The notes below the pieces were generated by a model. That model was not told the DNA's origin, ran no database searches, and was given only the letters and a program-made list of their open reading frames with translations. A stretch of 64,000 nt of DNA from Natronomonas salsuginis (GTDB taxonomy: Archaea; Halobacteriota; Halobacteria; Halobacteriales; Haloarculaceae), in NCBI RefSeq assembly GCF_005239135.1, contig NZ_QKNX01000003.1, forward strand, positions 62,001 through 126,000. Reading direction: 5' to 3'. The first letter of the stretch is position 1. The number at the start of each line of letters is the position of its first letter. Below, piece after piece: positions 1 to 64,000 of this stretch. A program made the position numbers and the translations under genes.

Positions 1-853
1 AGCGGAGCACGAGCAGCGCGTACATCAACGGTGGCAACGAGGGGCCGTGTGAGTAATCGAGAAGCACCCGATCGTGATCGGTGACGATGTTTTCGATGAG
101 TCGTCGGTTGCCGTCCCGTTCACCCATCGCGTTCGTGAACACGCTAGCATCGCTGACGACGACAACCGTCCCTGCACCAACCGACTCTTCGGTCACGACC
201 GGGCGCGCTTCGAGCACTTCATCGTCGTCAAGCCGTTCGTTTCGGTTCCGATCGAGATACGCAAACTGAGAGGAGTTGACGAGGTGCTGACCTTGCCATT
301 CCGTCCCCCGCTGAGCCGGAACAACTGAGGTGTTGATCGCACTTCCGTAGTTGAGCGTCACGCCCTCGACGGCCTCTGTGTAGCGATGTTCGGAGACTTC
401 TGTAGCAACCGGTAACGATGCGTTTCGGTAGTTATTCTGTTCATCGCGCATGAGTGCGCCGTCGATGCGTGCATTCACACCGATCTCCGAAAGGAACTGG
501 TTTGTTCGGTCGTCTTCCGAGGCGACGATCAGCGTTCCACCCCGTTGGACGAACTGAGCCACCTGTGCCCGATCGGTTGGTCCGTACGATTCTTGGGGAG
601 CGACGATGATCGCGACGCCATCCGCTGAGGCTGTCTCATACCTCCCAGCTTCGTGTACAACTGTCATGTCGGATTCATCGTCGGCAATCGTTCGCAGTTC
701 GGAGGTCCCATCCCAACCGCTGTTGTACGGTCCGTATGCGGTTCCCGAAGTCGCGATGGCGCTGATCACCGTGAAATTAATCACGATCAGTAAGACCAGC
801 AATACTGCACGTGGATAGTCTATGTCCACAAGGTCTGTGTTGAACGGATCCAC
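1..853 (-). CDS. DUF4350-type membrane-anchored protein, C-terminus off window
   Basis: About 284 codons are in view and the frame stays open to the left edge, so the gene is partial at its 3' end. The start is a GTG at 851-853 set directly after the TAA (854-856) of the upstream small membrane gene, so the two are probably translated together. One hydrophobic segment lies near residues 16-33; the rest is soluble with strand-like stretches such as VAIIVAPQESYG and GGTLIVASE that recall DUF4350 (glutamine-amidotransferase-like fold). In haloarchaea such genes usually neighbour MoxR-type ATPase and DUF58 genes, which would lie outside the window. Molecular function is unknown; the family call is from pattern memory. 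Confidence 0.7.
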   Translation of the reverse strand, partial: MDPFNTDLVDIDYPRAVLLVLLIVINFTVISAIATSGTAYGPYNSGWDGTSELRTIADDESDMTVVHEAGRYETASADGVAIIVAPQESYGPTDRAQVAQFVQRGGTLIVASEDDRTNQFLSEIGVNARIDGALMRDEQNNYRNASLPVATEVSEHRYTEAVEGVTLNYGSAINTSVVPAQRGTEWQGQHLVNSSQFAYLDRNRNERLDDDEVLEARPVVTEESVGAGTVVVVSDASVFTNAMGERDGNRRLIENIVTDHDRVLLDYSHGPSLPPLMYALLVLR

Positions 854-1129
854 TTAGATCAGCCCCGACGGGATAATTTCAATGATACGTCGAAAGACGA
901 TCCCCGCGAACAGAATCAACCCCACAAAGATGATCCATTTCAACCGCTCACGCCATGCTGGCGTGACGGCAAACGGGGCGCTGAGTTCGACGAGTACCAG
1001 AAATCCGATCAACGAGAGGACGAAGTACAGATCCAACGTGAGAGCATCGAGCGCCGTAAGCAGTATTAGTGCCATCCCCATCCACAGGGCTTGGCCGTGA
1101 ACAAACTGCTGTCGCCGGCGGGTGGCCAT
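854..1129 (-). CDS. small three-helix membrane protein
   Basis: A 91-residue protein starting at ATG 1129. After a basic, positive N-terminus (ATRRRQQ) it has three hydrophobic segments at about residues 15-32, 35-50 and 65-85, with the arginine-rich loop between the last two. It reads directly into the DUF4350-type gene with no gap, so it is likely its operon partner. I do not recognise a named family. An integral membrane role next to a membrane-anchored partner is inference. Confidence 0.65.
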   Translation of the reverse strand: MATRRRQQFVHGQALWMGMALILLTALDALTLDLYFVLSLIGFLVLVELSAPFAVTPAWRERLKWIIFVGLILFAGIVFRRIIEIIPSGLI

Positions 1130-1262
1130 TCGTATTACCGATTGCCGACTGTCCCCTTAGAAGCTGTCGGGATCGGTTTTGGGGTATTCTCGATCATTTC
1201 ATCACACACGGTGAATCGAGGCGAAATGATCATATTGATTCGCTGTCCCTCACTAGGGTGAC

Positions 1263-1787
1263 GTGCCCGTCGCCCTCGACTACTACCGCATCACGCCCGA
1301 CGCCACGGATGCGGAGTTTCTCGCCGCGTCGAAACTGTACGCGAGAGCCGTCGTCGATGACCGCGACCTATCGGTGTCCGTCTCCGAACTGGAGTGGGAG
1401 ATCAGCAAGCGCGCGAAGCGACGCGCCGGGGCGGTGAAACACCGAGACGGTGTCCCGAAGACCGTCTCTCTCACGTGGGGATACTTCGAGACGCACGGCT
1501 GGTCGGGCGTCGCCGAGATCATCCGCCACGAGCTGATCCACGTCCACTTACTCAACACGGCAGGCGACGGCTCACACGGGGCGGCGTTCGAAGCGCTCGC
1601 CGACCAACTCGACACGCGCGTTACCTGCGACCGATTCAGCGACCCGAAGTGGTGGATTGTCTGCGAGGGGTGTGGACACAAGTTCGGTCGGTATCGACGC
1701 TCAGAGGTCGTCAAATCGCCAGAGTCGTATCGGTGTGGTGAGTGTGGCGGGTCGCTTCGGGTCGAAGCGGGTCCGGACAACGGCTGA
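1263..1787 (+). CDS. SprT-like zinc metallopeptidase
   Basis: A 174-residue protein from a GTG start. The zinc-binding HExxH motif is seen as IIRHELIHVHLL near residues 96-107, and a C-terminal zinc ribbon is formed by two CxxC pairs (CEGC and CGEC) near residues 136-160. This order, an HExxH helix followed by a zinc ribbon, is that of the SprT/SprT-like family, whose eukaryotic relative Spartan cleaves DNA-protein crosslinks. Archaeal members are uncharacterised, so a DNA-linked protease role is inference. It stands alone, divergent from the membrane pair to its left. Confidence 0.8.
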   Translation: MPVALDYYRITPDATDAEFLAASKLYARAVVDDRDLSVSVSELEWEISKRAKRRAGAVKHRDGVPKTVSLTWGYFETHGWSGVAEIIRHELIHVHLLNTAGDGSHGAAFEALADQLDTRVTCDRFSDPKWWIVCEGCGHKFGRYRRSEVVKSPESYRCGECGGSLRVEAGPDNG

Positions 1788-1836
1788 TTGGAATTCGACG
1801 GGATACATTCAAACGGCCAATCGATAATACATACGT

Positions 1837-2439
1837 ATGAGCGGGATCGAGCTACGAGACGGAACACTCGTCGTTGATCGTGAGCCGAATCGACTCGACG
1901 ACCTCGCGATCCGGTTTTCGACGATCCTCGATCGACTGGACATCGAGCACGTGTATATCTCGGGATACGTGTCTATTCTTGCGGGACGTGCGCGATCGAC
2001 CGAGAATGTCGATGTCCTCATCGAGACGATCGATGAAGCGAATGCGGACGAACTCGCAGCGACGCTCAAAGAGGAGGGATTTTGGGGGGCAGCGATGCCG
2101 CTCGACTCGCTGTACGAGGTGCTTTCGAACGGCGACAACATCTGGGTTGCGACCGACGATCAGGTCACCCCACACCTCGAAGTGAAGTTCGCCCGTGACG
2201 AGTTCGATCGGGCGTCGCTGACGAACGCGATCACCGCGAGAATCGGCGAGGAGACGATCCCGATCGGCCCACTCGAACTCCAAATCGCGTACAAACTGTA
2301 TCTCGGCGCGCAGAAGGATCTCGAGGATGCGGTTCACCTGTACGCGCTTTTCGAACAAAGCCTTAGTATTGATCGACTCGAAACGTGGGTATCGAAGCTC
2401 GACGTCGAAGCCGAATATGACCGACTCAAACGTGCGTGA
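1837..2439 (+). CDS. nucleotidyltransferase-like protein (MNT/AbiEii-related)
   Basis: A 200-residue acidic protein with the layout of DUF6036/AbiEii-type nucleotidyltransferase-fold proteins: an N-terminal helix-strand unit (residues about 20-60, SGYVSILAGRARSTENVDVL, where a GS-x-DxD site would lie but is altered to STENVDV), a central LEVKFAR strand, and a helical C-terminus. The catalytic DxD is not intact, so enzyme activity is doubtful. It overlaps the next gene by 23 bases, which suggests a coupled pair such as a toxin-antitoxin-like module, but no experimental family link is claimed. Confidence 0.5.
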   Translation: MSGIELRDGTLVVDREPNRLDDLAIRFSTILDRLDIEHVYISGYVSILAGRARSTENVDVLIETIDEANADELAATLKEEGFWGAAMPLDSLYEVLSNGDNIWVATDDQVTPHLEVKFARDEFDRASLTNAITARIGEETIPIGPLELQIAYKLYLGAQKDLEDAVHLYALFEQSLSIDRLETWVSKLDVEAEYDRLKRA

Positions 2440-2668
2440 GGATCTCGACGCGAAACACGAGCGGAACCGCGAGCAACGCATCGAGGCCGTCAAACGCTGG
2501 GTCGAATACATCCAATCCGAGCCGCCGGAGGTCTGGGGCCCCCAACAGAACGCGATCGTCGACGACCAACTCGACGCGGCTCGACACGTCGGTACGTCGG
2601 CAACGCACCAACGAAACGTGAGAGATATCGCGGCCGATATTGCGGACGCAAAAGACGGCGAATTGTAA
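2417..2668 (+). CDS. small charged partner of the upstream nucleotidyltransferase-like protein
   Basis: An 83-residue, highly charged, mostly helical protein. I chose ATG 2417 because it lies inside the end of the preceding gene (stop at 2439) as expected for translational coupling, and residues before it look like out-of-frame sequence. There is one tryptophan-rich spot (KRWVEYIQSEPPEVWGPQQN) and no membrane segment. The family is unknown to me. The overlap implies co-translation with its neighbour and possibly a physical complex. Confidence 0.55.
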   Translation: MTDSNVREDLDAKHERNREQRIEAVKRWVEYIQSEPPEVWGPQQNAIVDDQLDAARHVGTSATHQRNVRDIAADIADAKDGEL

Positions 2669-2692
2669 CGAATTGGCCCACGATCGAAGCTA

Positions 2693-2986
2693 TCACTTCC
2701 AGCCGTTGGAACGCGTCTGTGACCGCAGTTCCCCTTTGGCCTGTCGTTGCCACGGCCAGAACGTGAACAGGAGCGCCACTCCATACGCGCCACCGACGGC
2801 CAAGAGCACCGCCTCGCCCGGTATACCACCGACGGCCGCGGTGCGAACGACGCCGGCCGATGTCGGTGCGAACACGGTCAGGCGGATCAGCCACGCACCA
2901 CCCAAGACGGAGAGCAGCGGGAAGTGAATCGCCTCGGGGTCAAGCCTCGAGGCACTCGGCCTGCTCAGCCTGTAGACGTGACTGAA
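2693..2986 (-). pseudogene. 5'-truncated membrane protein remnant
   Basis: The frame is open from a TAA at 2987-2989 down to the stop at 2693 and reads like protein all the way (RLDPEAIHFPLLSVLGG and onward), with two hydrophobic stretches. There is no ATG or GTG; the first usable start would be a TTG at 2905, which would cut off the first helix. The simplest reading is a gene that has lost its 5' end. A short functional protein from the TTG (70 residues) cannot be excluded. Confidence 0.4.
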
Positions 2987-3059
2987 TTAGCCTTCGGGGT
3001 GAACGCTCACTTTCGAGGAACGGGACAAAATTTAACTCTGTATGAAAATAAATTATCCT

Positions 3060-3269
3060 ATGGGGAGTTCAATCTGTGATACAGTTGATGCCTTGTTAGC
3101 CTCCGTGCAAGAAGAGATCAACGACCCTGATCTTATTTTCAAACTCCGTACGGCCCGACAACTGAGTCTTGCGTGCAAAGACGAGATGGATGCGTTTCAA
3201 CAGACGTTAGGAAACGCAGAGATCGACGAAGAAACCGAAGCACGACTCCAGGATTTGGGATACCTATAA
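3060..3269 (+). CDS. small acidic hypothetical protein
   Basis: A 69-residue protein from ATG 3060. An A/T box (TTTAAC, about 3031-3036) lies 27 bases before this ATG, as expected for a leaderless haloarchaeal transcript. The upstream in-frame ATG at 3042 would fall inside the promoter spacing. The product is helical and acidic, with one cysteine (SLACKDEMD). I do not recognise it. It lies just outside the right-end hairpin of the neighbouring IS element and was probably present before the insertion. Confidence 0.55.
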   Translation: MGSSICDTVDALLASVQEEINDPDLIFKLRTARQLSLACKDEMDAFQQTLGNAEIDEETEARLQDLGYL

Positions 3270-3319
3270 TCGAAGCAAGAGCTGTGAAGTTTGAATCCAT
3301 ACATCATCTATGACATCCT

Positions 3320-3339
3320 CCCCACCGCGAACGGCGGGG
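3320..3339 (-). ncRNA. right-end hairpin of TnpB element, likely 3' end of omega RNA scaffold
   Basis: CCCC-A-CCG, a CGAA tetraloop and CGG-C-GGGG form a seven-pair stem with one mismatch, just 3' of the tnpB stop. In TnpB systems the guide RNA scaffold overlaps the end of tnpB and ends at the element boundary, with the guide taken from flanking DNA. Assigning this hairpin to such an RNA is inference from position. A second small stem (CTCC/GGGAG) follows at 3344-3354. Confidence 0.45.
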
Positions 3340-3365
3340 TTTCCTCCGTGGGAGTCTCAGCCGGT

Positions 3366-4703
3366 CTAAGATTCCCCGGAAGCAACATTCCCGTCACGGT
3401 GGACGGTACTTGGGTCTGTGCGCTGTTCTTTGGGACGGTGAGAGTGTGATACCTCCAGCCAATCGTGGCTGTCCCACTCGAACCGCACGGGCCGTGCCAT
3501 CGGCCTGGTTGCCTGTTCTGTGTGCCGTCTCAGGAACGTTTCTGAAGCTGTAAGGTCGGCGTGGCCCTCGAACCCACAGGGACAGGTGAGCGTGTCCTGA
3601 TGCCGTGTCGTTCGGTCTGTCCCGCCACACTGGGGGCACTCTTGACTGGTCCACGCTTCCGACCGAACCTCGACTGAAATACCGTATTCCTCGGCGGTAC
3701 AGACCAGTCGGTCGGTGAATTGGTTGAACGCCCAGAAGTTGTGGGTCTTGGCGTTGGTTTCGACCGACCAGTGCGTGTCCAGCACGCCAGTCAACCCACC
3801 GACATAGACGGTATCGACACCTTCGGCGTACAGTCGGTCCAGCAGGTCACGACACAGTGCCTCTTGTGCGTGGTCGCGGCGACGAGTCCGTTTCCGGTAC
3901 AGCCGCCGAATACGTTTGCTACTGTATCGGCCTTCTCGTAGCTTGGACTGCAACCGGGCAATTTCTCGTGTTGTGTCACGGAATCGCTGGAACAACTCGC
4001 GGCCTTCGTACAGATATTGCTCGCCGGTCGTGGTGGTACAGGCAACGAGATTGTTTGCACCAATATCCAGAGCGGCCTTTTCGTCGGCCAGTGGAGTATC
4101 CCGTGCATCGTCAGAAACAGTCACGGGTTGCGAAGCTCGGAAGGTGCTGTCAGTCTCGTCGTACCACAGGTCCAACCGACCCTGTTTCTCGTAGTCGGGC
4201 CACGTCGGGTCGCCAGCGATTTCCAGCCGGAGCCGTCCGGTGTGGTTGTATCGGTCTTTCAACTCGCTCCCGACCAGTATCTCAAGCCGGGACCGCTCGC
4301 CCCATTCGACGGTGTACGATGTGTTGCGAATGACGCCTTTGAGTTGCCGCCCATCGTCCTCGTTGCCACGGAAGCCCGGCGGTTCCGGGTGTTCCGTAAC
4401 CGATGTGTTCGACTCGTCGTCGTACTTGTTCTTCGTATCGAAGAACCCGCGCCATGCTTCGCTGTTTTTGCGTATCACTTGTTGGGCGGTGGACGCGCCA
4501 AGCACGCCTTTGTACTTGCCTTCGAGACGCCCTGTATCGGCGTCCCATACCTCGCCCTCGAAGCCGTCCTCGTCGTTATACCGCATGAGGCGTTCGTAGT
4601 TGACTTCGTTCCAGAGAGCGGCGGAAGCGTCCAACAGGTCCCGTAGCAGTTGCTCTCCGGTATCGGAAAGCGGTCGCACTGCGAACGTGTTGGTACGCTT
4701 CAT
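3366..4703 (-). CDS. tnpB: TnpB, RNA-guided nuclease of IS605 type with altered RuvC-II site
   Basis: A 445-residue protein starting at ATG 4703 ([14 protein letters not shown]). RuvC-I is visible as ALDIGANN near residue 214 and RuvC-III as GHADLTAS near residue 383. The zinc finger is CPQC with a later CPC pair. The RuvC-II position, where most TnpBs have an E-D-L motif, reads VYVGGLTG near residue 301, so the usual glutamate is missing. Family members with relocated or lost glutamate are known, so activity is uncertain. The longer frame upstream of 4703 is unlikely: it would run through the divergent small gene. Confidence 0.85.
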
Positions 4704-4750
4704 GCCACAATTGTTTTCACGTCTCTGTGTCAAATAAGTCTTGTGAGACA

Positions 4751-4894
4751 ATGCGACCAGCAATAGATATTTCGCATGGCCTACACGGACGGGTGAAAGA
4801 CTACGCCGAAGCAAACGACCAATCGCTCGATGAAGCATATATCGAGGTACTGGAAACGGGACTCGAAACATTGGAGACTCAAGACCAGCAGTAA
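4751..4894 (+). CDS. small ribbon-helix-helix-like protein of the TnpB element
   Basis: A 47-residue protein ([20 protein letters not shown] at its start), divergent from tnpB with 47 bases between start codons. The pattern, a short beta strand (AIDIS) followed by two helices ([29 protein letters not shown]), matches MetJ/Arc-type DNA-binding proteins. Such genes commonly sit upstream of haloarchaeal tnpB genes. A role as repressor of the shared intergenic promoter is inference. It was too short to be listed by simple length filters but has an intact start and stop. Confidence 0.6.
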
Positions 4895-4950
4895 CGCGGC
4901 GGTTTCTCACCAGAGCTTACGCGATTCACGCCCGCCCTGTTCGGCGCTCG

Positions 4951-4974
4951 GTTCCGACAGCAGAGTGTCGGAAC
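4951..4974. repeat. left-end hairpin of the TnpB element
   Basis: GTTCCGACA and TGTCGGAAC form a perfect nine-pair stem around a six-base loop (GCAGAG). It is nested within weaker complementary sequence (GCCCT near 4933 with AGGGC near 4993). Subterminal imperfect palindromes of this kind mark IS200/IS605 ends. Bases 4895-5135 outside these hairpins hold no gene that I can support. Confidence 0.5.
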
Positions 4975-5135
4975 ACTCTCGCCTCACGGGAAGGGCAGGA
5001 CTCTCTCGCTGTTACAGGTAGCTGGTAGGACTATCAGAAGTCAATTCGCGGTTCTCACCGACCGACTGTTTCAGGCAAGAGTGTGTCTGAGAAATAGGAT
5101 TGCACCAGAGCCACTGAGAGAGGGTTCCAAAGCCG

Positions 5136-6899
5136 CTATCCCGTAAACACGAACACGAGCAGACTCAGCGCCATCGCCGCGCCGACGGTGACGAGCAACA
5201 GCGCCCCGCCCATGCTGACCATCGCGTTCGCCGTGGCGGCGAGCGACTCGGTCCGGTCGGTACCGAAGACGGTCACCTCGGCGCGTTCGGTCGCCATGCC
5301 GGCCTCGACGGGGTCGAGGTCGTCGACGGCATCGTCGACCAGCCCGGTGACGACCTCGACAAGTTGGTCGCCCTCGATCGCGTCCCCGACCTGATTCGCC
5401 GCATCGACTGTGTTGACGACGTGCGTGTCCGTCGTCATGATCTCAGCGGCGTCGGCGTCGATCGCGGAGAGGAGCGCCCCTCTGAGGCCCGGCTCCATGT
5501 TATTCCCGTCGATCAACACGTAGGCGGTCCGGTGGCCGTCGACCTCAAAGACGGCGACGCGGATGCCGAGCGGGCCGATTCCGTCGGTTTGGCCCCACTC
5601 GGTTTCGTCCCACGCGACGCCGACCGAAAGTGCATCCCGATCGGCCGCGGCGAGCCGATCGGCGAGCCGGCCGGCGGCGTCGAGCATGTCGAAGGAGCGT
5701 TTCGATCCCGGCCCGATGCGGCCCGACCGCTCCGAGAGCCCGTCGCTGCAGTTGTGCGCGTCGACGAGTAGGACGGTGTCGGCGTCTGCGCGCCCGGCCT
5801 CGGCGGCGATCGAGAGGCCGACGCCGAAATCCACGTCGTCGGCCGATTCGGGGGCGTGCGTGCCGACGAGGATGAGGTCAGAGTCGATCGCCTGCCCCAG
5901 GAACGTCGACTCGGCCTCGGTTTCGCGGCGACTTGGGGTGGCTTCGCGCGTGTACGTGACCCGGTCTGCCGCCCCCCTCGCGGCTGCGAGGAGGGTATCG
6001 ATCTCGCGTTCGGTGACGAGGTTGAAGTCGTGGCCGGCGGTCGCGTGTGGGACGAAGGCGAGCCCGTCGGTCGCCGTCGCGATCCGTTCGGGAAGGTTGC
6101 CACCGCCGATCTCACCCATGGGGCCGGGATGGACCATCGGGAGGACGAATCGGGCCTTCTCCGTGCCGTCGAGCCGCCGGACGCACAGGACCGTCACGGG
6201 AACGACAGCCTGCTCGCCGAGGTGTTCGAAGAACGCTTCGAGTTCGCTCGACCCCTCGGCGACGTGCCCGACGAAGCCGCGGACGAAATCCAACACCGAG
6301 ACGTCGTGGCCCCGGCGCCACGGACGGTCGATGGCGAAGACGAAGACGGAGACTGCGGCCGCGTAGATGACACAGAGGAGAGACAAGAGCGCGTAGTTCG
6401 CGGTCCCGTCGTAGGCGGCGACGAAGGCGACCGCGACGACCGTCTGGACGCTCGCCGGGACCACGGCGACGGCGATAGAGCGGCGCGAGACGGCGACGAT
6501 CACGAACAGGCGGAGCGCGAAGATCGACGCGAGCGCGACGAGCAGCGCGTCGACGACGAACGGCTGGCCGAACGACGAGACCGACGCGACGACGGCCGCG
6601 ACGAGCAGAACCGCGACCGCGAGCAGTTCGCAGACGAACGCCAGAAGCGCCGAGCGGTTGTAGGTGAACTGCCCGCCGAGACGTCGGTCGAGCGGCGCGG
6701 TGAGAAACGCGGCGACGACCGTCGGCACGCCGACGTAGAGCATCCCGAAGTAGGCGTCGTCGAGAGCGAATCCGGTATCGAAGGCGGCGACGCCGACGGC
6801 CGCGGCGACGAGAAGCGTGCCGAACAGGCTCACGGACCAATCCGGCGCCCGGAAGACGAACCGCGACAACGCCGCCAGGTCGCGCTGGGTCCGGGTCAT
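5136..6899 (-). CDS. DUF2070 family membrane protein
   Basis: A 587-residue protein with about seven hydrophobic segments in the first 200 residues, a large soluble domain, and a last membrane helix at the C-terminus (about 560-585). The soluble part contains VHPGPMGEIGGGNLP near residue 255 and DAHNCSDG near residue 375, motifs typical of archaeal DUF2070 proteins. These Asp/His-rich loops look like a metal site. Its function is unknown. It is a single gene with its own promoter; the region to its right (6900-7256) is shared with the divergent pst operon. Confidence 0.85.
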   Translation of the reverse strand: MTRTQRDLAALSRFVFRAPDWSVSLFGTLLVAAAVGVAAFDTGFALDDAYFGMLYVGVPTVVAAFLTAPLDRRLGGQFTYNRSALLAFVCELLAVAVLLVAAVVASVSSFGQPFVVDALLVALASIFALRLFVIVAVSRRSIAVAVVPASVQTVVAVAFVAAYDGTANYALLSLLCVIYAAAVSVFVFAIDRPWRRGHDVSVLDFVRGFVGHVAEGSSELEAFFEHLGEQAVVPVTVLCVRRLDGTEKARFVLPMVHPGPMGEIGGGNLPERIATATDGLAFVPHATAGHDFNLVTEREIDTLLAAARGAADRVTYTREATPSRRETEAESTFLGQAIDSDLILVGTHAPESADDVDFGVGLSIAAEAGRADADTVLLVDAHNCSDGLSERSGRIGPGSKRSFDMLDAAGRLADRLAAADRDALSVGVAWDETEWGQTDGIGPLGIRVAVFEVDGHRTAYVLIDGNNMEPGLRGALLSAIDADAAEIMTTDTHVVNTVDAANQVGDAIEGDQLVEVVTGLVDDAVDDLDPVEAGMATERAEVTVFGTDRTESLAATANAMVSMGGALLLVTVGAAMALSLLVFVFTG

Positions 6900-7256
6900 T
6901 GTCGCATGGGAGGGTTGTGCGTCGGTTAATTGGCTCGGTCCGGGACCGTCCCCGAGACGGGGCGTTGACGGGAGCGATCCGCACCTCTATTCGACTACTA
7001 AGAAATATATAGACCCGACACAGTCCGGGGTAGAAACCCGTTATGCGACGCGAAAGACCGGATCGGAACCTCGCGGATCCGATATACCATTGACACACAT
7101 ACACGCGAAAGATCGTGGCCGTACGTGCAAAAACGCTACTTCATGCGGGTCGCACAGCAGATAACGATCGACCGCTCGACCGATACTATAGGAGTATAGT
7201 TGAATATATAGATATCATAGCATCGTTCTTATGATCCCCTCCACTTTCCACGGGTG
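6900..7256. promoter_or_regulatory. divergent intergenic region, pst promoter with inverted repeat
   Basis: This 357-base gap has no gene. Just before pstS there is a perfect inverted repeat ACTATA-GGAG-TATAGT (7185-7200), followed by the A/T stretch GAATATATAGATAT (7202-7215). The repeat sits at the upstream edge of a likely TATA box, so it is a good candidate operator for phosphate control. Haloarchaeal pst promoters are known to respond to phosphate starvation; the identity of the binding protein is not evident. A further A/T box (AAATATATAGA near 7003-7013) could serve the DUF2070 gene. Confidence 0.5.
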
Positions 7257-8312
7257 ATGCCCGAAAGGACACCCGATCGTAATGAAGCCTCGAACCGAAA
7301 CAGCCGCCGGCAGTTTCTCCTCGCCAGCGCGGCTCTCGGTGGCGCGGCCATCGCGGGCTGTACAGAAACCGAAGGGAACGGTAACGGAAACGGCGGCGGC
7401 AACGGTAACGGAAACGACGGCGGCAACGGTAACGGAAACGGCGGCGGAACCCTCTCGGGCGATATCAACATCGCCGGATCCAGCACCGTCTTCCCGCTGA
7501 TGTCCGCGATCGCGGAGGACTTCGCGGAGGACAACCCCGAAGTGCGCATCGATATCAGTTCGACCGGGTCCGGCGGCGGCTTCGCGAACTACTTCTGCGT
7601 CGGCGAGACGGACTTCAACAACGCGAGTCGACCGATCAAGCCCGAAGAGGAGGATCTCTGTGCGGAAAACGGCGTCGAGTACGTCGAACTCATCGCCGCG
7701 ACCGACGCGCTCACCGTCGTCATCAATAACGAGAACGACTTCGCAACAGAAATGACGGTGGAGGAACTGGCCCAGATATGGGAGGCCGACGCGGCAGAGA
7801 CGTGGGACGAGATCCGCGACGAGTGGCCGAACGAGGAGATCGAGCGTTACGGTGCCGCCGACACGTCCGGCACCTACGATTACTTCCTCGAGAACGTCAT
7901 GGGCGAGCGCGGCCACACCGACGACTACCAGGCGACCGAACAGGACAACACGATCGCCCAGGGTGTCGAGGGCAGCGAGTACGCGATCGGCTACTTCGGC
8001 TTCGCCTACTGGTACCAGAACCAAGACCAGATCACGCCCGTCGCGATCGACAACGGCGACGGCCCCGTCGAACCGAGCCTCGAAACGGCCGCCTCCGGCG
8101 AGTACGCCCCGCTTTCGCGTCCGCTCTTCACCTACCCCTCCATGGAGTCGCTCGGCAAGGAACACGTCGCCGAGTTCGCCCGCTACTTCGTCAGCCAGAC
8201 GGACAACGAGGAGATCGTCGCCGGCGACGTCGGGTACGTGCCGGCCACACAGGAGACGAAGGAGGCGCAGATGCAGAAACTCGAGGACGCGATCGAAGAG
8301 GCGCAGGGCTAA
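7257..8312 (+). CDS. pstS: PstS, phosphate-binding lipoprotein of the Pst ABC transporter
   Basis: A 351-residue secreted protein. The N-terminus has a twin-arginine signal (NSRRQFLLASAALGG) followed by a lipobox ending in AIAGC, then a low-complexity Gly/Asn linker (DNA 7374-7449). Phosphate-contact loops typical of PstS are visible: AGSSTVFP, STGSGGG and ADTSGTYD. It captures phosphate outside the cell for PstC/PstA. ATG 7257 directly follows an in-frame GTG at 7254; either could start translation. It is first in the pstSCAB operon, with a 108-base gap before pstC. Confidence 0.93.
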   Translation: MPERTPDRNEASNRNSRRQFLLASAALGGAAIAGCTETEGNGNGNGGGNGNGNDGGNGNGNGGGTLSGDINIAGSSTVFPLMSAIAEDFAEDNPEVRIDISSTGSGGGFANYFCVGETDFNNASRPIKPEEEDLCAENGVEYVELIAATDALTVVINNENDFATEMTVEELAQIWEADAAETWDEIRDEWPNEEIERYGAADTSGTYDYFLENVMGERGHTDDYQATEQDNTIAQGVEGSEYAIGYFGFAYWYQNQDQITPVAIDNGDGPVEPSLETAASGEYAPLSRPLFTYPSMESLGKEHVAEFARYFVSQTDNEEIVAGDVGYVPATQETKEAQMQKLEDAIEEAQG

Positions 8313-8420
8313 CGCGACCGATGTACCGGCGACACCCCTGTCGATCGAGTCGACGACGCGCCTCGGTCGCCGTGATCCGGTGGCGAACAGCCACGTCCGG
8401 AGTCGGAAGGGTGATCGCCG

Positions 8421-9395
8421 ATGAGTGAACGCTCCGGAGCCCCGGACCTTCAGCGACCGAGCGGCGTCCAGCAGCTCAAAGAGACGGGCTACGGCGGCGT
8501 CTTCGTCGCCTGCGCCGCGATCACGCTCCTGACGACGATCGCGATCTTCGCGACGCTGCTCTCGGACACGCTCGTGTTTTTTTTCGAGGTACCGGTCACT
8601 GACTTCCTGTTCGGCACCGAATGGAGTCCGAACCCGCGCGGCGGCGGCTTGTCGTTCGGGATCATCCCCCTCCTGATCGGGACGATCACCGTGACGATCA
8701 CGGCGGCGTTCATCGCCCTCCCGATCGGAACGCTCACCGCGATCTACCTCAGCGAGTACGCGACGGCGCGCGTGCGATCGATTCTGAAACCGATGCTCGA
8801 AGTGCTTGCCGGCGTTCCCACAGTCGTCTACGGCTACTTCGCGCTCGTGTACGTCACGCCGGCATTGAAAGCGACGCTGTTCCCGGAGATGAGCACGTTC
8901 AACGCGCTGTCGGCATCGATCATGGTCGGCATCATGACGATCCCGATGGTCTCCTCGATCAGCGAGGACGCGATGAGCGCCGTTCCGGACTCGCTCCGGC
9001 AGGCGGGCTACGGGCTCGGCGCGACGAAGTTCGAGGTCTCGACTGGGGTCGTCGTCCCCGCCTCGCTGTCGGGGATCGCCTCCTCGTACATCCTCGCCAT
9101 CTCCCGCGCGATCGGCGAGACGATGATCGTCGTCGTTGCCATGGGCGCACAGGCGAACATGCCGGCGATCCGGGAGGCGCTGTTCGGCATCCCCTACATC
9201 CACCCCGGCGACGTGCTCTTCGACTCCGGCATGACGATCACCGTCTCGATGGTCCAGATCGCCGGCAGCGACCTCACCGGCGGCACGTTGCCCTACGACT
9301 CGATGTTCGCGCTCGGATTGGCGCTGTTCGTCATCACCCTCGTGATGAACGTCCTCAGCGATCTCATCGCGGAACGATATCGGGAGGCGTACTGA
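8421..9395 (+). CDS. pstC: PstC, phosphate ABC transporter permease
   Basis: A 324-residue membrane protein with six main hydrophobic segments. The permease coupling loop is seen around DSLRQAGYGLGATKFEVSTG and the following AISRAIGETM, which match the PstC/PstA family. It forms the inner-membrane pore with PstA, driven by PstB. Its TGA is followed at once by the pstA ATG. A run of eight T residues (8577-8584) encodes part of a phenylalanine stretch (FFF) in the first membrane segment, which is unusual for the GC-rich surroundings. Confidence 0.93.
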   Translation: MSERSGAPDLQRPSGVQQLKETGYGGVFVACAAITLLTTIAIFATLLSDTLVFFFEVPVTDFLFGTEWSPNPRGGGLSFGIIPLLIGTITVTITAAFIALPIGTLTAIYLSEYATARVRSILKPMLEVLAGVPTVVYGYFALVYVTPALKATLFPEMSTFNALSASIMVGIMTIPMVSSISEDAMSAVPDSLRQAGYGLGATKFEVSTGVVVPASLSGIASSYILAISRAIGETMIVVVAMGAQANMPAIREALFGIPYIHPGDVLFDSGMTITVSMVQIAGSDLTGGTLPYDSMFALGLALFVITLVMNVLSDLIAERYREAY

Positions 9396-11165
9396 ATGGC
9401 GGTCGAACAGGACGCGAGCGAGATGGCGTTCGGGCAGGTCAGTCGGACGAAGGGGGTCGTCTTCCGGTATCTCTCCTTCGGCGCGTCGGTCGTCGGCCTC
9501 GTCGCGCTCGCGGCGCTTTTGATCTACGTGTTCATCGACGCGTTCGACCTCTCGAACGCCAGCCCCCAGTGGCTCCTCGTGTACTTCGTCACGCTCGTGC
9601 TCCCGCTCATCGGATTCAACCTCTACAGCGCCGGCGACCGCGCGCTCGTCCAGCGGGTCGTGCTCGTCCTCGGTGGTGGGCTCGTGGCGACCGCCGTGGT
9701 CTTCGAGGCGATCGAACTGCTGATCAGGCCGATTCCGCGGCTCTCGTGGCAGCTCGCGTATCTGTTCGTCGTCGCCGTCCCGGTGGTCACGTACGTGGTC
9801 TTCGTCGGCAGTCAGCGTCCGGTAGGTCGAAACGGCGTCGGCCTGCTCGGTCGGATCGTTGGCGGGGCCGCCCTCGGGTTGGCCGTCGCGATGGTGTTCA
9901 GTATCCTCGACGTGCGGCTGTGGTTTCTGGTGTACACGCTCGGCGTCCTCCCGGCGGGGATCATCCGCGCGTACGGGTACGTTCGTGACCGGAAGCGCGC
10001 GATCACGCTGTCCGTTCCGATCGGCGTCGTCGGGATCGTCGCGGCGGTCGTCCTCCGGACGATCATCCAGACGTACCTGACGCCGCCGTTCATCTTCGCG
10101 TGGGCGATCGGCGTTCCGGTCGCGCTCACGGCCGGCGCGCTCGTCCTCTCGCGGGGCGGGAGCGAGCTGTCGGCCGGCGTGGTCGGCGGCCTGTCGCTCG
10201 CGGCGGCTGGCCTCGGCACGGTCGTCGGCGCGTCGCCGCTCCCCGAGGGCTCGGCCGTCATCGTGTTCGTCGCCGCCGTCGCACCGACCACAGTGTACCT
10301 CCACGGCGCGCTCGACGCCGGCGAGGCGCGGATCGGCCTGCTCCTCCCGGTGTTGGTGGGCGGCGGGGCGTTACTCGGCGCGTTCCTCGTCCAGACGTTC
10401 GGCATCGCCGCGCCCGATCCGTGGCTCGACCCGAGCTACGTCACCGAGGCTCCGTCGCGAAACGCCGTCGAAGCGGGGCTGTATCCGGCGATCGTCGGCT
10501 CGGTCATCATCATCGCGTTAGTCGCGGTGCTGTCGTTCGTGCTCGGCGTCGGCGCGGCGGTCTTCCTCGAGGAGTACACCGCCGGAACGGGCGTCGTCGG
10601 GACGATCACCCGGATCATCCAGATCAACATCGCGAACCTGGCCGCCGTCCCGTCGGTCGTCTACGGCCTGCTCGGGCTCGGGCTGTTCGCGAATCTGCTT
10701 GGATTCGGCTTCGGGACAGCCGTGACAGCCTCGCTGACGCTGTCGCTGCTCATCCTCCCGATCACGGTGATCTCCGCACAGGAGGCCATCCGTTCGGTGC
10801 CGGACGAACTCAGACAGGGGTCGTACGCGATGGGCGCGACGCGGTGGCAGACGACGAAAAAGGTCGTACTCCCCGAGGCGACGCCGGGGATCCTGACGGG
10901 GACGATCCTCGCGCTCGGGCGAGCGATCGGGGAGACCGCGCCGCTGATCATGATCGGCGGGGCGACGACCGTCTTCAGCGCGCCGGCGGACATCTGGAGT
11001 CGGCTCAGCGCGATGCCGCTGCAGATCTACGCGTGGGCGAACTATCCGCAGGCGGAGTTCCGATACGGCGTGGTCGCCGCGGGCGTCGTGACACTTTTGA
11101 TCGTGCTGCTCGCGATGAACGCCACGGCGATCGTCGTTCGGAACAAAATGGAGCGAGGAAGCTAA
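9396..11165 (+). CDS. pstA: PstA, phosphate ABC transporter permease with long N-terminal extension
   Basis: A 589-residue protein, about twice the length of bacterial PstA. The C-terminal ~230 residues carry the permease core, with the coupling loop [20 protein letters not shown] and [16 protein letters not shown]. The first ~340 residues add about eight or nine hydrophobic helices of unknown role; such extended PstA forms occur in haloarchaea. It starts directly after the pstC stop and ends one base before pstB, so it is part of one transcript. Confidence 0.9.
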
Positions 11166-11166
11166 T

Positions 11167-12033
<867 letters not shown>

Positions 12034-12248
12034 CGCGGCTCGGTCGGTGAGTCGGCGCTTCGACCTCGTTCGACCGGATCGGCTTTCGGATGTTTTCGCG
12101 GTAGAATCGTTCACGACCGCTCGAAGCACCGTTTTTCCAGCGGCGTACCCCGACGGTTCGGTGTCAGTACTCGCGGCAGGAGAACGCGGAGAAAACGTCG
12201 GATCGCCCGGAAGCCGCGGTAGCGGCGGCGAACACGTCGCGTCGATCC

Positions 12249-12638
12249 TCAGATGACGCGGTTCTGCAGGTAGTCGAGGTGTTTCGCGTTGTAGACGATC
12301 TGAACCTCGTCGGCGGCGGGGCTGCCGATGCAGGTCAGTCGGACCATCTTCTCTTCGACTTCCTCGTCGGAGAGGATCTGCTGCATGTCCATGTCGATCT
12401 CACCCTCTTTGACGATGGCGGCGCAGTTCGCACACGCGCCGGCGCGGCACGAAAACGGCCAGTCGAAGCCCTGGGCTTCGGCGGCTTCGAGGATGTACTC
12501 GCCCTCGGCGACCTCAAGCGAGCCGTGGTCCTCGTCGCTGAGACCGGCGTCGGCCGCGTTGTCGAAGAGGTCGTCGTCGTCCATGTCCCAGCCGTTGTCG
12601 TCCAGCACTTCGTAATTGAGGTATTCTACAGTGGGCAT
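12249..12638 (-). CDS. fdx: halophilic [2Fe-2S] ferredoxin
   Basis: A 129-residue plant-type ferredoxin. The cluster ligands are in CRAGACANC (C-x4-C-x2-C) with the fourth cysteine in LTCIGSP. Near the N-terminus there is an acidic insertion ([20 protein letters not shown]) characteristic of haloarchaeal ferredoxins, which serve as electron acceptors of 2-oxoacid oxidoreductases. I chose ATG 12638 (MPTVEYLNY) over the in-frame GTG just upstream. It is a single gene, convergent with the pst operon. Confidence 0.93.
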
Positions 12639-12808
12639 CACTACGGAGTTTAACGCTCGGGTATGTTGAACCTTGCTGTTATTTCCGGCCTGCGGACCGA
12701 CCCCAACGATTGTCCGATTCGTACCGGCACGCGGCGGGACGCCGAAACGGGCCGAAGCCGACGCGACCGACGGATACGCTTTTGTCCCCTCGGCGCGCCC
12801 GCGTAGCT

Positions 12809-13525
12809 GTGTTCCCCTCTTTCGAAGTCGTCCCAGCCGTCGACATGCAGGACGGACAGGTGGTCCAGCTCGTCGGCGGCGAGCGCGGGACGGGCAAGCG
12901 GTACGGCGATCCGGTCGAGGCGGCCGAGCGGTGGGTCGACGCCGGCGCGAACACCCTCCACCTCGTCGACCTCGACGGGGCCTTCGAGGGCGAACGGGCG
13001 AACGCCGCCGCCGTCGAGGCGATCGTCGAGTCGGTCGACGTGGCTCTCCAACTCGGCGGCGGCATTCGAACCGCTGGGGACGCGGTCGGGCTCCTCGAGG
13101 CGGGCGTCGACCGTGTCATCCTCGGGACGGCGGCCGTCGAGAACCCCGAGATCGTCGCCGAGATCAGCGAGACGCATCCGGGGACGGTGATGGTGAGCCT
13201 CGACGCGAAGGACGGCGAGGTCGTCGTCTCCGGATGGACCGAGGGGACCGGGCTCGATCCCGCCGAGGCCGCCGCGCGCTACGAGGCAGCGGGGGCGGGC
13301 GCGATCCTCTTTACCGACGTCGACGTGGAGGGGCAACTCGAGGGCGTCCGCCGCGAGCCAGTCGAGCGCGTCGTCGAGGCGGTCGACATCCCGGTCGTCG
13401 CGAGCGGGGGCGTCTCGACGCTCGACGACGTGCGGGCGCTCAGAGAGGTCGGGGCCGCCGCGGTCGTCGTCGGAACGGCGCTGTACGAGGGGCGGTTCAC
13501 GCTCGACGCGGCGATGCGGGCGTGA
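12809..13525 (+). CDS. hisA: HisA, phosphoribosylformimino-AICAR phosphate isomerase
   Basis: A 238-residue TIM-barrel enzyme of histidine biosynthesis that performs an Amadori rearrangement. Both half-barrel phosphate sites are visible (LQLGGGIRT and [11 protein letters not shown]), along with the catalytic Asp in [11 protein letters not shown] and the second Asp in [10 protein letters not shown] chose GTG 12809 because it gives the usual length and lies about 30 bases after an A/T-rich promoter box (TACGCTTTTG). A longer frame upstream reads as non-protein. hisE lies far away at 52264, so the his genes are scattered. Confidence 0.93.
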
Positions 13526-13576
13526 GAAGGGAGAGATCCTGACGGCGGCGGTTCGTGCGAATCGTCGGCGACGGGA

Positions 13577-13708
13577 TCACTCCGCGACTACGTCGGGATC
13601 GAGGGGCCTGGCGTCGGCGCGATACCGCTCGTGGAGCGATTCGACCCACTCGCGGGCCGCCAGGGAGTCGGGATCGATCAGCGCGTTGACCGTCCCACGT
13701 TCTCGCTT
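13577..13708 (-). pseudogene. possible gene fragment without a start codon
   Basis: A 44-codon open stretch ends at 13577 and is preceded by a TAG at 13709-13711. It has no ATG, GTG or TTG. The translated sequence (for example LIDPDSLAAREWVESLHERY) looks like a genuine haloarchaeal helical protein end. It may be the tail of a lost gene. The assignment is tentative. Confidence 0.25.
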
Positions 13709-13773
13709 CTAAAAGAATCGCAGGAGGTGACCGATCGGTCGACGTGCGGATCGTCACCCACGCGGCGGCGAGA

Positions 13774-13947
13774 TCACGCGGCCGTCTCCACGGCGCTACC
13801 GAGCTTCGGGTAGCGTTCGTTTAAATAGTCGCGCAGGAGGACGAACCCCACGACGGCGACCGCAGCGAACAGCAGCCCGCCGACCGGGCCGAATCGCTTC
13901 GCGCTGAGTTTCCAGGCCGACCAGGCGACGCCGAGCAGTTCGAGCAT
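13774..13947 (-). CDS. small single-helix membrane protein
   Basis: A 57-residue protein (ATG 13947, TGA 13774) with one clear membrane helix (GPVGGLLFAAVAVVGFVLL) between a basic N-terminal helix (WSAWKLSAKR) and a short charged tail (RDYLNERYPKLGS). The signal is protein-like and in good codon usage. Family unknown. It lies downstream of cbiA in the same direction, separated by the A/T-box array at 14025-14096. Confidence 0.55.
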   Translation of the reverse strand: MLELLGVAWSAWKLSAKRFGPVGGLLFAAVAVVGFVLLRDYLNERYPKLGSAVETAA

Positions 13948-14024
13948 GCCGCGGCGTTCGGGACGACGACGTAAAAGGAGCGGCGACAGCGACGCTGACA
14001 GTCTGTCCGTCCGACACGTTGGGG

Positions 14025-14096
14025 TTTATAAGCTGATTTCGGCGGTTTCGACGCTATTTATAAGGACGAAACGCCACCGTCCCGGACCATTTATAA
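14025..14096. repeat. triplet of TTTATAA boxes with 32/33-base spacing
   Basis: TTTATAA occurs at 14025, 14057 and 14090, giving steps of 32 and 33 bases, in otherwise GC-rich sequence. The last copy overlaps the cbiA stop codon, so the array is immediately 3' of cbiA. The same spacing with ATTTAAAT/ATTTATAT boxes recurs 3' of uvrC at 60131-60203. Each box could act as a TATA element for the 57-residue gene or as part of a transcription end signal; neither is shown. Confidence 0.5.
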
Positions 14097-15386
14097 ACGG
14101 TCGACGAACCGGTCGAACGCGCCCGAGTCGGCGTGGACGTGCGCGTAGGTGCCGAGCGTCCGGTACTCGGAGAGCCCCTCCTTCCCGTCGGCGATCCCGT
14201 CGCCGCGCTCGACGTCGAAGGCGAAGGTCGCGTCGGCGGCCACGTCGGCCGCCGAGTAGTGGAACTCGTGGCCGCGGATCGTCTCGCCCGCCTCGGCGGT
14301 GAGCGCGTCGTCGCGGGCGCGCAGTTCGACGTGGTCGAGCGCCTGGTAGCGGTCGCACATCCGCACGTCGGCGGGGAGGACGCCGGCCATCCGATGCGTC
14401 TCGCCGTCGGCGTCGGTCAGCGTCTCGGCGAGCGCCATCAGCCCACCGCACTCGCCCAGGATGGGAAGGCCGTCGGCGGCGCGCTCGCCCAGTTCGTCGA
14501 GGGTGCCGCCCGATTCCAGCGCCGAGCCGTGGAGTTCGGGATAGCCGCCGGGGAGGTAGACGCCGTCGCAGTCCGGCAGCGGATCGCCGGCGACAGGCGA
14601 GAACGTGAGGACCGAGGCGCGCTCCGCGAGCCGTTCGACGGTCGCGGGATATTTAAAACAGAACGCGCTGTCGTCGGCCACGGCGACCGTCGCGTCCGTT
14701 TTTGCTCCCGAGGGTTCGGGCTCGGGGCGTGGCGGCTCTCGGGCGAGGTCGACCAGCCGTTCGATCTCGAGGTGCTCGCTCGCCTCCCGGAGCGTCTCGG
14801 GCTCGATCGGGGCCTCCCCGCCCATGTGGAGGCCGAGGTGTCGGTCGGGGATTTCGAGCCCCGACAACGGCGGGATGCGGCCGAGATACGCGAGACCCTC
14901 AGGCAACGCATCGCGGATCCCCTCGGCGTGACGGCCGCCGTGGGCGCGCTGGGCGATGACGCCGACGACGTCGATCTCCCGTCCGGCCACCGCGGCGTAC
15001 TCCCGGAAACCGAGCGCCGAGGCGGCGACGCTCTCCATACCCGCCTTCGCGTCGACAACGAGCACCACGGGGAGGTCGAGCGTCTCGGCGATGTACGCCG
15101 TCGAGTTCGTCCCGTCGTACAGCCCCATCATCCCCTCGACGACGCAGACGTCGCCCGACCCGCGCCAGTAGTTGCGCAGACAGCCGTCCTCGCCGGAGAG
15201 CCACGGATCGAGGCTCCGGGAGGGGCGGTCGCAGACGGCGGCGTGGTGGCTGGGATCGATGAAGTCCGGGCCGCCCTTGGCGGGCTGTGGTTCGTAGCCT
15301 GCCGTCTTCAGTCCCTCGAAGAGGGCGATCGAGGCGACCGTCTTGCCGACGCCGGAGGACGTGCCCGCGAGGACGACACCCCTCAC
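14091..15386 (-). CDS. cbiA: cobyrinate a,c-diamide synthase
   Basis: A 431-residue enzyme that amidates the a and c side chains of cobyrinate using glutamine and ATP. The N-terminal P-loop domain shows [10 protein letters not shown] (residues 7-16) and [11 protein letters not shown]; the C-terminal class-I-like glutaminase domain shows GECGGLMAL with the nucleophile cysteine and a later HEFHYS. It starts with GTG 15386, overlapping the cobT stop by four bases (GTGA). The pair cobT-cbiA forms a small operon at the left end of the cobalamin region. Confidence 0.93.
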
Positions 15387-16429
15387 GGCGCGGGCACCTC
15401 GCGGTCGGCCTCGGCGAGGAGGCGATCGTACACCTCGCGGATCCCCTCGCGGATCTCGGCCATCGGCACCGCGGCCCGGTCGGCGAGCGCGAGCGCGCCG
15501 CCCATCCCGACCCCTTCCTTCGCCTCGCCCGCGTTGTAGGCGGCCATCGCGGGGTGGTCGTCGGTGAAGCCGGGATCGGTGACGGTGAGGTCGAGATCGA
15601 GCTCGGAGGCGGCCCGGTCGAGGTCGATCGAGGAGTCTTCGGCAACGAAGGAGGTCGTCGCGAGCGACAGCGAGCCCCCGTACCCGCCGTGGCGGAGGCA
15701 GGCGGCGGCGGCGACGAGTTGGGTCCCGCCCGCGAGCGTCACCGCGGTGTCGGTTTCGAGCGCGCCCGCGGCGAGGCCGGCGACGACGGCGAGGGCGGGG
15801 TCGCCGGCCCGACGCAACGCGACAGTCGGTTCGCCGGCCGCGTCGCCGGGCGAGAGCGCCGACGAGCCGAGCGCCTCGGCGACGACCTCCCGTTTCAGTT
15901 CGAGGGGGTTCTCCGGGAGCGACGAGGAGACCGCGCCGTCGACGACCTCGTCGTCGGGACCCAACACGTCGGCCTCTCCAAGCGCGGTCAGCACGCCGAG
16001 GGCCGTCGTCGTCCCACCGGGGACCGTTTCGGCCAGAAACAGCTCGTCGTCGGGGAGCTGTCGGCCGAACTGCCGCGCCGCGGCGAACGCACCGGGTGCG
16101 GAGGGGACTGGGTCGCGCTCTCTGATGTCGCCACCGGAGTGTGCGCCGACGGTGACCGTCGGCGCGCCGGTCGGTTCGGCTAAGCCGGCGTCAACGACCG
16201 TCGTGTCGAGGCCGAGCCGTTCGACGACGGCGCGCGTGACGACAGCTGGCGTCGGACAGCCGGTCGGCGAGACGGGGACGACCGGCGACCGGACCGGCCG
16301 GCCGTAGGTCAGGATCTCGCTGTCGGCGCTGGGCGTGTGAACCATCAGTTCGGGATCGGCACCGGCCGCGCTAATTTCGTCGATCTGGGCGGTCCGGGTC
16401 GTCCCGGCGCAGAGCACGAATCGAGTCAT
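15383..16429 (-). CDS. cobT: CobT-type nicotinate-nucleotide-dependent phosphoribosyltransferase
   Basis: A 348-residue protein that resembles archaeal CobT-like proteins (TIGR00303 type), which activate the lower-ligand base of cobalamin as its alpha-ribotide. Conserved stretches include [12 protein letters not shown] at the N-terminus, [17 protein letters not shown] and [12 protein letters not shown] 16429 is chosen because upstream codons lie in the divergent promoter. It overlaps cbiA by four bases. The base actually used as lower ligand cannot be told from sequence. Confidence 0.85.
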
Positions 16430-16553
16430 TGGGATTGCTTTCGTACAAGCAGACTTGAATCCCCGGAATCTCCCGAAAGCTATTTGTCGGATGGGCCCAC
16501 ACGGTCGAACAAGCATAGTTGGGCTAAATAAAGTTTAGTTTAATTAAAGGTCA
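16430..16553. promoter_or_regulatory. divergent promoter between cobT and the CbiX-like gene
   Basis: Both genes start outwards from this 124-base gap. An A/T box (CTAAATAAAG, about 16522-16531) lies 26 bases before the plus-strand ATG 16554, fitting a leaderless start. Next to it is AACAA-GCATAG-TTG (16509-16522), whose layout recalls the AACAA/TTGTT half-sites in the cbiT promoter. The match is partial, so shared regulation is only a suggestion. Confidence 0.35.
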
Positions 16554-17291
16554 ATGACAGACACACTCGTGCTCGTCGGCAGACGCCACACAGAGCGTGC
16601 GTCGAGACGGCACGCCGAGCGGCTTCGGGATCGGGCGGTCGCCGACCGCGTGGTCGTCGCGACCTACGAAAACGAGCCGACGGAGCTCGCGGAGAGCGCG
16701 GCGATTCGGACGTCGAGAGTCGATGCCGGAGACGACACGTACGTCGTGCCGATGGCACCCGCGCCCGACCACGACACGACGCGGGCGATCCCCGGGGCGC
16801 TCCCCAGAGCTCACCACTGCGAGCCGGTCGGGACGAGCCCAGCTATCGTTCGGGGCCTCGCCGACAGGGCCGAAGCGGTGGTCACCCCCGGCGAGGAGGC
16901 GTCGCTGGCGCTCGTCGCCTTCGGCGAGACGGCCGGGTCGAAATCGCACGCGACGACCGAAGAACAGGCGACCAGGCTCCGCGAGACGACCACCTACGGC
17001 GAGGTCGCGACGGCGTATCTGGTGCAGAACCCCGCCGTCGAGTGCCTTCGGTACAATCTCTCGGGCGACCGCACCGTCGTCGTTCCTTTCTTCCTCGCCG
17101 CCTGCGAGGAGAGCGAGCGCGCGATCCCCGAGAAGCTCGAACTCGATCGTGGCGGCCTCGCGTACGCCGATCCGCTCGGCACCCACGAAGCCGTCACCGA
17201 CGCCATCGAAGCAGAGTTCGCGAAGGCGCGCGCGCTCGGCTCCGGAACCGCCACGGTCCGTCCCGTCGCGACCGACGGTCGCGGGCACTGA
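16554..17291 (+). CDS. CbiX-like chelatase-family protein
   Basis: A 245-residue protein related to sirohydrochlorin cobaltochelatase CbiX in its second half (VVPFFLAACEESERAIPEKL, then LAYADPLGTHEAVTDAI). The N-terminal GHGS motif of CbiX is replaced by LVLVGRRHTE, so metal-site residues are not the usual ones. It lies beside cobT-cbiA, inside the cobalamin region, and a canonical CbiX is present at 29947. It may have a changed role in tetrapyrrole or cobalt handling. Its stop is three bases from the end of the convergent lipoprotein gene. Confidence 0.65.
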   Translation: MTDTLVLVGRRHTERASRRHAERLRDRAVADRVVVATYENEPTELAESAAIRTSRVDAGDDTYVVPMAPAPDHDTTRAIPGALPRAHHCEPVGTSPAIVRGLADRAEAVVTPGEEASLALVAFGETAGSKSHATTEEQATRLRETTTYGEVATAYLVQNPAVECLRYNLSGDRTVVVPFFLAACEESERAIPEKLELDRGGLAYADPLGTHEAVTDAIEAEFAKARALGSGTATVRPVATDGRGH

Positions 17292-17294
17292 CGC

Positions 17295-17744
17295 TCAGCC
17301 GCCGCCGAGCGTCACCGAGACGCGTCTTCCCTCGTGACCGATGTAGTATCCCGGCGGGTTGCCGGCGTAATACCGTTGGACGTCCTCGGTGAGCGCCTCG
17401 AACGCTGCCGCGTCCGCCGCCGAGATCGACCGGTAGACGACCTCGAAGGACTCCGTGACCTCGACGACCACCGCGACGAGTGCATCGAGCTCCGCCACGG
17501 CCGGCTCGTCCGTCGAGAGGACCGGTTCGAGATCGTCGACCTCGACCGGCGCGGCCCGAAAGTGGTAGCTCGCCGGAGAGGAATCGGTCGGCGTCGGCTG
17601 GTCCTCCGGATCGGTTCCGCCAGTCCCGCCCTCCCGGTCTCCCGGCGGGTCGGTCGGCGCACCTTCGTCACCGAGCCCGACGCAGCCGGCGCTCGCGGCG
17701 AGCGCGCTCGTCGCTCCGAGTACGAGTGTCCGTCTGGTTACCAT
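17295..17744 (-). CDS. small Tat-type lipoprotein, unknown function
   Basis: A 149-residue protein from ATG 17744. The signal is TRRTLVLGATSALAASAGC, with a twin-arginine pair and lipobox cysteine at residue 20, followed by a Pro/Asp/Gly-rich linker (residues 25-60) and a compact domain of about 90 residues ending in RRVSVTLGGG. I do not recognise the domain. It is anchored outside the cell by lipid. It is convergent with the CbiX-like gene and may be unrelated to cobalamin. Confidence 0.65.
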   Translation of the reverse strand: MVTRRTLVLGATSALAASAGCVGLGDEGAPTDPPGDREGGTGGTDPEDQPTPTDSSPASYHFRAAPVEVDDLEPVLSTDEPAVAELDALVAVVVEVTESFEVVYRSISAADAAAFEALTEDVQRYYAGNPPGYYIGHEGRRVSVTLGGG

Positions 17745-17898
17745 GCGCGTTCGAGCGACGGTTAGACAGCAAAAGGCTTGACAGTGCCGTTCGCGCGATC
17801 GGCACATCCCTCCCCGCCCCGACATGCCGATCAGGATCCGCGAGCGTATAGTGACACCCGCTGGCAGCCACGACACGGCGTGTCGAGTGTAAAAGCCA

Positions 17899-18684
17899 TT
17901 AGCACTTGGTGATCGGGGTCGCCCCGGCCCGATACTCGTCGAGGCGGGAGTCGACCCACTCGCGGAACTCGGGGCGTGTACTCTCGACGAGCGCGTACGG
18001 GCGGTCGTCGACCTGGACGCCGACGACGGCCGTTCCGTCCATAACGCCGAGCACGAACGAGAACGACGCCGAGGAGACGTAGAGATCGACCGCCCCGGAC
18101 GCCTGGATCGTCCGCTGAGCCTCGGCGTACTCCGGGTGTGATGCGGCGTCGTCGAGCGCCGGGGCCGGGAGAACGGCCTCGAATTCGAACCCCTCCTCAG
18201 CCTCGACCCGCTCGGCGAGTTGGCCGAGACTCTTGGCCCCGACCGTCGGGGCCAGTTCTCGGACCCGCGTCGCCTCCGCCCGCAGTTGGAGCATCCGATC
18301 GAGGATGGCGTACGGACTGGACTCGGTCGCGACGATCAGCTCCGCACCCCTGAGCAGTTCGGGGTCGAGTGCGAGCCGATCGGCGTCGAGATGTCGGAGG
18401 AGCAGTCGGTACCGGTCGGCGAGCCCGGCGGTCTCTCGGTAGCCGTTGTATGCACGCGCGATCGCGATCCCGAACGCCGAGAGCGCGTATCCCGAGTCGC
18501 GCTCGCGGAGGTACCCGCGCTCGGAGAGGGTCCCCACGATACGGGTGATCGTCCGCCTCGACGCGCCGAGGCGGCCCTCAAGTTCGTATCGGTCGAGCGG
18601 GGCCGCGTCGTCGAGCGCCGAAAGCACCTCGATCCGGTTGTCGGATCGCAGTAGAAAGGCGAGTTCCTCGTCGATCCCGTCCAT
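17899..18684 (-). CDS. helix-turn-helix regulator (FilR1-like C-terminal domain)
   Basis: A 261-residue protein. Residues 1-75 form a winged helix (RYELEGRLGASRRTITRIVG is the recognition region), and residues about 90-255 form a sensor-like domain like the middle domain of archaeal FilR1-type regulators. It lies 62 bases downstream of cbiE in the same direction, so it may be co-transcribed with cobN-cbiC-cbiE or have its own promoter. An AACAATTTT 9-mer lies about 30 bases before its start and twice before cbiT, making it a candidate cobalamin regulator. The ligand is unknown. Confidence 0.7.
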   Translation of the reverse strand: MDGIDEELAFLLRSDNRIEVLSALDDAAPLDRYELEGRLGASRRTITRIVGTLSERGYLRERDSGYALSAFGIAIARAYNGYRETAGLADRYRLLLRHLDADRLALDPELLRGAELIVATESSPYAILDRMLQLRAEATRVRELAPTVGAKSLGQLAERVEAEEGFEFEAVLPAPALDDAASHPEYAEAQRTIQASGAVDLYVSSASFSFVLGVMDGTAVVGVQVDDRPYALVESTRPEFREWVDSRLDEYRAGATPITKC

Positions 18685-18709
18685 ACCGTTCGTATATGAT
18701 AGCGGGGAG

Positions 18710-18718
18710 AAAATTGTT
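18710..18718. promoter_or_regulatory. AACAATTTT motif before the HTH regulator gene
   Basis: On the minus strand this reads AACAATTTT and is centred 30 bases before ATG 18684, the position of a TATA element for a leaderless transcript. The identical 9-mer is found twice on the plus strand in the cbiT promoter (37507-37515 and 37527-37535). A second, inverted CAAC half lies nearby (18728-18731). It may be a shared operator, or simply an A/T-rich core promoter. Confidence 0.35.
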
Positions 18719-18746
18719 GCGGACCGACAACTTTCGCGGACGGCGG

Positions 18747-19490
18747 CTACCGCCGAACGGCGAGCACGGACAGATCGGAGAAGGCGGTGCCCTCCTCCGA
18801 GTCGACATCGGCGGCCAGCTCCGACAGCGACGCGCGTGTGATCGCCTCGTCGTCGTGGGTCAGTCGCTCGCAGACGAGGGCCTCGCAGTCAGGCGCGCCC
18901 GATTCGAGCAGCCGGTGGGCGATCCGCTCGGGCATCCAATCGAACGGGCGCGGCAACACGAGCAGGTGTCTGTCGCCGGCGTCGCGTTCGAGGCGTTCGA
19001 GATCGGCCTCGATCGGCCCGCTCTTGTGGAGGGTGACGAACGTCGTCTCCTCCATCGGCGTCCGGGCGCGCGAGGCGGCAATCTGCAGCGAGGAGATCCC
19101 CGGGATCACCCGTACTGGCGCGTCGACCGCCGATTCGACCTTACCGACGAACTGGTAGCCCGAGTGGTTCGGATCGCCCATCAGGACGGCCGTCCCGCGC
19201 GCGCCCTCGGCGACCCGGTCGGCGAACTCAGCGAGTACCTCGGGTTCGTCCCTGTAGCCGCAGGTCAGCGCCTCGCCTGTGATTTCGTCCTGGACGAAGT
19301 CGACGACCGTCTCGAAGCCGACGACCACGTCCGCCTCGCGGATCGCGCGCGCACCGCGCGGGGTGAGGTATTCGAGGTTGCCGGGGCCGATCCCGACGGC
19401 GTGGACGGGCGCGTCGTCGGTCGGATCGGGTTCGGGGCGACGCGCAGCGAACGCACCCGGGTCGTCGGGGAAGTCGACGGCGTCGGTCAT
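18747..19490 (-). CDS. cbiE: CbiE, cobalt-precorrin-7 C5-methyltransferase
   Basis: A 247-residue SAM-dependent methylase of the corrin pathway. The family loops are VHAVGIGPGNLEYLTP near residue 30, VLMGDPNHSGYQF, and PGISSLQIAASR. Residues 1-27 are an acidic extension. In many bacteria CbiE is fused to CbiT; here cbiT is a separate gene at the head of the other cobalamin operon. It overlaps cbiC by four bases and is the third gene of the cobN-cbiC-cbiE unit. Confidence 0.9.
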   Translation of the reverse strand: MTDAVDFPDDPGAFAARRPEPDPTDDAPVHAVGIGPGNLEYLTPRGARAIREADVVVGFETVVDFVQDEITGEALTCGYRDEPEVLAEFADRVAEGARGTAVLMGDPNHSGYQFVGKVESAVDAPVRVIPGISSLQIAASRARTPMEETTFVTLHKSGPIEADLERLERDAGDRHLLVLPRPFDWMPERIAHRLLESGAPDCEALVCERLTHDDEAITRASLSELAADVDSEEGTAFSDLSVLAVRR

Positions 19491-20188
19491 TCGTCCAGCA
19501 CCACGTCACCGTTTCGGGCGTCGCTCGCGACGTGGATCAGCTCGTTCGTCAGCCCCGCGGCGAGCCCGCTCCCGCCGCGGCGGCCGACGTTGGTGATCGC
19601 CGGGACGCCGTGGTCGGCACACACCTCGCGGATCCGCTCGCGGCTCTCGGCGGCCTTGACGAAGCCGACCGGGGTGGCGACGACGACCGCCGGCCGGGTG
19701 CCCTGTTCGATGCAGTCGGCGAGCGCCAGGGCGGCGGTCGGGGCGTTGCCGATCGTCGCGATCGCGTCGTCGTAGACGCCCTCGCGGTCGAGTTCGAGCA
19801 CCGCGGCCGCCGTCCGCGTCATCCCCGTCTCGGCGGCCAACTCGGCACCGTTGCCGATCGCCTTGCGAACGGGGCAGTCGTGGCCCCGGCCCGTGATCCC
19901 CGCCTGCACCATCGTGATGTCGGTGACGATCGGGCGCTCGTTCGACACGGCGCGCGCGCCAGCCCGAACCGGCTCGGAGTCGTCGGTTCCGGTGAAGCGC
20001 ACGAGATGCTGGAACTCCGAGTCGCCGGTCGCGTGGACGGATTTGGCCCGGATCCGATCTGCGAGCGTCTCCTGAGGCACCAGTTCGTGGACCCGGTCCA
20101 TGCTCGTCTCGGCGATCTCCATCGCGTCGGCGGTCGTCGCGCCGAGGTCGGCGTACGCCTCGAACTCGTCGTCGGTCGCGTCAGTCAT
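19487..20188 (-). CDS. cbiC: CbiC, cobalt-precorrin-8 methylmutase
   Basis: A 233-residue enzyme that moves the C11 methyl to C12, giving cobyrinate (or the hydrogenobyrinate form). Conserved features are SVHATGDSEFQHLVRF with the active-site histidine, a TDITMVQAGI strand, and IGNAPTAALAL. It overlaps both neighbours: eight bases with cobN and four with cbiE, so the three are translationally coupled. Confidence 0.93.
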   Translation of the reverse strand: MTDATDDEFEAYADLGATTADAMEIAETSMDRVHELVPQETLADRIRAKSVHATGDSEFQHLVRFTGTDDSEPVRAGARAVSNERPIVTDITMVQAGITGRGHDCPVRKAIGNGAELAAETGMTRTAAAVLELDREGVYDDAIATIGNAPTAALALADCIEQGTRPAVVVATPVGFVKAAESRERIREVCADHGVPAITNVGRRGGSGLAAGLTNELIHVASDARNGDVVLDE

Positions 20189-23100
20189 CGCTCGTCACCT
20201 CCCCGACGACGCCGGGGTTCGACGTTCGCTCTTCGAGGTCGCCGTCTACCGAGAGGTTCAGATCGGCCAGCCGTTCCTCGGTCCCCTCGTCGGCATCCCA
20301 GAGGCCGCGATCGATCGCCTCCAACAGCGTGTCGGTGATCGACTCGAACGCCCACGGATTCACCTCGCGCATCCACGCCTGTCTGTCCTCGTCGAAGGCG
20401 TACTTCTCGGCCACGTCAGCCCACAGCGCGTCGCTCACGACGCCGGTCGTCGCGTCCCAGCCGAGCGTCACGTCGACCGTCGTCGAGAGGTCCCCCGCGC
20501 CCTTGTAGCCGTGTTCTTCCATCGAGTCGAGCCACTCGGGGTTGAGCACGCGGGCGCGCATCGCCTTGCGGACCTTCTCCTCGTTGGTGTAGACGGAGAC
20601 GTTGTCAGGGTCAGAGGAGTCGCCGACGTAGGAGGCCGGCTCCTCGCCGGCCACCTCCGCGACGGCGGTGATGAAGCCGCCGTGGAAGGCGTACCAGTCC
20701 GAGGAGTCGAACTCGTCCTGCTCCATCGTGTCCTCGATCTTGACCGTCGCCTCGACGCTCCCGAGCCGTCGCCGGAAGGCCTCGTGGTCCGCCGAGACGC
20801 GACCCCGCGAGCCGAGCGCGTAGCCGCCCCACTGGACGTACACGTCGGCGAGGTCCGAGCGATCCTCCCAGTTGCCCTCGTCGACGGCCTTGTTGGTGCC
20901 CGCGCCGTAGCCGCCGGGGCGGGTGGTGAACACGCGGGGGAGGGCGGCCTCGCGGGCGTCGTCGGGGTCGAGTCCGTCTGCCTCCAGCGCCTCGGCCTCC
21001 TCGTCGACGTGTTTTTTCACATAGTTCATCTCGTGGGATTCGTCGAGGTCGACGACGGCCTCGACGGCGTCGTGGATCACACCCGCCGCCTGCGGGAAGG
21101 CGTCCCGGAAGAGCCCCGAAACGCGCGTCGTCGCGTCGACGCGGGGGCGACCGAGTTTCTCCAGCGGGATCGGTTCGACGTCGTCGATCCGGCCCGCGTC
21201 GGTCCAGACCGGCTCGACGCCCATCAGCGCGAGTACCTGCGCGATCGTCTCCCCGCGGGTTCGGACCGTCGGCGTGCCCCACGCGACGACGCCGACCTCC
21301 TCGGGATACTCGCCCTCGGCGTCGTGGTGGCGTTCGAGCGTCCCCTCGGCGACTTCCCGGCCGACCGCCCACGCCGACCGCGCCGGCACCTTCCGGGGGT
21401 CGAGCGTGTAGAAGTTCCGCCCGGTCGGCAGCAGGTCCACGCCCCCGCGCGTGGGCGCGCCGGAACCGCCCGGCGGGACGTACTCCCCGGCGAGCGCGTC
21501 GGCGGTTCGTGGGACCTCGACCTCGGCGTCGAGGACGCGGGGGGCGGCCTCCTCGCAGATGTACGCGAGCGCCTTCCGGAGGTCGTCGTGCGCGCCGCCG
21601 CGCACGCGAGCGTCGCCGAGTGGCTCGATATCGACGACGAGGAGGTTCATCGTCGTCTCGTCGTCCGGCCCGGCGTCGGGTTCGGCCTCGGGCACGTCGA
21701 AGCCGTGGTCGGCGAGCGTCCCAATCAGTTCGACGCTCAGTTCGTGTACCTCGTCGGCGGCCTGCGAATAGGTCATCCCGAGCGTCTCGTCGTACTCGCC
21801 GGGCGCGTCGAGCATGCGCTGGTAATCGACGCCCAACACGCCGGCAACCGACTCGCGCAGCGACGGCCCGCCGGGGTTTTTGAGCCGCGTGAGCGCGACG
21901 AGGTACTCGACGAGGCGATCGCCCGCGGGCGGTTCGCCCATCGTGTGCAGCCCCATCCGGATCTGGGTGGTCTTCACGTCGGTCAGATACGCGTGGACGC
22001 GCTCGACCAGTTCGTCGATCGCCACGCGGTCGCCCGCCACCTCGCCCTCCGCGAGCGTCGTCCCGGCCTCGTCGGGGCCGCGAACGTCCGCTCGTTCCGA
22101 GATCTCGCCCGCGATCCCCAACTCGACGGCGAGGTCCAACTCGTCGATCGTCTCCCGGAGGAGCCGTTCGACCGTCTCGCCGGCCTCGCCGCCGGCCTCG
22201 CGGTAGCGATCGGCGAGTTCTTCGAGCTCGGCGAGGTCGTCGTAGGTGCCCGCGTTGGCCATCGGCGGCGTGAGGTAGTCGACGACGGCGGCGTACGAGC
22301 GCCGTTTGGCCTGCGTCCCCTCGCCGGGGTTGTTGACGATGTAGGGGTAGACGTTCGGCAGGTCAGCCACGAGCGCGTCGGGGGCGCTCTCGGCGTCCAG
22401 CCCGACGGTCTTGCCCGGCAGCCACTCCAGGGAGCCGTGGGTGCCGAGGTGGACGACGGCGTCCGCGTCGAAGTCGTTTCGCAGCCACGCGTAGAAGGCG
22501 TAGTAGTCGTGCGGCGGCTGGAGGTCCGAGTCGTGGTACACTTTCGAGGGGTCCATCCCGAACCCGCGGGGCGGCTGGACCGTGACGAGGACGTTGCCGA
22601 ACTCGACGCCAGGAATCGCGAAGGGTCGCTCGGGCGGGTCGCCCCACTCCTCGGTGACGTTTTCGCGGAAGCCCGCGTCAGCGTCGGCCCACCACTCGGC
22701 GTACTGCTCGGTCGACACGACGTCGACCGAGAGGTCACGAACGTCCTCCGGGGCGACCCACCGGTCGTCCAGCGTCAGCTGGGAGGTGAGCGCGTCGATC
22801 AGTTCCGCGCCGGAGTCGGGAAACCGGCCGTCAAAGCTGTACCCCCGCGTTCGCAACTCATCGAGCAGATTCACCGTCGACTCGGGCGAGTCGAGCCCGA
22901 AGGCGGTGCCGATCCCGTCGTCGCTCGGCGGGTAGTTGTGCAGGACGACGGCCACCCGCTTGTCGGCGTTCGGCGTGTGTCGAAGCGTCGCCCAGTTGAC
23001 CGCGAGCGAGGCGGCGTGGCCGACGCGGTCGGCGATCGGGAAGTGCTGTTTCGGCGCGGAGCCGATCCCGGCCTCGTCGTCAGTGCGCTCCTTCCCGGAG

Positions 23101-24056
23101 ATCGGGTGAGTGATGACGTTGCCGTCGAACTCCGGCAGGGCGACCGAGAGCGCGAGTTCGAAGCCCATCACGCCCGTGTCGCTCGACTCGTAGCGCGAGC
23201 GAGAGCGCATCGTCGTCACCGTCTGGATCACGGGCACGCCGAGGCGCTTCAAGAACACCTCCTCGGCGTCGCTGCCCTCGTCCGCGGCCTCGCGGCCGCG
23301 CTCGGCCATCGACAGCGAGAACATGAACGACGAGCAGACCGCGTCGACGATGGGGTCGCCGGCGTCGTCGGTGAGCCAGGTGTCGACGACCCACTCCGCG
23401 TCCTGCTGTTCCTCCGAGTCGGTGACCGGATTGCAGAAGACGGGCAGGGCGTTCGCACCCTCGCGTTCGATCGCTCGCACCAGCGCGTCGACGTAGCGGG
23501 TGTTCTCGTGGGTCCAGTGGGACTCGTAGAACCAGACGGCGACGGTCGGCTTGGCGTCGTCGAGCGTCGCGTACAGTTCCTCGACGGACGCCCCCGGGTG
23601 ATCGGGGTGATACACCCCCTCCGTCGGCAGTGTCACGGGATCGTCGTACGCCGGGTCGGCGGGCGTGAAGCGATCCGTGAGGTACCGCACGCAGTTGGCG
23701 AGGTTCGCGCTCCCGCCGCGGTCGAGGTACTCGGAGACGGTTTCGCGAACGGTCGAGGGGACGGTCGTGTCCTCGACGGCGAAGGCGTCGCCGGTCGCCT
23801 TCACGACGACGGGGACGCCCGCTTCGTAGCAGCTATCGATCGCCCGGTCGTAGCCGGGCATGCTGTCCTCCGCGCCGTGGAGCCACAGCACGACGACGTC
23901 GCAGTCGGTCAGTTCCTCGCAGAACGCCTCGACAGACTCCGGTTCGTCGAGGTCGCTCTCGGAGCGGACGACGAGGTCTGCGTCGACCTCGCCGGCGGCA
24001 CGGGCGAGCGCGCCCAGTTCGTTCTCGGTCGCGGTGTAGAGTCCGACGGTTGGCAT
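20181..24056 (-). CDS. cobN: CobN, large subunit of cobaltochelatase
   Basis: A 1291-residue member of the CobN/ChlH/BchH family that holds the tetrapyrrole while metal is inserted with ATP-driven help. The family hallmark VHLGTHGSLEWLPGK is near residue 540, and PGEGTQAKRRSYAAV follows. In aerobic bacteria CobN works with CobS and CobT subunits; here the divergent ChlID-type gene at 24091 is the likely motor partner. ATG 24056 is preferred to ATG 24065 because a TTAATT box lies 26 bases upstream of it. It overlaps cbiC by eight bases. Confidence 0.93.
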   Translation of the reverse strand: MPTVGLYTATENELGALARAAGEVDADLVVRSESDLDEPESVEAFCEELTDCDVVVLWLHGAEDSMPGYDRAIDSCYEAGVPVVVKATGDAFAVEDTTVPSTVRETVSEYLDRGGSANLANCVRYLTDRFTPADPAYDDPVTLPTEGVYHPDHPGASVEELYATLDDAKPTVAVWFYESHWTHENTRYVDALVRAIEREGANALPVFCNPVTDSEEQQDAEWVVDTWLTDDAGDPIVDAVCSSFMFSLSMAERGREAADEGSDAEEVFLKRLGVPVIQTVTTMRSRSRYESSDTGVMGFELALSVALPEFDGNVITHPISGKERTDDEAGIGSAPKQHFPIADRVGHAASLAVNWATLRHTPNADKRVAVVLHNYPPSDDGIGTAFGLDSPESTVNLLDELRTRGYSFDGRFPDSGAELIDALTSQLTLDDRWVAPEDVRDLSVDVVSTEQYAEWWADADAGFRENVTEEWGDPPERPFAIPGVEFGNVLVTVQPPRGFGMDPSKVYHDSDLQPPHDYYAFYAWLRNDFDADAVVHLGTHGSLEWLPGKTVGLDAESAPDALVADLPNVYPYIVNNPGEGTQAKRRSYAAVVDYLTPPMANAGTYDDLAELEELADRYREAGGEAGETVERLLRETIDELDLAVELGIAGEISERADVRGPDEAGTTLAEGEVAGDRVAIDELVERVHAYLTDVKTTQIRMGLHTMGEPPAGDRLVEYLVALTRLKNPGGPSLRESVAGVLGVDYQRMLDAPGEYDETLGMTYSQAADEVHELSVELIGTLADHGFDVPEAEPDAGPDDETTMNLLVVDIEPLGDARVRGGAHDDLRKALAYICEEAAPRVLDAEVEVPRTADALAGEYVPPGGSGAPTRGGVDLLPTGRNFYTLDPRKVPARSAWAVGREVAEGTLERHHDAEGEYPEEVGVVAWGTPTVRTRGETIAQVLALMGVEPVWTDAGRIDDVEPIPLEKLGRPRVDATTRVSGLFRDAFPQAAGVIHDAVEAVVDLDESHEMNYVKKHVDEEAEALEADGLDPDDAREAALPRVFTTRPGGYGAGTNKAVDEGNWEDRSDLADVYVQWGGYALGSRGRVSADHEAFRRRLGSVEATVKIEDTMEQDEFDSSDWYAFHGGFITAVAEVAGEEPASYVGDSSDPDNVSVYTNEEKVRKAMRARVLNPEWLDSMEEHGYKGAGDLSTTVDVTLGWDATTGVVSDALWADVAEKYAFDEDRQAWMREVNPWAFESITDTLLEAIDRGLWDADEGTEERLADLNLSVDGDLEERTSNPGVVGEVTSDD

Positions 24057-24090
24057 AAGGTTCATAAACTCTGTTTGTGTTAATTCAATT
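24057..24090. promoter_or_regulatory. very short divergent promoter cobN / chlID
   Basis: Only 34 bases separate the two start codons. If both transcripts are leaderless, the cobN box (TTAATT, about 24080-24085) and the chlID box (TTCATAAAC, about 24061-24069) overlap face to face, so one complex would block the other. Two direct TTGTGTT copies (24075 and 24089) flank the middle and could be regulator sites. Confidence 0.45.
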
Positions 24091-26166
24091 GTGTTTGATT
24101 TCGCCGACGACAAAAGCGTTTCCACGCCGTTCGGCGCGGTCGTCGGACAGGAGCGGCTGAAGGAGGCGCTCCTGTGCGTCGCGACCGACGACGGCCTCGA
24201 CGGGCTGCTCGTGACCGGCGAGAAGGGGACCGCCAAGTCGACGCTCGTCCGGGGGCTCGCCGATCTGCTCTCAGAACAGCGCGCGGTGGCCGACTGCCCG
24301 TACGGGTGCCCGCCGGCCGATCGCCAGCGGCAGTGCGACGAGTGCCGCGAGCGGGCGACGGTCCCCGTGGAGACGCGGGCTGTCCCGCTCGTGACGCTTC
24401 CCCTCGGGGCGACCCGGGAACGCGTCGTCGGCACGCTCTCGGTGTCGGACGCGCTCGCGGGCGAAGCGACGTTCGACCCCGGGCTGCTCGCGCGGGCGAA
24501 CCGGGGGATCCTCTACGTCGACGAGGTGAACTTGCTCGACGACCACCTCGTCGACGCGCTGCTCGACGCGGCCGCCTCGGGAACCAACCGCGTCGAGCGC
24601 GACGGCGTCAGCCGTACCCATCCCGCCGAGTTCACGCTCGTCGGAACGATGAACCCCGAGGAGGGCGACCTCCGCCCCCAACTGCGGGACCGTTTCGCGC
24701 TCTCGGTCGACGTCGAGGGCGAGCGCGATGTCGAGGATCGCGTCGCCATCATCGACGGCGATCTCGGCGACGCCGAACCGGACGACGACACCGAGGCGCA
24801 CCGAGAGCGGCTGCGACGCGCGCGCAACCTGCTCGACGCCGTCGAACTGACCGACGCGCACAAACGCGAGATCGCCGAGCTCTGCCTCGAAGCAGGCGTC
24901 GACGGCCACCGCGCCGACATTGCGACCGCGAGGGCGGCCCGCACGCTCGCTGCGCTCGAGGGGCGGCCGACCGTCACCGACGGCGACGTTCGGCGGGCGG
25001 CCTCGTTCGCGCTCGGTCACCGGATGCGCTCGACGCCGTTCGAGGACGCCCCCGACGCCGAGGCCGTGATCGACGACCACTTCGGGGAGCCGGACTCCGG
25101 AGACGGGTCGGAAACCGGGACGGACGACGGCGGCGAGGGGCCGACCGACGCGGAGGGTTCGGACACTGAAACTGGCCCGGACGACGAGCAGGATCGAGCG
25201 CGAGAAGAACGCGAGGGGGGCGGATCGGCGGACGAATCGGCCGAAACGTCGAATGGGGACGAAGGTCGGAAGACGGATACGACGGACAGCGAGCCAGCAC
25301 CGACACCGGAAGCGGGGAGCGGGAGCGACCCCGCCGAGGCGGACGACGGAGCGTCCGAGGCTGACGATGCCGAACCGGCAACCCCCCTCGTTCCGGGGCA
25401 ATCGAGGCAGCCGATCGACGGCGCGACCGCACCGGACCTCGAGACGCCATCGGTCGGAGACGGAAGCGATGGCGGGCGGGCGAAATCGAAGCGCTCCACC
25501 CGAAACGGCGGCGTTCGCGTCCGGACCGAACCGGCCGACCCGAGCGGGAGCGTCGACGCTGCCGCCTCGGTTCGCGCCGCCGCAGCCCGGGGGCGCGACC
25601 GCGTCGAGACCCGCGACCTCCGGCGGTCGGTTCGGTCCGGATCCGGGGAGGCGCTCGTCGTCTTCGCCGTCGACGCCTCGGCGTCGATGCGCCCCGCGAT
25701 GGCGGCGGCGAAGGGCGTCGTCCTCGAGCTGCTGGAGGGGTCTTACACCGAGCGCGACAGCGTCGCGGTCGTCGCCTTCGCCGGGGAGGACGCGGAGGTG
25801 CTGTTGCCGCCGACCGACTCCGTCGCGCTCGCGGCGCGCCATCTCAAGACGCTACCGACGGGCGATCGGACGCCCCTCCCGGCGGGCCTGCGGACGACCG
25901 CGCGGGTGATCGACCGCGCCGAACCCGACTCGGCCGTCGCCGTGGTGGTCTCGGACGGCCGCGCCAACGCCGGGGCGAACCCGACCGCGGAGACACGCGA
26001 CGCCGCCGCCGCGCTCGCCTCGACCGGCGCTCGGGTCGTCTGCGTCGAGGCCGGGGAGGGACGCGGCCTCCTCGCCGACGTCGCGAACGCGGCGGACGGA
26101 TCGGTCGTCCCACTGGAGGCGCTGACTGCCGAGCGCGTCGAGCGCGAACTCGGCGGGTCGCAGTAG
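24091..26166 (+). CDS. chlID: ChlI-ChlD fusion type AAA+ ATPase with VWA domain, cobaltochelatase partner
   Basis: A 691-residue protein. The AAA+ domain (residues ~10-335) has Walker A GEKGTAKST, a Walker B of ILYVDEVNLL and a GTMNPEEGDLRPQLRDRF sensor stretch. A long acidic Glu/Asp/Ser-rich linker (about 335-450) leads to a VWA domain (from ~520) with an intact MIDAS motif VDASASM. This joins the roles of ChlI and ChlD of magnesium chelatase. With no other chelatase genes than cobN beside it, cobalt insertion is the likely task. The start is GTG 24091. Confidence 0.88.
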   Translation: MFDFADDKSVSTPFGAVVGQERLKEALLCVATDDGLDGLLVTGEKGTAKSTLVRGLADLLSEQRAVADCPYGCPPADRQRQCDECRERATVPVETRAVPLVTLPLGATRERVVGTLSVSDALAGEATFDPGLLARANRGILYVDEVNLLDDHLVDALLDAAASGTNRVERDGVSRTHPAEFTLVGTMNPEEGDLRPQLRDRFALSVDVEGERDVEDRVAIIDGDLGDAEPDDDTEAHRERLRRARNLLDAVELTDAHKREIAELCLEAGVDGHRADIATARAARTLAALEGRPTVTDGDVRRAASFALGHRMRSTPFEDAPDAEAVIDDHFGEPDSGDGSETGTDDGGEGPTDAEGSDTETGPDDEQDRAREEREGGGSADESAETSNGDEGRKTDTTDSEPAPTPEAGSGSDPAEADDGASEADDAEPATPLVPGQSRQPIDGATAPDLETPSVGDGSDGGRAKSKRSTRNGGVRVRTEPADPSGSVDAAASVRAAAARGRDRVETRDLRRSVRSGSGEALVVFAVDASASMRPAMAAAKGVVLELLEGSYTERDSVAVVAFAGEDAEVLLPPTDSVALAARHLKTLPTGDRTPLPAGLRTTARVIDRAEPDSAVAVVVSDGRANAGANPTAETRDAAAALASTGARVVCVEAGEGRGLLADVANAADGSVVPLEALTAERVERELGGSQ

Positions 26167-26226
26167 CCGCCGGGCGATCGAACCCGAAGTTTTACAATCT
26201 AGCTTTCAGAAGAACAAGTAGAATTT

Positions 26227-26412
26227 ATGAACGCGAACGAAACCGTCGGGGATCGACTCGAACTCGCCCGACACGGACTGACGCCGACGCAGATCGCCAC
26301 CGGCCTCGCGCTCGGGGCCGCCATCGTCTTCTTGCTCCTGTTCGTACAGGAGCCGCTCGCCCACGACTCGATGCACAACTTCCGGCACGCCGCCGGCATC
26401 ACCTGCCACTGA
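26227..26412 (+). CDS. cbtB: CbtB, predicted cobalt transporter small subunit
   Basis: A 61-residue protein with one membrane helix (IATGLALGAAIVFLLLFVQEPL) and a C-terminal histidine-rich segment HDSMHNFRHAAGITCH typical of CbtB. It is coupled to cbtA, three bases downstream. CbtAB is a predicted cobalt importer found by comparative genomics next to cobalamin genes. A promoter box (AGTTTTACAATC, about 26191-26202) lies before it. No cobalamin riboswitch is seen, as expected in archaea. Confidence 0.88.
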   Translation: MNANETVGDRLELARHGLTPTQIATGLALGAAIVFLLLFVQEPLAHDSMHNFRHAAGITCH

Positions 26413-26415
26413 TCG

Positions 26416-27180
26416 ATGTTCGCACGCTACCTCCGGCGGGGCGTCGCGGCCGGCGTCGCCGCTGGGATCGCCTACGCGGCGTACATGGTGTTCGTCGGGA
26501 ACCCCCTCAGCGAGTACGTTCACGAGGCGGGATCCGAGGCCGGCCACGACCACGGTCACGCACACGCGCACGAAGCGGGTGGGCACGCTCACGAGGCCGG
26601 GACCGTCGTCTCGGAGACGACGGTCGCCGCCGTCAGCGCGGGCAGCGGCCTGCTGTGGGCGATACTCCTCGGCGGCGTCTTCGCCGTCGCGCTGTACTTC
26701 CTCGAACCGGCCGTTCCGGGGCCGAGCGCAGCGAAACCGTACCTGCTCGCCGCCGCCGGCTTCTTGACCGTCTCCGGCGTGCCGTGGCTCGTCCTGCCGC
26801 CGGCCGCGCCGGGGGCCGAGCACGCCTACGGGATCGACGCCCGACTCGGGATTTACGTCGGCCTCGTCGCGCTCGGTGCGATCACGGTCGCGGCCGCTGC
26901 CGCGGCGTACGAACGCGGTCGCTCCCACGGCGTCGGCGCGGGCCTCGCGGCCGGTGCGCTCCCGTTCGCGGTCGTCGTCGCCCTCTCGCTCGCGGCCCCG
27001 ACGGTGACGACGCACCCGGGGCTGCCGACCGATCTCGTCTCGGCGTATCGGGCGCTCGCCGTCCTGAGCCAGGCGGCGCTGTGGCTGCTCGTCGCGGCGG
27101 CGTTCGACGCGCTCGGACGCCGGGGGACCGCGCCGACGACCGAACCGACAGGTCCAAGCGACGACGCGCTCGTTGGATGA
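26416..27180 (+). CDS. cbtA: CbtA, predicted cobalt transporter subunit
   Basis: A 254-residue membrane protein with about six helices. Between the first two helices is a metal-binding histidine cluster (GHDHGHAHAHEAGGHAHEAG), which fits cobalt capture on the outer face. Family resemblance to CbtA extends along the whole protein. It is the second gene of cbtB-cbtA, and its stop overlaps the upstream part of the following ferredoxin-like frame. Cobalt specificity is inferred from context and family. Confidence 0.85.
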   Translation: MFARYLRRGVAAGVAAGIAYAAYMVFVGNPLSEYVHEAGSEAGHDHGHAHAHEAGGHAHEAGTVVSETTVAAVSAGSGLLWAILLGGVFAVALYFLEPAVPGPSAAKPYLLAAAGFLTVSGVPWLVLPPAAPGAEHAYGIDARLGIYVGLVALGAITVAAAAAAYERGRSHGVGAGLAAGALPFAVVVALSLAAPTVTTHPGLPTDLVSAYRALAVLSQAALWLLVAAAFDALGRRGTAPTTEPTGPSDDALVG

Positions 27181-27187
27181 ACCGTCC

Positions 27188-27511
27188 GTGAAACGACGCA
27201 CCGACCAGCAGACGACCCGACTCGCCGCCCACGTCTTCGTCTGCGTCAACGACCGCGACGCCGAGTACGCCTGCTGTGCGGACGCCGGCGGCGAGGAGAC
27301 GACGGCGGCGGTGAAGAGGTGGCTCCGCGAGCGAGACGCCTTCTGGTCACCCGTCGGCGTCTCGACGACCGACTGCCTCGGGCTCTGTAGCGAGGCCGGT
27401 ACCGCGATCACGATCCAGCCACAGAACGAGTGGTACGCCGAGGTTCGCCCCGAGGACGTGCCCGGGCTCCTGGCCGAGGCGTTCGGCCCCGACGCGGAAC
27501 GGGTGCGCTAG
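27188..27511 (+). CDS. thioredoxin-like [2Fe-2S] ferredoxin
   Basis: A 107-residue protein from GTG 27188; a TTG at 27173 would overlap cbtA and add five residues. Cysteines in FVCVNDR, ACCAD and STTDCLGLC fit the thioredoxin-like ferredoxin fold (also found at the C-terminus of the CbiX at 29947). It follows cbtA in the same direction and likely supplies electrons or binds a metal cluster in cobalamin synthesis. It converges with the next gene with a four-base overlap of stops. Confidence 0.7.
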   Translation: MKRRTDQQTTRLAAHVFVCVNDRDAEYACCADAGGEETTAAVKRWLRERDAFWSPVGVSTTDCLGLCSEAGTAITIQPQNEWYAEVRPEDVPGLLAEAFGPDAERVR

Positions 27512-28320
27512 ATACCGCTCGTCGCCAGCGCGATACCGGCCACGAGCAGCAGTGCGGCTCCGAGTCCGGCGCGGCGAAACACCGCACCGCGGAGCGCGGC
27601 CAGTCTCGACTCGGGCTCGCCGAACACGAGCACGAGCGGTGACTCGTCGGTCCCCCGAACGACCGCCTCCTCTCCGGTCTCGTCGAGGTCGCCGTAGACC
27701 GCGATCTCGTCTCCTTCCTGGATGACGGTCGCCTGATACCGGTCCGGCGTCATCGAGCCGCGGTCGGGACGGCTGAACCCGAGCTCGTTCAGAATGCCGT
27801 CCTCGCCGTCGATCGCCCACCGCTCCAACCGCCGCGTCATCGGGTCGAGTCTACCGAGCGGGAGGCTCGCGTCCGGCTTGCCGACGCAGAGATACGGGGT
27901 TTCGAACGGATCGACCAGCCCGTCGAGCGTGCCGCCCTCGTCGGTGAGCCACGCGTGATCGATCCCGACGCTGTCGCCGTTCCGACGAATCGAGATCTCG
28001 CCGACTGCGAGGCCGCCGTCGGCGGTGGTCCACTGGGGTCGCGACTGGCCGACGGCGCTTACCTTCCGGCGGATGCGCCACGCCCAGAGCCCCGGCGATC
28101 CGTTTTCGTCGAACTCCGGCGGCGGCGACTGCTCGGGCGTCGCGGGCGCGTCGACGTCGAGCCGACCGCTGACGGTCGGCTCACGTCCGCGAGGGACCGC
28201 CGAAGCGGCGAGAGCGTCCCGAAACGCTACATATCGGAGATAGCGCTCGCGCGCGGCGAGTATCGCGGCGAATCCGGCGACGCCGATGACCGCCGCGAAC
28301 GCGAGTGCTGCTTCTTGCAT
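27508..28320 (-). CDS. GIDE-domain-like membrane protein
   Basis: A 270-residue protein with a membrane helix at the N-terminus (residues 5-22) and another at the C-terminus (about 250-268). Between them, the pattern GGLAVGEISI...VDPFETPYLC...QEGDEIAVYGDL resembles the GIDE/MULAN type domain found in archaeal and bacterial homologues. No RING finger is present, so a ubiquitin ligase role is not implied. Function unknown. It probably ends the minus-strand gene series after the cobalamin operon, with a 52-base gap from the propeller gene. Confidence 0.55.
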   Translation of the reverse strand: MQEAALAFAAVIGVAGFAAILAARERYLRYVAFRDALAASAVPRGREPTVSGRLDVDAPATPEQSPPPEFDENGSPGLWAWRIRRKVSAVGQSRPQWTTADGGLAVGEISIRRNGDSVGIDHAWLTDEGGTLDGLVDPFETPYLCVGKPDASLPLGRLDPMTRRLERWAIDGEDGILNELGFSRPDRGSMTPDRYQATVIQEGDEIAVYGDLDETGEEAVVRGTDESPLVLVFGEPESRLAALRGAVFRRAGLGAALLLVAGIALATSGI

Positions 28321-28372
28321 CGTACGCTACGTCGCCGGCGGGTCGTCAAATATCCCGCGGGAGCGCCGCGCG

Positions 28373-29572
28373 TCACTCGATGACGAGCGCGTACGCGCCG
28401 AGCGCCGCCCCGTCGCCGTCGTGGTATCGGACCGGCTCCTCGACGACGGCCGTTCGATCGCCACCGAGGGCGGCAGCCGTACAGACGCCCTCGGTATCGC
28501 GGGCGTGGCGGAGCCCGTCGGCCGCGTCGAACAGCCGAACGCCGTGGACGGCTCGGTTGCGATCCCGGAAGTGCTGGGCGACGGGCGCGAGCACCCGATC
28601 GCCATCGGTCGCGATCTCGTGACAGAAGCCGCCGACGGGGGCGCGCCAGCGTCGCTCGCCCCCGGCGGTGTAGCCGAACGCGGACTGCTCGTTCGGGTGG
28701 CGCTCGTCGGTCTCGCGGCCCGATCTCGGGAAGGAGTTGCTGGTCACGAAGACGACCCCGGATTCGCCGGCTGCGACGTGGTTCGGATACGTGTAGACCT
28801 CGTCTCCCTCGGGTTCTGGCCGCCCGAGGTCGACGCGCCAGACCGCCTCGCCGTCAAGGAGTCGGTAGCCGCGGTAGTCGGCGTGGCTCGCGACGACGAG
28901 ACCGTCACCGAACGCCGCCACGTCGCCGACGCGCCGGGTCGCCGACCGGTCGGGGTCCCACGTCCACCGCGCCGCGCCCTCCGCATCGAGGACGACGAGC
29001 CCGTCGTCGTGATCGCTCGGACAGCGGTTGTACGCGACGGCGACGCCGCCGTCGAACGGGGTGACGGAGACCGGCGACGCGTCGGCGTCGTACCGCCACC
29101 GCAGTTCGCCGTCGGGGGCGAGCGCGTACACCGCGCTCTCGAAGTACCGTTCGTCGCGGCACTCGTAGCGTCTGGCGGCGACGTACGCGGTTCCGTCCGA
29201 AACGGCCGCGTCGACGACCATCGGCAGAAAAAATCGGGTGTCCTTCGCCGGCGCGCCAACGTCATCCACCGCCTCGTATCGCCAGCATTCCTCGCCATCG
29301 ACGAGGAACCGAATCGCACCGCGTGTGGAGCGCTCGCCGACGAGGACGCCATCCGCGAACGGGGCGAGTGTGATCGCGCTGCCCTCGCCGTCGACGCGCC
29401 AGCGTTCCTCGCCAGCGTCGTCGAACGCCCGGACGGAACCGTCGGCGAGGCCGACGACCGGACCGCCGTCGATCAGCGCGAGGCCCGACCGCCGGCCCGC
29501 CTGTCGGGAGCCACAGGGGTCGAGGTCGCCGAGGTCGACCCGACGTTCGGGAGCGGGGACGGCGTCATCCAT
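28373..29572 (-). CDS. PQQ-like beta-propeller repeat protein
   Basis: A 399-residue soluble protein made of repeated four-strand blades, each with a W or Y-R-W turn (ERWRVDGEGS, CWRYEAVDD, LRWRYDADAS, RWTWDPDRSA, VWRVDLGRPE, RRWRAPVGG). It lacks a signal peptide, so it is cytoplasmic. Its start (ATG 29572) overlaps the DUF3209 stop by eight bases, which places it at the end of the cobalamin operon. A role in pathway assembly or sensing is inference. Confidence 0.65.
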   Translation of the reverse strand: MDDAVPAPERRVDLGDLDPCGSRQAGRRSGLALIDGGPVVGLADGSVRAFDDAGEERWRVDGEGSAITLAPFADGVLVGERSTRGAIRFLVDGEECWRYEAVDDVGAPAKDTRFFLPMVVDAAVSDGTAYVAARRYECRDERYFESAVYALAPDGELRWRYDADASPVSVTPFDGGVAVAYNRCPSDHDDGLVVLDAEGAARWTWDPDRSATRRVGDVAAFGDGLVVASHADYRGYRLLDGEAVWRVDLGRPEPEGDEVYTYPNHVAAGESGVVFVTSNSFPRSGRETDERHPNEQSAFGYTAGGERRWRAPVGGFCHEIATDGDRVLAPVAQHFRDRNRAVHGVRLFDAADGLRHARDTEGVCTAAALGGDRTAVVEEPVRYHDGDGAALGAYALVIE

Positions 29573-29936
29573 CGGCGGGGAAGATCTCGTGGAGCCCGTG
29601 GTGGGTCTCGCCGAGGTCGTCAAGGATCCCCTCGCCGTGGTCGAGGAGGCGGTCGAGCGCCGCCTCGGCGTCGCGAACCGCGACCAGTCGCCCCCGGAGA
29701 TAATCGAAGTCGGGTGCGTCGGCGTCGGTGGCGGCGACCTCGGATTCGAGTTCGACGACGGCGGTGTCGAGGTGGCGCTTGCACGCGGCGAGCGTCTCCG
29801 CCGTCGCGAGCGCCTCGATGTGGGGGGTGGGGTCGTCCCCCAGTTCGTCGCGGGCGTGTTTCTTCGTGGCGTCGTCGCCGACGCCGAGGCTGTTCATCAG
29901 TCCGAGTCGCAGCGCTTCGATTTCGTGGCAGGTCAT
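29565..29936 (-). CDS. DUF3209 family protein of the cobalamin operon
   Basis: A 123-residue helical, acidic protein with His/Cys near the start (MTCHEIEALRLGLMNSLG) and two histidines near the end (ETHHGLHEIF), which could bind metal. DUF3209 genes are recurrent neighbours of cobalamin genes in haloarchaea and some bacteria. It begins ten bases after cbiX and overlaps the propeller gene. The exact function is unknown; cobalt delivery is a reasonable guess only. Confidence 0.75.
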   Translation of the reverse strand: MTCHEIEALRLGLMNSLGVGDDATKKHARDELGDDPTPHIEALATAETLAACKRHLDTAVVELESEVAATDADAPDFDYLRGRLVAVRDAEAALDRLLDHGEGILDDLGETHHGLHEIFPADG

Positions 29937-29946
29937 GGTGAGTGGG

Positions 29947-31134
29947 TTACAGCGTTTGATCGACCAGTCGGGAGACGATTCGGTCCTCGGCCAGCGAGGC
30001 CGCCAGCGAGTCGGCCTCGTCGGGAGCGACGCCGCCGTACCAGACGCCGTCGGGGTAGACCGCGACGTTCGGCCCCTCTCCGCAGCGGTCGAGACACGAC
30101 GAGCGGGTGATCGTCACGTCGACGTCGCGGCGGTTCGCGGCCTGTCGGAGCCGCTCTAACAGCTCCGTCGCCCCCTGTCCGGCGCAGGTCCGGTTCGTGC
30201 AGACGGAGACGTGTTTGTCGGGCGCGTCGTGGACGTGCGGCTCCGCGTCGATGTCCGAGCGGTCCTCGTGGGCCGCCCGGTGCGTCATCGCGCGCAGCAT
30301 GGCCCGCGCGCCGCCCGCCTCGCCCTCAAACCCCTCGAGGTCGACCTTGTACTTGCAGGTGTCACAAGACATCGACACGTCGCCGGTTCGGGCCTCTTCG
30401 AACCGATCGGCGAGCACCTCGAGGAGCCGGTCGTCGGTGCCGAGCGGCTCGCCGCAGCCGGCGACGGCGTAGGGGTAGTCCGCGTCGAACTCGGCGGTTC
30501 GCTCGCGGATCCGGTCGGTCAACACCCCGTCGCCGAGCATGTACGGGACGACGACGACCGCGTCGGGGCGGCGCTTCGAGACGGTGTGCAGCGCGTCTTC
30601 GAGGAGGGGTTCGGTCACGCCGATGAACGCGGCCTCGACGTCGAGGAAGTCGCGCCCCTCGTACAGCAGCCGCGCGAGTTTGTGGACGTCACCGTTGGAG
30701 TCGGGGTCCGAGGAGCCGCGGGCGCAGACGACCGCCACCACGTCGTCGTCGGCTCTGTCGACGCCGAGGTCGGCCTCGACCGCGGCCGCGCGGTCGTCGA
30801 GCAGTTCGACGATCGACGGGTGGACGCCAAGGTGGCGGCCGCTGTGGATCGCGAGGTCGTGCTCCGCGCGCGCCTCGTTGACGACGAGCGGCACGTCGGC
30901 CTTGACGTGGCTGGCGGCGAACAGCGACAGCGGGATCACCGTCACGTCCGAGACGGCGGGCGCGAGCGAGGCGATCGCCTCCTCGATCGACGGCTCGGCG
31001 AGTTCGATGAACCCGGCGTCGGCCGGGAGGCCGAGGCGGGCTTCGAGCCCAACCGCCAGCTCGCGAACCTGTTCGTTCGAGCGCTCCCTGCGGGAGCCGT
31101 GCCCCGCCAGCACGATCGCCTCGTCGTCCAACAT
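29947..31134 (-). CDS. cbiX: CbiX cobaltochelatase fused to a thioredoxin-like ferredoxin domain
   Basis: A 395-residue protein. Residues 1-~240 are two CbiX halves, with the metal-site histidines in VLAGHGSRR (near 11) and SLFAASHVKADVP (near 74). A Cys pair (CDTCKYKV, near 265) follows, and residues 315-395 form a ferredoxin domain (VCTNRTC and SSCLDRCGEGP). CbiX inserts cobalt into sirohydrochlorin, the early-insertion route. ATG 31134 overlaps the preceding TAA by one base. The redox domain suggests that it binds an iron-sulfur cluster, as some CbiX proteins do. Confidence 0.88.
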   Translation of the reverse strand: MLDDEAIVLAGHGSRRERSNEQVRELAVGLEARLGLPADAGFIELAEPSIEEAIASLAPAVSDVTVIPLSLFAASHVKADVPLVVNEARAEHDLAIHSGRHLGVHPSIVELLDDRAAAVEADLGVDRADDDVVAVVCARGSSDPDSNGDVHKLARLLYEGRDFLDVEAAFIGVTEPLLEDALHTVSKRRPDAVVVVPYMLGDGVLTDRIRERTAEFDADYPYAVAGCGEPLGTDDRLLEVLADRFEEARTGDVSMSCDTCKYKVDLEGFEGEAGGARAMLRAMTHRAAHEDRSDIDAEPHVHDAPDKHVSVCTNRTCAGQGATELLERLRQAANRRDVDVTITRSSCLDRCGEGPNVAVYPDGVWYGGVAPDEADSLAASLAEDRIVSRLVDQTL

Positions 31135-32054
31135 TAGTACGCGTCGGCCTCCTCGATGCTCCGTCGCAGCTTGCGGCGACGAGTCGGCGCGAACAGCCCG
31201 GTCTCCGCGCAGTCGCGATACAGCCACGCGCCGACGTCCGGAGCCGCCTCGTCGTCGAGCCCGAACCAGTGACCACCCGAGGAGGTCTCGGAGATCTCGC
31301 CGTACGGGGCGTCCACGTCGGCCGAATCGAGCAGGCCGGCGATCCGTTCGAGCAGTTTGCGGTCGTCGGCGACGAAGGAGATCCCGACCGTTCCCGACGA
31401 CGATTTGAAACAGACGGTGCCGCAGCCTTCGAGGAGTCCGCGCAGGAGCTGTCTGTCGTACTCGGCGAGCGCGTCGAGCCGGTAGCCGTCCGGCTGGCCC
31501 TCGAACGGCAAACCGAGCGCGGCCGCGGCCCGGTCGCCGACGGGGCCGTGAATCCGGACCGTGTAGGTGTCCTCGCTGCGGGTGATCGACGTGTCGTGGG
31601 CGTACTCGCGTTCGGTGCTCCGGTGGTTGACCGAATCGGCCCCAGCTACCGCCGCCAACCGTTCGGCGGCGATCTCGTCGTTCGTCCGGACCGTGACGCT
31701 CTCGGCGGTCACCTCGCCGTCGCCGACGGCGCGCCCCGAAAAGTACGCCGTCTCAGGGTGGGCGTCGAGCAGGTCGGTCGGCGCGTCGAGTTCGTGGCTC
31801 GCGGTTTTACCGCTCGCATCCATCGAGGATTCGCTTCGCTCATCCTCGCGACTCGCGTGTCGTCGCCCCGCTCCTCCCGCTCGCTCCTTCGAGGGCTCGC
31901 TTCGCTCGCCCTCGCGGCTCGCGTGTCGTCGCCCCGCTCCTCCCGCTCGCTCCTTCGAGGGCTCGCTTCGCTCGCCCTCGCGGCTCGCGTGTCGTCGCCC
32001 CGCTCCTCCCGCTCGCTCCTTCGAGGATTCGCTTCGCTCATCCTCGCGACTCAC
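31134..32054 (-). CDS. LAGLIDADG-like protein embedded in the cobalamin operon
   Basis: With the GTG 32054 start (four-base GTGA overlap with the ferredoxin stop) it is 306 residues; ATG 31823 would give 229 residues and skip the repeats. Two homing-endonuclease-like halves are visible: ETAYFSGRAVGDGEV near residue 100 and LLRGLLEGCGTVCF near 200, each followed by the strand-helix order of a LAGLIDADG domain. The second motif has Cys where an acid is usual. Haloarchaeal relatives are annotated only as cobalamin-associated. The N-terminal 77 codons are the 66-base tandem repeat. No splicing motifs of an intein are present. Confidence 0.65.
   Translation of the reverse strand: MSREDERSESSKERAGGAGRRHASREGERSEPSKERAGGAGRRHASREGERSEPSKERAGGAGRRHASREDERSESSMDASGKTASHELDAPTDLLDAHPETAYFSGRAVGDGEVTAESVTVRTNDEIAAERLAAVAGADSVNHRSTEREYAHDTSITRSEDTYTVRIHGPVGDRAAAALGLPFEGQPDGYRLDALAEYDRQLLRGLLEGCGTVCFKSSSGTVGISFVADDRKLLERIAGLLDSADVDAPYGEISETSSGGHWFGLDDEAAPDVGAWLYRDCAETGLFAPTRRRKLRRSIEEADAY
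31824..32054. repeat. 66-base tandem repeat with internal palindrome, in frame
   Basis: Three full units (31824-31889, 31890-31955, 31956-32021) and a half unit (32022-32054). Each unit holds a stem: GAGGAT/ATCCTC in the outer copies and GAGGGC/GCCCTC in the inner copies, so both arms changed together. Being a multiple of three, the repeat keeps the reading frame and encodes 22-residue blocks of the type SREGERSEPSKERAGGAGRR. Related palindromes lie in cbiH2 (34190-34243) and cbiL (36205-36240). Confidence 0.85.
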
Positions 32055-32284
32055 GATTCCGTCACCTCCCGAACGTCGATCGCGTCGAGCGGACACGCCG
32101 CGGCGGCGTCGCGCGCCTCGCCGAGGCGGTCGTCGTCGAACGTCACGCGCAGCTCGCCGTCCTCGCGGCGACCGTCCGGCAGCGTCACCAGCCCGTCGTC
32201 GGCCTCCTCGAAGCGCCCGTCGCGGACGAGACAGGCGAAGATCCCGTCGCAGGTCGTTAGATCGACCGTGATCTCGTAGGACAT
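32051..32284 (-). CDS. single-cluster ferredoxin of the cobalamin operon
   Basis: A 77-residue acidic protein. Cysteines in TTCDGIFACLV and AACPLDAI are placed as in small ferredoxins with one [3Fe-4S] or [4Fe-4S] cluster, followed by the usual C-P. It lies between cbiH1 (two-base gap) and the LAGLIDADG-like gene (four-base overlap). It may serve ring-contraction or reduction steps that need electrons, including cobalt reduction. The partner is unknown. Confidence 0.75.
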   Translation of the reverse strand: MSYEITVDLTTCDGIFACLVRDGRFEEADDGLVTLPDGRREDGELRVTFDDDRLGEARDAAAACPLDAIDVREVTES

Positions 32285-32286
32285 GG

Positions 32287-33258
32287 TCAGTAGTCGTACT
32301 TCGTCTCGTAGCCACGGGGAGTCACCATCCGATCCTCGAAGACGTAGGTGTCCTCGTTGCCGACGATGATCGTCGTCGTCATGTCGACGATCTCCTCCTC
32401 GCCCAGTTCCGGCAGCGTTTCGAGGTCGGTGATCATCGTCGCCTCGTCATCGCGGGACGCGCCGTGGACGACCCCGACGGGCGTGTCGGGGTCGCGGTGC
32501 TCCGACAGGATCTCACAGCAGGTCTGGAAGTTCTCCCGGCGCTTTCGGCTCCAGGGGTTGTAGATCGCGATGGTGAACCCCTCGGGCGCGACGGCGTGGA
32601 GCCGCGATTCGATCTCCGCCATCGGTGTGAGGTGATCCGACAGCGACACCGAGACGGTGTCGTTGACCAGCGGCGCGCCGAGCCGCGCCCCGCAGGATTG
32701 GGCCGCGGGGACGCCGGGGACGACCTCGAAGTCGACCGCGTCGGCCGACCCGCCCTTCGATTCGAGGATCTCGAGCGCCAGCCCCGACAGCGCGTACACG
32801 TTGGGGTCACCCGAGCCGATGATCGCCACGTCGTTGCCGGCGAGCGTCCGGTCGATCGCCTCCTCGGTCCGGGAGACCTCGCCGCACATCGGCGTCGAGT
32901 AGATGTCCTCGGCGTCCTCCGTGATCTCGTCGGGCAGCAGGTCAACGTAGGTCCGATAGCCGACGATGTGCTCGGCGTCGGCGAGGGCGGCCTTCGCGCG
33001 GGCTGTCATCCCTTCCGGCTTGCCGGGGCCGAGGCCGACGGTGATCAGTTTGCCCGGGTCGGCGTCGAAGTCGTCGGCCGTCGAGCCGACCTCGGGTTCG
33101 TCGTCTGTCGACGCGCCGCAAGACGACTTCGAACCGTTCGAGTCGGAGGATGCGCCACATTTGCGCTCCGTCTCGGTCTCTGCGTCGGCCGCCGTCGCGC
33201 CGCCGCAGTTGGATGTCGATACCTCGGTCTCCGTCGTGGTGGTGTCGTCGGTGCTCAT
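32287..33258 (-). CDS. cbiH1: CbiH, cobalt-factor III C17-methyltransferase (copy 1)
   Basis: A 323-residue SAM methylase that methylates C17 and contracts the ring. The core starts near residue 70 (LITVGLGPGKPEGMTARA) and contains GSGDPNVYALSG, PGVPAAQSCGARLGAPL and IYNPWSRKRREN, all typical of CbiH/CobJ. The first ~65 residues are an unusual acidic extension with three CG motifs (NCGG, KCGAS, SCGAS). It is one of two tandem CbiH genes; it starts two bases after the cbiH2 stop. Confidence 0.9.
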   Translation of the reverse strand: MSTDDTTTTETEVSTSNCGGATAADAETETERKCGASSDSNGSKSSCGASTDDEPEVGSTADDFDADPGKLITVGLGPGKPEGMTARAKAALADAEHIVGYRTYVDLLPDEITEDAEDIYSTPMCGEVSRTEEAIDRTLAGNDVAIIGSGDPNVYALSGLALEILESKGGSADAVDFEVVPGVPAAQSCGARLGAPLVNDTVSVSLSDHLTPMAEIESRLHAVAPEGFTIAIYNPWSRKRRENFQTCCEILSEHRDPDTPVGVVHGASRDDEATMITDLETLPELGEEEIVDMTTTIIVGNEDTYVFEDRMVTPRGYETKYDY

Positions 33259-33259
33259 G

Positions 33260-34243
33260 TTAGAAGTCCTCCACCTCGCGGCCGCCGCGCGGCGTCACGA
33301 GGTACGTTCCGTAGTCGTTCGCCCACTCGTGGCTGTCCGCGGTGCCAACGAGGATCGACGTACCCATCCCCCCCACTTCGTCGGCGTGTTCGTCCGTCTC
33401 GCCGAGCGTGGTGATGGTGTGCGTCTCGTTTTCGAGATTGCGGCCGGCCTCGCCGCGGCCGGCGTCGTTGAACATGGCGACCGGCACGTCGTCGGAGCGG
33501 TGCTCGCGGATTACGTCGATCGCGCGCTCGTGGTCGCGCCAGCAGTTGTACAGGACGACGACGAACCCCGAGATCGCCGCCGCCCGCAGTTTCTCCTCGA
33601 TCTCCGCCCACCCGCGCCACTTGTCGGACAGCGAGATCGTACAGAAGTCGTTCGACAGCGGCGCGCCGAGGTTGGCCGCCCCGCCCAGCGCCGCCGTCAC
33701 GCCGGGGACGATCTCGATCGGGACGTCCTCGGCGGCCTCCTCGTCGGCCATCAAGAAGACGAGGTCGCTCTTGCCGTAGACGTTCGGATCGCCGCCGGAG
33801 ACGTGCGCAACGTCCTGCCCGGCCCGGACGCGGTCGAACGCCTCCCGCGTCAACTCGACCTGCCGGCCCATCGAGGACCGGACGATCTCCTGTTCGGTGC
33901 CGTCGGGTCTGGTGGCGACGGTGCCGTCGGTCCAGCTCTCGGGGCGGGAGGCGGCCGCCGCGCTGCCGCCGTCGGCGGCGGCCTCCGGAGGGATCGTCCC
34001 GTCCCCCCGGAGGAACTCCTGATAGAGGTTCGAGGCGATCACGCAGTCGGCGGTCTCGATCACGTCCGTCGCCCGCTGGGTCATCGCGTGCGGCAGGCCG
34101 GGGCCGATCCCGACGACGTAGAGGGTGCCGTAGTCGTCGGGGGGTATTTCACGAGAATCCCGCTCCGCTCGATCCTGACTGCTCGCGGTTCCTTCGTCAC
34201 CGCTCGCTTCCTTCGAGGACTCCCTCCGGTCGTCCTCGCTCAT
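33260..34243 (-). CDS. cbiH2: CbiH-like C17-methyltransferase (copy 2)
   Basis: A 327-residue paralogue of cbiH1, with the core from residue ~40 (LYVVGIGPGLPHAMTQRATD), GGDPNVYGKSD, PGVTAALGGAANLGAPL and LYNCWRDHERA. A low-complexity insert lies near residues 80-115. Two CbiH copies are usual in haloarchaea, perhaps splitting methylation and ring contraction. It overlaps cbiG by four bases. Its N-terminus (SEDDRRESSKEASGDEG) is written by a palindromic repeat like that in the 31134 gene. Confidence 0.88.
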   Translation of the reverse strand: MSEDDRRESSKEASGDEGTASSQDRAERDSREIPPDDYGTLYVVGIGPGLPHAMTQRATDVIETADCVIASNLYQEFLRGDGTIPPEAAADGGSAAAASRPESWTDGTVATRPDGTEQEIVRSSMGRQVELTREAFDRVRAGQDVAHVSGGDPNVYGKSDLVFLMADEEAAEDVPIEIVPGVTAALGGAANLGAPLSNDFCTISLSDKWRGWAEIEEKLRAAAISGFVVVLYNCWRDHERAIDVIREHRSDDVPVAMFNDAGRGEAGRNLENETHTITTLGETDEHADEVGGMGTSILVGTADSHEWANDYGTYLVTPRGGREVEDF

Positions 34244-35220
34244 TTTCCCACCGCCACGGTCACGGCGTCGTCGAAGCGCTCCTTCTCGCGGAGCAGTTCG
34301 TGGTCGCGTCCGCCGGCGATGGCCGACGCCTCGGCGATCCCCGGCCAGCCGATCAGTTCCTTCGCGCGCGAAGGGGTCGGTCCCTCGTGCTCCAGAAGGG
34401 TGTCCTTCTCGAAGAGAACGACGCCCAACCCGACCTCCTGGGCGGCCTCGTAGAGGCCCTCCTCACCCTCCTTTCTGGTGGCCGTAGCGACGAACTCGAC
34501 GTCTGAGACGTCGAGGTCGAGATCGTCGAGGGCGGCCCGCCAGGCCTCGATCACCTGGGCTTTCCGGACGCCGCTGACGGTGCCGGTCCCGAGGACGACC
34601 CCGTCGTCGTTGCGCTTCATCACGGTCACGTCGTCGCCGACCAACACGGCGCGCGGGCCGTCCAGACGTTCGACGACATCGAGATCGTCGTTCAGGACGG
34701 CGAGGTTCGTCGCGACCGTCGAGTCGCCGTTGATCACGTGGGCGTCGAGCGCCTTCGCCTTCGACTCGATACCCTGCTTACCTGCGGCCTCGCTCGCGGT
34801 CGTCATCGCCGGCACTGCGCCGAGTTTCGAGAGGTCGTGGGCGACCTGGTTTGCGCCGTGGTGCCCGCCCGTCAGCGGGATCGCCCACGTCAGCTCCTCG
34901 TCGATCACGACGACGGCGGGGTCGTCCCACTTGTCGTCGAGCAGGCCGGCGGTTTTTCGCATCGCGATCCCCGAGGCCATGAGGCCGACGAAGCAGTCGT
35001 ACTCGCCCCAGTGCTCGGCGAAGACGTCGCCGTGGTACTCGAGGATCTCGATGGATTCGTAATCGTCGGCCAGTTCGGCTCGGATCTCTTCGGCCACCGG
35101 GAGCTTCCGCTCGAAGCTCACGATCGCGATCTCCTCGGCCACCTCGCCGTCGGAGTCGGGCGTCGAACAGTGGCCGCCCGCGTCGTCTGTGTCGGTGTCG
35201 GCGTTCGTGTCAGTGCTCAT
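34240..35220 (-). CDS. cbiG: CbiG, cobalt-precorrin-5A hydrolase
   Basis: A 326-residue enzyme that opens the delta-lactone and releases acetaldehyde, marking the oxygen-independent route. The N-terminal half has IAIVSFERKLPVAEEI, FVGLMASGIAMRKTAGLL and AIPLTGGHHGANQVA; the C-terminal domain has TATRKEGEEGLYEAA. The first ~30 residues are an acidic extension with a lone cysteine (GGHCSTPDSD). It is set three bases after cbiF and overlaps cbiH2. Confidence 0.92.
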   Translation of the reverse strand: MSTDTNADTDTDDAGGHCSTPDSDGEVAEEIAIVSFERKLPVAEEIRAELADDYESIEILEYHGDVFAEHWGEYDCFVGLMASGIAMRKTAGLLDDKWDDPAVVVIDEELTWAIPLTGGHHGANQVAHDLSKLGAVPAMTTASEAAGKQGIESKAKALDAHVINGDSTVATNLAVLNDDLDVVERLDGPRAVLVGDDVTVMKRNDDGVVLGTGTVSGVRKAQVIEAWRAALDDLDLDVSDVEFVATATRKEGEEGLYEAAQEVGLGVVLFEKDTLLEHEGPTPSRAKELIGWPGIAEASAIAGGRDHELLREKERFDDAVTVAVGK

Positions 35221-35223
35221 AGA

Positions 35224-36105
35224 TCAGTCATCGGATGTGCTTTCGCTCTCGGTCTCGCCTCGGTTCGCCCAGCCGCCGTACAGGTACGATCGCTCGTAGC
35301 TCGCACCCGCCGCGGCGTCGCCGATCACCACCATCGCGGAGGCGCGGTAGCCCGCGTCGTCGACCTTCTCGCCGACGTCCGCGATCGTCCCCTCGATGAC
35401 GTCCTCGTCGGGCCACGAGGCGTGGTAGACGACCGTGACCGGCGTGTCAGGGGGCGCACCCGCCGCGAGCAGTCGGTCCATCGTGTCGGCGACCGCGTGG
35501 GTGCCGAGGTAGACACAGGTCGTCACGTCGCCCATCCCGACGAACTCGGCGATGTGGTCGTCCTCAGCGTCGAGCGTCCTGCCCTGCGGGCGGGTGAACG
35601 CGACGTGGTTTGCGGTCTCGTTGAGTGTCAACTGCGTCCGGAGCGTCGCGCTCGCGGCGAACGCGGAGGTGACGCCCGGGACGAGGTAGGTCGGCACGCC
35701 CTCGTGTTCGAGGGCGTCCATCTGTTCGATGGCGGCCCCGTAGATCGCCGGGTCGCCGCTGTGGAGGCGAACGACCGCGCGCCCGTCCTCGTGGGCGTCG
35801 CGCATGAGCGGGACGAGTTCTTCGAGGTCCTTGCCGACGCTGTTGACCAACTCGGCGTCGTCGCAGTAGGCGTCGAGCAGTTCGCTGTTGACGAGCGAGC
35901 CGGCGTGCACGACGAGGTCCGCGCCTTCGAGCGCTTCCTTGCCGGCGACGGTCAACAACCGGGGGTGTCCCGGCCCCGCGCCGACGAACGGGATGCCCGG
36001 CTGCTCGTCGCCCGCCGAGTGTTCGTAGACGCGCTCGTCGCGCTCGTGGGCGTGTTTTTCCCGCTGGGCGTCGATGGCGGCCTGCGGATCGGGTGCGTCG
36101 GTCAT
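35224..36105 (-). CDS. cbiF: CbiF, cobalt-precorrin-4 C11-methyltransferase
   Basis: A 293-residue SAM methylase with the motifs PFVGAGPGHPRLLTVAGKEA near residue 40, VVRLHSGDPAIYGA near 110, and PGVTSAFAASATL near 140. The N-terminal ~35 residues are acidic and charged. It overlaps cbiL by four bases and is followed by cbiG three bases later, matching the order of their reactions. Confidence 0.92.
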   Translation of the reverse strand: MTDAPDPQAAIDAQREKHAHERDERVYEHSAGDEQPGIPFVGAGPGHPRLLTVAGKEALEGADLVVHAGSLVNSELLDAYCDDAELVNSVGKDLEELVPLMRDAHEDGRAVVRLHSGDPAIYGAAIEQMDALEHEGVPTYLVPGVTSAFAASATLRTQLTLNETANHVAFTRPQGRTLDAEDDHIAEFVGMGDVTTCVYLGTHAVADTMDRLLAAGAPPDTPVTVVYHASWPDEDVIEGTIADVGEKVDDAGYRASAMVVIGDAAAGASYERSYLYGGWANRGETESESTSDD

Positions 36106-36944
36106 CGGTCACCCCCGCTCCGGTAGGCTTCGCCGTCGCCCGCCGATTCGGCGGCGGCGAGCTGGTCGAGGATCGGACCGGCGGAAGACGCGTTCGCGTC
36201 CAGCGAGGATCGCGGACCTGCCGTCCGGCAAGTCCGCTCACCACCATCGGCCGTCGTCTCCTCGCCGAAGGCAGCCGTGGCGGGCGTCCTGCCCGCGTCG
36301 GGTTTCTCGGCGTAGGCGACGGTGTAGTAGTCGCGTTCGGCGAGTTCCGCGGGATCGTCGGTGACGATCGATTCGTGGCCGTGCATGAACAGCCGACGGC
36401 CGTAGGTCACCTCGTAGCCGGCCTCGACCAGCGTCTCGTGGGTCGCCGGTACGTCGGTCACCTTGAACAGGACGAGCCGGTCGGGGCCGACTGGGGCCGC
36501 CCCGCGCGCTGCCTCCCGGAGGACGAGTTCGGAACCCGCCGTGATTTCGACGCCGAACGCGGTCGCGAAGGCGGTCACCGTCGAGACGCCCGGGACAGTC
36601 TCCACGTCGACGTCGGGGTGGAACCGATCGAGCGTCCGACGCAGGTGGCCGAACGTCGAGTAGACGTTCGGATCCCCCAGCGTGACGAAGGCCGCGGTGC
36701 CGTCGCGGGCGGCGGGGGCGACTTCGCCCGCGGCCGCCTTCCACGCCCGGCGGAGTTCGTCCTCGTCGCGCGTCATCGGGAAGTCGAGGTCGCCGAGCTG
36801 ATCCTCGGAGACGTACTCGGTGGCGACGCCTCGCGAGAGCCGGCCGGGGGCGTACACCACGTCCGCGTTTTCGAGCGTTTCGCGACCCTGCACGGTGATC
36901 AAGCCGGCGTCGCCGGGGCCGAGGCCGACGCCGTACAGCGTCAT
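36102..36944 (-). CDS. cbiL: CbiL, cobalt-factor II C20-methyltransferase
   Basis: A 280-residue SAM methylase with LYGVGLGPGDAGLITVQGRE at the start, FVTLGDPNVYSTFGHL, and PGVSTVTAFATAFGVEI. The last ~50 residues form an unusual tail. It includes ERTCRTAGPRSSLD, encoded by an imperfect palindrome (about 36210-36240), so the C-terminus appears extended by an inserted mini-element. It overlaps cbiT and cbiF by four bases each. Confidence 0.9.
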   Translation of the reverse strand: MTLYGVGLGPGDAGLITVQGRETLENADVVYAPGRLSRGVATEYVSEDQLGDLDFPMTRDEDELRRAWKAAAGEVAPAARDGTAAFVTLGDPNVYSTFGHLRRTLDRFHPDVDVETVPGVSTVTAFATAFGVEITAGSELVLREAARGAAPVGPDRLVLFKVTDVPATHETLVEAGYEVTYGRRLFMHGHESIVTDDPAELAERDYYTVAYAEKPDAGRTPATAAFGEETTADGGERTCRTAGPRSSLDANASSAGPILDQLAAAESAGDGEAYRSGGDR

Positions 36945-37480
36945 TTCGCCCCTCCCGAGACGACGTAGACGGGGTTGTCGGAATCGAAGCTCGTCGCGCC
37001 CGCGAGTTCGTAGCCCGTCGACACCTGCACCTGCAGGACCTCATCGAAGAGGTCGCGGGCCTTGAACGCCCGGACGGCGTCGCCCGCCACTTCGAGCCGC
37101 GAGACGTTCATCACGATGCGGTCGACGCCGATCTCGGCCGCGCGGTCGAGCACCGCCTCGTAGTTCCGCGAGCCGCCCAGAAACAGGGCATCGGCGTCGT
37201 CGGGGATCCCGTCGGGGGCCTCGGCCTCGATCAGCTCGACGCCGCCGATCCCGTTGGCCGCGAGGTTCTGTCGCGTTGTTTCGAGCCGTTTGGGCTTGCG
37301 CTCGATCGCCGTCACGCGCCCGGCGCGGCGGGCGGCCTCGATCGTCACCGCGCCCGTGCAGGAGCCGACATCGACGAAGTGGTCGTCGGGGCCGAGGTCG
37401 AGCTTCCCGAGCGTGACGGACCGGACCGCCGGTTTCGTCGGCCCGGCCTTCGCGTCGTGTGGAAGCGCTGTGCGTGCCAT
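36941..37480 (-). CDS. cbiT: CbiT, cobalt-precorrin-6B C15-methyltransferase / decarboxylase
   Basis: A 179-residue Rossmann methylase. The SAM loop is DVGSCTGAVTIEAARR (near residues 37-52), with the binding acid in TAIERKPKRLE. A preceding KAGPTKPAVRSVTLGKLDL matches CbiT. It methylates C15 and removes the C12 acetate carboxyl. It is the first gene of the eleven-gene minus-strand operon, so its promoter (37481-37540) controls the set. Confidence 0.92.
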   Translation of the reverse strand: MARTALPHDAKAGPTKPAVRSVTLGKLDLGPDDHFVDVGSCTGAVTIEAARRAGRVTAIERKPKRLETTRQNLAANGIGGVELIEAEAPDGIPDDADALFLGGSRNYEAVLDRAAEIGVDRIVMNVSRLEVAGDAVRAFKARDLFDEVLQVQVSTGYELAGATSFDSDNPVYVVSGGAK

Positions 37481-37504
37481 GGGCGTACAACTGCATCGAG
37501 CTTC

Positions 37505-37535
37505 AAAACAATTTTGGTTGTTTTAGAACAATTTT
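37505..37535. promoter_or_regulatory. cbiT operon operator with three AACAA half-sites
   Basis: AACAA (37507), TTGTT (37518) and AACAA (37527) alternate in orientation with centres 11 and 9 bases apart, about one helical turn each. The first pair is part of a perfect inverted repeat, AAAACAA-TTTTGG-TTGTTTT (37505-37524). The block lies 25-55 bases before ATG 37480, covering the expected core promoter. The 9-mer AACAATTTT is present twice here and once before the HTH gene at 18684. Confidence 0.5.
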
Positions 37536-37689
37536 ACTTTGGTGGAGTGAAAGTCGAGAGGTGGCTGCGGCTCGCGGCTGACGAGCGATTCCGGACGAAT
37601 TTTGGAGAGAGTTCGGTGTGACTCCGAACACATCCCGGACATATCTCGGAAATTCTTCATCTGCTCGACGGTCGACCGTTCGCCCGCAG

Positions 37690-39099
37690 ATGTCGAACCA
37701 CAAACGACGGACGATTCTCAAGACGGTGGGCGGTGTCGCGGTCGTCGGAACGCTCGCGGGGTGCGCCGGGAACGGCGGCGAGTCGGAATCGACGCCAGAA
37801 CCCACACCGGAGCCGACCGAGGAACCGACGCCAGAACCGACCGAGGAACCGACGCCGGAAGCGAACGCGGCGCTCCGCGTGACGCATCTGTCGCCGGACG
37901 CACCGAACGTCGACGTCTACGTCGATGGGGACACCGTGCTCGAGGACGTGCCCTTCCGCGCCGTGAGCGACTACCTCGACCTCCCGTCGGGCGAGTACGA
38001 CGTGATGATCACGGCCGCGGGCGACATGGACACCGTCGTCTTCGACGAGACGCTCGAGGTACCGGCCGGCGAGTTCACCGCCGCCGCGCTCGGTGAACTG
38101 GCCGAGGAGAACCAGCCGTTCGCCGTCGAGGTGTACGAGGACGACGTGTCGAATCCCGAGGGGATGGCCAGAGTTCGACTGGTCCACGCGTCGCCGGACG
38201 CGCCCAACGTCGACGTGACCGTCGACGGGGAACCGCTGTTCACGGACGTGCCCTTCGGTGCGGCCGGCACCGTCGAGGTCCCCGCTGACGAGTACGAACT
38301 GGAGATCCGGCCCGCCACCGAGAACACCGACGGCGACGTCGTCGCCACCTTCGATCTCGCGCCCGAGGCGGGCACGGTGTACACCGCGTTCGCGGTCGGC
38401 TACCTCGCGCCGGGCGACGCCCCCGCCGACGTGCCCTTCGACCTCGAAGTCGTCGTCGACGCGAGCTACGACGTCGAGGAGCCCGACCCCGAGGCGTCGC
38501 TGCGGGTTGCACACATGTCGCCGGACGCACCCAACGTCGACGTCTACGTCGACGGCGACGCCGTACTTCAGGACGTGCCCTTCCGCGCCGTGAGCGACTA
38601 CCTCCAGCTTCCGGCCGGCGAGTACGGCGTGATGATCACGGCGGCAGGCGATATGGACACCGTCGTCTTCGACGAGACGCTGTCGCTGACCGGGAACGAG
38701 TTCACCGCGGCGGCGCTCGGCGAGCTGGCCGAGGAGAATCAGCCGTTCAATGTCGAAGTGTACGAGGACGACGTGTCCGACCCCGGCGATATGGCGCGGG
38801 TTCGCCTGATCCACGCGTCGCCCGACGCGCCCAACGTCGACGTGACCGTCGACGGCGAACCGCTGTTCACGGACGTGCCCTTCGGTGCGGCCGGCACGGT
38901 CGAGGTCCCCGCTGACAACTACGAACTCGAAGTGCGACCGGCGACGGAGAACACCGACGGCGACGTCGTCGCTACCTTCGACCTCGCACCCGAGGCCGGC
39001 ACGGTGTACACCGCCTTCGCCGCCGGCTACCTCGCGCCGGGCGACGCCCCCGCCGACGAACCCTTCGACCTCGAAGTCGTCGTGGATTCCGGCGCGTAG
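37690..39099 (+). CDS. DUF4397 lipoprotein with internal tandem duplication
   Basis: A 469-residue exported protein from ATG 37690. The signal is KRRTILKTVGGVAVVGTLAGC, with twin basic residues and a lipobox cysteine, then a Pro/Thr/Glu linker with TPEPTEEP repeats. Two nearly identical blocks of about 200 residues follow (first LRVTHLSPDAPNVDV, second LRVAHMSPDAPNVDV), each with two DUF4397 units, spaced 621 bases. DUF4397 is an extracellular beta-domain of unknown function. The high similarity of the blocks suggests recent duplication or gene conversion. Confidence 0.85.
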   Translation: MSNHKRRTILKTVGGVAVVGTLAGCAGNGGESESTPEPTPEPTEEPTPEPTEEPTPEANAALRVTHLSPDAPNVDVYVDGDTVLEDVPFRAVSDYLDLPSGEYDVMITAAGDMDTVVFDETLEVPAGEFTAAALGELAEENQPFAVEVYEDDVSNPEGMARVRLVHASPDAPNVDVTVDGEPLFTDVPFGAAGTVEVPADEYELEIRPATENTDGDVVATFDLAPEAGTVYTAFAVGYLAPGDAPADVPFDLEVVVDASYDVEEPDPEASLRVAHMSPDAPNVDVYVDGDAVLQDVPFRAVSDYLQLPAGEYGVMITAAGDMDTVVFDETLSLTGNEFTAAALGELAEENQPFNVEVYEDDVSDPGDMARVRLIHASPDAPNVDVTVDGEPLFTDVPFGAAGTVEVPADNYELEVRPATENTDGDVVATFDLAPEAGTVYTAFAAGYLAPGDAPADEPFDLEVVVDSGA

Positions 39100-39187
39100 C
39101 CGGGGAATCGGCCCTCCAGCAGATGCCCGACCGATCTCGGCTCGTCGCAGCGATACTTTTAGGCGAGTACGCGGAGTCTGTGCGGAC

Positions 39188-39466
39188 ATGGAGGCCGTCC
39201 TGTGGTACGTTTTGACCGGTACCCGGGGCGGCCCCAACCGCGTTCGCATCCTCCGGGCGGTCGACGATCGCCCCCGGAACGCGAACCAGTTGGCGGACCA
39301 TCTGGGTCTCGACTACACGACGGTGCGACACCACCTCGACGTGCTCAGAGAGCACGACATCGTCGGCCGGACGGGCGACGACTACGGGACGGTGTACTAC
39401 CCGACGGAGTACACACAACGGAACTGGGATCTCGTCGAGGAGATCGCCGAGGAGCTACCACTATGA
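39188..39466 (+). CDS. small winged-helix transcription factor (ArsR-like)
   Basis: A 92-residue protein, essentially one winged helix (NANQLADHLGLDYTTVRHHL recognition region; wing GDDYGTVYYPTEYT). ATG 39188 is chosen because an A/T box (ATACTTTTAG, about 39153-39162) lies 26-35 bases upstream. It is followed after 31 bases by a small membrane protein. Such HTH/membrane pairs are common in haloarchaea, and the membrane protein may be the regulated partner. Confidence 0.75.
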   Translation: MEAVLWYVLTGTRGGPNRVRILRAVDDRPRNANQLADHLGLDYTTVRHHLDVLREHDIVGRTGDDYGTVYYPTEYTQRNWDLVEEIAEELPL

Positions 39467-39497
39467 CCGACACGACGCACACGGGAGCGAACCGCGC

Positions 39498-39809
39498 ATG
39501 ACCACGATCGACTGGATAGATATTGCACGCGTCAGCGTGGCGGCGAACACGGGGATGTTGCTCGCGCTCGTGTGGATCTGGGGCCGCAACTACGCGACGT
39601 TCCGCTCGAAGCACTCGCTCGGGCTGGCGGCGTTCGGCAGCCTGCTCCTCGCACAGAACGCGCTGTCGCTGTACTTCTATCTGTTCCACCCGGTGCTCGC
39701 GGGCTGGTTCGCCACCGACATGCCGCCGCTGGCGTGGCAGGCGAACATCGTCATCCACGTGTTCCAGACGGTCGCGCTCGTGTTCTTGCTGTGGGTGACG
39801 TGGGACTGA
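39498..39809 (+). CDS. three-helix membrane protein next to HTH gene
   Basis: A 103-residue protein with three hydrophobic segments (VAANTGMLLALVWIW, LAAFGSLLLAQNALSLYFYL, VFQTVALVFLLWVTW). It has no motif that I recognise. It is likely in an operon with the winged-helix gene at 39188. It is the last gene before the accessory island; its end is seven bases from the convergent small zinc protein gene. Confidence 0.65.
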   Translation: MTTIDWIDIARVSVAANTGMLLALVWIWGRNYATFRSKHSLGLAAFGSLLLAQNALSLYFYLFHPVLAGWFATDMPPLAWQANIVIHVFQTVALVFLLWVTWD

Positions 39810-39816
39810 CGGGCGG

Positions 39817-40095
39817 TCATATTGGTCTATATCGCTCGGCTCCGAATCTCTCATTTAGACGTTCGGCGAACGCTTCTGCTCGCTCGTGAGCGTCGTCTTT
39901 CGTGTCAACCGACTCAAGCCCGATTCGACCGAGAGATAACTCCCGACCGCATCCGTTGGGTAGTAGACAGCAGTAGTGAACCTTCCAGCCCGTCGCCTCG
40001 TCTTTGAGTCCGTAATAGAGAGGTTCGGCGCAATATCGACAGCGAGCAGAGGGGTGCTTTTTGTACAACATCTCGGGAAAGCGTCCCCGCGTCAT
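39817..40095 (-). CDS. small zinc-binding protein divergent from mcrB
   Basis: A 92-residue protein from ATG 40095. Cysteines in ARCRYCAEPLYYG and HYCCLLPNGCG could bind one zinc ion (two CxxC-like knuckles). A charged C-terminal helix follows. I do not recognise the family. It is divergent from the McrB gene with 63 bases between starts, so it may be a regulator or accessory part of that defence locus, or simply a neighbour. Three or four extra codons upstream are possible. Confidence 0.5.
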   Translation of the reverse strand: MTRGRFPEMLYKKHPSARCRYCAEPLYYGLKDEATGWKVHYCCLLPNGCGRELSLGRIGLESVDTKDDAHERAEAFAERLNERFGAERYRPI

Positions 40096-40158
40096 CGTTG
40101 ATAAACGCCGCCATCGCGGTCGCATACTTTTATACCCCTGACGGGACAGCGCTACGTA

Positions 40159-41727
40159 ATGGCATACGACGGGCCGACAGTCTTCCTCGCGCCGTACGGG
40201 AACGCCGCCGCGCAGGAAAACTTTCAGCGAACCGTTCTCGATGGGCTTTCGGGATCCGAAGTCGCGGCCTACTCGGATTCACATTCGTCCGGAGACACCG
40301 TTCGCATGTGGGGTACGAAGGAGACGGTTTCGGGGACGTGGCGGCAGATCGATCCCGGCGACTACCTCCTGTTTTATAAAGACGGTGGCTACGATCACGC
40401 CGCCGAAGTCATCTCGACCGAGCGAAACGAATCGCTCGGCCGAGCGGTGTGGCCGAATCACGAAGAGGGAAAACCGTGGGTCTGTATCATCTATTTAAAA
40501 GAGCCGATCGAGACAAACATCGACTCCGAAGAGATCCACGGTCTCGCCGGCCACGATATCTCCTATACGATGGGGTTCAGTTCGCTGAACGACCTCGGAC
40601 TCGGTGGCATCCGCGGACGGTACGGTTCCGTCGAGAACCTCGTTCACGGACGCCCGGCCGCCAGCGATCGATCGACGGAACAGGCGACGCTCGACGGCGG
40701 CCCAGAGCCGGATATATATACGGAGCCGTCGATCGATCTGCCGGCTGAAACATTCGATTCGCTGTATTTCCACGACGAGCAACGCGAGGAACTGATCGAA
40801 TCGATAACGGCCGCGTTGAACGCAGGAAAACACCTCATATTCACCGGCCCACCCGGAACGGGAAAGACCGAAATCGCCCGGCAGCTCTGTTCGTATTTAA
40901 ATACTGAATATCCGCATATATATACCGGACAGCAGCTCACGACCGCGACGGCGGATTGGTCGACGTTCGAGACGGTCGGCGGGTACATGCCGGGCGAATC
41001 CGACGGGGAGAACCTCTCGTTCGAGCCCGGACAGGTCCTGCGACGGTTTAAAAAGGAACGTACGCAGCGGAACGAACTGCTCGTCATCGACGAGATCAAC
41101 CGCGCCGATATCGACAAGTCGTTCGGCCAGCTGTTCACCCTCTTATCGGGGCAGGCCGTCCAGTTGCCGTACCGACGCGACGGCGAGGAAATCGAGGTCG
41201 TTCCGGCGTCCGATTTCGACGGGCAACTGGCACCCAACCGATACGTCGTCCCCGCTTCGTGGCGGATTTTCGCGACGATGAACTCCTACGACAAGACCTC
41301 CCTCTACGAACTCTCGTACGCGTTCATGCGTCGGTTCGCGTTCATCCACGTCGACGCGCCCGAAATCCCGCCCGGACGCGAGGAAAGCAGTGAACTCGTT
41401 CGATCGTACGCAGACGTGTGGGGAATCGACGCCAACGACGACACGCTTCGGGACGTAGGGGAGATCTGGTTCGCGGTCAACGCGACGGAAAACGGACGCA
41501 ATATCGGACCCGCGATAATCAAAGACATTCTGTCGCACGTCAACGGACGAGAGATCGACCGACGAGCCGCCCTCTCCGGTGCCGTCGCGAGCTACGTGTT
41601 CCCGCAGTTGGAAGGTGTGCCGAACAGAGGCCAGATCGTTTCGCGAATCGCCCATACGGACGTGGTCGATCGCGGGCGGTTGGGTCGATTGGCCGGTGAC
41701 GTTCTCGGTGTGACCGTCGATGGATAG
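40159..41727 (+). CDS. McrB-like AAA+ GTPase/ATPase with N-terminal PUA/EVE-like reader domain
   Basis: A 522-residue protein. Residues 1-~165 have the pattern of a PUA-like EVE/YTH domain (VRMWGTKETV...WRQIDPGDYLLFYKDG...AVWPN), which binds modified bases. The motor has Walker A GPPGTGKTE (near 229), Walker B LLVIDEINRADIDKSFGQL (near 310) and an McrB-type MNSYDKT loop (near 373) followed by MRRF. McrB hexamers drive the McrC nuclease on modified DNA. It overlaps mcrC by eight bases. Several A/T-only words (40372, 40492, 40712, 40894, 40916) stand out in its codon use. Confidence 0.85.
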   Translation: MAYDGPTVFLAPYGNAAAQENFQRTVLDGLSGSEVAAYSDSHSSGDTVRMWGTKETVSGTWRQIDPGDYLLFYKDGGYDHAAEVISTERNESLGRAVWPNHEEGKPWVCIIYLKEPIETNIDSEEIHGLAGHDISYTMGFSSLNDLGLGGIRGRYGSVENLVHGRPAASDRSTEQATLDGGPEPDIYTEPSIDLPAETFDSLYFHDEQREELIESITAALNAGKHLIFTGPPGTGKTEIARQLCSYLNTEYPHIYTGQQLTTATADWSTFETVGGYMPGESDGENLSFEPGQVLRRFKKERTQRNELLVIDEINRADIDKSFGQLFTLLSGQAVQLPYRRDGEEIEVVPASDFDGQLAPNRYVVPASWRIFATMNSYDKTSLYELSYAFMRRFAFIHVDAPEIPPGREESSELVRSYADVWGIDANDDTLRDVGEIWFAVNATENGRNIGPAIIKDILSHVNGREIDRRAALSGAVASYVFPQLEGVPNRGQIVSRIAHTDVVDRGRLGRLAGDVLGVTVDG

Positions 41728-43066
41728 AGACGAACTCGTCGCCGGGCTCTCACAGGACATCCTTACGTACGTGATGCACGGCTCGTTTCCCGAAAACCAC
41801 GTCGCGGCAGAACTCAAACCGAACGGGCTCGACGAGCGCTTCGACGATTTCGAGTCGCTCGTTCGGCTGCACTTCATACTCAAGCCGGGCGTCGTCGACT
41901 TCGTCGAAGCGCTCCCGAAGCGGCTCCGGAACATCAAGACGGGGACCGAGACGACCACGACGGTCTCTCGGGGGAGCGTTTCCGGTCGAATAGACTGGCC
42001 ATCGACGGTGAAACAGCGCTACTCCACGAACCCGCACAATCGCGCGCTGTTCGTCTGCGACGACCGATCCGAGAGCTACGAGATCGCCGAGAACATCGTG
42101 TTGAAGCGGCTGCTCTCGGTCATTTATAACACGTTGGACGACTGTGAGGCGTATCTCCGGGCGGACTACGAGTGGGTGACCCATCGGTGGCGCGAAAACC
42201 TCGAACTCGTCGATGTCATGCGCCGGACGTTCGAGCGGAACGTCCACGTCAAACGAATTCGCGATCCGGAAACGTACGAGCCGACGGATCGGATGTTACA
42301 GCGAGCCGAGACGGCGCGAACGCCTTTATATACCGACGCGGCGGCGCTGCTTCGGTCGTATCGGGATAGCCTCGACGCCGATCGGGAGGCCATGACCGAA
42401 CTGCTTGAACAGACGGCGATCACGCCGGACGACGAGGAGACGCTCTTGGAGCTCTACGTCCTCTTTCGATTCGTCGCCGCGATCGAATCGCTTCGCGAGG
42501 AGTCGTTCACCCTCTCGACGATCGTCTCGGACTCACAGGCGATCGCCCGGATGGTCGACGACGACGCCGAGATAACGCTGTATCACGACAACTCCGCGAG
42601 AGAACGAGGGCTCTCGTTCGTCCCGGAAAACTTCGAAAAGGAGCGGACTGACCTCACGCGAAGCGAGATGGTCCAACGCGAGACCCGTGAAGTGCTCTCT
42701 ACGTATTTCGAGAACGACGAGTTCCGCCGAACGACCGGACGACCAGACGTCATCGTCCTCGAAATTGACGCCGACGGTCGGCAGGAGTACCTCATAACCG
42801 AGATCAAGAACTCGACGAACCCACAGACGATCCGGTCGGGGATCAAAGAGACGCTCGAATACCTCGCGTTCCTGCGGCAGAACGGCGAGTTCGTCTTCGA
42901 AGACGACACCGCGTACTTCGGCTCCGGCTGGAACGGGCTGCTCGTCGTGCAGGACATCGAGGAGTCCCAAACGGCGGCGCTCGACGAACAGCGTTCGATC
43001 CGGATTCTCCAAGCGTCCGAGGTCGAGTCGAAACTGCGGACGGTCCTCGAATCGGTCGTGAACTGA
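41720..43066 (+). CDS. McrC-like nuclease subunit, PD-(D/E)xK type
   Basis: A 448-residue protein. The N-terminal ~300 residues are helical and beta-rich and resemble McrC/DUF2357 proteins. The C-terminal nuclease site is visible as GRPDVIVLE (near 339) followed by YLITEIKNS (near 360), the D...ExK signature. With the McrB-like protein it forms a modification-dependent (type IV) restriction system. The start overlaps the mcrB end by eight bases. The stop at 43064-43066 is five bases from a restriction-enzyme stub. Confidence 0.8.
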   Translation: MDRDELVAGLSQDILTYVMHGSFPENHVAAELKPNGLDERFDDFESLVRLHFILKPGVVDFVEALPKRLRNIKTGTETTTTVSRGSVSGRIDWPSTVKQRYSTNPHNRALFVCDDRSESYEIAENIVLKRLLSVIYNTLDDCEAYLRADYEWVTHRWRENLELVDVMRRTFERNVHVKRIRDPETYEPTDRMLQRAETARTPLYTDAAALLRSYRDSLDADREAMTELLEQTAITPDDEETLLELYVLFRFVAAIESLREESFTLSTIVSDSQAIARMVDDDAEITLYHDNSARERGLSFVPENFEKERTDLTRSEMVQRETREVLSTYFENDEFRRTTGRPDVIVLEIDADGRQEYLITEIKNSTNPQTIRSGIKETLEYLAFLRQNGEFVFEDDTAYFGSGWNGLLVVQDIEESQTAALDEQRSIRILQASEVESKLRTVLESVVN

Positions 43067-43070
43067 TCGA

Positions 43071-43364
43071 GCGCTTATAAACGCCTTCGTCCCCCACGCC
43101 GTCGACGAGGCCGGCGGCTTCGCGGGCTTTCGGGAGACGGCGACGAAGACGAACTCGCTGGTGGATCGCCTCGAAGCGCTGACGCTGCCGCGGCTCGCGG
43201 ACGTGGCGGACGGGCTGGAACGGTATATAAATGCCGTCGAGCGCGCCGAGGAGCTGGAGGCGAAGATCGAAAAGACCGATCGGTTGATCGACGAGATCGT
43301 TTATGAATTGTACGGGCTGACGGACGAGGAGATCGCGATCGTCGAGGAAGCGGTCGGGGAGTAA
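43071..43364 (+). pseudogene. C-terminal stub of a type IIG-like restriction-modification enzyme
   Basis: The frame from 43071 reads as protein without an upstream start (INAFVPHAVDEAGGFAGFRE, then TKTNSLVDRL, and DEIVYELYGLTDEEIAIVEE to the stop). The ending with YELYGLTEEEIxIVE is the usual C-terminus of Eco57I/type IIG methylase-nucleases and related large modification enzymes. About 98 codons remain. A GTG at 43161 could start a 67-residue piece, but loss of the rest makes it a remnant. It abuts the mcrC stop, which marks a replacement junction. Confidence 0.7.
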
Positions 43365-43367
43365 CAT

Positions 43368-43522
43368 CCGCGCGAGCGAAGTGAGCGCGGTTCTCCGAGC
43401 TGAACCCGATGTGGTTCGAAAGACCGCAGGGCAGTCTTTCGTCATTGCCGGACACGGTCCGGCAAGCAGCCAGAACGCAGAGCGTTCTGGCCACATCACG
43501 AGAGAGTGCATACGCTCTCTCG
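43368..43522. ncRNA. cloverleaf-like multi-hairpin element
   Basis: A closing stem GATGTGG/CCACATC (43408-43414 with 43491-43497) encloses three perfect hairpins: CGAAAGAC/GTCTTTCG (43417-43441), TTGCCGGAC/GTCCGGCAA (43445-43465) and CCAGAACGC/GCGTTCTGG (43470-43490). Flanking hairpins are CCGCGC/GCGCGG (43368-43390), GGTTC/GAACC (43389-43406) and CGAGAGAGTG/CGCTCTCTCG (43499-43522). Joints are only 0-4 bases, giving a compact four-way junction. It is not a tRNA: no anticodon arm, no T-loop. It may be a structured RNA or a palindromic mobile unit. Confidence 0.55.
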
Positions 43523-44230
43523 AACGACAAAAAGTCGGGAGGGCACTGTCTGGTTGAGCACCGCCTCAACGGGCGTTTGATTATCTGGCGCTTGATTCGG
43601 CCGATCGTGATTGTAGTAGTGGCGAAAGCGGCGTACCCAGCGTCGGGCGCTCGATTGACTGCCCCGCGAAAAGGAGTGAAAGCGGTCGATTCGCATCGAT
43701 ACTGTCTGGAACCACTTTTCGATGTGGTTCCGCTCTGTGTAGTTGAGCTGACCGCTCAAATCGTGTTGAAAGAGGGCAGTCAGATACCCACCAGCATCGA
43801 CCAGGAATTCGGTGTCCGAAACGTCATGTTTCTCGGTTAACTGATGCAAGAACGCTGCCGCGGGACCGATCCCGCGGCGGCTGTATACGTCGATTTCAAG
43901 CAGTAACTTCGACCCCGTATCGATCGCCGCATACAGCCACTGTTTCTCACCATCAATCTCGATTTGTTTCTCGTCGACGGCAACCCGCGACGGCTCCGCC
44001 GTCGGCGGGTCGCCCTGCGATTCAGCGAGATCGTGTGTCCAATTCCAGACCGCTCCGTGAGAGCGATTAACGCCGAGTAACCCTAACACGGCGGCCACCT
44101 CCCGTACCGACAACCCCATTGAATGGAGCCGGACCCCGAACACCCTGACGGGTGTCGGGGTCGGCTCATTCTCCCAAACCTCATCACAATCCACGTCTAA
44201 CGTCTCCCTGAGCAGGTTTGCGAGTGTCAT
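43496..44230 (-). CDS. IS6-family DDE transposase
   Basis: A 244-residue transposase from ATG 44230 (MTLANLLRETLD). The DDE residues are visible in RVAVDEKQIEIDG, FLVDAGGYLTALF and RNHIEKWFQTVSMRIDRF. An N-terminal HTH region (GLSVREVAAVLGLLG) precedes them. The frame reads through the terminal inverted repeat (NQTVP) and its last 14 codons come from flanking DNA, inside the hairpin at 43499. Whether the altered tail matters is unknown. Confidence 0.85.
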   Translation of the reverse strand: MTLANLLRETLDVDCDEVWENEPTPTPVRVFGVRLHSMGLSVREVAAVLGLLGVNRSHGAVWNWTHDLAESQGDPPTAEPSRVAVDEKQIEIDGEKQWLYAAIDTGSKLLLEIDVYSRRGIGPAAAFLHQLTEKHDVSDTEFLVDAGGYLTALFQHDLSGQLNYTERNHIEKWFQTVSMRIDRFHSFSRGSQSSARRWVRRFRHYYNHDRPNQAPDNQTPVEAVLNQTVPSRLFVVRESVCTLS

Positions 44231-44285
44231 GGACACCACTCACTACGACCTGCTCGCTTCTCAAACTCCCTGAACTAGACAGTGC
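43543..44285 (-). mobile_element. IS6-family insertion sequence (ISH type)
   Basis: Terminal inverted repeats are GCACTGTCTGGTTGA (43543-43557) and the complement of 44271-44285 (GCACTGTCTAGTTCA), 13 of 15 matching. Length is 743 bp, usual for haloarchaeal IS6 elements. The 8-base flanks (TCGGGAGG and AACGTTAT) do not match, so no target duplication is seen. That fits either a rearrangement after replicative transposition or an old insertion. Confidence 0.8.
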
Positions 44286-44316
44286 AACGTTATCCGGCCA
44301 ATCGGATTCATGTTGG

Positions 44317-46482
44317 TTAATTCCCCTTCGACTCCGTGAACGCTGTCAGCTCTGGCACCCGTGTCTCCGAGAGCTCCCGACGGAGGTCTGATCGGGTCCA
44401 GCCTAACGGTGAGAGAACGCTCTCGACAGCTCTGATGAGTTCCGTCTCGTAGTAGTCCGGATCGTACATCTCGACTTCCTCGTGAGCCAATGCGACCCGC
44501 TCTCGCGAGGTCTTCCGATCGTCGACGACGACGTACTCGATGTCCTGTCCCGGATGGACGGCGAGGTTCTGGTCACGAGCGCGCTTCAGCGCCGCCACGT
44601 TCTGCGTGTTTTGGGTGTAGCCCTCGAGTGGTTTGGATACACGATTCCGTTCGACGAGCTGCTCAATCGGGACCTGACCAGCGTGTAGCTGGTCGATTGC
44701 ATCCTGAAGACGTCCGAGTACCGCGTCCGGTGACCGCGTGGCATCGAGCCGGTCGAGACAGTCTCGCTGGACATCCTCGGTGAACGGCGGGGTCGAACGC
44801 TGCCGGGCTTCGATACCTCTGATCTTGAAGTCGTCGTCGCCGGCGACCTTCCCGAAGTACTTCGTCAGCGCGCCGGAGTCGCTCTCACGCTGCGGGACGA
44901 ACGCCACCCAGTCGTAGTGCGCCTCGTGTTCGAGTCGAATCTCGACGCGTTCCGTGATCTCCGTCGCGAGCGTCCCGAGGTCCTCGCGGTCCTCGTCGTC
45001 GACGTCAGGGTCCGGGGTCACCCAGATGGAGTCGACGATGCCGTGGACGACGCGCCAGCCGCCGGCTTCCAGCCGTTGTTTCGCCGTCAGCAGAATTTCG
45101 CGAGCGAACGCGTTGATCGCCTCGTGGCACTCGATGCGGCCGAACTTCGCGTTGCTGAACCCTTGATACCCGAAGCAGGCGACGAGGATCCACTTCAACG
45201 CTCCCGACCGCCCCTCGAGTTCCGCCAGTCGGTCCTCGTCGGGGCCGTCCCGTTCCTTCTCGCGCCGGATGGCCGCCTTGATCTCGTCGCGTGCGTCGAT
45301 GATCGGCTGTAGCACGTCGACGAGGTAGCCCCGATCGTCGCAGATCGAGTACCCGAGGCCGGGGACGTCGTCGCGGTCGCTGTGGCAGTCACACCGGATG
45401 ACGTCCGGCGAGACGTTCCGGGTACAGATGATGTTCGGGTACAACGAGGAGAAGTCGAGTTCGTGGACGTTCTCGTGGAGGCCGACCTCGGGGGCGAAGA
45501 TGAAGCCGCCGCGGTCGGCGTCGTGGAGCGTCCCCATCGGTTTGTAGAACTCGTGGCGCCAAGAGTTCCAGGGGACGAGAACCCCGCGGTCGTGGGCCTC
45601 GCAGATCTGGATCGCCGTGAGCACGTTCCCGATCGACGCCCACGCGAGCTCCTGGACGGGCTTGTTCGAGCGCGACACGAGGTCGAGGACGCCGTCGAGG
45701 TTCGTTTCCCCGTAGAAGAACGTGTTCGACTCGTCGATGATCGCCCGACCGGGCACGTTGTACCGCGCCGGTGAGTGGCCGACGCGACCGTAGCTCGAGT
45801 AGGTCGACCGGCTCGCGAGCTGCTGGTAGTCGACGTCCGGCCACCGACTCATCGAGAAGTCGTCGACGCCGGCGTCCGTCGCCATCTCGTGGAGGGTCGG
45901 GACGATCTCGTTCGTCGAGCAGACCAGGACATCCGGATCGTGTGCGTCGAGCGCCCCTTGGACGGCGGTCAGGATATCCGTCGGCGAGCCGGTGACGGCG
46001 TCGCCGCCGACGGACAGTTTCTCGTAGACGTCGTTGCTCGTTTCGGTCACCGGAACGCTGAGCCGGAATGTCGACAGCTCGCTCGCCGGCGTCGGATCGG
46101 CGTCTGTCTCCAGACAGTATCGGAACTCTCGCGAGAAGTCGACGTTGAAACAGGCGAGATCCCCGACTGGATAGTCCGACAGCTGGCGTGCCTGCCGGGC
46201 GAGTGGGGTGACGCGGTCGATGTGGGCGACGTCGACGGCGAGAACGGCCTCCTCGTCGCGACGGAATCCGGGGCGACGCCTCACCATCTCGGTCGCGACG
46301 ACGTCGGGATGTTGGTCGTAGATCGACTGGAGCGCAGTAAGATCGATATCTGCGTCAGGGTCTCGAGCAGCGACGTAGAAACGTGGCGTGTAGTCGTCGT
46401 GTTCGGTTGCGACGGCGCCGCCGCCGGTGGCATCCCACTCGATAATGCGCCCGTCGTCCAAGAAGTCGATAGTGAACGGCAT
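44317..46482 (-). CDS. polB2: family B DNA polymerase (PolB2 type of mobile elements)
   Basis: A 721-residue polymerase. Motif A is ELDFSSLYPNII (near 344), motif B is LKWILVACFGYQGFSNA (near 445), and motif C is VVHGIVDSIWV (near 480), where the usual D-T-D is I-V-D, keeping only the second Asp. The N-terminal half lacks clear exonuclease DxE motifs. Such PolB2 proteins occur in haloarchaeal plasmids and proviruses. It is the last gene of a three-gene operon with 46485 and 46794. Confidence 0.88.
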   Translation of the reverse strand: MPFTIDFLDDGRIIEWDATGGGAVATEHDDYTPRFYVAARDPDADIDLTALQSIYDQHPDVVATEMVRRRPGFRRDEEAVLAVDVAHIDRVTPLARQARQLSDYPVGDLACFNVDFSREFRYCLETDADPTPASELSTFRLSVPVTETSNDVYEKLSVGGDAVTGSPTDILTAVQGALDAHDPDVLVCSTNEIVPTLHEMATDAGVDDFSMSRWPDVDYQQLASRSTYSSYGRVGHSPARYNVPGRAIIDESNTFFYGETNLDGVLDLVSRSNKPVQELAWASIGNVLTAIQICEAHDRGVLVPWNSWRHEFYKPMGTLHDADRGGFIFAPEVGLHENVHELDFSSLYPNIICTRNVSPDVIRCDCHSDRDDVPGLGYSICDDRGYLVDVLQPIIDARDEIKAAIRREKERDGPDEDRLAELEGRSGALKWILVACFGYQGFSNAKFGRIECHEAINAFAREILLTAKQRLEAGGWRVVHGIVDSIWVTPDPDVDDEDREDLGTLATEITERVEIRLEHEAHYDWVAFVPQRESDSGALTKYFGKVAGDDDFKIRGIEARQRSTPPFTEDVQRDCLDRLDATRSPDAVLGRLQDAIDQLHAGQVPIEQLVERNRVSKPLEGYTQNTQNVAALKRARDQNLAVHPGQDIEYVVVDDRKTSRERVALAHEEVEMYDPDYYETELIRAVESVLSPLGWTRSDLRRELSETRVPELTAFTESKGN

Positions 46483-46484
46483 CG

Positions 46485-46790
46485 TCAGGTGTCTGCTTCT
46501 GGCAAGCCGTCTTCCTGGTCATCGCGTGCCGCGACCGCGGCTTCGAGCTCCTCGAGGCGCTCTTCGTGGTCGTCGAGACGGGCTTCCTGTTCGAGGTCGA
46601 TACTGACTAGCGCGGGGAGGAGCGGGTTCTGGTGGTTCAGAAGTCCGCTCGCGTCGGCGTGCTCACGAGCGTACTCGAACAGCTGGTCGAACCGTGGTTG
46701 GTCGCGACGCCGCAGTGCCCGCCGGAAATCCGCCCAGCGTTCCTCGATGGCCCGGAGTGCGTCCCGATACGTCGGGTTCGTACGGCCCAT
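46485..46790 (-). CDS. small helical protein between RadA-like and polB2 genes
   Basis: A 101-residue protein rich in Arg and Glu, with an N-terminal helix (YRDALRAIEERWADFRRALRR) and a C-terminal coiled-coil-like stretch (LEQEARLDDHEERLEELEAA). It has no known motif. It is spaced two bases from polB2 and three from the RadA-like gene, so it belongs to their operon. An accessory role in replication or repair is a guess from context. Confidence 0.65.
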   Translation of the reverse strand: MGRTNPTYRDALRAIEERWADFRRALRRRDQPRFDQLFEYAREHADASGLLNHQNPLLPALVSIDLEQEARLDDHEERLEELEAAVAARDDQEDGLPEADT

Positions 46791-46793
46791 CGG

Positions 46794-47729
46794 TTATCGT
46801 CCTCCAGCGCTGGCTGTCCACGCGTCGAGCAGCGGATCTGTTCCGACTGCCACTGACTCTCCATCAACTGTGACACCGCTCCCGACGCCCTCCGGTGTTG
46901 GCGTCGACGGCGTGGTCGTCGGCTCCATGCCGACCTGCGTGGCGCGTGCCGCGAGCAGCTGCCGCCAGTACGCGAACGTCGTCTGGTAGTACGCGCCGTC
47001 GTCGACGGGATAGACGAGCGTCTCGAAGTCCTCGCCGACGACCCGTGGCCCCATTCGAGTTTGCTCACACTCCAAGTGGTGGTCGGCGACCGTCGCGACC
47101 GGTTCGGTGAATTCGTTTCGTTCGTTTCGCGTAACGAGCACCGGGATGTCGTACCCATCGGCGTAGGTCGCCAACCGGGCGAGAGTTCGAGCCTGGAGGG
47201 TTTTCGCGTGGGTCTCGCCGAGGGTATCGTCGGCGCGGTACTGGGCGTCGACGGCCGGCGCGACGATGAGTGATGGTGTGTGTGGTGATGCATCGTCACT
47301 ATCCGCCGGCTGCCGATCTCGGACGGTGTCGTTGGTCGTCGATTCCCGGATGGACTGATTCACCGCCGCCGGGAGATCACAGACGGCGCCGTAGTGCTGG
47401 TAGGCGGTGAATCCGCGTGCCACGTGGATTCGGTTGAGCAACCGTTGGCTGGGTGCGATCCGGGCGAGTGTCGTCGTCGTCGCGTGCCCGTTGGCGTCGA
47501 TCCAGAAGGCAGGGCCGTCGTGGAGGAGCAGATGATCGAGCGCGAGCGACTGCAGGATCGGGACGCCACGGCTTCCCTCCACGTCGAGTAGCGTGATACC
47601 GTCATCGAGCGAGGGAAGCAACATCCCGTCGGTCGCCGGATCGGTCTGGTCAGCAAGGGTTCGATTTCTCTCTGCCCCTCGAGTTGGCTGTCCCACGGCC
47701 AATCGATTCGATGTCGAATGATCTGGCAT
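46794..47729 (-). CDS. RadA/RecA-fold protein with degenerate Walker A, PolB2 partner
   Basis: A 311-residue protein that aligns by eye with the RadA core: DGITLLDVEGSRGVPILQSL where Walker A should be, PAFWIDANGHATTTTLARIA where RadA has the IDTEGTF strand, then LLNRIHVARGFTAYQHY, and a Walker B-like SLIVAPAVDAQYR. The lysine-bearing P-loop is lost, so ATP use is doubtful. It starts the polB2 operon; a CTTATTGG box lies 28 bases upstream. A role as a structural recombinase-like partner of PolB2 is inference. Confidence 0.6.
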   Translation of the reverse strand: MPDHSTSNRLAVGQPTRGAERNRTLADQTDPATDGMLLPSLDDGITLLDVEGSRGVPILQSLALDHLLLHDGPAFWIDANGHATTTTLARIAPSQRLLNRIHVARGFTAYQHYGAVCDLPAAVNQSIRESTTNDTVRDRQPADSDDASPHTPSLIVAPAVDAQYRADDTLGETHAKTLQARTLARLATYADGYDIPVLVTRNERNEFTEPVATVADHHLECEQTRMGPRVVGEDFETLVYPVDDGAYYQTTFAYWRQLLAARATQVGMEPTTTPSTPTPEGVGSGVTVDGESVAVGTDPLLDAWTASAGGR

Positions 47730-48032
47730 ATTCGACTAGATGACGGATGTTCCCAATAAGCCGCGGCGTGGCGGTTCCGCGTTTCAGGAAAGAGAGAGGC
47801 TCCGACTCAAATCGGAGTGAGTCACCCGATTTCCATCGGTGTTCGCCCGCTTCCGAGAAGATTTCCGGAGTTGTAGCAGTCTCCTCTGACAGTATTAACC
47901 AACATCTCCGAACAAGCGCTATAGATGTTGGTCAAGCGTGATCGCTATTGACACTTTTTCCGCTCGACCACATGAGTAAAATTTCTTTTTATAGAAGGGG
48001 ACGAGTTCGAGGCTCGGGTTGGCGTGGGAGCG
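47730..48032. promoter_or_regulatory. intergenic region with polB2-operon promoter and inverted repeats
   Basis: No gene is seen in these 303 bases. Besides the promoter box for 46794 (about 47753-47760) there are three inverted repeats: CTCCGA/TCGGAG (47800-47817), CCGAT/ATCGG (47826-47839), and a ten-base perfect pair ACCAACATCT/AGATGTTGGT with a 15-base spacer (47898-47932). T-rich sequence (47984-47992) lies just downstream of the HEPN gene and may end its transcript. Confidence 0.4.
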
Positions 48033-48551
48033 TCACTCCCGTTTGTCGCAGTTACGCCGTGAGTGAGCGTCGGCAAACTCGACGAGATATTGGTGGATTT
48101 CTTCAGCTAAATCGTGCATTGCCATCGCAAAGTCTCGACCGGGGCGGTCGATGTGATAATAGAACCGCGAGCGGTGCTCGGAGCGGAAGGCGTCGATCCG
48201 GCTGGCGACCTCCTCGTCGGAAAAGATATTTCGCACCGCGATGTCGTCGAATACTTCTTCATGTTTCCGATAATCCGCTGACTCCGCCACTGTCATCTCG
48301 ACGAGGTAAAACTGGAACGACCGCTCGATAGCGTTGAACGAGAGTTCGACGATACTCACGTAGTTGTTCGTTCCTTGCCGAAGCTGTCGACACGTCCCCA
48401 GCATAGCACACGCCTTTCCGAGCTGAATGTCGGCGTCGTCGCTAGCTCGTTGCCAGGAGAGTGAGTCCTGTGCTGGGCCGGTTTCGCCGTCCTCTAACAG
48501 CTGTTCGGCGTGTTCGAGCGCGGCGACAACCTCACTCAGCCCCACCGCCAA
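48033..48551 (-). CDS. HEPN-domain toxin-like protein
   Basis: A 172-residue all-helical protein. An R-x4-H motif is visible as RSRFYYH near residue 128, matching the catalytic or AMP-acceptor site of HEPN RNases. It overlaps the MNT gene by 20 bases and follows it, the usual order of MNT-HEPN toxin-antitoxin pairs. In known cases the MNT partner AMPylates HEPN to silence it. The system may stabilise the island or act against phage; this is inference from family. Confidence 0.72.
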   Translation of the reverse strand: MAVGLSEVVAALEHAEQLLEDGETGPAQDSLSWQRASDDADIQLGKACAMLGTCRQLRQGTNNYVSIVELSFNAIERSFQFYLVEMTVAESADYRKHEEVFDDIAVRNIFSDEEVASRIDAFRSEHRSRFYYHIDRPGRDFAMAMHDLAEEIHQYLVEFADAHSRRNCDKRE

Positions 48552-49224
48552 ACACCTCCCGTTTCACCGCATCGAGTGCTGACGAGTCTCGAAGCGTCAG
48601 CCCCTCTGTAAAGATATCGTCGATTCGGTCGTGGTTCGCAGCCGTTTCCTCGGGTTCGACCACGATGTGTGCCTCATAGCGATCGCCGTCGAACTGCATA
48701 TCGGCGATGTCCTGTTCGATGGTGTGGGCCTCACGCTGGGCCTTCATTCTCTCTCCGTCAATCACGACGAACAGGTCGATGTCACTCGTTCGGTCGGCGG
48801 TACCCCGTGCGACGCTGCCAAAGAGAATGATGCCAACGTCGTCGGCAATCCGCTGTTCAATGTCGGCGAGGATCGCTCTGACCGGCTCGTGATACTCCGA
48901 TTGAGGGATGGTCGTTACCGGATCATCAGCTTTGATGAGCATCCCCGAATCCATCCGGACGGCGTTTGCCCGCCCGGAGCGATCAACGTCGATCACGCCA
49001 AGTGCTTCGAGCGAATCGACGGCGGCGTTGACACCACTCAATCCGTTTCCCGTCACCCGGTGGAGCTCCCGGTTTGTGAACTCCTGTTCCGGATTGTCGA
49101 CGAGTATCTGCAGGATGTCGGCGGTTGCTCCATACCGGAACGCATCTGGATCACCGAGGGGAACGGGAAGTCGAACGTAGGTCCCTTCCTTTTTCCTACC
49201 GGACCGAACTGTTTCAGCAGTCAT
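48532..49224 (-). CDS. MNT nucleotidyltransferase antitoxin with N-terminal winged helix
   Basis: A 230-residue protein. Residues ~25-95 form a winged helix (NRELHRVTGNGLSGVNAAVD), and the nucleotidyltransferase domain shows LFGSVARGTADRTSDIDLFV, the GSx-DxD site in intact form. Fusing the DNA-binding and antitoxin parts suggests autorepression. An inverted repeat covers its start codon (49211-49236). It overlaps the HEPN gene downstream. Confidence 0.78.
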   Translation of the reverse strand: MTAETVRSGRKKEGTYVRLPVPLGDPDAFRYGATADILQILVDNPEQEFTNRELHRVTGNGLSGVNAAVDSLEALGVIDVDRSGRANAVRMDSGMLIKADDPVTTIPQSEYHEPVRAILADIEQRIADDVGIILFGSVARGTADRTSDIDLFVVIDGERMKAQREAHTIEQDIADMQFDGDRYEAHIVVEPEETAANHDRIDDIFTEGLTLRDSSALDAVKREVFGGGAE

Positions 49225-49236
49225 GAATGCTGAAAC
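49211..49236. promoter_or_regulatory. inverted repeat over the MNT start codon, likely operator
   Basis: GTTTCAGCA-GTCATGAA-TGCTGAAAC: two perfect nine-base arms around eight bases that contain the start codon of the MNT gene (ATG 49224 on the minus strand). A TTATTCATT box lies about 25 bases upstream, so the transcript is probably leaderless and the repeat straddles the transcription start. The winged-helix domain of the MNT protein is the obvious candidate binder. Confidence 0.65.
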
Positions 49237-49312
49237 GGTTCAAATGAATAAGAACCTTTGGTCGTAGTGAGACCGGAGGCATGTCGCGATTAGCTGAATG
49301 CAGGCGCTAAGC

Positions 49313-49367
49313 CCCCGTCCTCAAGGAGCAACGCAGGCCGAAGGCCGAGTAGCGCAGTAGGGCGGGG
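49313..49367. repeat. left-end hairpin of second TnpB element
   Basis: CCCCGTCC pairs with GGGCGGGG (one G-T pair) around an inner region with GGCC-GAA-GGCC and shared words CCTCAAGGAGC and AGTAGGG that also occur in the right-end hairpin. This shows that the two ends are related imperfect palindromes, as recognised by TnpA-type transposases in the family. Confidence 0.55.
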
Positions 49368-49467
49368 ATACAGCGCCGTCATCATCTGTCCATACACTGC
49401 TCTGTTGCAGGCTCACAGGCCCACGCAGTCGCAACGTTTTGTGCATAGAGTATATACTATACATACG

Positions 49468-49588
49468 ATGAAGCGGACCACAATCACGCTCCGAGGGGAC
49501 CAACACGAGTGGATTCAGGAACACCACCTGAATCTCTCGTCGTTCACTCCGCGAGCGACTTGACGAGTACATCGAGGAACACGAATAG
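49468..49588 (+). pseudogene. frameshifted ribbon-helix-helix gene of the TnpB element
   Basis: The start MKRTTITLRGDQHEWIQEHH and the end RERLDEYIEEHE are both recognisable, but they lie in different frames. The break is near 49547-49551 (TTCACTCCGC), one base out of phase, so translation stops early at TGA 49561. The intact form would be a ~40-residue ribbon-helix-helix protein just before tnpB in the same direction. Its role as repressor would be lost here. A sequencing error is the main alternative. Confidence 0.65.
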
Positions 49589-49592
49589 CGCC

Positions 49593-50837
49593 ATGTACTA
49601 CGCCTACAAGTATCATCTTGAGCCGTCCGACGCCCACCGTGAGGAGTTGGACCGCCACCGAGACATTTGTAGGCAACTGTACAACCACGCGCTCTACCGC
49701 TTCGACCAAATCCCCGAGGATACAGGCACGCTCAATCGGCGCGTTCGCTCCATCCGAGACGAAATACCGTCCCTGAAAGACTGGTGGGATGACCTCTCGG
49801 ATGTGTACTCGACAGTTCTGCAAACAGCGGTCATGCGAATCGAGCAGAACGTCAAGTCACTCGGGGGACTCAAGGAGAACGGCTACGGCGTCGGTCAGCT
49901 CAAGTGGAAGCCGCCACGGGAGTTCCGCAGTTTCACGTACAGTCAGTCTGGCTTCAAGTTCGACAAGAAGGGCGGTCAGACTGTCCTGTCCCTCTCGAAA
50001 CTCGCGGAGATACCGATACGGCTCCACCGACCCATCCCCGACGACGCCACACTCAAGCAGGTCACGCTCAAGAAAGAGCCAACGGGCGAGTGGTTCGCCA
50101 CCTTCGGCGTCGAGATGGAGCGTGACCCGACCGAGCCGCCTGAGAATCCCGAGGAGTGCGTCGGAATCGATGTGGGCATCCTGAAGTACGCCCACGACAC
50201 CGACGGCACGGCGGTCGGGTCACTCGACCTCTCGGACGAACGCGACCGCTTGGAGCGCGAACAACGGAAGCTCTCGCGGAAGCAACACGGGTCGAATAAC
50301 TACGAGACACAACGGCGACGCGTCGCGGAGTGTCACGCCGACCTCCGACGGAAGCGCCGCGACTTTCTCCACAAATTGTCGAACTACTACGCTACCGAGT
50401 ACGACTTTGTGGCGGTCGAAGACCTGAACGTGAAGGGGATGATGGAAAGTCCGTCGTACAGCCGCAATACGGCGTCTGCCGCGTGGCGGACGTTCCTTCG
50501 GATGCTTGATTACAAGTGCGAACGAGCGGGGACGCACTTCGTGGCGGTCAACCCGAGAGGGACGACCAAGGAGTGCGCGTCATGTGGCGTTTCGACGGAG
50601 AAGCCGTTATGGGTCCGTGAACACTCGTGTCCCGCCTGTGGGTTTGAGGCGGACAGGGACGCGAACGCGGCGTGGAACATTCTTTTTCGCGGCCTCGAAG
50701 ATGTAGGAGTGGGATACTCCGAATCAACGCCTGTGGAGACTGCGCTCGCTGTGGATACACCTGTATCTGCAAAACGCGTCGTCGAAGCAGGAAGCCCTAC
50801 CCTCAAGGAGCGAACGGCGTCAGCCGTGAGCGAGTAG
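49593..50837 (+). CDS. tnpB: TnpB, RNA-guided nuclease with canonical RuvC triad
   Basis: A 414-residue protein from ATG 49593, five bases after the broken small gene. All RuvC motifs are intact: GIDVGILKYAH (near 190), FVAVEDLNVKGM (near 274) and FEADRDANAAWNI (near 354). The zinc finger is CASCG and CPACG. It probably cuts DNA guided by an RNA from its own 3' end, keeping the element at its site. The last ~15 codons overlap the right-end hairpin, as expected when the guide scaffold overlaps the gene. Confidence 0.9.
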   Translation: MYYAYKYHLEPSDAHREELDRHRDICRQLYNHALYRFDQIPEDTGTLNRRVRSIRDEIPSLKDWWDDLSDVYSTVLQTAVMRIEQNVKSLGGLKENGYGVGQLKWKPPREFRSFTYSQSGFKFDKKGGQTVLSLSKLAEIPIRLHRPIPDDATLKQVTLKKEPTGEWFATFGVEMERDPTEPPENPEECVGIDVGILKYAHDTDGTAVGSLDLSDERDRLEREQRKLSRKQHGSNNYETQRRRVAECHADLRRKRRDFLHKLSNYYATEYDFVAVEDLNVKGMMESPSYSRNTASAAWRTFLRMLDYKCERAGTHFVAVNPRGTTKECASCGVSTEKPLWVREHSCPACGFEADRDANAAWNILFRGLEDVGVGYSESTPVETALAVDTPVSAKRVVEAGSPTLKERTASAVSE

Positions 50838-50844
50838 GGTAGGG
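50795..50844 (+). ncRNA. right-end hairpin, likely omega RNA scaffold end
   Basis: CCCTACCC pairs perfectly with GGGTAGGG, and inside it ACGGC-GTCA-GCCGT forms a second stem. It spans the tnpB stop codon and ends the element. By analogy with characterised TnpB systems and with sense-overlapping transcripts reported for haloarchaeal tnpB genes, this would be the 3' part of the guide scaffold, with the target guide read from 50845 onwards. Transcription is not shown here. Confidence 0.5.
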
Positions 50845-50848
50845 TAGT

Positions 50849-51877
50849 TCACTGCATCGGCGACGCAGCGGCCGAATCGACGAGCGAGTACTCTCGATCC
50901 CGGCTCGTTCCCTCCGCCTCAAGGAGGTTGTACTGCGCCATCTTCGAGAGGTACGTTCGGACGGTCCGTTTCGTCCGTGGATCGTCGACCGCCTCGGAAT
51001 AGCGCTCGTGTATCTCGCTCGGCCCGACCGGGCCATGCTCGCGAACGATGTCGTAGACGACGCGCTGGTGCGGCGTGAGCGAGTCGAGGCTCCTCTGCTT
51101 AATCTGGGCCCGAGCATCCTCGGCGGCGTCCAGGAGAATATCGTCGGTGATGCGCTCGTGGTTCTCGCGATCGGCTTTGCCGGCGGCCGTTCGGAGGATC
51201 CCGATTGCGAGGCGGGCGTCGCCGGCGGCCGCGTCGGCGATCCGATAGAGTTGGTCGTCGGTGACGACGTCCTCGTCGAGCCCCCGCTTTGCCCGCGCAC
51301 TCAGGATGTCGTACAGCTGTTCGTCGTGGTACTTGTCCATCCGGACGTGTTCGCTGGAGCGCAGCCGGCTCACGAGGCGGTCGTCGACGCGGCTGAACAG
51401 CTCCTCTTCCGTGTTCGCGATGCAGATGATCGCGAACTGCGGGAGGCTGTGGAGGTCGTAGATGACGCTGGGGTCCTCCAGTTGGTCGACCTCGTCGAGG
51501 ATGACGACGGTTCGCGGGCCGTCGTGCTGTTGGAGGCGGTCGACGAGTTCGTCGTGGGGCGTTGACTGCCGGTGGATGTCGATAGTCGCGCCGAGGTCGT
51601 CGAGAATCTGATAGAGCGTTCGGAATCGGGTGTAGTTGCGCCAGCAGTTGACGTAGGTGGTCTCGACGTCGAGGACCTCTTCCCGGAGTCGTTCGGTGAC
51701 GAACTGCGAGATGCAGGTCTTGCCGGCGCCGCTGGGCCCGGTGACGATGGCCGTGTCGGCGGGTTCGCCGTTCGTGATGGGCTCAAGAACGCTGGAGAGA
51801 TGGTTGACTTCGGCGTCGCGATGCTCAACTTCCCGAGGGACGAACCCGGCGCGGAGGACGCGAGCATCGCGGATCAT
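50849..51877 (-). CDS. orc: Orc1/Cdc6-type replication initiator
   Basis: A 342-residue AAA+ protein with Walker A GPSGAGKTCIS (near 47), Walker B VVILDEVDQLED (near 122), and a C-terminal winged helix (PSEIHERYSEAVDD...RTYLSKMAQYNLL). Such initiators bind origin repeats beside their own gene. It is probably part of the integrated element with polB2, not the main chromosomal initiator, though this cannot be proved from one window. The TnpB element was inserted at its 3' side, 12 bases from its stop. Confidence 0.9.
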   Translation of the reverse strand: MIRDARVLRAGFVPREVEHRDAEVNHLSSVLEPITNGEPADTAIVTGPSGAGKTCISQFVTERLREEVLDVETTYVNCWRNYTRFRTLYQILDDLGATIDIHRQSTPHDELVDRLQQHDGPRTVVILDEVDQLEDPSVIYDLHSLPQFAIICIANTEEELFSRVDDRLVSRLRSSEHVRMDKYHDEQLYDILSARAKRGLDEDVVTDDQLYRIADAAAGDARLAIGILRTAAGKADRENHERITDDILLDAAEDARAQIKQRSLDSLTPHQRVVYDIVREHGPVGPSEIHERYSEAVDDPRTKRTVRTYLSKMAQYNLLEAEGTSRDREYSLVDSAAASPMQ

Positions 51878-51928
51878 CTTTCTCTGAGAGATTGATTTCG
51901 GTTCAGGTTACATAAGCCTGACCGGGTT

Positions 51929-51940
51929 GTTTCCGGAAAC
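51929..51940. other. perfect palindrome before the orc gene, possible origin-box core
   Basis: GTTTCCGGAAAC is a 12-base perfect palindrome 52 bases before the orc start. Archaeal origin recognition boxes beside orc/cdc6 genes often contain TTTCC...GGAAAC-type sequence. Only one good copy is seen in 51878-52022, so an active origin is doubtful; it may be an autoregulation site. Confidence 0.3.
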
Positions 51941-52022
51941 TCCTATGATAGTACCATCGTGAGTACCCAAAAACCTACGCCGTATCCCGATTTGTGTTCG
52001 TGGAAAGTCGAGGCTTCCGGAG

Positions 52023-52232
52023 ATGGACGAAGACGATACCTACGAACGCGACGGCACGACCTACGTGACGTTGGCGCCCCGAATCCTCAATCTCGAGGAA
52101 GTGACGGACCGATTGGAGGAGCTCGAACGCGGCATCATGGACGCCGTCGACGACACGAGCGGGGACGACGAACTGATGCGGATCGATGAGGTACTGGCGC
52201 TTCTCGACGTCGATATCGACGCGCCGGTCTGA
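52023..52232 (+). CDS. small acidic hypothetical protein
   Basis: A 69-residue acidic protein: a short strand pair (DDTYERDGTTYVTLAPRI) followed by helices with the repeat EEVTDRLEELERGI. It has no metal or catalytic motif. It stands alone at the right edge of the accessory island, convergent with hisE 31 bases away. I do not recognise the family. Confidence 0.5.
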   Translation: MDEDDTYERDGTTYVTLAPRILNLEEVTDRLEELERGIMDAVDDTSGDDELMRIDEVLALLDVDIDAPV

Positions 52233-52263
52233 CCTCGATTCGCGCGGGTCGTCATCCGAGTCG

Positions 52264-52572
52264 TTAGGTGTGTCGCTCCCGAAGCTCCGAACGAACGGTT
52301 TCGAGATCCAGCCCCTTCATCGACAGCAGAACGAGCAGGTGATAGACGAGATCGGCCGCCTCGTGCGTCAGTTCCTCGGCGTCGTCGTCTTTGGCCGCCA
52401 AGATGAGCTCCGTCGTCTCCTCGCCGAGCTTTTCGAGGACGGCGTTCTCGCCCTTCTCGTGGGTGAAAAGCGACGTCGTGTACGAGTCCTCGGGGAGGTT
52501 GGCCTTTCGCGATTCGATCAGCGCGGAGAGGTCGTCGAGGACGTCTTCGCGTCCGTCGTGGGCGTCGCTCAT
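52264..52572 (-). CDS. hisE: HisE, phosphoribosyl-ATP pyrophosphatase
   Basis: A 102-residue MazG-like all-alpha enzyme for the second step of histidine synthesis. Signature acids are in NAVLEKLGEETTELILAA and HEAADLVYHLLVLL. It is a stand-alone HisE (not fused to HisI). It overlaps the preceding gene by four bases. Confidence 0.93.
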   Translation of the reverse strand: MSDAHDGREDVLDDLSALIESRKANLPEDSYTTSLFTHEKGENAVLEKLGEETTELILAAKDDDAEELTHEAADLVYHLLVLLSMKGLDLETVRSELRERHT

Positions 52573-53015
52573 GGCCCCATCAAGGTCCGGATGTCGTCTA
52601 AGTGTTCGTATTCCGCGAGCGGTTCGCGCCCGTCGTCGAACACCGCCGTCGAGAGCTCGATGTCGGCGTTCGTCCGCGCGGCGAGGGCGAGCGAGTCGCT
52701 CGGACGGGCGTCGACGACGACACCGCCACGCGGCGTGTCGAGATACAGATCGGCGATGTAGGTGCCGTCGTCGATGTCCGAGATCGCCACGCGATCGACA
52801 CGACCCCCCAGTTCCTCGACTACGTCGAGCAGGAGATCGTGGGTGAGCGGCCGCCCGATGTCGACCGCGTCGAGCCCGCGCGCGATGCTCGCCGCCTCCT
52901 CGAAGCCGACGAAGATCGGGAGGACGTCCGACTCGCCGTCGACGGCGATCGTCACGACCGCGACGACGCCCGAGGGCGACTCGGCGAACCGGACGCCCTC
53001 GATGTGTGCGTCCAT
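52569..53015 (-). CDS. bifunctional nuclease family (BFN/DUF151) protein
   Basis: A 148-residue protein with the DUF151 pattern: DVLPIFVGFEEAASIARGLD, PLTHDLLLDVVEELGG and DARPSDSLALAARTNADI. The family includes proteins with reported RNase/DNase activity, of unclear role in archaea. It is followed by hisE with a four-base overlap. Confidence 0.85.
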   Translation of the reverse strand: MDAHIEGVRFAESPSGVVAVVTIAVDGESDVLPIFVGFEEAASIARGLDAVDIGRPLTHDLLLDVVEELGGRVDRVAISDIDDGTYIADLYLDTPRGGVVVDARPSDSLALAARTNADIELSTAVFDDGREPLAEYEHLDDIRTLMGP

Positions 53016-53101
53016 GGGGGATAGAGGCGTCGAAGCGGTAAAAATCCGCGTGTTCGGCGGACTTCGCGGCCCGGGGTCGAGCGCGACCCGCGGAGGCCCG
53101 G

Positions 53102-53680
53102 CTACTCGAAGAACGCCAGGCCGTGGATCCGCGAGTCGTCGGTCAACTCGGGGTGAAACGACGTACCGAGGATCGCGCCCTGTCTGACCGCGACGGGCCG
53201 ACCGTCGACCGTGGCGAGTACCTCGACGTCCGGGCCGACTTCGTCGATCGCGGGCGCGCGGATGAACACGGCCGGAAACGGCGAGTCGAGCCCCGTGACG
53301 TCGAGGGCCGTCTCGAAGCTGTCGGCCTGCCGGCCGAAGGCGTTACGGTCGACGGTGACATCGAGGAGGTCGAGCGTCGCGACGCGGTCGTCTTTCGCGT
53401 CCGAGCTGGCGACGATCAGACCAGCACAGGTCGCGAGCATCGGTTTTCCGGCGGCGGCGAACGCCCGTATCTCCTCGTCGATCCCCTCGTCGGCGAGGAG
53501 CCGTGAGATGGTGGTCGACTCGCCGCCGGGCAACAGGAGGAGGTCGCAGTCGGGGACGACGCCCGCGGTTCGAACGATCTCGACGGTACAGCTCTCGCCG
53601 TGTCGGTCGGCGGCGCGTCGGACGGCGTCGGCGTGTTCGGCGACATCGCCCTGAACCGCGATGACGCCCGCTTTGAGCAT
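53102..53680 (-). CDS. pdxT: PdxT, glutaminase subunit of pyridoxal phosphate synthase
   Basis: A 192-residue class-I glutaminase giving ammonia to PdxS. The nucleophile is in ATCAGLIVA, the oxyanion loop in LPGGESTTISRLL, and the His-Glu pair in SFHPELTDD. ATG 53680 (MLKAGVIAVQGDVAEH) is the family's usual start; the longer frame upstream is not protein-like. pdxS is not in the window. Confidence 0.94.
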   Translation of the reverse strand: MLKAGVIAVQGDVAEHADAVRRAADRHGESCTVEIVRTAGVVPDCDLLLLPGGESTTISRLLADEGIDEEIRAFAAAGKPMLATCAGLIVASSDAKDDRVATLDLLDVTVDRNAFGRQADSFETALDVTGLDSPFPAVFIRAPAIDEVGPDVEVLATVDGRPVAVRQGAILGTSFHPELTDDSRIHGLAFFE

Positions 53681-53785
53681 ACTACGCGTAGGCCGGTCGA
53701 TCCGAAAAAGGGCTCGGTCCACTGCGACTCCGAGCGCCGCCCGGTAAGTCGGAGGGGCTTTGCTCGCGTGCATCGTAGCGCGTGT

Positions 53786-54304
53786 ATGCTCGTCGCGCTC
53801 TCCGACACGCACGGCCGGGAGGACGCACACCTCACGAGCCGACTCGAAGAAGTGCTCCGAACGGCCGACACGATCGTTCACGCGGGCGATTTCATGACCG
53901 CCGACGTGCTCGACGCGTTCGAAACCTACGGCCCGATCGAAGGCGTCTCCGGGAACAACGACACGCCCGTAGTGTGCGACCGCGTGTCGACGGATCGGAT
54001 CGTCGAATGGGAGGGGCTCAGGATCGCCGTCGTCCACGGCCACGAACACACCGACACGGCGCTGTCGATGTTCGCCAGACAGTCGAACGCCGACCTCGTG
54101 ATCGTCGGGCACTCGCACGCCCCCGAGTTCCGCCCGGGGATCGTCCCGGTGCTCAACCCCGGCAGTCACGCCGATCCGCGCTGGAACCGACCGGCGTACG
54201 CCGAACTGGAGTGGGACGACGAGGAGAGCGTGGCACGCGGGCGGCTCCTCGAACCGTCGGGGACCGTCTTCGAGCGGTTCGTGGTCGAGCCGCGAGGCGT
54301 CTAA
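53786..54304 (+). CDS. YfcE-like metallophosphoesterase
   Basis: A 172-residue calcineurin-like phosphoesterase. Metal ligands are visible in ALSDTHGRE (D and H), VHAGDFM (D), SGNNDTP (N), VVHGHEH and VGHSHAPE (H). Family members cleave phosphodiesters, but the natural substrate is unknown. ATG 53786 is chosen because it starts exactly at the first strand. It diverges from pdxT. Confidence 0.9.
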   Translation: MLVALSDTHGREDAHLTSRLEEVLRTADTIVHAGDFMTADVLDAFETYGPIEGVSGNNDTPVVCDRVSTDRIVEWEGLRIAVVHGHEHTDTALSMFARQSNADLVIVGHSHAPEFRPGIVPVLNPGSHADPRWNRPAYAELEWDDEESVARGRLLEPSGTVFERFVVEPRGV

Positions 54305-54445
54305 ACACGGCTACGCGGCAGGAGCGTGCGCCGAACGCGGGTGCGGGGATCGACTTGCAATGATGGAGGGCCGAAGCGTCCAGCGCGTTCGACACGTCGT
54401 ACGAGTATATAAAGAGACCACCGAAGGGTAAAATCGGCGTTTGAG

Positions 54446-55192
54446 CTATCGTGGGCGCGACCTGAGATACGTCACCCCGACGACGATCGTGAGCACGATC
54501 GCACCGCCGAGGAAGAAGGCAAGGCCGGGCGGCATCCCGCCGCCGAACAGCACGGCGAGCCCGTCGGCGGTTTCGGTCGCGACGTCCGTAGCCTCGGAGG
54601 TCGGCGTGACGGTCGGTTCGGGGGCGGACGTCGGCTCCGGCGTTCGTTCCGCCGCACCGAACGCGCCGACATCACCATCGCCGGGCGTCGCCGAGGGCTC
54701 GGGTGTCGGTTCCGCGCGGTCGGTAGACGCGCCGCCGGGGGCGGAGGGCCCTCCAACGAGCCCCTCACCGAACAGCGATTGGACCACCGCGCCGCCGACG
54801 CCAAGCGCGAGAAAGCCCGCGAAGAGCCGCGAGACGGCGGCCCGAAGCCCCGAGGCGCGCTCTTTCTCGCCGGCGAAGATCACGAGCGGGCTGTCGGCGG
54901 GACCGTAGATCGACATCTCGCGGCCCTTCTCGGAGTAGGCGGTGCCGACGATCTCGATCGCGCCAGCGTCCTCGAGGTTCGCGAGGTGGTACTGTGCGTT
55001 CTGCAGCGAGGTGTCGACGCGGTCTGCGAGCTCGCCGGGCGGTGCGGGCTCGTCGTGGAGCGCCGCGAGGATTCGGCGAGCCGTCTGCGAGGAGAGCGCG
55101 GCCATCAGCTCGTCGGCCTCCTCGCTGTCGAGGCCGACGACCCGCGGCTCGCTGTCCGGCGAGATGTCCGGACTGGAGGGCAGGAGGCTCAT
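54446..55192 (-). CDS. membrane-bound ArsR-like HTH protein
   Basis: A 248-residue protein. Residues ~25-95 form a winged helix (ELADRVDTSLQNAQYHLANLE; wing VGTAYSEKGREMSIYGP). A hydrophobic segment follows (about 120-135), then a long Pro/Thr/Glu linker (150-205) and a C-terminal membrane helix (GLAFFLGGAIVLTIVVGVTYL). It is likely an anchored regulator seen widely in haloarchaea. Its target and signal are unknown. Confidence 0.75.
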   Translation of the reverse strand: MSLLPSSPDISPDSEPRVVGLDSEEADELMAALSSQTARRILAALHDEPAPPGELADRVDTSLQNAQYHLANLEDAGAIEIVGTAYSEKGREMSIYGPADSPLVIFAGEKERASGLRAAVSRLFAGFLALGVGGAVVQSLFGEGLVGGPSAPGGASTDRAEPTPEPSATPGDGDVGAFGAAERTPEPTSAPEPTVTPTSEATDVATETADGLAVLFGGGMPPGLAFFLGGAIVLTIVVGVTYLRSRPR

Positions 55193-55299
55193 CGGGGAGG
55201 CGTATCAGGTCCTTGGCCATGAACTTTTATCAACGTCGTCAGCCCGGCGTCGGACGACGGCCCCGAAACGGTTTTGTCCTGGGACCGTTACCCCCGCGT

Positions 55300-55482
55300 A
55301 TGTCAGCATCCGCCCCGGCGTTCGTCGAGGCCGTCACCCCGTCGCCGCTCTCTCTCGGCATCGACCCCGTCCTCGTCGGCATCATTCTGGTGCTGTTGCT
55401 CATCGTCTTCGCGATCTTCCTGTTCATCCGACGAACGTTGCTCAGTTTCTCGGAGGGCATGCGCGACGGGAAACGCCGGTGA
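55300..55482 (+). CDS. small single-helix membrane protein
   Basis: A 60-residue protein from ATG 55300 with one strong helix (DPVLVGIILVLLLIVFAIFLFI) followed by a basic tail. Function unknown. It is convergent with the threonine aldolase gene: its stop at 55482 abuts the other's at 55483. Confidence 0.6.
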   Translation: MSASAPAFVEAVTPSPLSLGIDPVLVGIILVLLLIVFAIFLFIRRTLLSFSEGMRDGKRR

Positions 55483-56487
55483 CTAGATCCCGGCGATCGC
55501 CTCGACGGCCGTCTCGACGTCCTCGCGACTGACGCCGAGGTGCGTACAGAAGCGGACGCGCCCCTCGCCGAACGGGCCGCAGTTCACGCCGTGGGCCGCG
55601 CAGGCGTCGACGAACCGCTCGACGGGCGTGGCTGGCTCCGACATGACGATGTTCGTCTCCGGGTCGGCGACCGACAGGCCGTCGATCGACGCGAGCCCCG
55701 CCGCGAGCGCGCGGGCGTTCTCGTGATCGTCGGCCAATCGCGTTCGATTCTCCAGCGCGAGCAGACCAGGCGCGGCGAGGACGCCCGCCTGCCGCATGCC
55801 GCCGCCGAACAGCTTTCGGACCCGGCGGGCTTTCTCGATGAACGGCTCGGTGCCGGCGAGCATCGAGCCGACGGGCGCACCGAGCCCCTTCGAGAGACAG
55901 CACATCACCGAATCCGCCTCGCGGACCAGCCGCGCGGCTTCGACGTCGAGCGCCGCGGCGGCGTTGAACAGTCGCGCGCCGTCGACGTGGACCGGGACGT
56001 TCCGCTCGTGGGCGGCCCGCGCCGCAGCATCCATCTCGTCGGCGGAGATGGCGGTCCCGCCCTTGCTGTTGTGGGTGTTTTCGAGACAGACGAGCCCGGT
56101 CCCGGCGCGGTGGCTGTCGGCCTCGACGTATCCCTCGGCGATCGACTCGGGCGTGACGACGCCGCGCGAGCCGCCGTCGACCGTCCTGACCTGCAACCCG
56201 GCGTGTTGGGCGAGCCCGCCGAGCTCCCACTTGTAGATGTGGCTCTCGCGCTCGACGAGCACCTCGTCGCCGCGGTCGGCGTGGACGCGGGCGGCGATCT
56301 GGTTGCCCATCGTCCCCGAGGGGACGAACAGAGCGGCCTCCGTCTCGAGGAGCTCGGCGACCGTCGCTTCGAGCTCGTTCACCGTCGGATCCTCCCCGTG
56401 GACGTCGTCGCCGACCGCGGCGTCGGCCATCGCCGCGCGCATCGCCTGGGAGGGCTTGGTCACCGTGTCGCTCCGCAGATCGATCAT
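55483..56487 (-). CDS. ltaE: low-specificity threonine aldolase family enzyme
   Basis: A 334-residue PLP enzyme of fold type I. The N-terminus [17 protein letters not shown] is a family hallmark. The PLP lysine is in [12 protein letters not shown], and further family stretches are [25 protein letters not shown] and [11 protein letters not shown]. It splits threonine or allo-threonine into glycine and acetaldehyde. ATG 56487 is preferred; eight upstream codons lack family sequence. Beta-elimination activity on related amino acids is possible. Confidence 0.9.
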
Positions 56488-56574
56488 ATACGACGGAGGC
56501 GTCGGATGCATAAGAATTGCCGCGATCTGTCCTCCGGGGGAGGGGCGGGATAGACGCGTCGATGAGTGGATCGC

Positions 56575-59241
56575 CTACTCCTCGATGTCGATCGCCGGCC
56601 GGGAGGGCTCGGCCTTGGCCGCTGCCTCGCCGGGCGCGTCATCGGCGGCCAGCACGCGCACCTCGGCGTCGAACTCCCGTTCGATCAGCCACGCCGCGGA
56701 TTCGAGCGCGGCGAGTTCGGTGTCGGGATCGAGGGTCCGCTGGAGCGCCTCCCGGGTTTCCTGCAGATCCTGTCCGTAGGACGCGGCGTCCTGTCCGTGC
56801 CGCTTGATCTCCTCGTGTTGCATCAACTCACCGATCACGTTCGGCGCGTCGCTGTCGATCGCGACGTTCAGCGCTTTGTGTTTCCAGGCGGGTGTGACGA
56901 CGATGTCGATCCGTTCGGGATCGTCGATCCCCGCCACGTCGACGATCTGTCGGACGTCCTCGCGGGTGTTCTCGACGAGCCGTTGCCGTTTCTCGATCGT
57001 TTCACGGTCCGCAGCGGCAGTCGGCCACGTGGCGTCGACGACGAAGCCATCCTCGCCGAGCGTCTCCCACAGCTCCTCACAGAGGTGGGGCGCGACGGGC
57101 GCGAGCAGTCGGATCGCGACCGAGAGCGCGCGCTCGACCGTCTCGGCGTGGACAGCTGTATAGTCGCGGTACTGTCTGAGCGTCCCGACGAGCGATTGGG
57201 CCCCGCGGACGGCGGTGTTGAACACCAACTCGTCGTACTCCTCAGTCGCGACGACGACCGCGGCCTCGATCTCGCCGTCGACGTATCCGGCGATCGGCCC
57301 CGCCTCGTCGGTCGTCTCGATCTCGTCGGCGGCGTAGGCCTCGACGAGCTCTTTGAACCGCGAGAGGAACCGGTAGGCGGACCGGACACCCTGCTCGGAC
57401 CAATCGAAGTCGCGCTCGGGCTGGGCGGCCTGCATCATGAACAGCCGCGCGGTGTCCGCGCCGTACTCGGAGACGATCGCCTGCGGCGAGACGACGTTGC
57501 CCTTCGATTTCGACATCTTCTCGCCTTCCAGTTGGACCATCCCCTGCGCGAGCAGGTTCGTGAACGGCTCGCGGTGTTCGAGCCCCTCGTGGTCGGCCAG
57601 CGTCTTCGTCACGAACCGCGAATACAGCAGGTGCATCACGGCGTGTTCGATGCCGCCGACGTACTGGTCGACCGGCATCCAGTCGTTGGCCCGATCGAGG
57701 TCGAAGGGCGCGTCGTCGAGGTCCGGAGAGACGTAGCGCAGGAAGTACCACGAGGAGTCGACGAAGGTGTCCATCGTGTCCGTCTCCCGCACGGCGTCGC
57801 CGCCGCACTCCGGACAGCTCGTGTGTTTCCACTCTTCGGCGGCGTCGAGGGGGTTGCCCGTCGTGTTGATGAACTCGGGGAGTTCGACCGGAAGCTCCTC
57901 CTCGGGGACCGGAATGGCCCCGCAGTCGGGGCAGTGGACGATCGGGATCGGCGTCCCCCAGTAGCGCTGTCGGGAGATACCCCAGTCGCGGAGCCGATAC
58001 TGCGTGTGGTGGCTTGCCCCCTCGAGATCAGCCGTCAGCCGCTCGCGCGCCTCGGCGCTGCCGAGGCCGTCGTACTCGCCGGAGTTGACCAACACGCCGT
58101 CCTCGGTGAACGCCTCCTCGCTCACGTCGGGGGCTTCGGGGTCGTCGCCGCCCCCCGGTTCGGGCGCGATCACCGGCACGATATCGACGCCCATCTTCTC
58201 GGCGAAGGCGTGGTCGCGGTGGTCGTGGCCGGGGACGCCCATCAGCGCGCCCGTCCCCACGTCCGAGAGGACGAAGTCCGCGACGAACACCGGCAGCTCC
58301 TCGCCCGTGATCGGGTTCGTCGCGGTGAGATCGGTCTCGACGCCGTTCGGCTCGTCACCCTCGGGATCGGCCTCGTGATGGACGAACTCGTGGACGGCCT
58401 CGTCGGATTCGACGAGCTCCTCCGAGATCGGGTGGTCGGGGGCCAACGCGAAGAACGTCGCGCCGAAGATCGTGTCGACGCGGGTGGTGAACGCCTCGAC
58501 CGCGCCGTACTCGGCGTCGTCGCCGGACAGGTCGAACTGGAGCGTCGTCCCGTGCTGGCGGCCGATCCAGTTGCGCTGCATCTGTCGGACGGAGTCGGGC
58601 CACCCCTCCAGTTCGTCGATGTAGTCGATCAGCTCGTCGGCGTACTCGGTGATCGAGAGGAACCACTGTTCGAGCTCGCGCGTCTCGACGGGGGTGTCAC
58701 AGCGCCAGCAGAGTTCGGCCTCGGTCTCGACCTGCTCGTCGGCCAGCACCGTTTCGCACGTGGGGCACCAGTTGACCTCGGCGTCGCGCTGTTCGGCAAG
58801 TCCCTCCTCGAGGAATCGCGTGAAGAGCCACTGGTTCCACTTGTAGTACTCGGGCGTGCAGGTCGTGATCTCCCGCTCCCAGTCGTAGCCGAAGCCCATC
58901 GATTCCATCTGCCCCTTCATCGTGTCGATGCAGTCGAACGTCCAATCGCGGGGATTGGTGTCGCGCTCCTTGGCGGCGTTCTCGGCGGGAAGGCCGAACG
59001 CGTCCCATCCCATCGGGTGGAGCACCTCGTCGCCGCACATCCGGCGATACCGGGCGTACGCGTCCGTGATCGTGTAGTTCCGGACGTGGCCCATGTGGAG
59101 CTGTCCGGACGGGTAGGGGTACATCCCGAGGACGTAGGTCGGATCCTCGGCGTCGTCCGGGATCCGGTACGCGGAGGCGTCGTCCCAGGCGTCCTGCCAG
59201 CGTCGTTCGACCGCGGCGTGGTCGTATCCGTCGTCGTACAT
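56575..59241 (-). CDS. leuS: leucyl-tRNA synthetase
   Basis: An 888-residue class I synthetase. The HIGH motif is HMGH in YPSGQLHMGHVRNYT (near 50), and the KMSKS motif is EGEKMSKSKGN. A large editing domain sits between them (FTTRVDTIFGATFF and GHDHRDHAFAEKMG), with zinc-type CxxC knuckles (CPTCETV, CWRCDTP; CPDCG, CPECGG). Such bacterial-like LeuS with these inserts is usual in haloarchaea. Confidence 0.96.
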   Translation of the reverse strand: MYDDGYDHAAVERRWQDAWDDASAYRIPDDAEDPTYVLGMYPYPSGQLHMGHVRNYTITDAYARYRRMCGDEVLHPMGWDAFGLPAENAAKERDTNPRDWTFDCIDTMKGQMESMGFGYDWEREITTCTPEYYKWNQWLFTRFLEEGLAEQRDAEVNWCPTCETVLADEQVETEAELCWRCDTPVETRELEQWFLSITEYADELIDYIDELEGWPDSVRQMQRNWIGRQHGTTLQFDLSGDDAEYGAVEAFTTRVDTIFGATFFALAPDHPISEELVESDEAVHEFVHHEADPEGDEPNGVETDLTATNPITGEELPVFVADFVLSDVGTGALMGVPGHDHRDHAFAEKMGVDIVPVIAPEPGGGDDPEAPDVSEEAFTEDGVLVNSGEYDGLGSAEARERLTADLEGASHHTQYRLRDWGISRQRYWGTPIPIVHCPDCGAIPVPEEELPVELPEFINTTGNPLDAAEEWKHTSCPECGGDAVRETDTMDTFVDSSWYFLRYVSPDLDDAPFDLDRANDWMPVDQYVGGIEHAVMHLLYSRFVTKTLADHEGLEHREPFTNLLAQGMVQLEGEKMSKSKGNVVSPQAIVSEYGADTARLFMMQAAQPERDFDWSEQGVRSAYRFLSRFKELVEAYAADEIETTDEAGPIAGYVDGEIEAAVVVATEEYDELVFNTAVRGAQSLVGTLRQYRDYTAVHAETVERALSVAIRLLAPVAPHLCEELWETLGEDGFVVDATWPTAAADRETIEKRQRLVENTREDVRQIVDVAGIDDPERIDIVVTPAWKHKALNVAIDSDAPNVIGELMQHEEIKRHGQDAASYGQDLQETREALQRTLDPDTELAALESAAWLIEREFDAEVRVLAADDAPGEAAAKAEPSRPAIDIEE

Positions 59242-59360
59242 AGAGAGGAAGGTACCGGACCTTCCGTCGGTTCGGCCCTTAAACTTTCCATCCCGCCGGC
59301 CGTGTCCACGGGCTGAGAATCGGGGAGAAAGACCATACGTGCCCGTGCCGAATTCGGCAT

Positions 59361-59576
59361 ATGATCAAAGAGACGGCAGCGGGGCGACTGAAGGGCGCGG
59401 TGCGATCGATCCGCGGTACCGAACCCGAACCGGAGAACGATCAGCTCGCGAATCCGAAAATCGCCGCGGCAGCGGCGCTGCTCGTCGTGTTGTTGCCGCT
59501 GGTGCCGTTTCTCGTGATCGTCTGGATGGTCTCGAAGACACTGAGGGGCGTCCGAAAGCGCGTTTCCTGGGAGTGA
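59361..59576 (+). CDS. small membrane protein
   Basis: A 71-residue protein with a charged N-terminal half and one long hydrophobic helix (IAAAAALLVVLLPLVPFLVIVWMV), then a basic tail (RGVRKRVSWE). The family is unknown to me. It diverges from leuS and likely has its own promoter in 59242-59360. Confidence 0.6.
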   Translation: MIKETAAGRLKGAVRSIRGTEPEPENDQLANPKIAAAAALLVVLLPLVPFLVIVWMVSKTLRGVRKRVSWE

Positions 59577-59689
59577 CGGAGTCGGCGTATCAGCGGGCGA
59601 GAACGTCTCGTGGCGGAGAGTGGGCGATTTTCGGAACGACGTGTCAAAATATGTGCTATTGTGGGACGTATGTGTTCGGGCGATAGCCA

Positions 59690-60118
59690 ATGGGATCCAC
59701 GGATCGGGGGACGGCGTTGGAGCAACCGAGCGCGCGAGGGGCCACCGCCACCGAGATTCCACGCAGGGTTCGACTGCTCGGCGGCGGGCTCGGCCTCGTC
59801 GTGACGGGTAGCGCCGTCGCCTTGTTCGCCGTTCCGGGACCGATGATCGGGGCGTGGCCGTTGGCGGTCTCCCCGCTGACCGGCTGGTTCACCCTGTTCG
59901 GGGTCGTGAATCTCTTCGTCGCCCGCGATCCGCGCTGGCGCGCCGCTCGGATCCCGATCCAGAGTCAGCTGCTCGGGTTCGCGTTGGTGTTGGCCGGCGT
60001 CCCGCGGGTGGGGGACGACTTCGACCCCTCGAACGCGCTGACGTGGGGCGTCGTCGGCGGGATGGCGCTGTACGTCGTGGCCCTCCTCGCGCTGTATCTC
60101 GTGGTGGAGCGGCGGTGA
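59690..60118 (+). CDS. four-helix membrane protein
   Basis: A 142-residue protein with four hydrophobic segments (LLGGGLGLVVTGSAVALFAV, LTGWFTLFGVVNLFVA, LLGFALVLAGV and GGMALYVVALLALYLVV). It has no motif that I recognise. It is convergent with uvrC, the A/T-box array lying in the 100-base gap between them. Confidence 0.6.
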   Translation: MGSTDRGTALEQPSARGATATEIPRRVRLLGGGLGLVVTGSAVALFAVPGPMIGAWPLAVSPLTGWFTLFGVVNLFVARDPRWRAARIPIQSQLLGFALVLAGVPRVGDDFDPSNALTWGVVGGMALYVVALLALYLVVERR

Positions 60119-60130
60119 GTGACGGAATGG

Positions 60131-60203
60131 ATTTAAATAGTCATCCGTAGCCGCCGAGAGCCATTTAAATACTAACCAGCCCCACGCCCGGAGACATTTA
60201 TAT
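60131..60203. repeat. second triplet of A/T boxes with 32/33-base spacing
   Basis: ATTTAAAT (60131), ATTTAAAT (60163) and ATTTATAT (60196) are separated by steps of 32 and 33 bases, the same as the TTTATAA boxes at 14025-14096. Like that array it lies directly 3' of a minus-strand gene (here uvrC, stop at 60219). The DNA between boxes differs from the first array, so spacing is the conserved feature. Confidence 0.5.
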
Positions 60204-60218
60204 ACCAGCGAGCGTCAC

Positions 60219-61949
60219 CTACAGCGCCCGGTCGATCGCCTCGGCCGTCGCCGTGCCGACGCCGTCGACGCTTTCGAGTTCCTCGAGAGAGGCGGCGCGG
60301 ATCCCGTCGAGGCTGCCGAAGCGGCCGAGCAGGCGCTTGCGCAGTTCCGGGCCGACGCCCGCCACGTCGTCGAGCGGCGTCGACACCGTATCCCGGATCG
60401 TCTGGTGGTACTGGACGGCGAAGCGGTGGGCCTCGTCTCGGACGCGCTGGAGGAGGTGCAACGCCGGGTCGTCGGCGTCCCAACTGAGGCTCCCATCGGC
60501 GGTGATGACGCGCTCGTCGGCCTTCGCCAGCCCGACGACCGGAACGTCCCAGCCGACCGCTTCGAGCGCCGCCAGCGCGGCGTTTCGCTGCCCCTCGCCG
60601 CCGTCGATCAACAGTAGATCCGGGTCCGGTCGGTCGTCGCGGCCCGCGACCGCGCGCTCGGCGCGCCACCGCAGCAGCGTGTTCATGTTCGCGTAGTCGT
60701 CGTTCGTCTCGTCGAGTTTCTTCCGGCGATAGCCGCGCTTTTCGGCCGACCCGCCGGCGAAGACGACGTCGCTCCCGACGACGGATCGGCCGCCGCTGTG
60801 GCTCACGTCGAACCCCTCGATCCGCTCGATCCGGGCGAGTCCGAGCCGGCGGGCGAGCTCCGCGGCGGCGTCGACCTCGCCGGCGCGGCTGTGGGCGTTC
60901 TTGATCGCCAACTCGACGAGTGTGGCCTCCCGACCCGCACCGGGCACTCGGACGGCGACGCCCTCGGCGTCGAGCCACCGATCGAGATCGGAGTCGTCGT
61001 AGCGCTCGGGGAGCAACAGCGCGTCCGGCAGCGTCCGGTCGGCGTAAAACTGCGGGATGAAGGCCGCGAGGACGGCCACGACGTCGGACCCCTCCTCCGG
61101 CGCGTCGACGCGGTGGCGCTCTCTGTCGACGAGCTTGCCGCCCTCGCTGTGGAGTCGGGCGACGGTGGCGGCCTCGCCCTCGATCGCGACGCCGAGCACG
61201 TCGACGAACTCCTCGGTGCGGCCGACGACGGCGTCGCCGCCGCCGCCGTGGAACGCCTCGACGGCGTCGAGTTCGTCGCGCAGCGTGGCCGCGCGCTCGA
61301 ACGCCTCCGCCTCGGCCGCCTCACCCATGCGCCGCCGGATCGGCTCGGCGAGCGCGCCCGTCTCGCCCTCGAGAAACCGGACGGTCGACTCGACGTCCTC
61401 GAGGTACGCGTCGGCTCCGATCTCGCCGGTGCAGGGCGCGGTGCACAGCCCCATCTCGTAATCGAGACAGGGGCGATCGCGCCCCTCGTACTTGTGATCC
61501 GAACAGCCCCTGAGCCCGTAGATCCGCCGAACGGCCTTGAGGACGGTGTCCACGCGGCCCTTGTCGGTGAACGGGCCGAACACCGTCGCGCCCTCCTCGG
61601 GGTCGCGAGTGACCTCGATTCGGGGGATCGCGTGGTCGGTGATCGCCACCAGCGGGTAGGACTTGTCGTCCTTCAGCCGGACGTTGTAGCGCGGCTGGTG
61701 ACGCTTTATCAGGTTCGCCTCGAGGAGGAGCGCCTGCGTCTCCGTGTCGGTGACGGCGAAGTCGATCCGCTCGGCGGCCTCGACCATCCGGCGGATGCGC
61801 TCACCGCGGGGGTCGGCGTAGGAGCGAACCCGACTGCGGATGTCGACGGCCTTCCCGACGTACAGCACCCGATCGCCCGCTTCGAACTGGTAGATCCCCG
61901 GATCGGTCGGCAGCTCCGACGCCCGGGCGCTGACCGCCGCCGCGTCCAT
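60219..61949 (-). CDS. uvrC: UvrC, excinuclease subunit C
   Basis: A 576-residue nuclease of nucleotide excision repair. The N-terminal GIY-YIG domain shows [21 protein letters not shown], the UVR segment lies near 200, the RNase H-like C-terminal nuclease has [14 protein letters not shown] and LLIDGGEGQ, and the tail has helix-hairpin-helix repeats ([15 protein letters not shown] and [16 protein letters not shown]). UvrA and UvrB are not in this window. Confidence 0.95.
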
Positions 61950-62024
61950 ACGCCATCGTGGTGGCCGATCCGTATCAGCGTGACGCGTTCGAGGCGAAAG
62001 CGGGGGCGGAAACGGAGCGACGGC

Positions 62025-63560
62025 TCAGTCGTCCGACAGCACGGGGGTGTCGACGTCCGCCAGCAGTCGGTCGAGCGCGTCGACCATCGCCCGCACGGAG
62101 GCGGTCGTGATGTCCGAATCGGAGGCCGCGACGGTGACCGTCCGGTCGCCGCTGGACATCTCGACCTCGACGGTGACGACGGCGTCCGTACCGCCGGTGA
62201 TCGCGTCGACGTGATACGATTCCAGCTGCGCGTTCGAGGCCGACCCGAGCGCGGACTTGACCGCCGCGATGGCGGCGTCGACCGGCCCGCTGCCGGTGCC
62301 CGAGGCGACGCGCTCCTCGCCATCGACCTCGAGTCGAACCGATGCGGTCGGCGTCCCGCTCCCGGAGGCGGCGGTCAGGTCGACCAGTTCGACCCGGCGC
62401 TCGTGTTCGCGGCCCTGCACCTCCTCGGCGATCGTGAGCAGATCGGCGTCGGTGACGCGCTTGCCCCGGTCGCCGAGCCGCTTGACCCGGCTGACGATCT
62501 CGGCGAGTTCGTCCTCGGACGCTTCGAGGTCGTGCTCGGCGAGGGCGGCCTCGACGCCGGCGCGGCCGGCGTGTTTGCCGAGGACGAGGCGACGGGTGCG
62601 GCCGACCTTCTCGGGCGGGTACGGCTCGTACATCGCGTCGTCTTTGAGCGTCCCGTCGGTGTGGATGCCCGACTCGTGGGTGAAGGCGTTCTCGCCGACG
62701 ACGGCCTTGTTCGGCGCGAGCGGGACGCCGGTCTTCGCGGCGACGAGCTGGCCGAGGTCGTACAGCATCTCGGTGTCGACCGTCTCGACGCCGTAGCCGT
62801 GATCGAGTGCGATCGCGACCTCCTCGATGGCGACATTGCCCGCGCGCTCGCCGATCCCGTTGATCGTCCCGTGGACGAGGTCCGCGCCCGCCGCGACGCC
62901 GACGAGGGCGTTCGTGACCGCGAGCCCGAGATCGTCGTGGGTGTGCATCGAGGTCGGCCCGAGTTTCGAGAGCCGCGCGTAGATCTCGAGCATCCGGTCG
63001 GGCGTGGCGTGACCGACGGTGTCGGGCGCACAGACCCGATCCGCGCCGGCGTCGAAGGCCGCGCGCATGAGCTCTTCGAGGAAGTCGAGGTCGGCGCGGG
63101 AGCCGTCCTCGCCGAGGACCTCGACCCACAGGCCGTGATCCTTGGCGTACTCGACCAGCTCGACGGTCGTCTCGACGGTCTCGTCGTGGGTGGTGTTCAC
63201 TTTCCGCTCGACGTGGCGGTCGCTGGCGGGCACGACGAGATTGATCCCGTCGACGTCGCAGTCGAGCGCCAGGTCGATATCGTTTTTCACGCCGCGGGTG
63301 AAGCTCGTCACCCGCGCGTCGAGCCCGAGATCGGTGACGCGAGAGATCGTCTCGCGCTCGCCCGGGCCGGTGCAGGCGCTGCCGGCCTCGATGACGGCGA
63401 CGTTCGCCTCGTCGAGCGCCATGGCGATCTCGGCCTTCTCGGCGGGCGTCAGCGAGATGCCCGGGGCCTGTTCGCCGTCGCGCAGCGTGGTGTCCAAGAA
63501 CTGTACATCACGGTCTTCGAGGGGAGCAGTCGCTGGGTGATCCCCGAATAGCGTCGTCAC
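62025..63560 (-). CDS. 2-isopropylmalate / (R)-citramalate synthase family enzyme
   Basis: A 511-residue protein from GTG 63560. The catalytic domain has LDTTLRDGEQAPGISL, the metal-site HTHDDLGLAV and NGIGERAGN; the C-terminal domain (about 390-511) is the LeuA-type regulatory dimer (EVEMSSGDRTVTV). LeuA and CimA share this architecture; the substrate (2-oxoisovalerate or pyruvate) cannot be fixed by eye. It feeds leucine or isoleucine synthesis and is subject to feedback control in known members. Confidence 0.88.
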   Translation of the reverse strand: MTTLFGDHPATAPLEDRDVQFLDTTLRDGEQAPGISLTPAEKAEIAMALDEANVAVIEAGSACTGPGERETISRVTDLGLDARVTSFTRGVKNDIDLALDCDVDGINLVVPASDRHVERKVNTTHDETVETTVELVEYAKDHGLWVEVLGEDGSRADLDFLEELMRAAFDAGADRVCAPDTVGHATPDRMLEIYARLSKLGPTSMHTHDDLGLAVTNALVGVAAGADLVHGTINGIGERAGNVAIEEVAIALDHGYGVETVDTEMLYDLGQLVAAKTGVPLAPNKAVVGENAFTHESGIHTDGTLKDDAMYEPYPPEKVGRTRRLVLGKHAGRAGVEAALAEHDLEASEDELAEIVSRVKRLGDRGKRVTDADLLTIAEEVQGREHERRVELVDLTAASGSGTPTASVRLEVDGEERVASGTGSGPVDAAIAAVKSALGSASNAQLESYHVDAITGGTDAVVTVEVEMSSGDRTVTVAASDSDITTASVRAMVDALDRLLADVDTPVLSDD

Positions 63561-63722
63561 AGTAGAAACCTCGTTAGTTGGCGAGCGGTCGAATTTCTCG
63601 ACCAGCCGCCTCTCGGCGACTTACTCTATCCTCTGCCGCATCGGAGTTCGGCATGGTTGTACGTCGTCAGTCGACACGGACGTTCATTAACCTGCTGATT
63701 GCGCGCTCGCCGCCGAGCGCGA

Positions 63723-64000
63723 TCACCGCCCCTCGATCCGGAGCGCGTCGCCGACGGAGACGTCGGCCGCCGCGCCCGCGGGCAGTTCGATCACGGTGTC
63801 GGCCGCGGCCCGACCGCGGCCGGTCCACGCCGACAGCCGCTTTTTCGCGCTGACCTCGCCGTCGACCAGCCAGACCGCGTCGATGTCGAACGGGACGCAC
63901 ACCATGTGCAGCCGGCGCTTCGAGACGCTCGAAAACGGGAACACCAACGCGTACTCGTCGGGGATCGACCGCCGGAACATCAGGCCGAGTCCCTGCGAGA
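63723..64000 (-). CDS. DUF192 family protein, N-terminus off window
   Basis: At least 92 codons are visible. The frame continues upstream of ATG 63980 as LGLMFRRSIPDEYALVFPF, which is the family's GLMFR motif, so the true start lies beyond the right edge. VPFDIDAVWLVDGEV and the C-terminal IELPAGAAADVSVGDALRI complete the DUF192 pattern. Function unknown; members are often exported or membrane-linked. Confidence 0.8.
   Translation of the reverse strand, partial: SQGLGLMFRRSIPDEYALVFPFSSVSKRRLHMVCVPFDIDAVWLVDGEVSAKKRLSAWTGRGRAAADTVIELPAGAAADVSVGDALRIEGR

Follow-up and report, generated by a model that had tools for sequence, protein, structure and literature searches.

The locus raises the question of what a tight cluster of hairpins, directly beside an IS6-family element, represents in the genome of Natronomonas salsuginis: a folded RNA, a mobile palindrome or an accident of GC-rich sequence. 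The DNA analysed was a stretch of 64,000 nucleotides (hereafter, the window), in which an earlier note had described a seven-pair closing stem enclosing several hairpins as a cloverleaf-like junction, offering a structured RNA, a palindromic mobile unit or a recombination hot spot attractive to the IS6 element as possible readings. The features finally delimited, in window coordinates, were the following:

43368-43390, CCGCGCGAGCGAAGTGAGCGCGG hairpin upstream, belonging to a different repeat that is very common in haloarchaea
43389-43406, upstream hairpin GGTTC...GAACC, outside the element
43405-43411, left target flank CCCGATG, with a terminal G as in 81 of 87 junctions
43412-43527, whole composite palindromic element, 116 bp, ends TGGTTCGAAA...TCTCGAACGA, delimited from 87 junctions and from occupied and empty framework repeats in genome G303
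43412-43442, left part of the outer unit, inverted end TGGTTCGA followed by H1
43417-43441, hairpin H1, 8 bp stem, read from the sequence
43443-43493, inner two-hairpin unit, 51 bp, located between H1 and H4
43445-43465, hairpin H2, 9 bp stem, loop ACG... (TTGCCGGACacgGTCCGGCAA)
43469-43491, hairpin H3, 10 bp stem (GCCAGAACGCagaGCGTTCTGGC)
43494-43527, right part of the outer unit, H4 followed by inverted end TCGAACGA
43499-43522, hairpin H4, 8-10 bp stem
43528-43539, right target flank CAAAAAGTCGGG, starting with CA, like 53 of the 87 junctions
43543-44285, minus strand, IS6-family element with inverted ends GCACTGTCTGGTTGAG and CTGAACTAGACAGTGC and a DDE_Tnp_IS240 transposase, outside the palindromic element

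The hairpins reported in the earlier note were indeed present, comprising H1-H4 and the two flanking hairpins upstream, with fold z-scores of about -7 to -9. The region 43368-43522 folded at -81.8 kcal/mol as RNA (z -7.2) and at -50 as DNA (z -7.9), both values being unreached in 200 shuffles, while the 116 bp element by itself gave a z of -8.9 as DNA. The window contained 40 hairpins with a stem of at least 8 bp, compared to 14-25 in Markov-simulated sequence, and three of the 40 fell within 78 bp at the locus. The roughly twofold excess of such hairpins in haloarchaeal DNA over simulation speaks for a chance cluster in GC-rich sequence, but the fold z below -7 speaks against it, and the homologues conserved throughout the class, with change on both sides of the pairs, refute it, leaving this explanation a negligible probability. 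At the position of the upstream GGTTC...GAACC hairpin, several other copies (for example, at loci L081, L082, L078 and L086) had hairpins ending in ACC before CGACG. The CCGCGCGAGCGAAGTGAGCGCGG repeat was matched in many genomes at 89-96% over query bases 1-28 or 1-36, the remainder of the query being absent there, and had a second copy in the N. salsuginis genome.

An alignment of 21 copies revealed a difference between the four hairpins and the stem supposed to close the junction. Standard pairs filled 97.2% of the cells and two-sided change was observed in 24 of 40 pairs, while pairing fell to 35-48% when the partners were slid by one to three columns. In homologues, H1 was 95% paired with two-sided change in 7 of 11 pairs, H2 94% paired (7 of 10), H3 99.5% paired (8 of 10), and H4 was paired in 100% across the 21 copies. 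The closing pairing GATGTG(G)/(C)CACATC forms in the window copy, but was absent or broken in homologues, where it was 51.6% paired, without a single two-sided change and no better than in shuffles. The paired changes sought in every cloverleaf stem were thus found in the four hairpins and not in the closing stem, and the cloverleaf was rejected, since the stem forming the junction was neither conserved nor compensated.

The kind of covariation proved as informative as its amount. When 70 distinct copies were compared, two or more Watson-Crick types occurred at 29 of the 40 stem pairs, and the stem cells included 2635 Watson-Crick pairs, 57 mismatches and 12 G-T pairs (0.5%); the alignment was fitted to a covariance model and leans towards pairing, a bias that does not explain the scarcity of G-T. 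An RNA helix is expected to tolerate G-U. Since G-T was rarer than mismatch, the constraint looks like that on DNA palindromes rather than on RNA helices. Furthermore, loop triplets were reverse-complemented between near-identical copies (TTC in L182, GAA in L184), which would fit either hairpin-templated copying or inversion. A structured non-coding RNA, i.e., a four-way junction with a cellular function and selected for its fold, would account for the very stable RNA fold and for the strong covariation of the four hairpins. It is, however, very improbable, given the excess of mismatches over G-T pairs, the unconserved junction stem, the presence of 2 to 6 hairpins per copy, the many copies per genome with changing places and orientations and the lack of an Rfam family at gathering score for the element, which produced sub-threshold chance matches only. 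The proposal of an unnamed structured RNA is not supported, given the nearly pure two-sided Watson-Crick change and the location of copies mostly between unrelated genes in either orientation. The sole Rfam match in the window was the leuA-Halobacteria RNA at 63588-63640 on the minus strand.

The distribution was followed with a covariance model, R2, built from the 21 copies, which matched the window copy at 43408-43531 with 111 bits. Matches were present in 364 of 391 haloarchaeal genomes sampled, covering 85 of the 86 genera of the class, the matches per genome being lower bounds and the weakest of them possibly due to chance. A second sample, taken from the phylum as a whole, had 53 matching genomes, all within the same order, and 242 genomes free of matches. 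The element occupied at least 49 separate places in genome G124 and at least 32 in G169, while the N. salsuginis genome had one good copy, that in the window, and a degenerate two-hairpin relative (contig C7, 42317-42444). The exact 21-mer of the H3 arm was found in 18 stretches, 17 of them haloarchaeal; the eighteenth came from an Enterobacteriaceae bin and lacked the other arms. Sequence search with the element retrieved copies of approximately 70-84% identity in the same family. According to a rough gene call around 33 copies, the location was mostly intergenic, with neither neighbors nor orientation constant. One exact pattern match was present in viruses (IMG/VR) and none in phage records, and literature searches by sequence and by terms recovered, within the library searched, no description of this palindromic family. 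The element is, therefore, shown to belong to a dispersed, gene-less DNA element family confined to haloarchaea among the sampled genomes.

The copies differed in a regular way that revealed their modular construction. H1 and the reverse complement of H4 have GT(G/C)GTTCGARAG in common, and the inverted ends TGGTTCGA and TCGAACGA pair at 7 of 8 positions. The composite element apparently consists of a 65-base two-hairpin outer unit holding a 51-base two-hairpin inner unit. Among 99 distinct elements, the inner unit was absent in 24, which were two-hairpin outer units with the H1-H4 joint uninterrupted (CGTCATCACG or nearly so), while the H1-H4 interval had the length of one inner unit in 64, of two in 4 and other lengths in 7. 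Most copies with a single inner unit measured 109-123 bp. Because forms without and with one inner unit exist, we infer an origin by insertion for the inner unit in the window copy, similarly to a solitary unit in a tnpB gene described below.

Exact ends were obtained from genome G303, in which a framework repeat recognizable by GGGACTCAAAGGGGC occurs in 89 exact copies. Four of 30 sampled framework repeats carried the element, and the rest continued without it, for example as GAGGAGCG/CAGCGAG in L202 (the slash marks the insertion point). The comparison of occupied with uninterrupted framework repeats placed the inverted ends at TGGTTCGARA...YTCGAACGA and the insertion at G/C, with no clear target duplication. 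Of the 87 junctions, 81 had a G on the left and 80 a C on the right, the C being followed most often by A. Targets inside a single genome, G169, were unrelated: AAGCACCG/CAG, CACCCTCG/CT and GAGGAGCG/CAGCGG. The cleanest insertion seen was that of an inner-kind unit alone in the 3' end of tnpB in Halobacterium sp. DL1, GAAGCCC[CATCACC...CTGACGA]CACCCTC, whose tnpB relatives read uninterrupted as GAAGCCCCACCCTC; they include Halorubrum lacusprofundi pR1SE2, which matches at 95.5% identity over the 201 bases leading up to the site. As judged from this comparison, the inner kind of unit is mobile, and its insertion may have produced a 2-base CA duplication. Palindromes formed by the joined flanks were in slight excess across the composite-element junctions (6.18 vs 5.91, sd 0.11), with clear single cases of the element at the loop edge of a hairpin in L132, L146 and L046; the joined flanks of the window copy give a small palindrome, CCCGATGCAAAAAGTCGGG, as read from the sequence. 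The orthologous pair L078/L079 was uninformative on the element alone, since L078 lacks the whole composite block of approximately 430 bp that bears the L079 element, and the flanks of the reciprocal locus were unalignable. Among the readings offered in the earlier note, the palindromic mobile unit was the one that gained support: its copies are dispersed, its sites occur both occupied and empty, and its ends are defined.

The GGGACTCAAAGGGGC framework itself, at L202-L231 and L171-L177 in G303, had a sequence-variable outer stem and downstream tandem units TTATAA..GCGGCTGGGGCTTTGGAGG, and looks like a large repeated structured element in its own right. It was absent from the N. salsuginis genome and produced no match in Rfam or in the literature. 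Another two-hairpin unit, CCAGAA...TTCTGGT..GC..ACGAGA...TCTCGTGAACGCC, was noticed in the N. salsuginis genome (L260, 1500-1660, contig C7) and in L009, L012 and L017, and recurred adjoining tnpB genes and elsewhere. In Halolamina salifodinae (L014 and L023), a related two-hairpin unit was in frame in two reading frames, one read as an isochorismate synthase-like and one as a cupin-like protein, coding for ESHSDS(G/S)GSQNAERSGD, which resembles the rickettsial palindromic elements in genes.

The IS6-family element lies 15 bases past the right end of the palindromic element; its 8-base flanks, TCGGGAGG and AACGTTAT, differ, and it has no target duplication of its own. Nothing in this single case links the two elements causally, and nothing favored a hot spot attracting the IS6 element. 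The frame of the IS6 transposase (43496-44239, minus strand) crosses the left inverted repeat, and H4 supplies its final residues as well as the stop codon. Directly past the IS6 element, a family B DNA polymerase of 721 aa is encoded (44317-46482, minus strand). On the other side, 40159-43364 comprises an AAA_5 ATPase (McrB-like), then a 448 aa partner without a Pfam match and finally a remnant of 67 aa that is similar to the C-terminal part of type IIG restriction-methylation enzymes.

Several known systems of small palindromic repeats have properties in common with the family. The closest are two, the bacterial REPINs and the small mobile repeats termed SMR-A (HqIRS42, 43 and 55) in Haloquadratum walsbyi. 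The mobilization of SMR-A was called enigmatic, and their main insertion sites reportedly are the near-terminal palindromes of PATEs and IS605-type transposons (PMC3119063). Like the present element, SMR-A are about 110 bp long, have inverted ends, no target duplication and no coding capacity, and occur in tens of copies per genome; they insert into other palindromic elements, as members of the present family did in single cases. In contrast, the tnpB site was seen here for an inner-kind unit, while the composite element was mostly in other repeats, and the class-wide distribution and nested two-hairpin modules observed here have no place in the SMR-A account (PMC3119063). The bacterial REPINs and BIMEs, associated with RAYT (TnpA_REP) transposases (PMC3116915, PMC2817692, PMC3733652), similarly pair two inverted hairpins that carry a short conserved tag at the bottom of the stem, which in the present family reads T(G/C)G or GT(G/C)G. 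They are likewise non-autonomous, mostly extragenic and arranged in mosaics; the present element differs in being archaeal, in the nesting of an inner unit inside the pair and in a tag other than GTAG. No RAYT/TnpA_REP was found, PF01797 being absent from the N. salsuginis and several copy-rich genomes, and the surveyed archaeal Y1 proteins belong to the IS200 subclass only (PMC6006769). The CGTC-tagged bacterial REPs (PMC3733652) are likewise palindromic and dispersed, form head-to-head dimers and have no known dedicated transposase, but they are bacterial, with loop lengths of 4-5 bases against mostly 3 here, and differ in tag and stem sequences. The haloarchaeal PATEs and IS605-type transposon ends also have near-end palindromes and no target duplication, and PATEs have no coding capacity (PMC3119063). 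The inverted terminal repeats of the present element, which are lacking in PATEs (PMC3119063), set it apart from an IS200/IS605-derived PATE. The family is comparable to SMR-A and REPINs and not a proven member of either, because the RAYT feature was not found and the comparison with SMR-A was one of published description.

The element is probably a palindromic insertion element of haloarchaea, neither coding nor autonomous, which would work in the same way as the Haloquadratum SMR-A and the bacterial REPINs. Its outer unit, with tagged ends, would be formed by the inverted hairpins H1 and H4, between which the inner unit (H2 and H3) would have been inserted. An enzyme supplied in trans that acts on the hairpins in single-stranded form may spread the copies. 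By analogy, the likeliest mechanism would be of the IS200/IS605-like HUH type, a tentative assignment, by itself somewhat less likely than not, suggested by the subterminal hairpins, the absence of target duplication, the short fixed target and the insertion into a tnpB transposon. A resident Y1 transposase as the mobilizer was rejected, since the presence of Y1 did not follow the copy number: Y1_Tnp (PF01797) was absent from the N. salsuginis genome and from G124, G125, G169, G150, G155, G159, G386 and G392, most of which are rich in copies, several of the Y1-free genomes being nearly complete and rich in near-identical ones. No gene of an autonomous partner was present between matching ends among 287 left ends examined, and a strand bias along G169, which would point to lagging-strand insertion, was not significant, the GC skew there being too weak to place the replichores. 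For these three reasons, the resemblance to IS200/IS605 is an analogy and not a finding.

A transposase-free spread by host replication and repair, through template switching at hairpins and gene conversion between repeats, agrees with the absence of Y1 from several copy-rich genomes, with the flanking framework repeats common to many copies and with the inverted loop triplets, which together with the near-perfect palindromes fit hairpin-templated copying. It hardly explains the identical ends in unrelated targets of G169 or the inner-kind unit sitting cleanly inside tnpB with no shared repeat around, and is unlikely as the whole explanation. Gene conversion between framework repeats could nevertheless be responsible for part of the spread, and both gene conversion and template switching are possible contributors to the dispersal of what is probably an insertion element. 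It is conceivable, if less likely than not, that what moves a class-wide miniature palindromic family with precise insertion and nesting without Y1 is an enzyme not yet described, or else the host's replication and repair at the hairpins.

For the recognition of such loci, the results mean that strong hairpin covariation alone is not evidence of RNA, and that the near absence of G-T pairs distinguishes a DNA palindrome. For the haloarchaea, small mobile repeats were known from one species, and a comparable family is now seen class-wide. The question of the mobilizer becomes testable through its exact ends, its short target (G/C, mostly before CA), the empty sites and nested forms, and the Y1-free genomes rich in near-identical copies.
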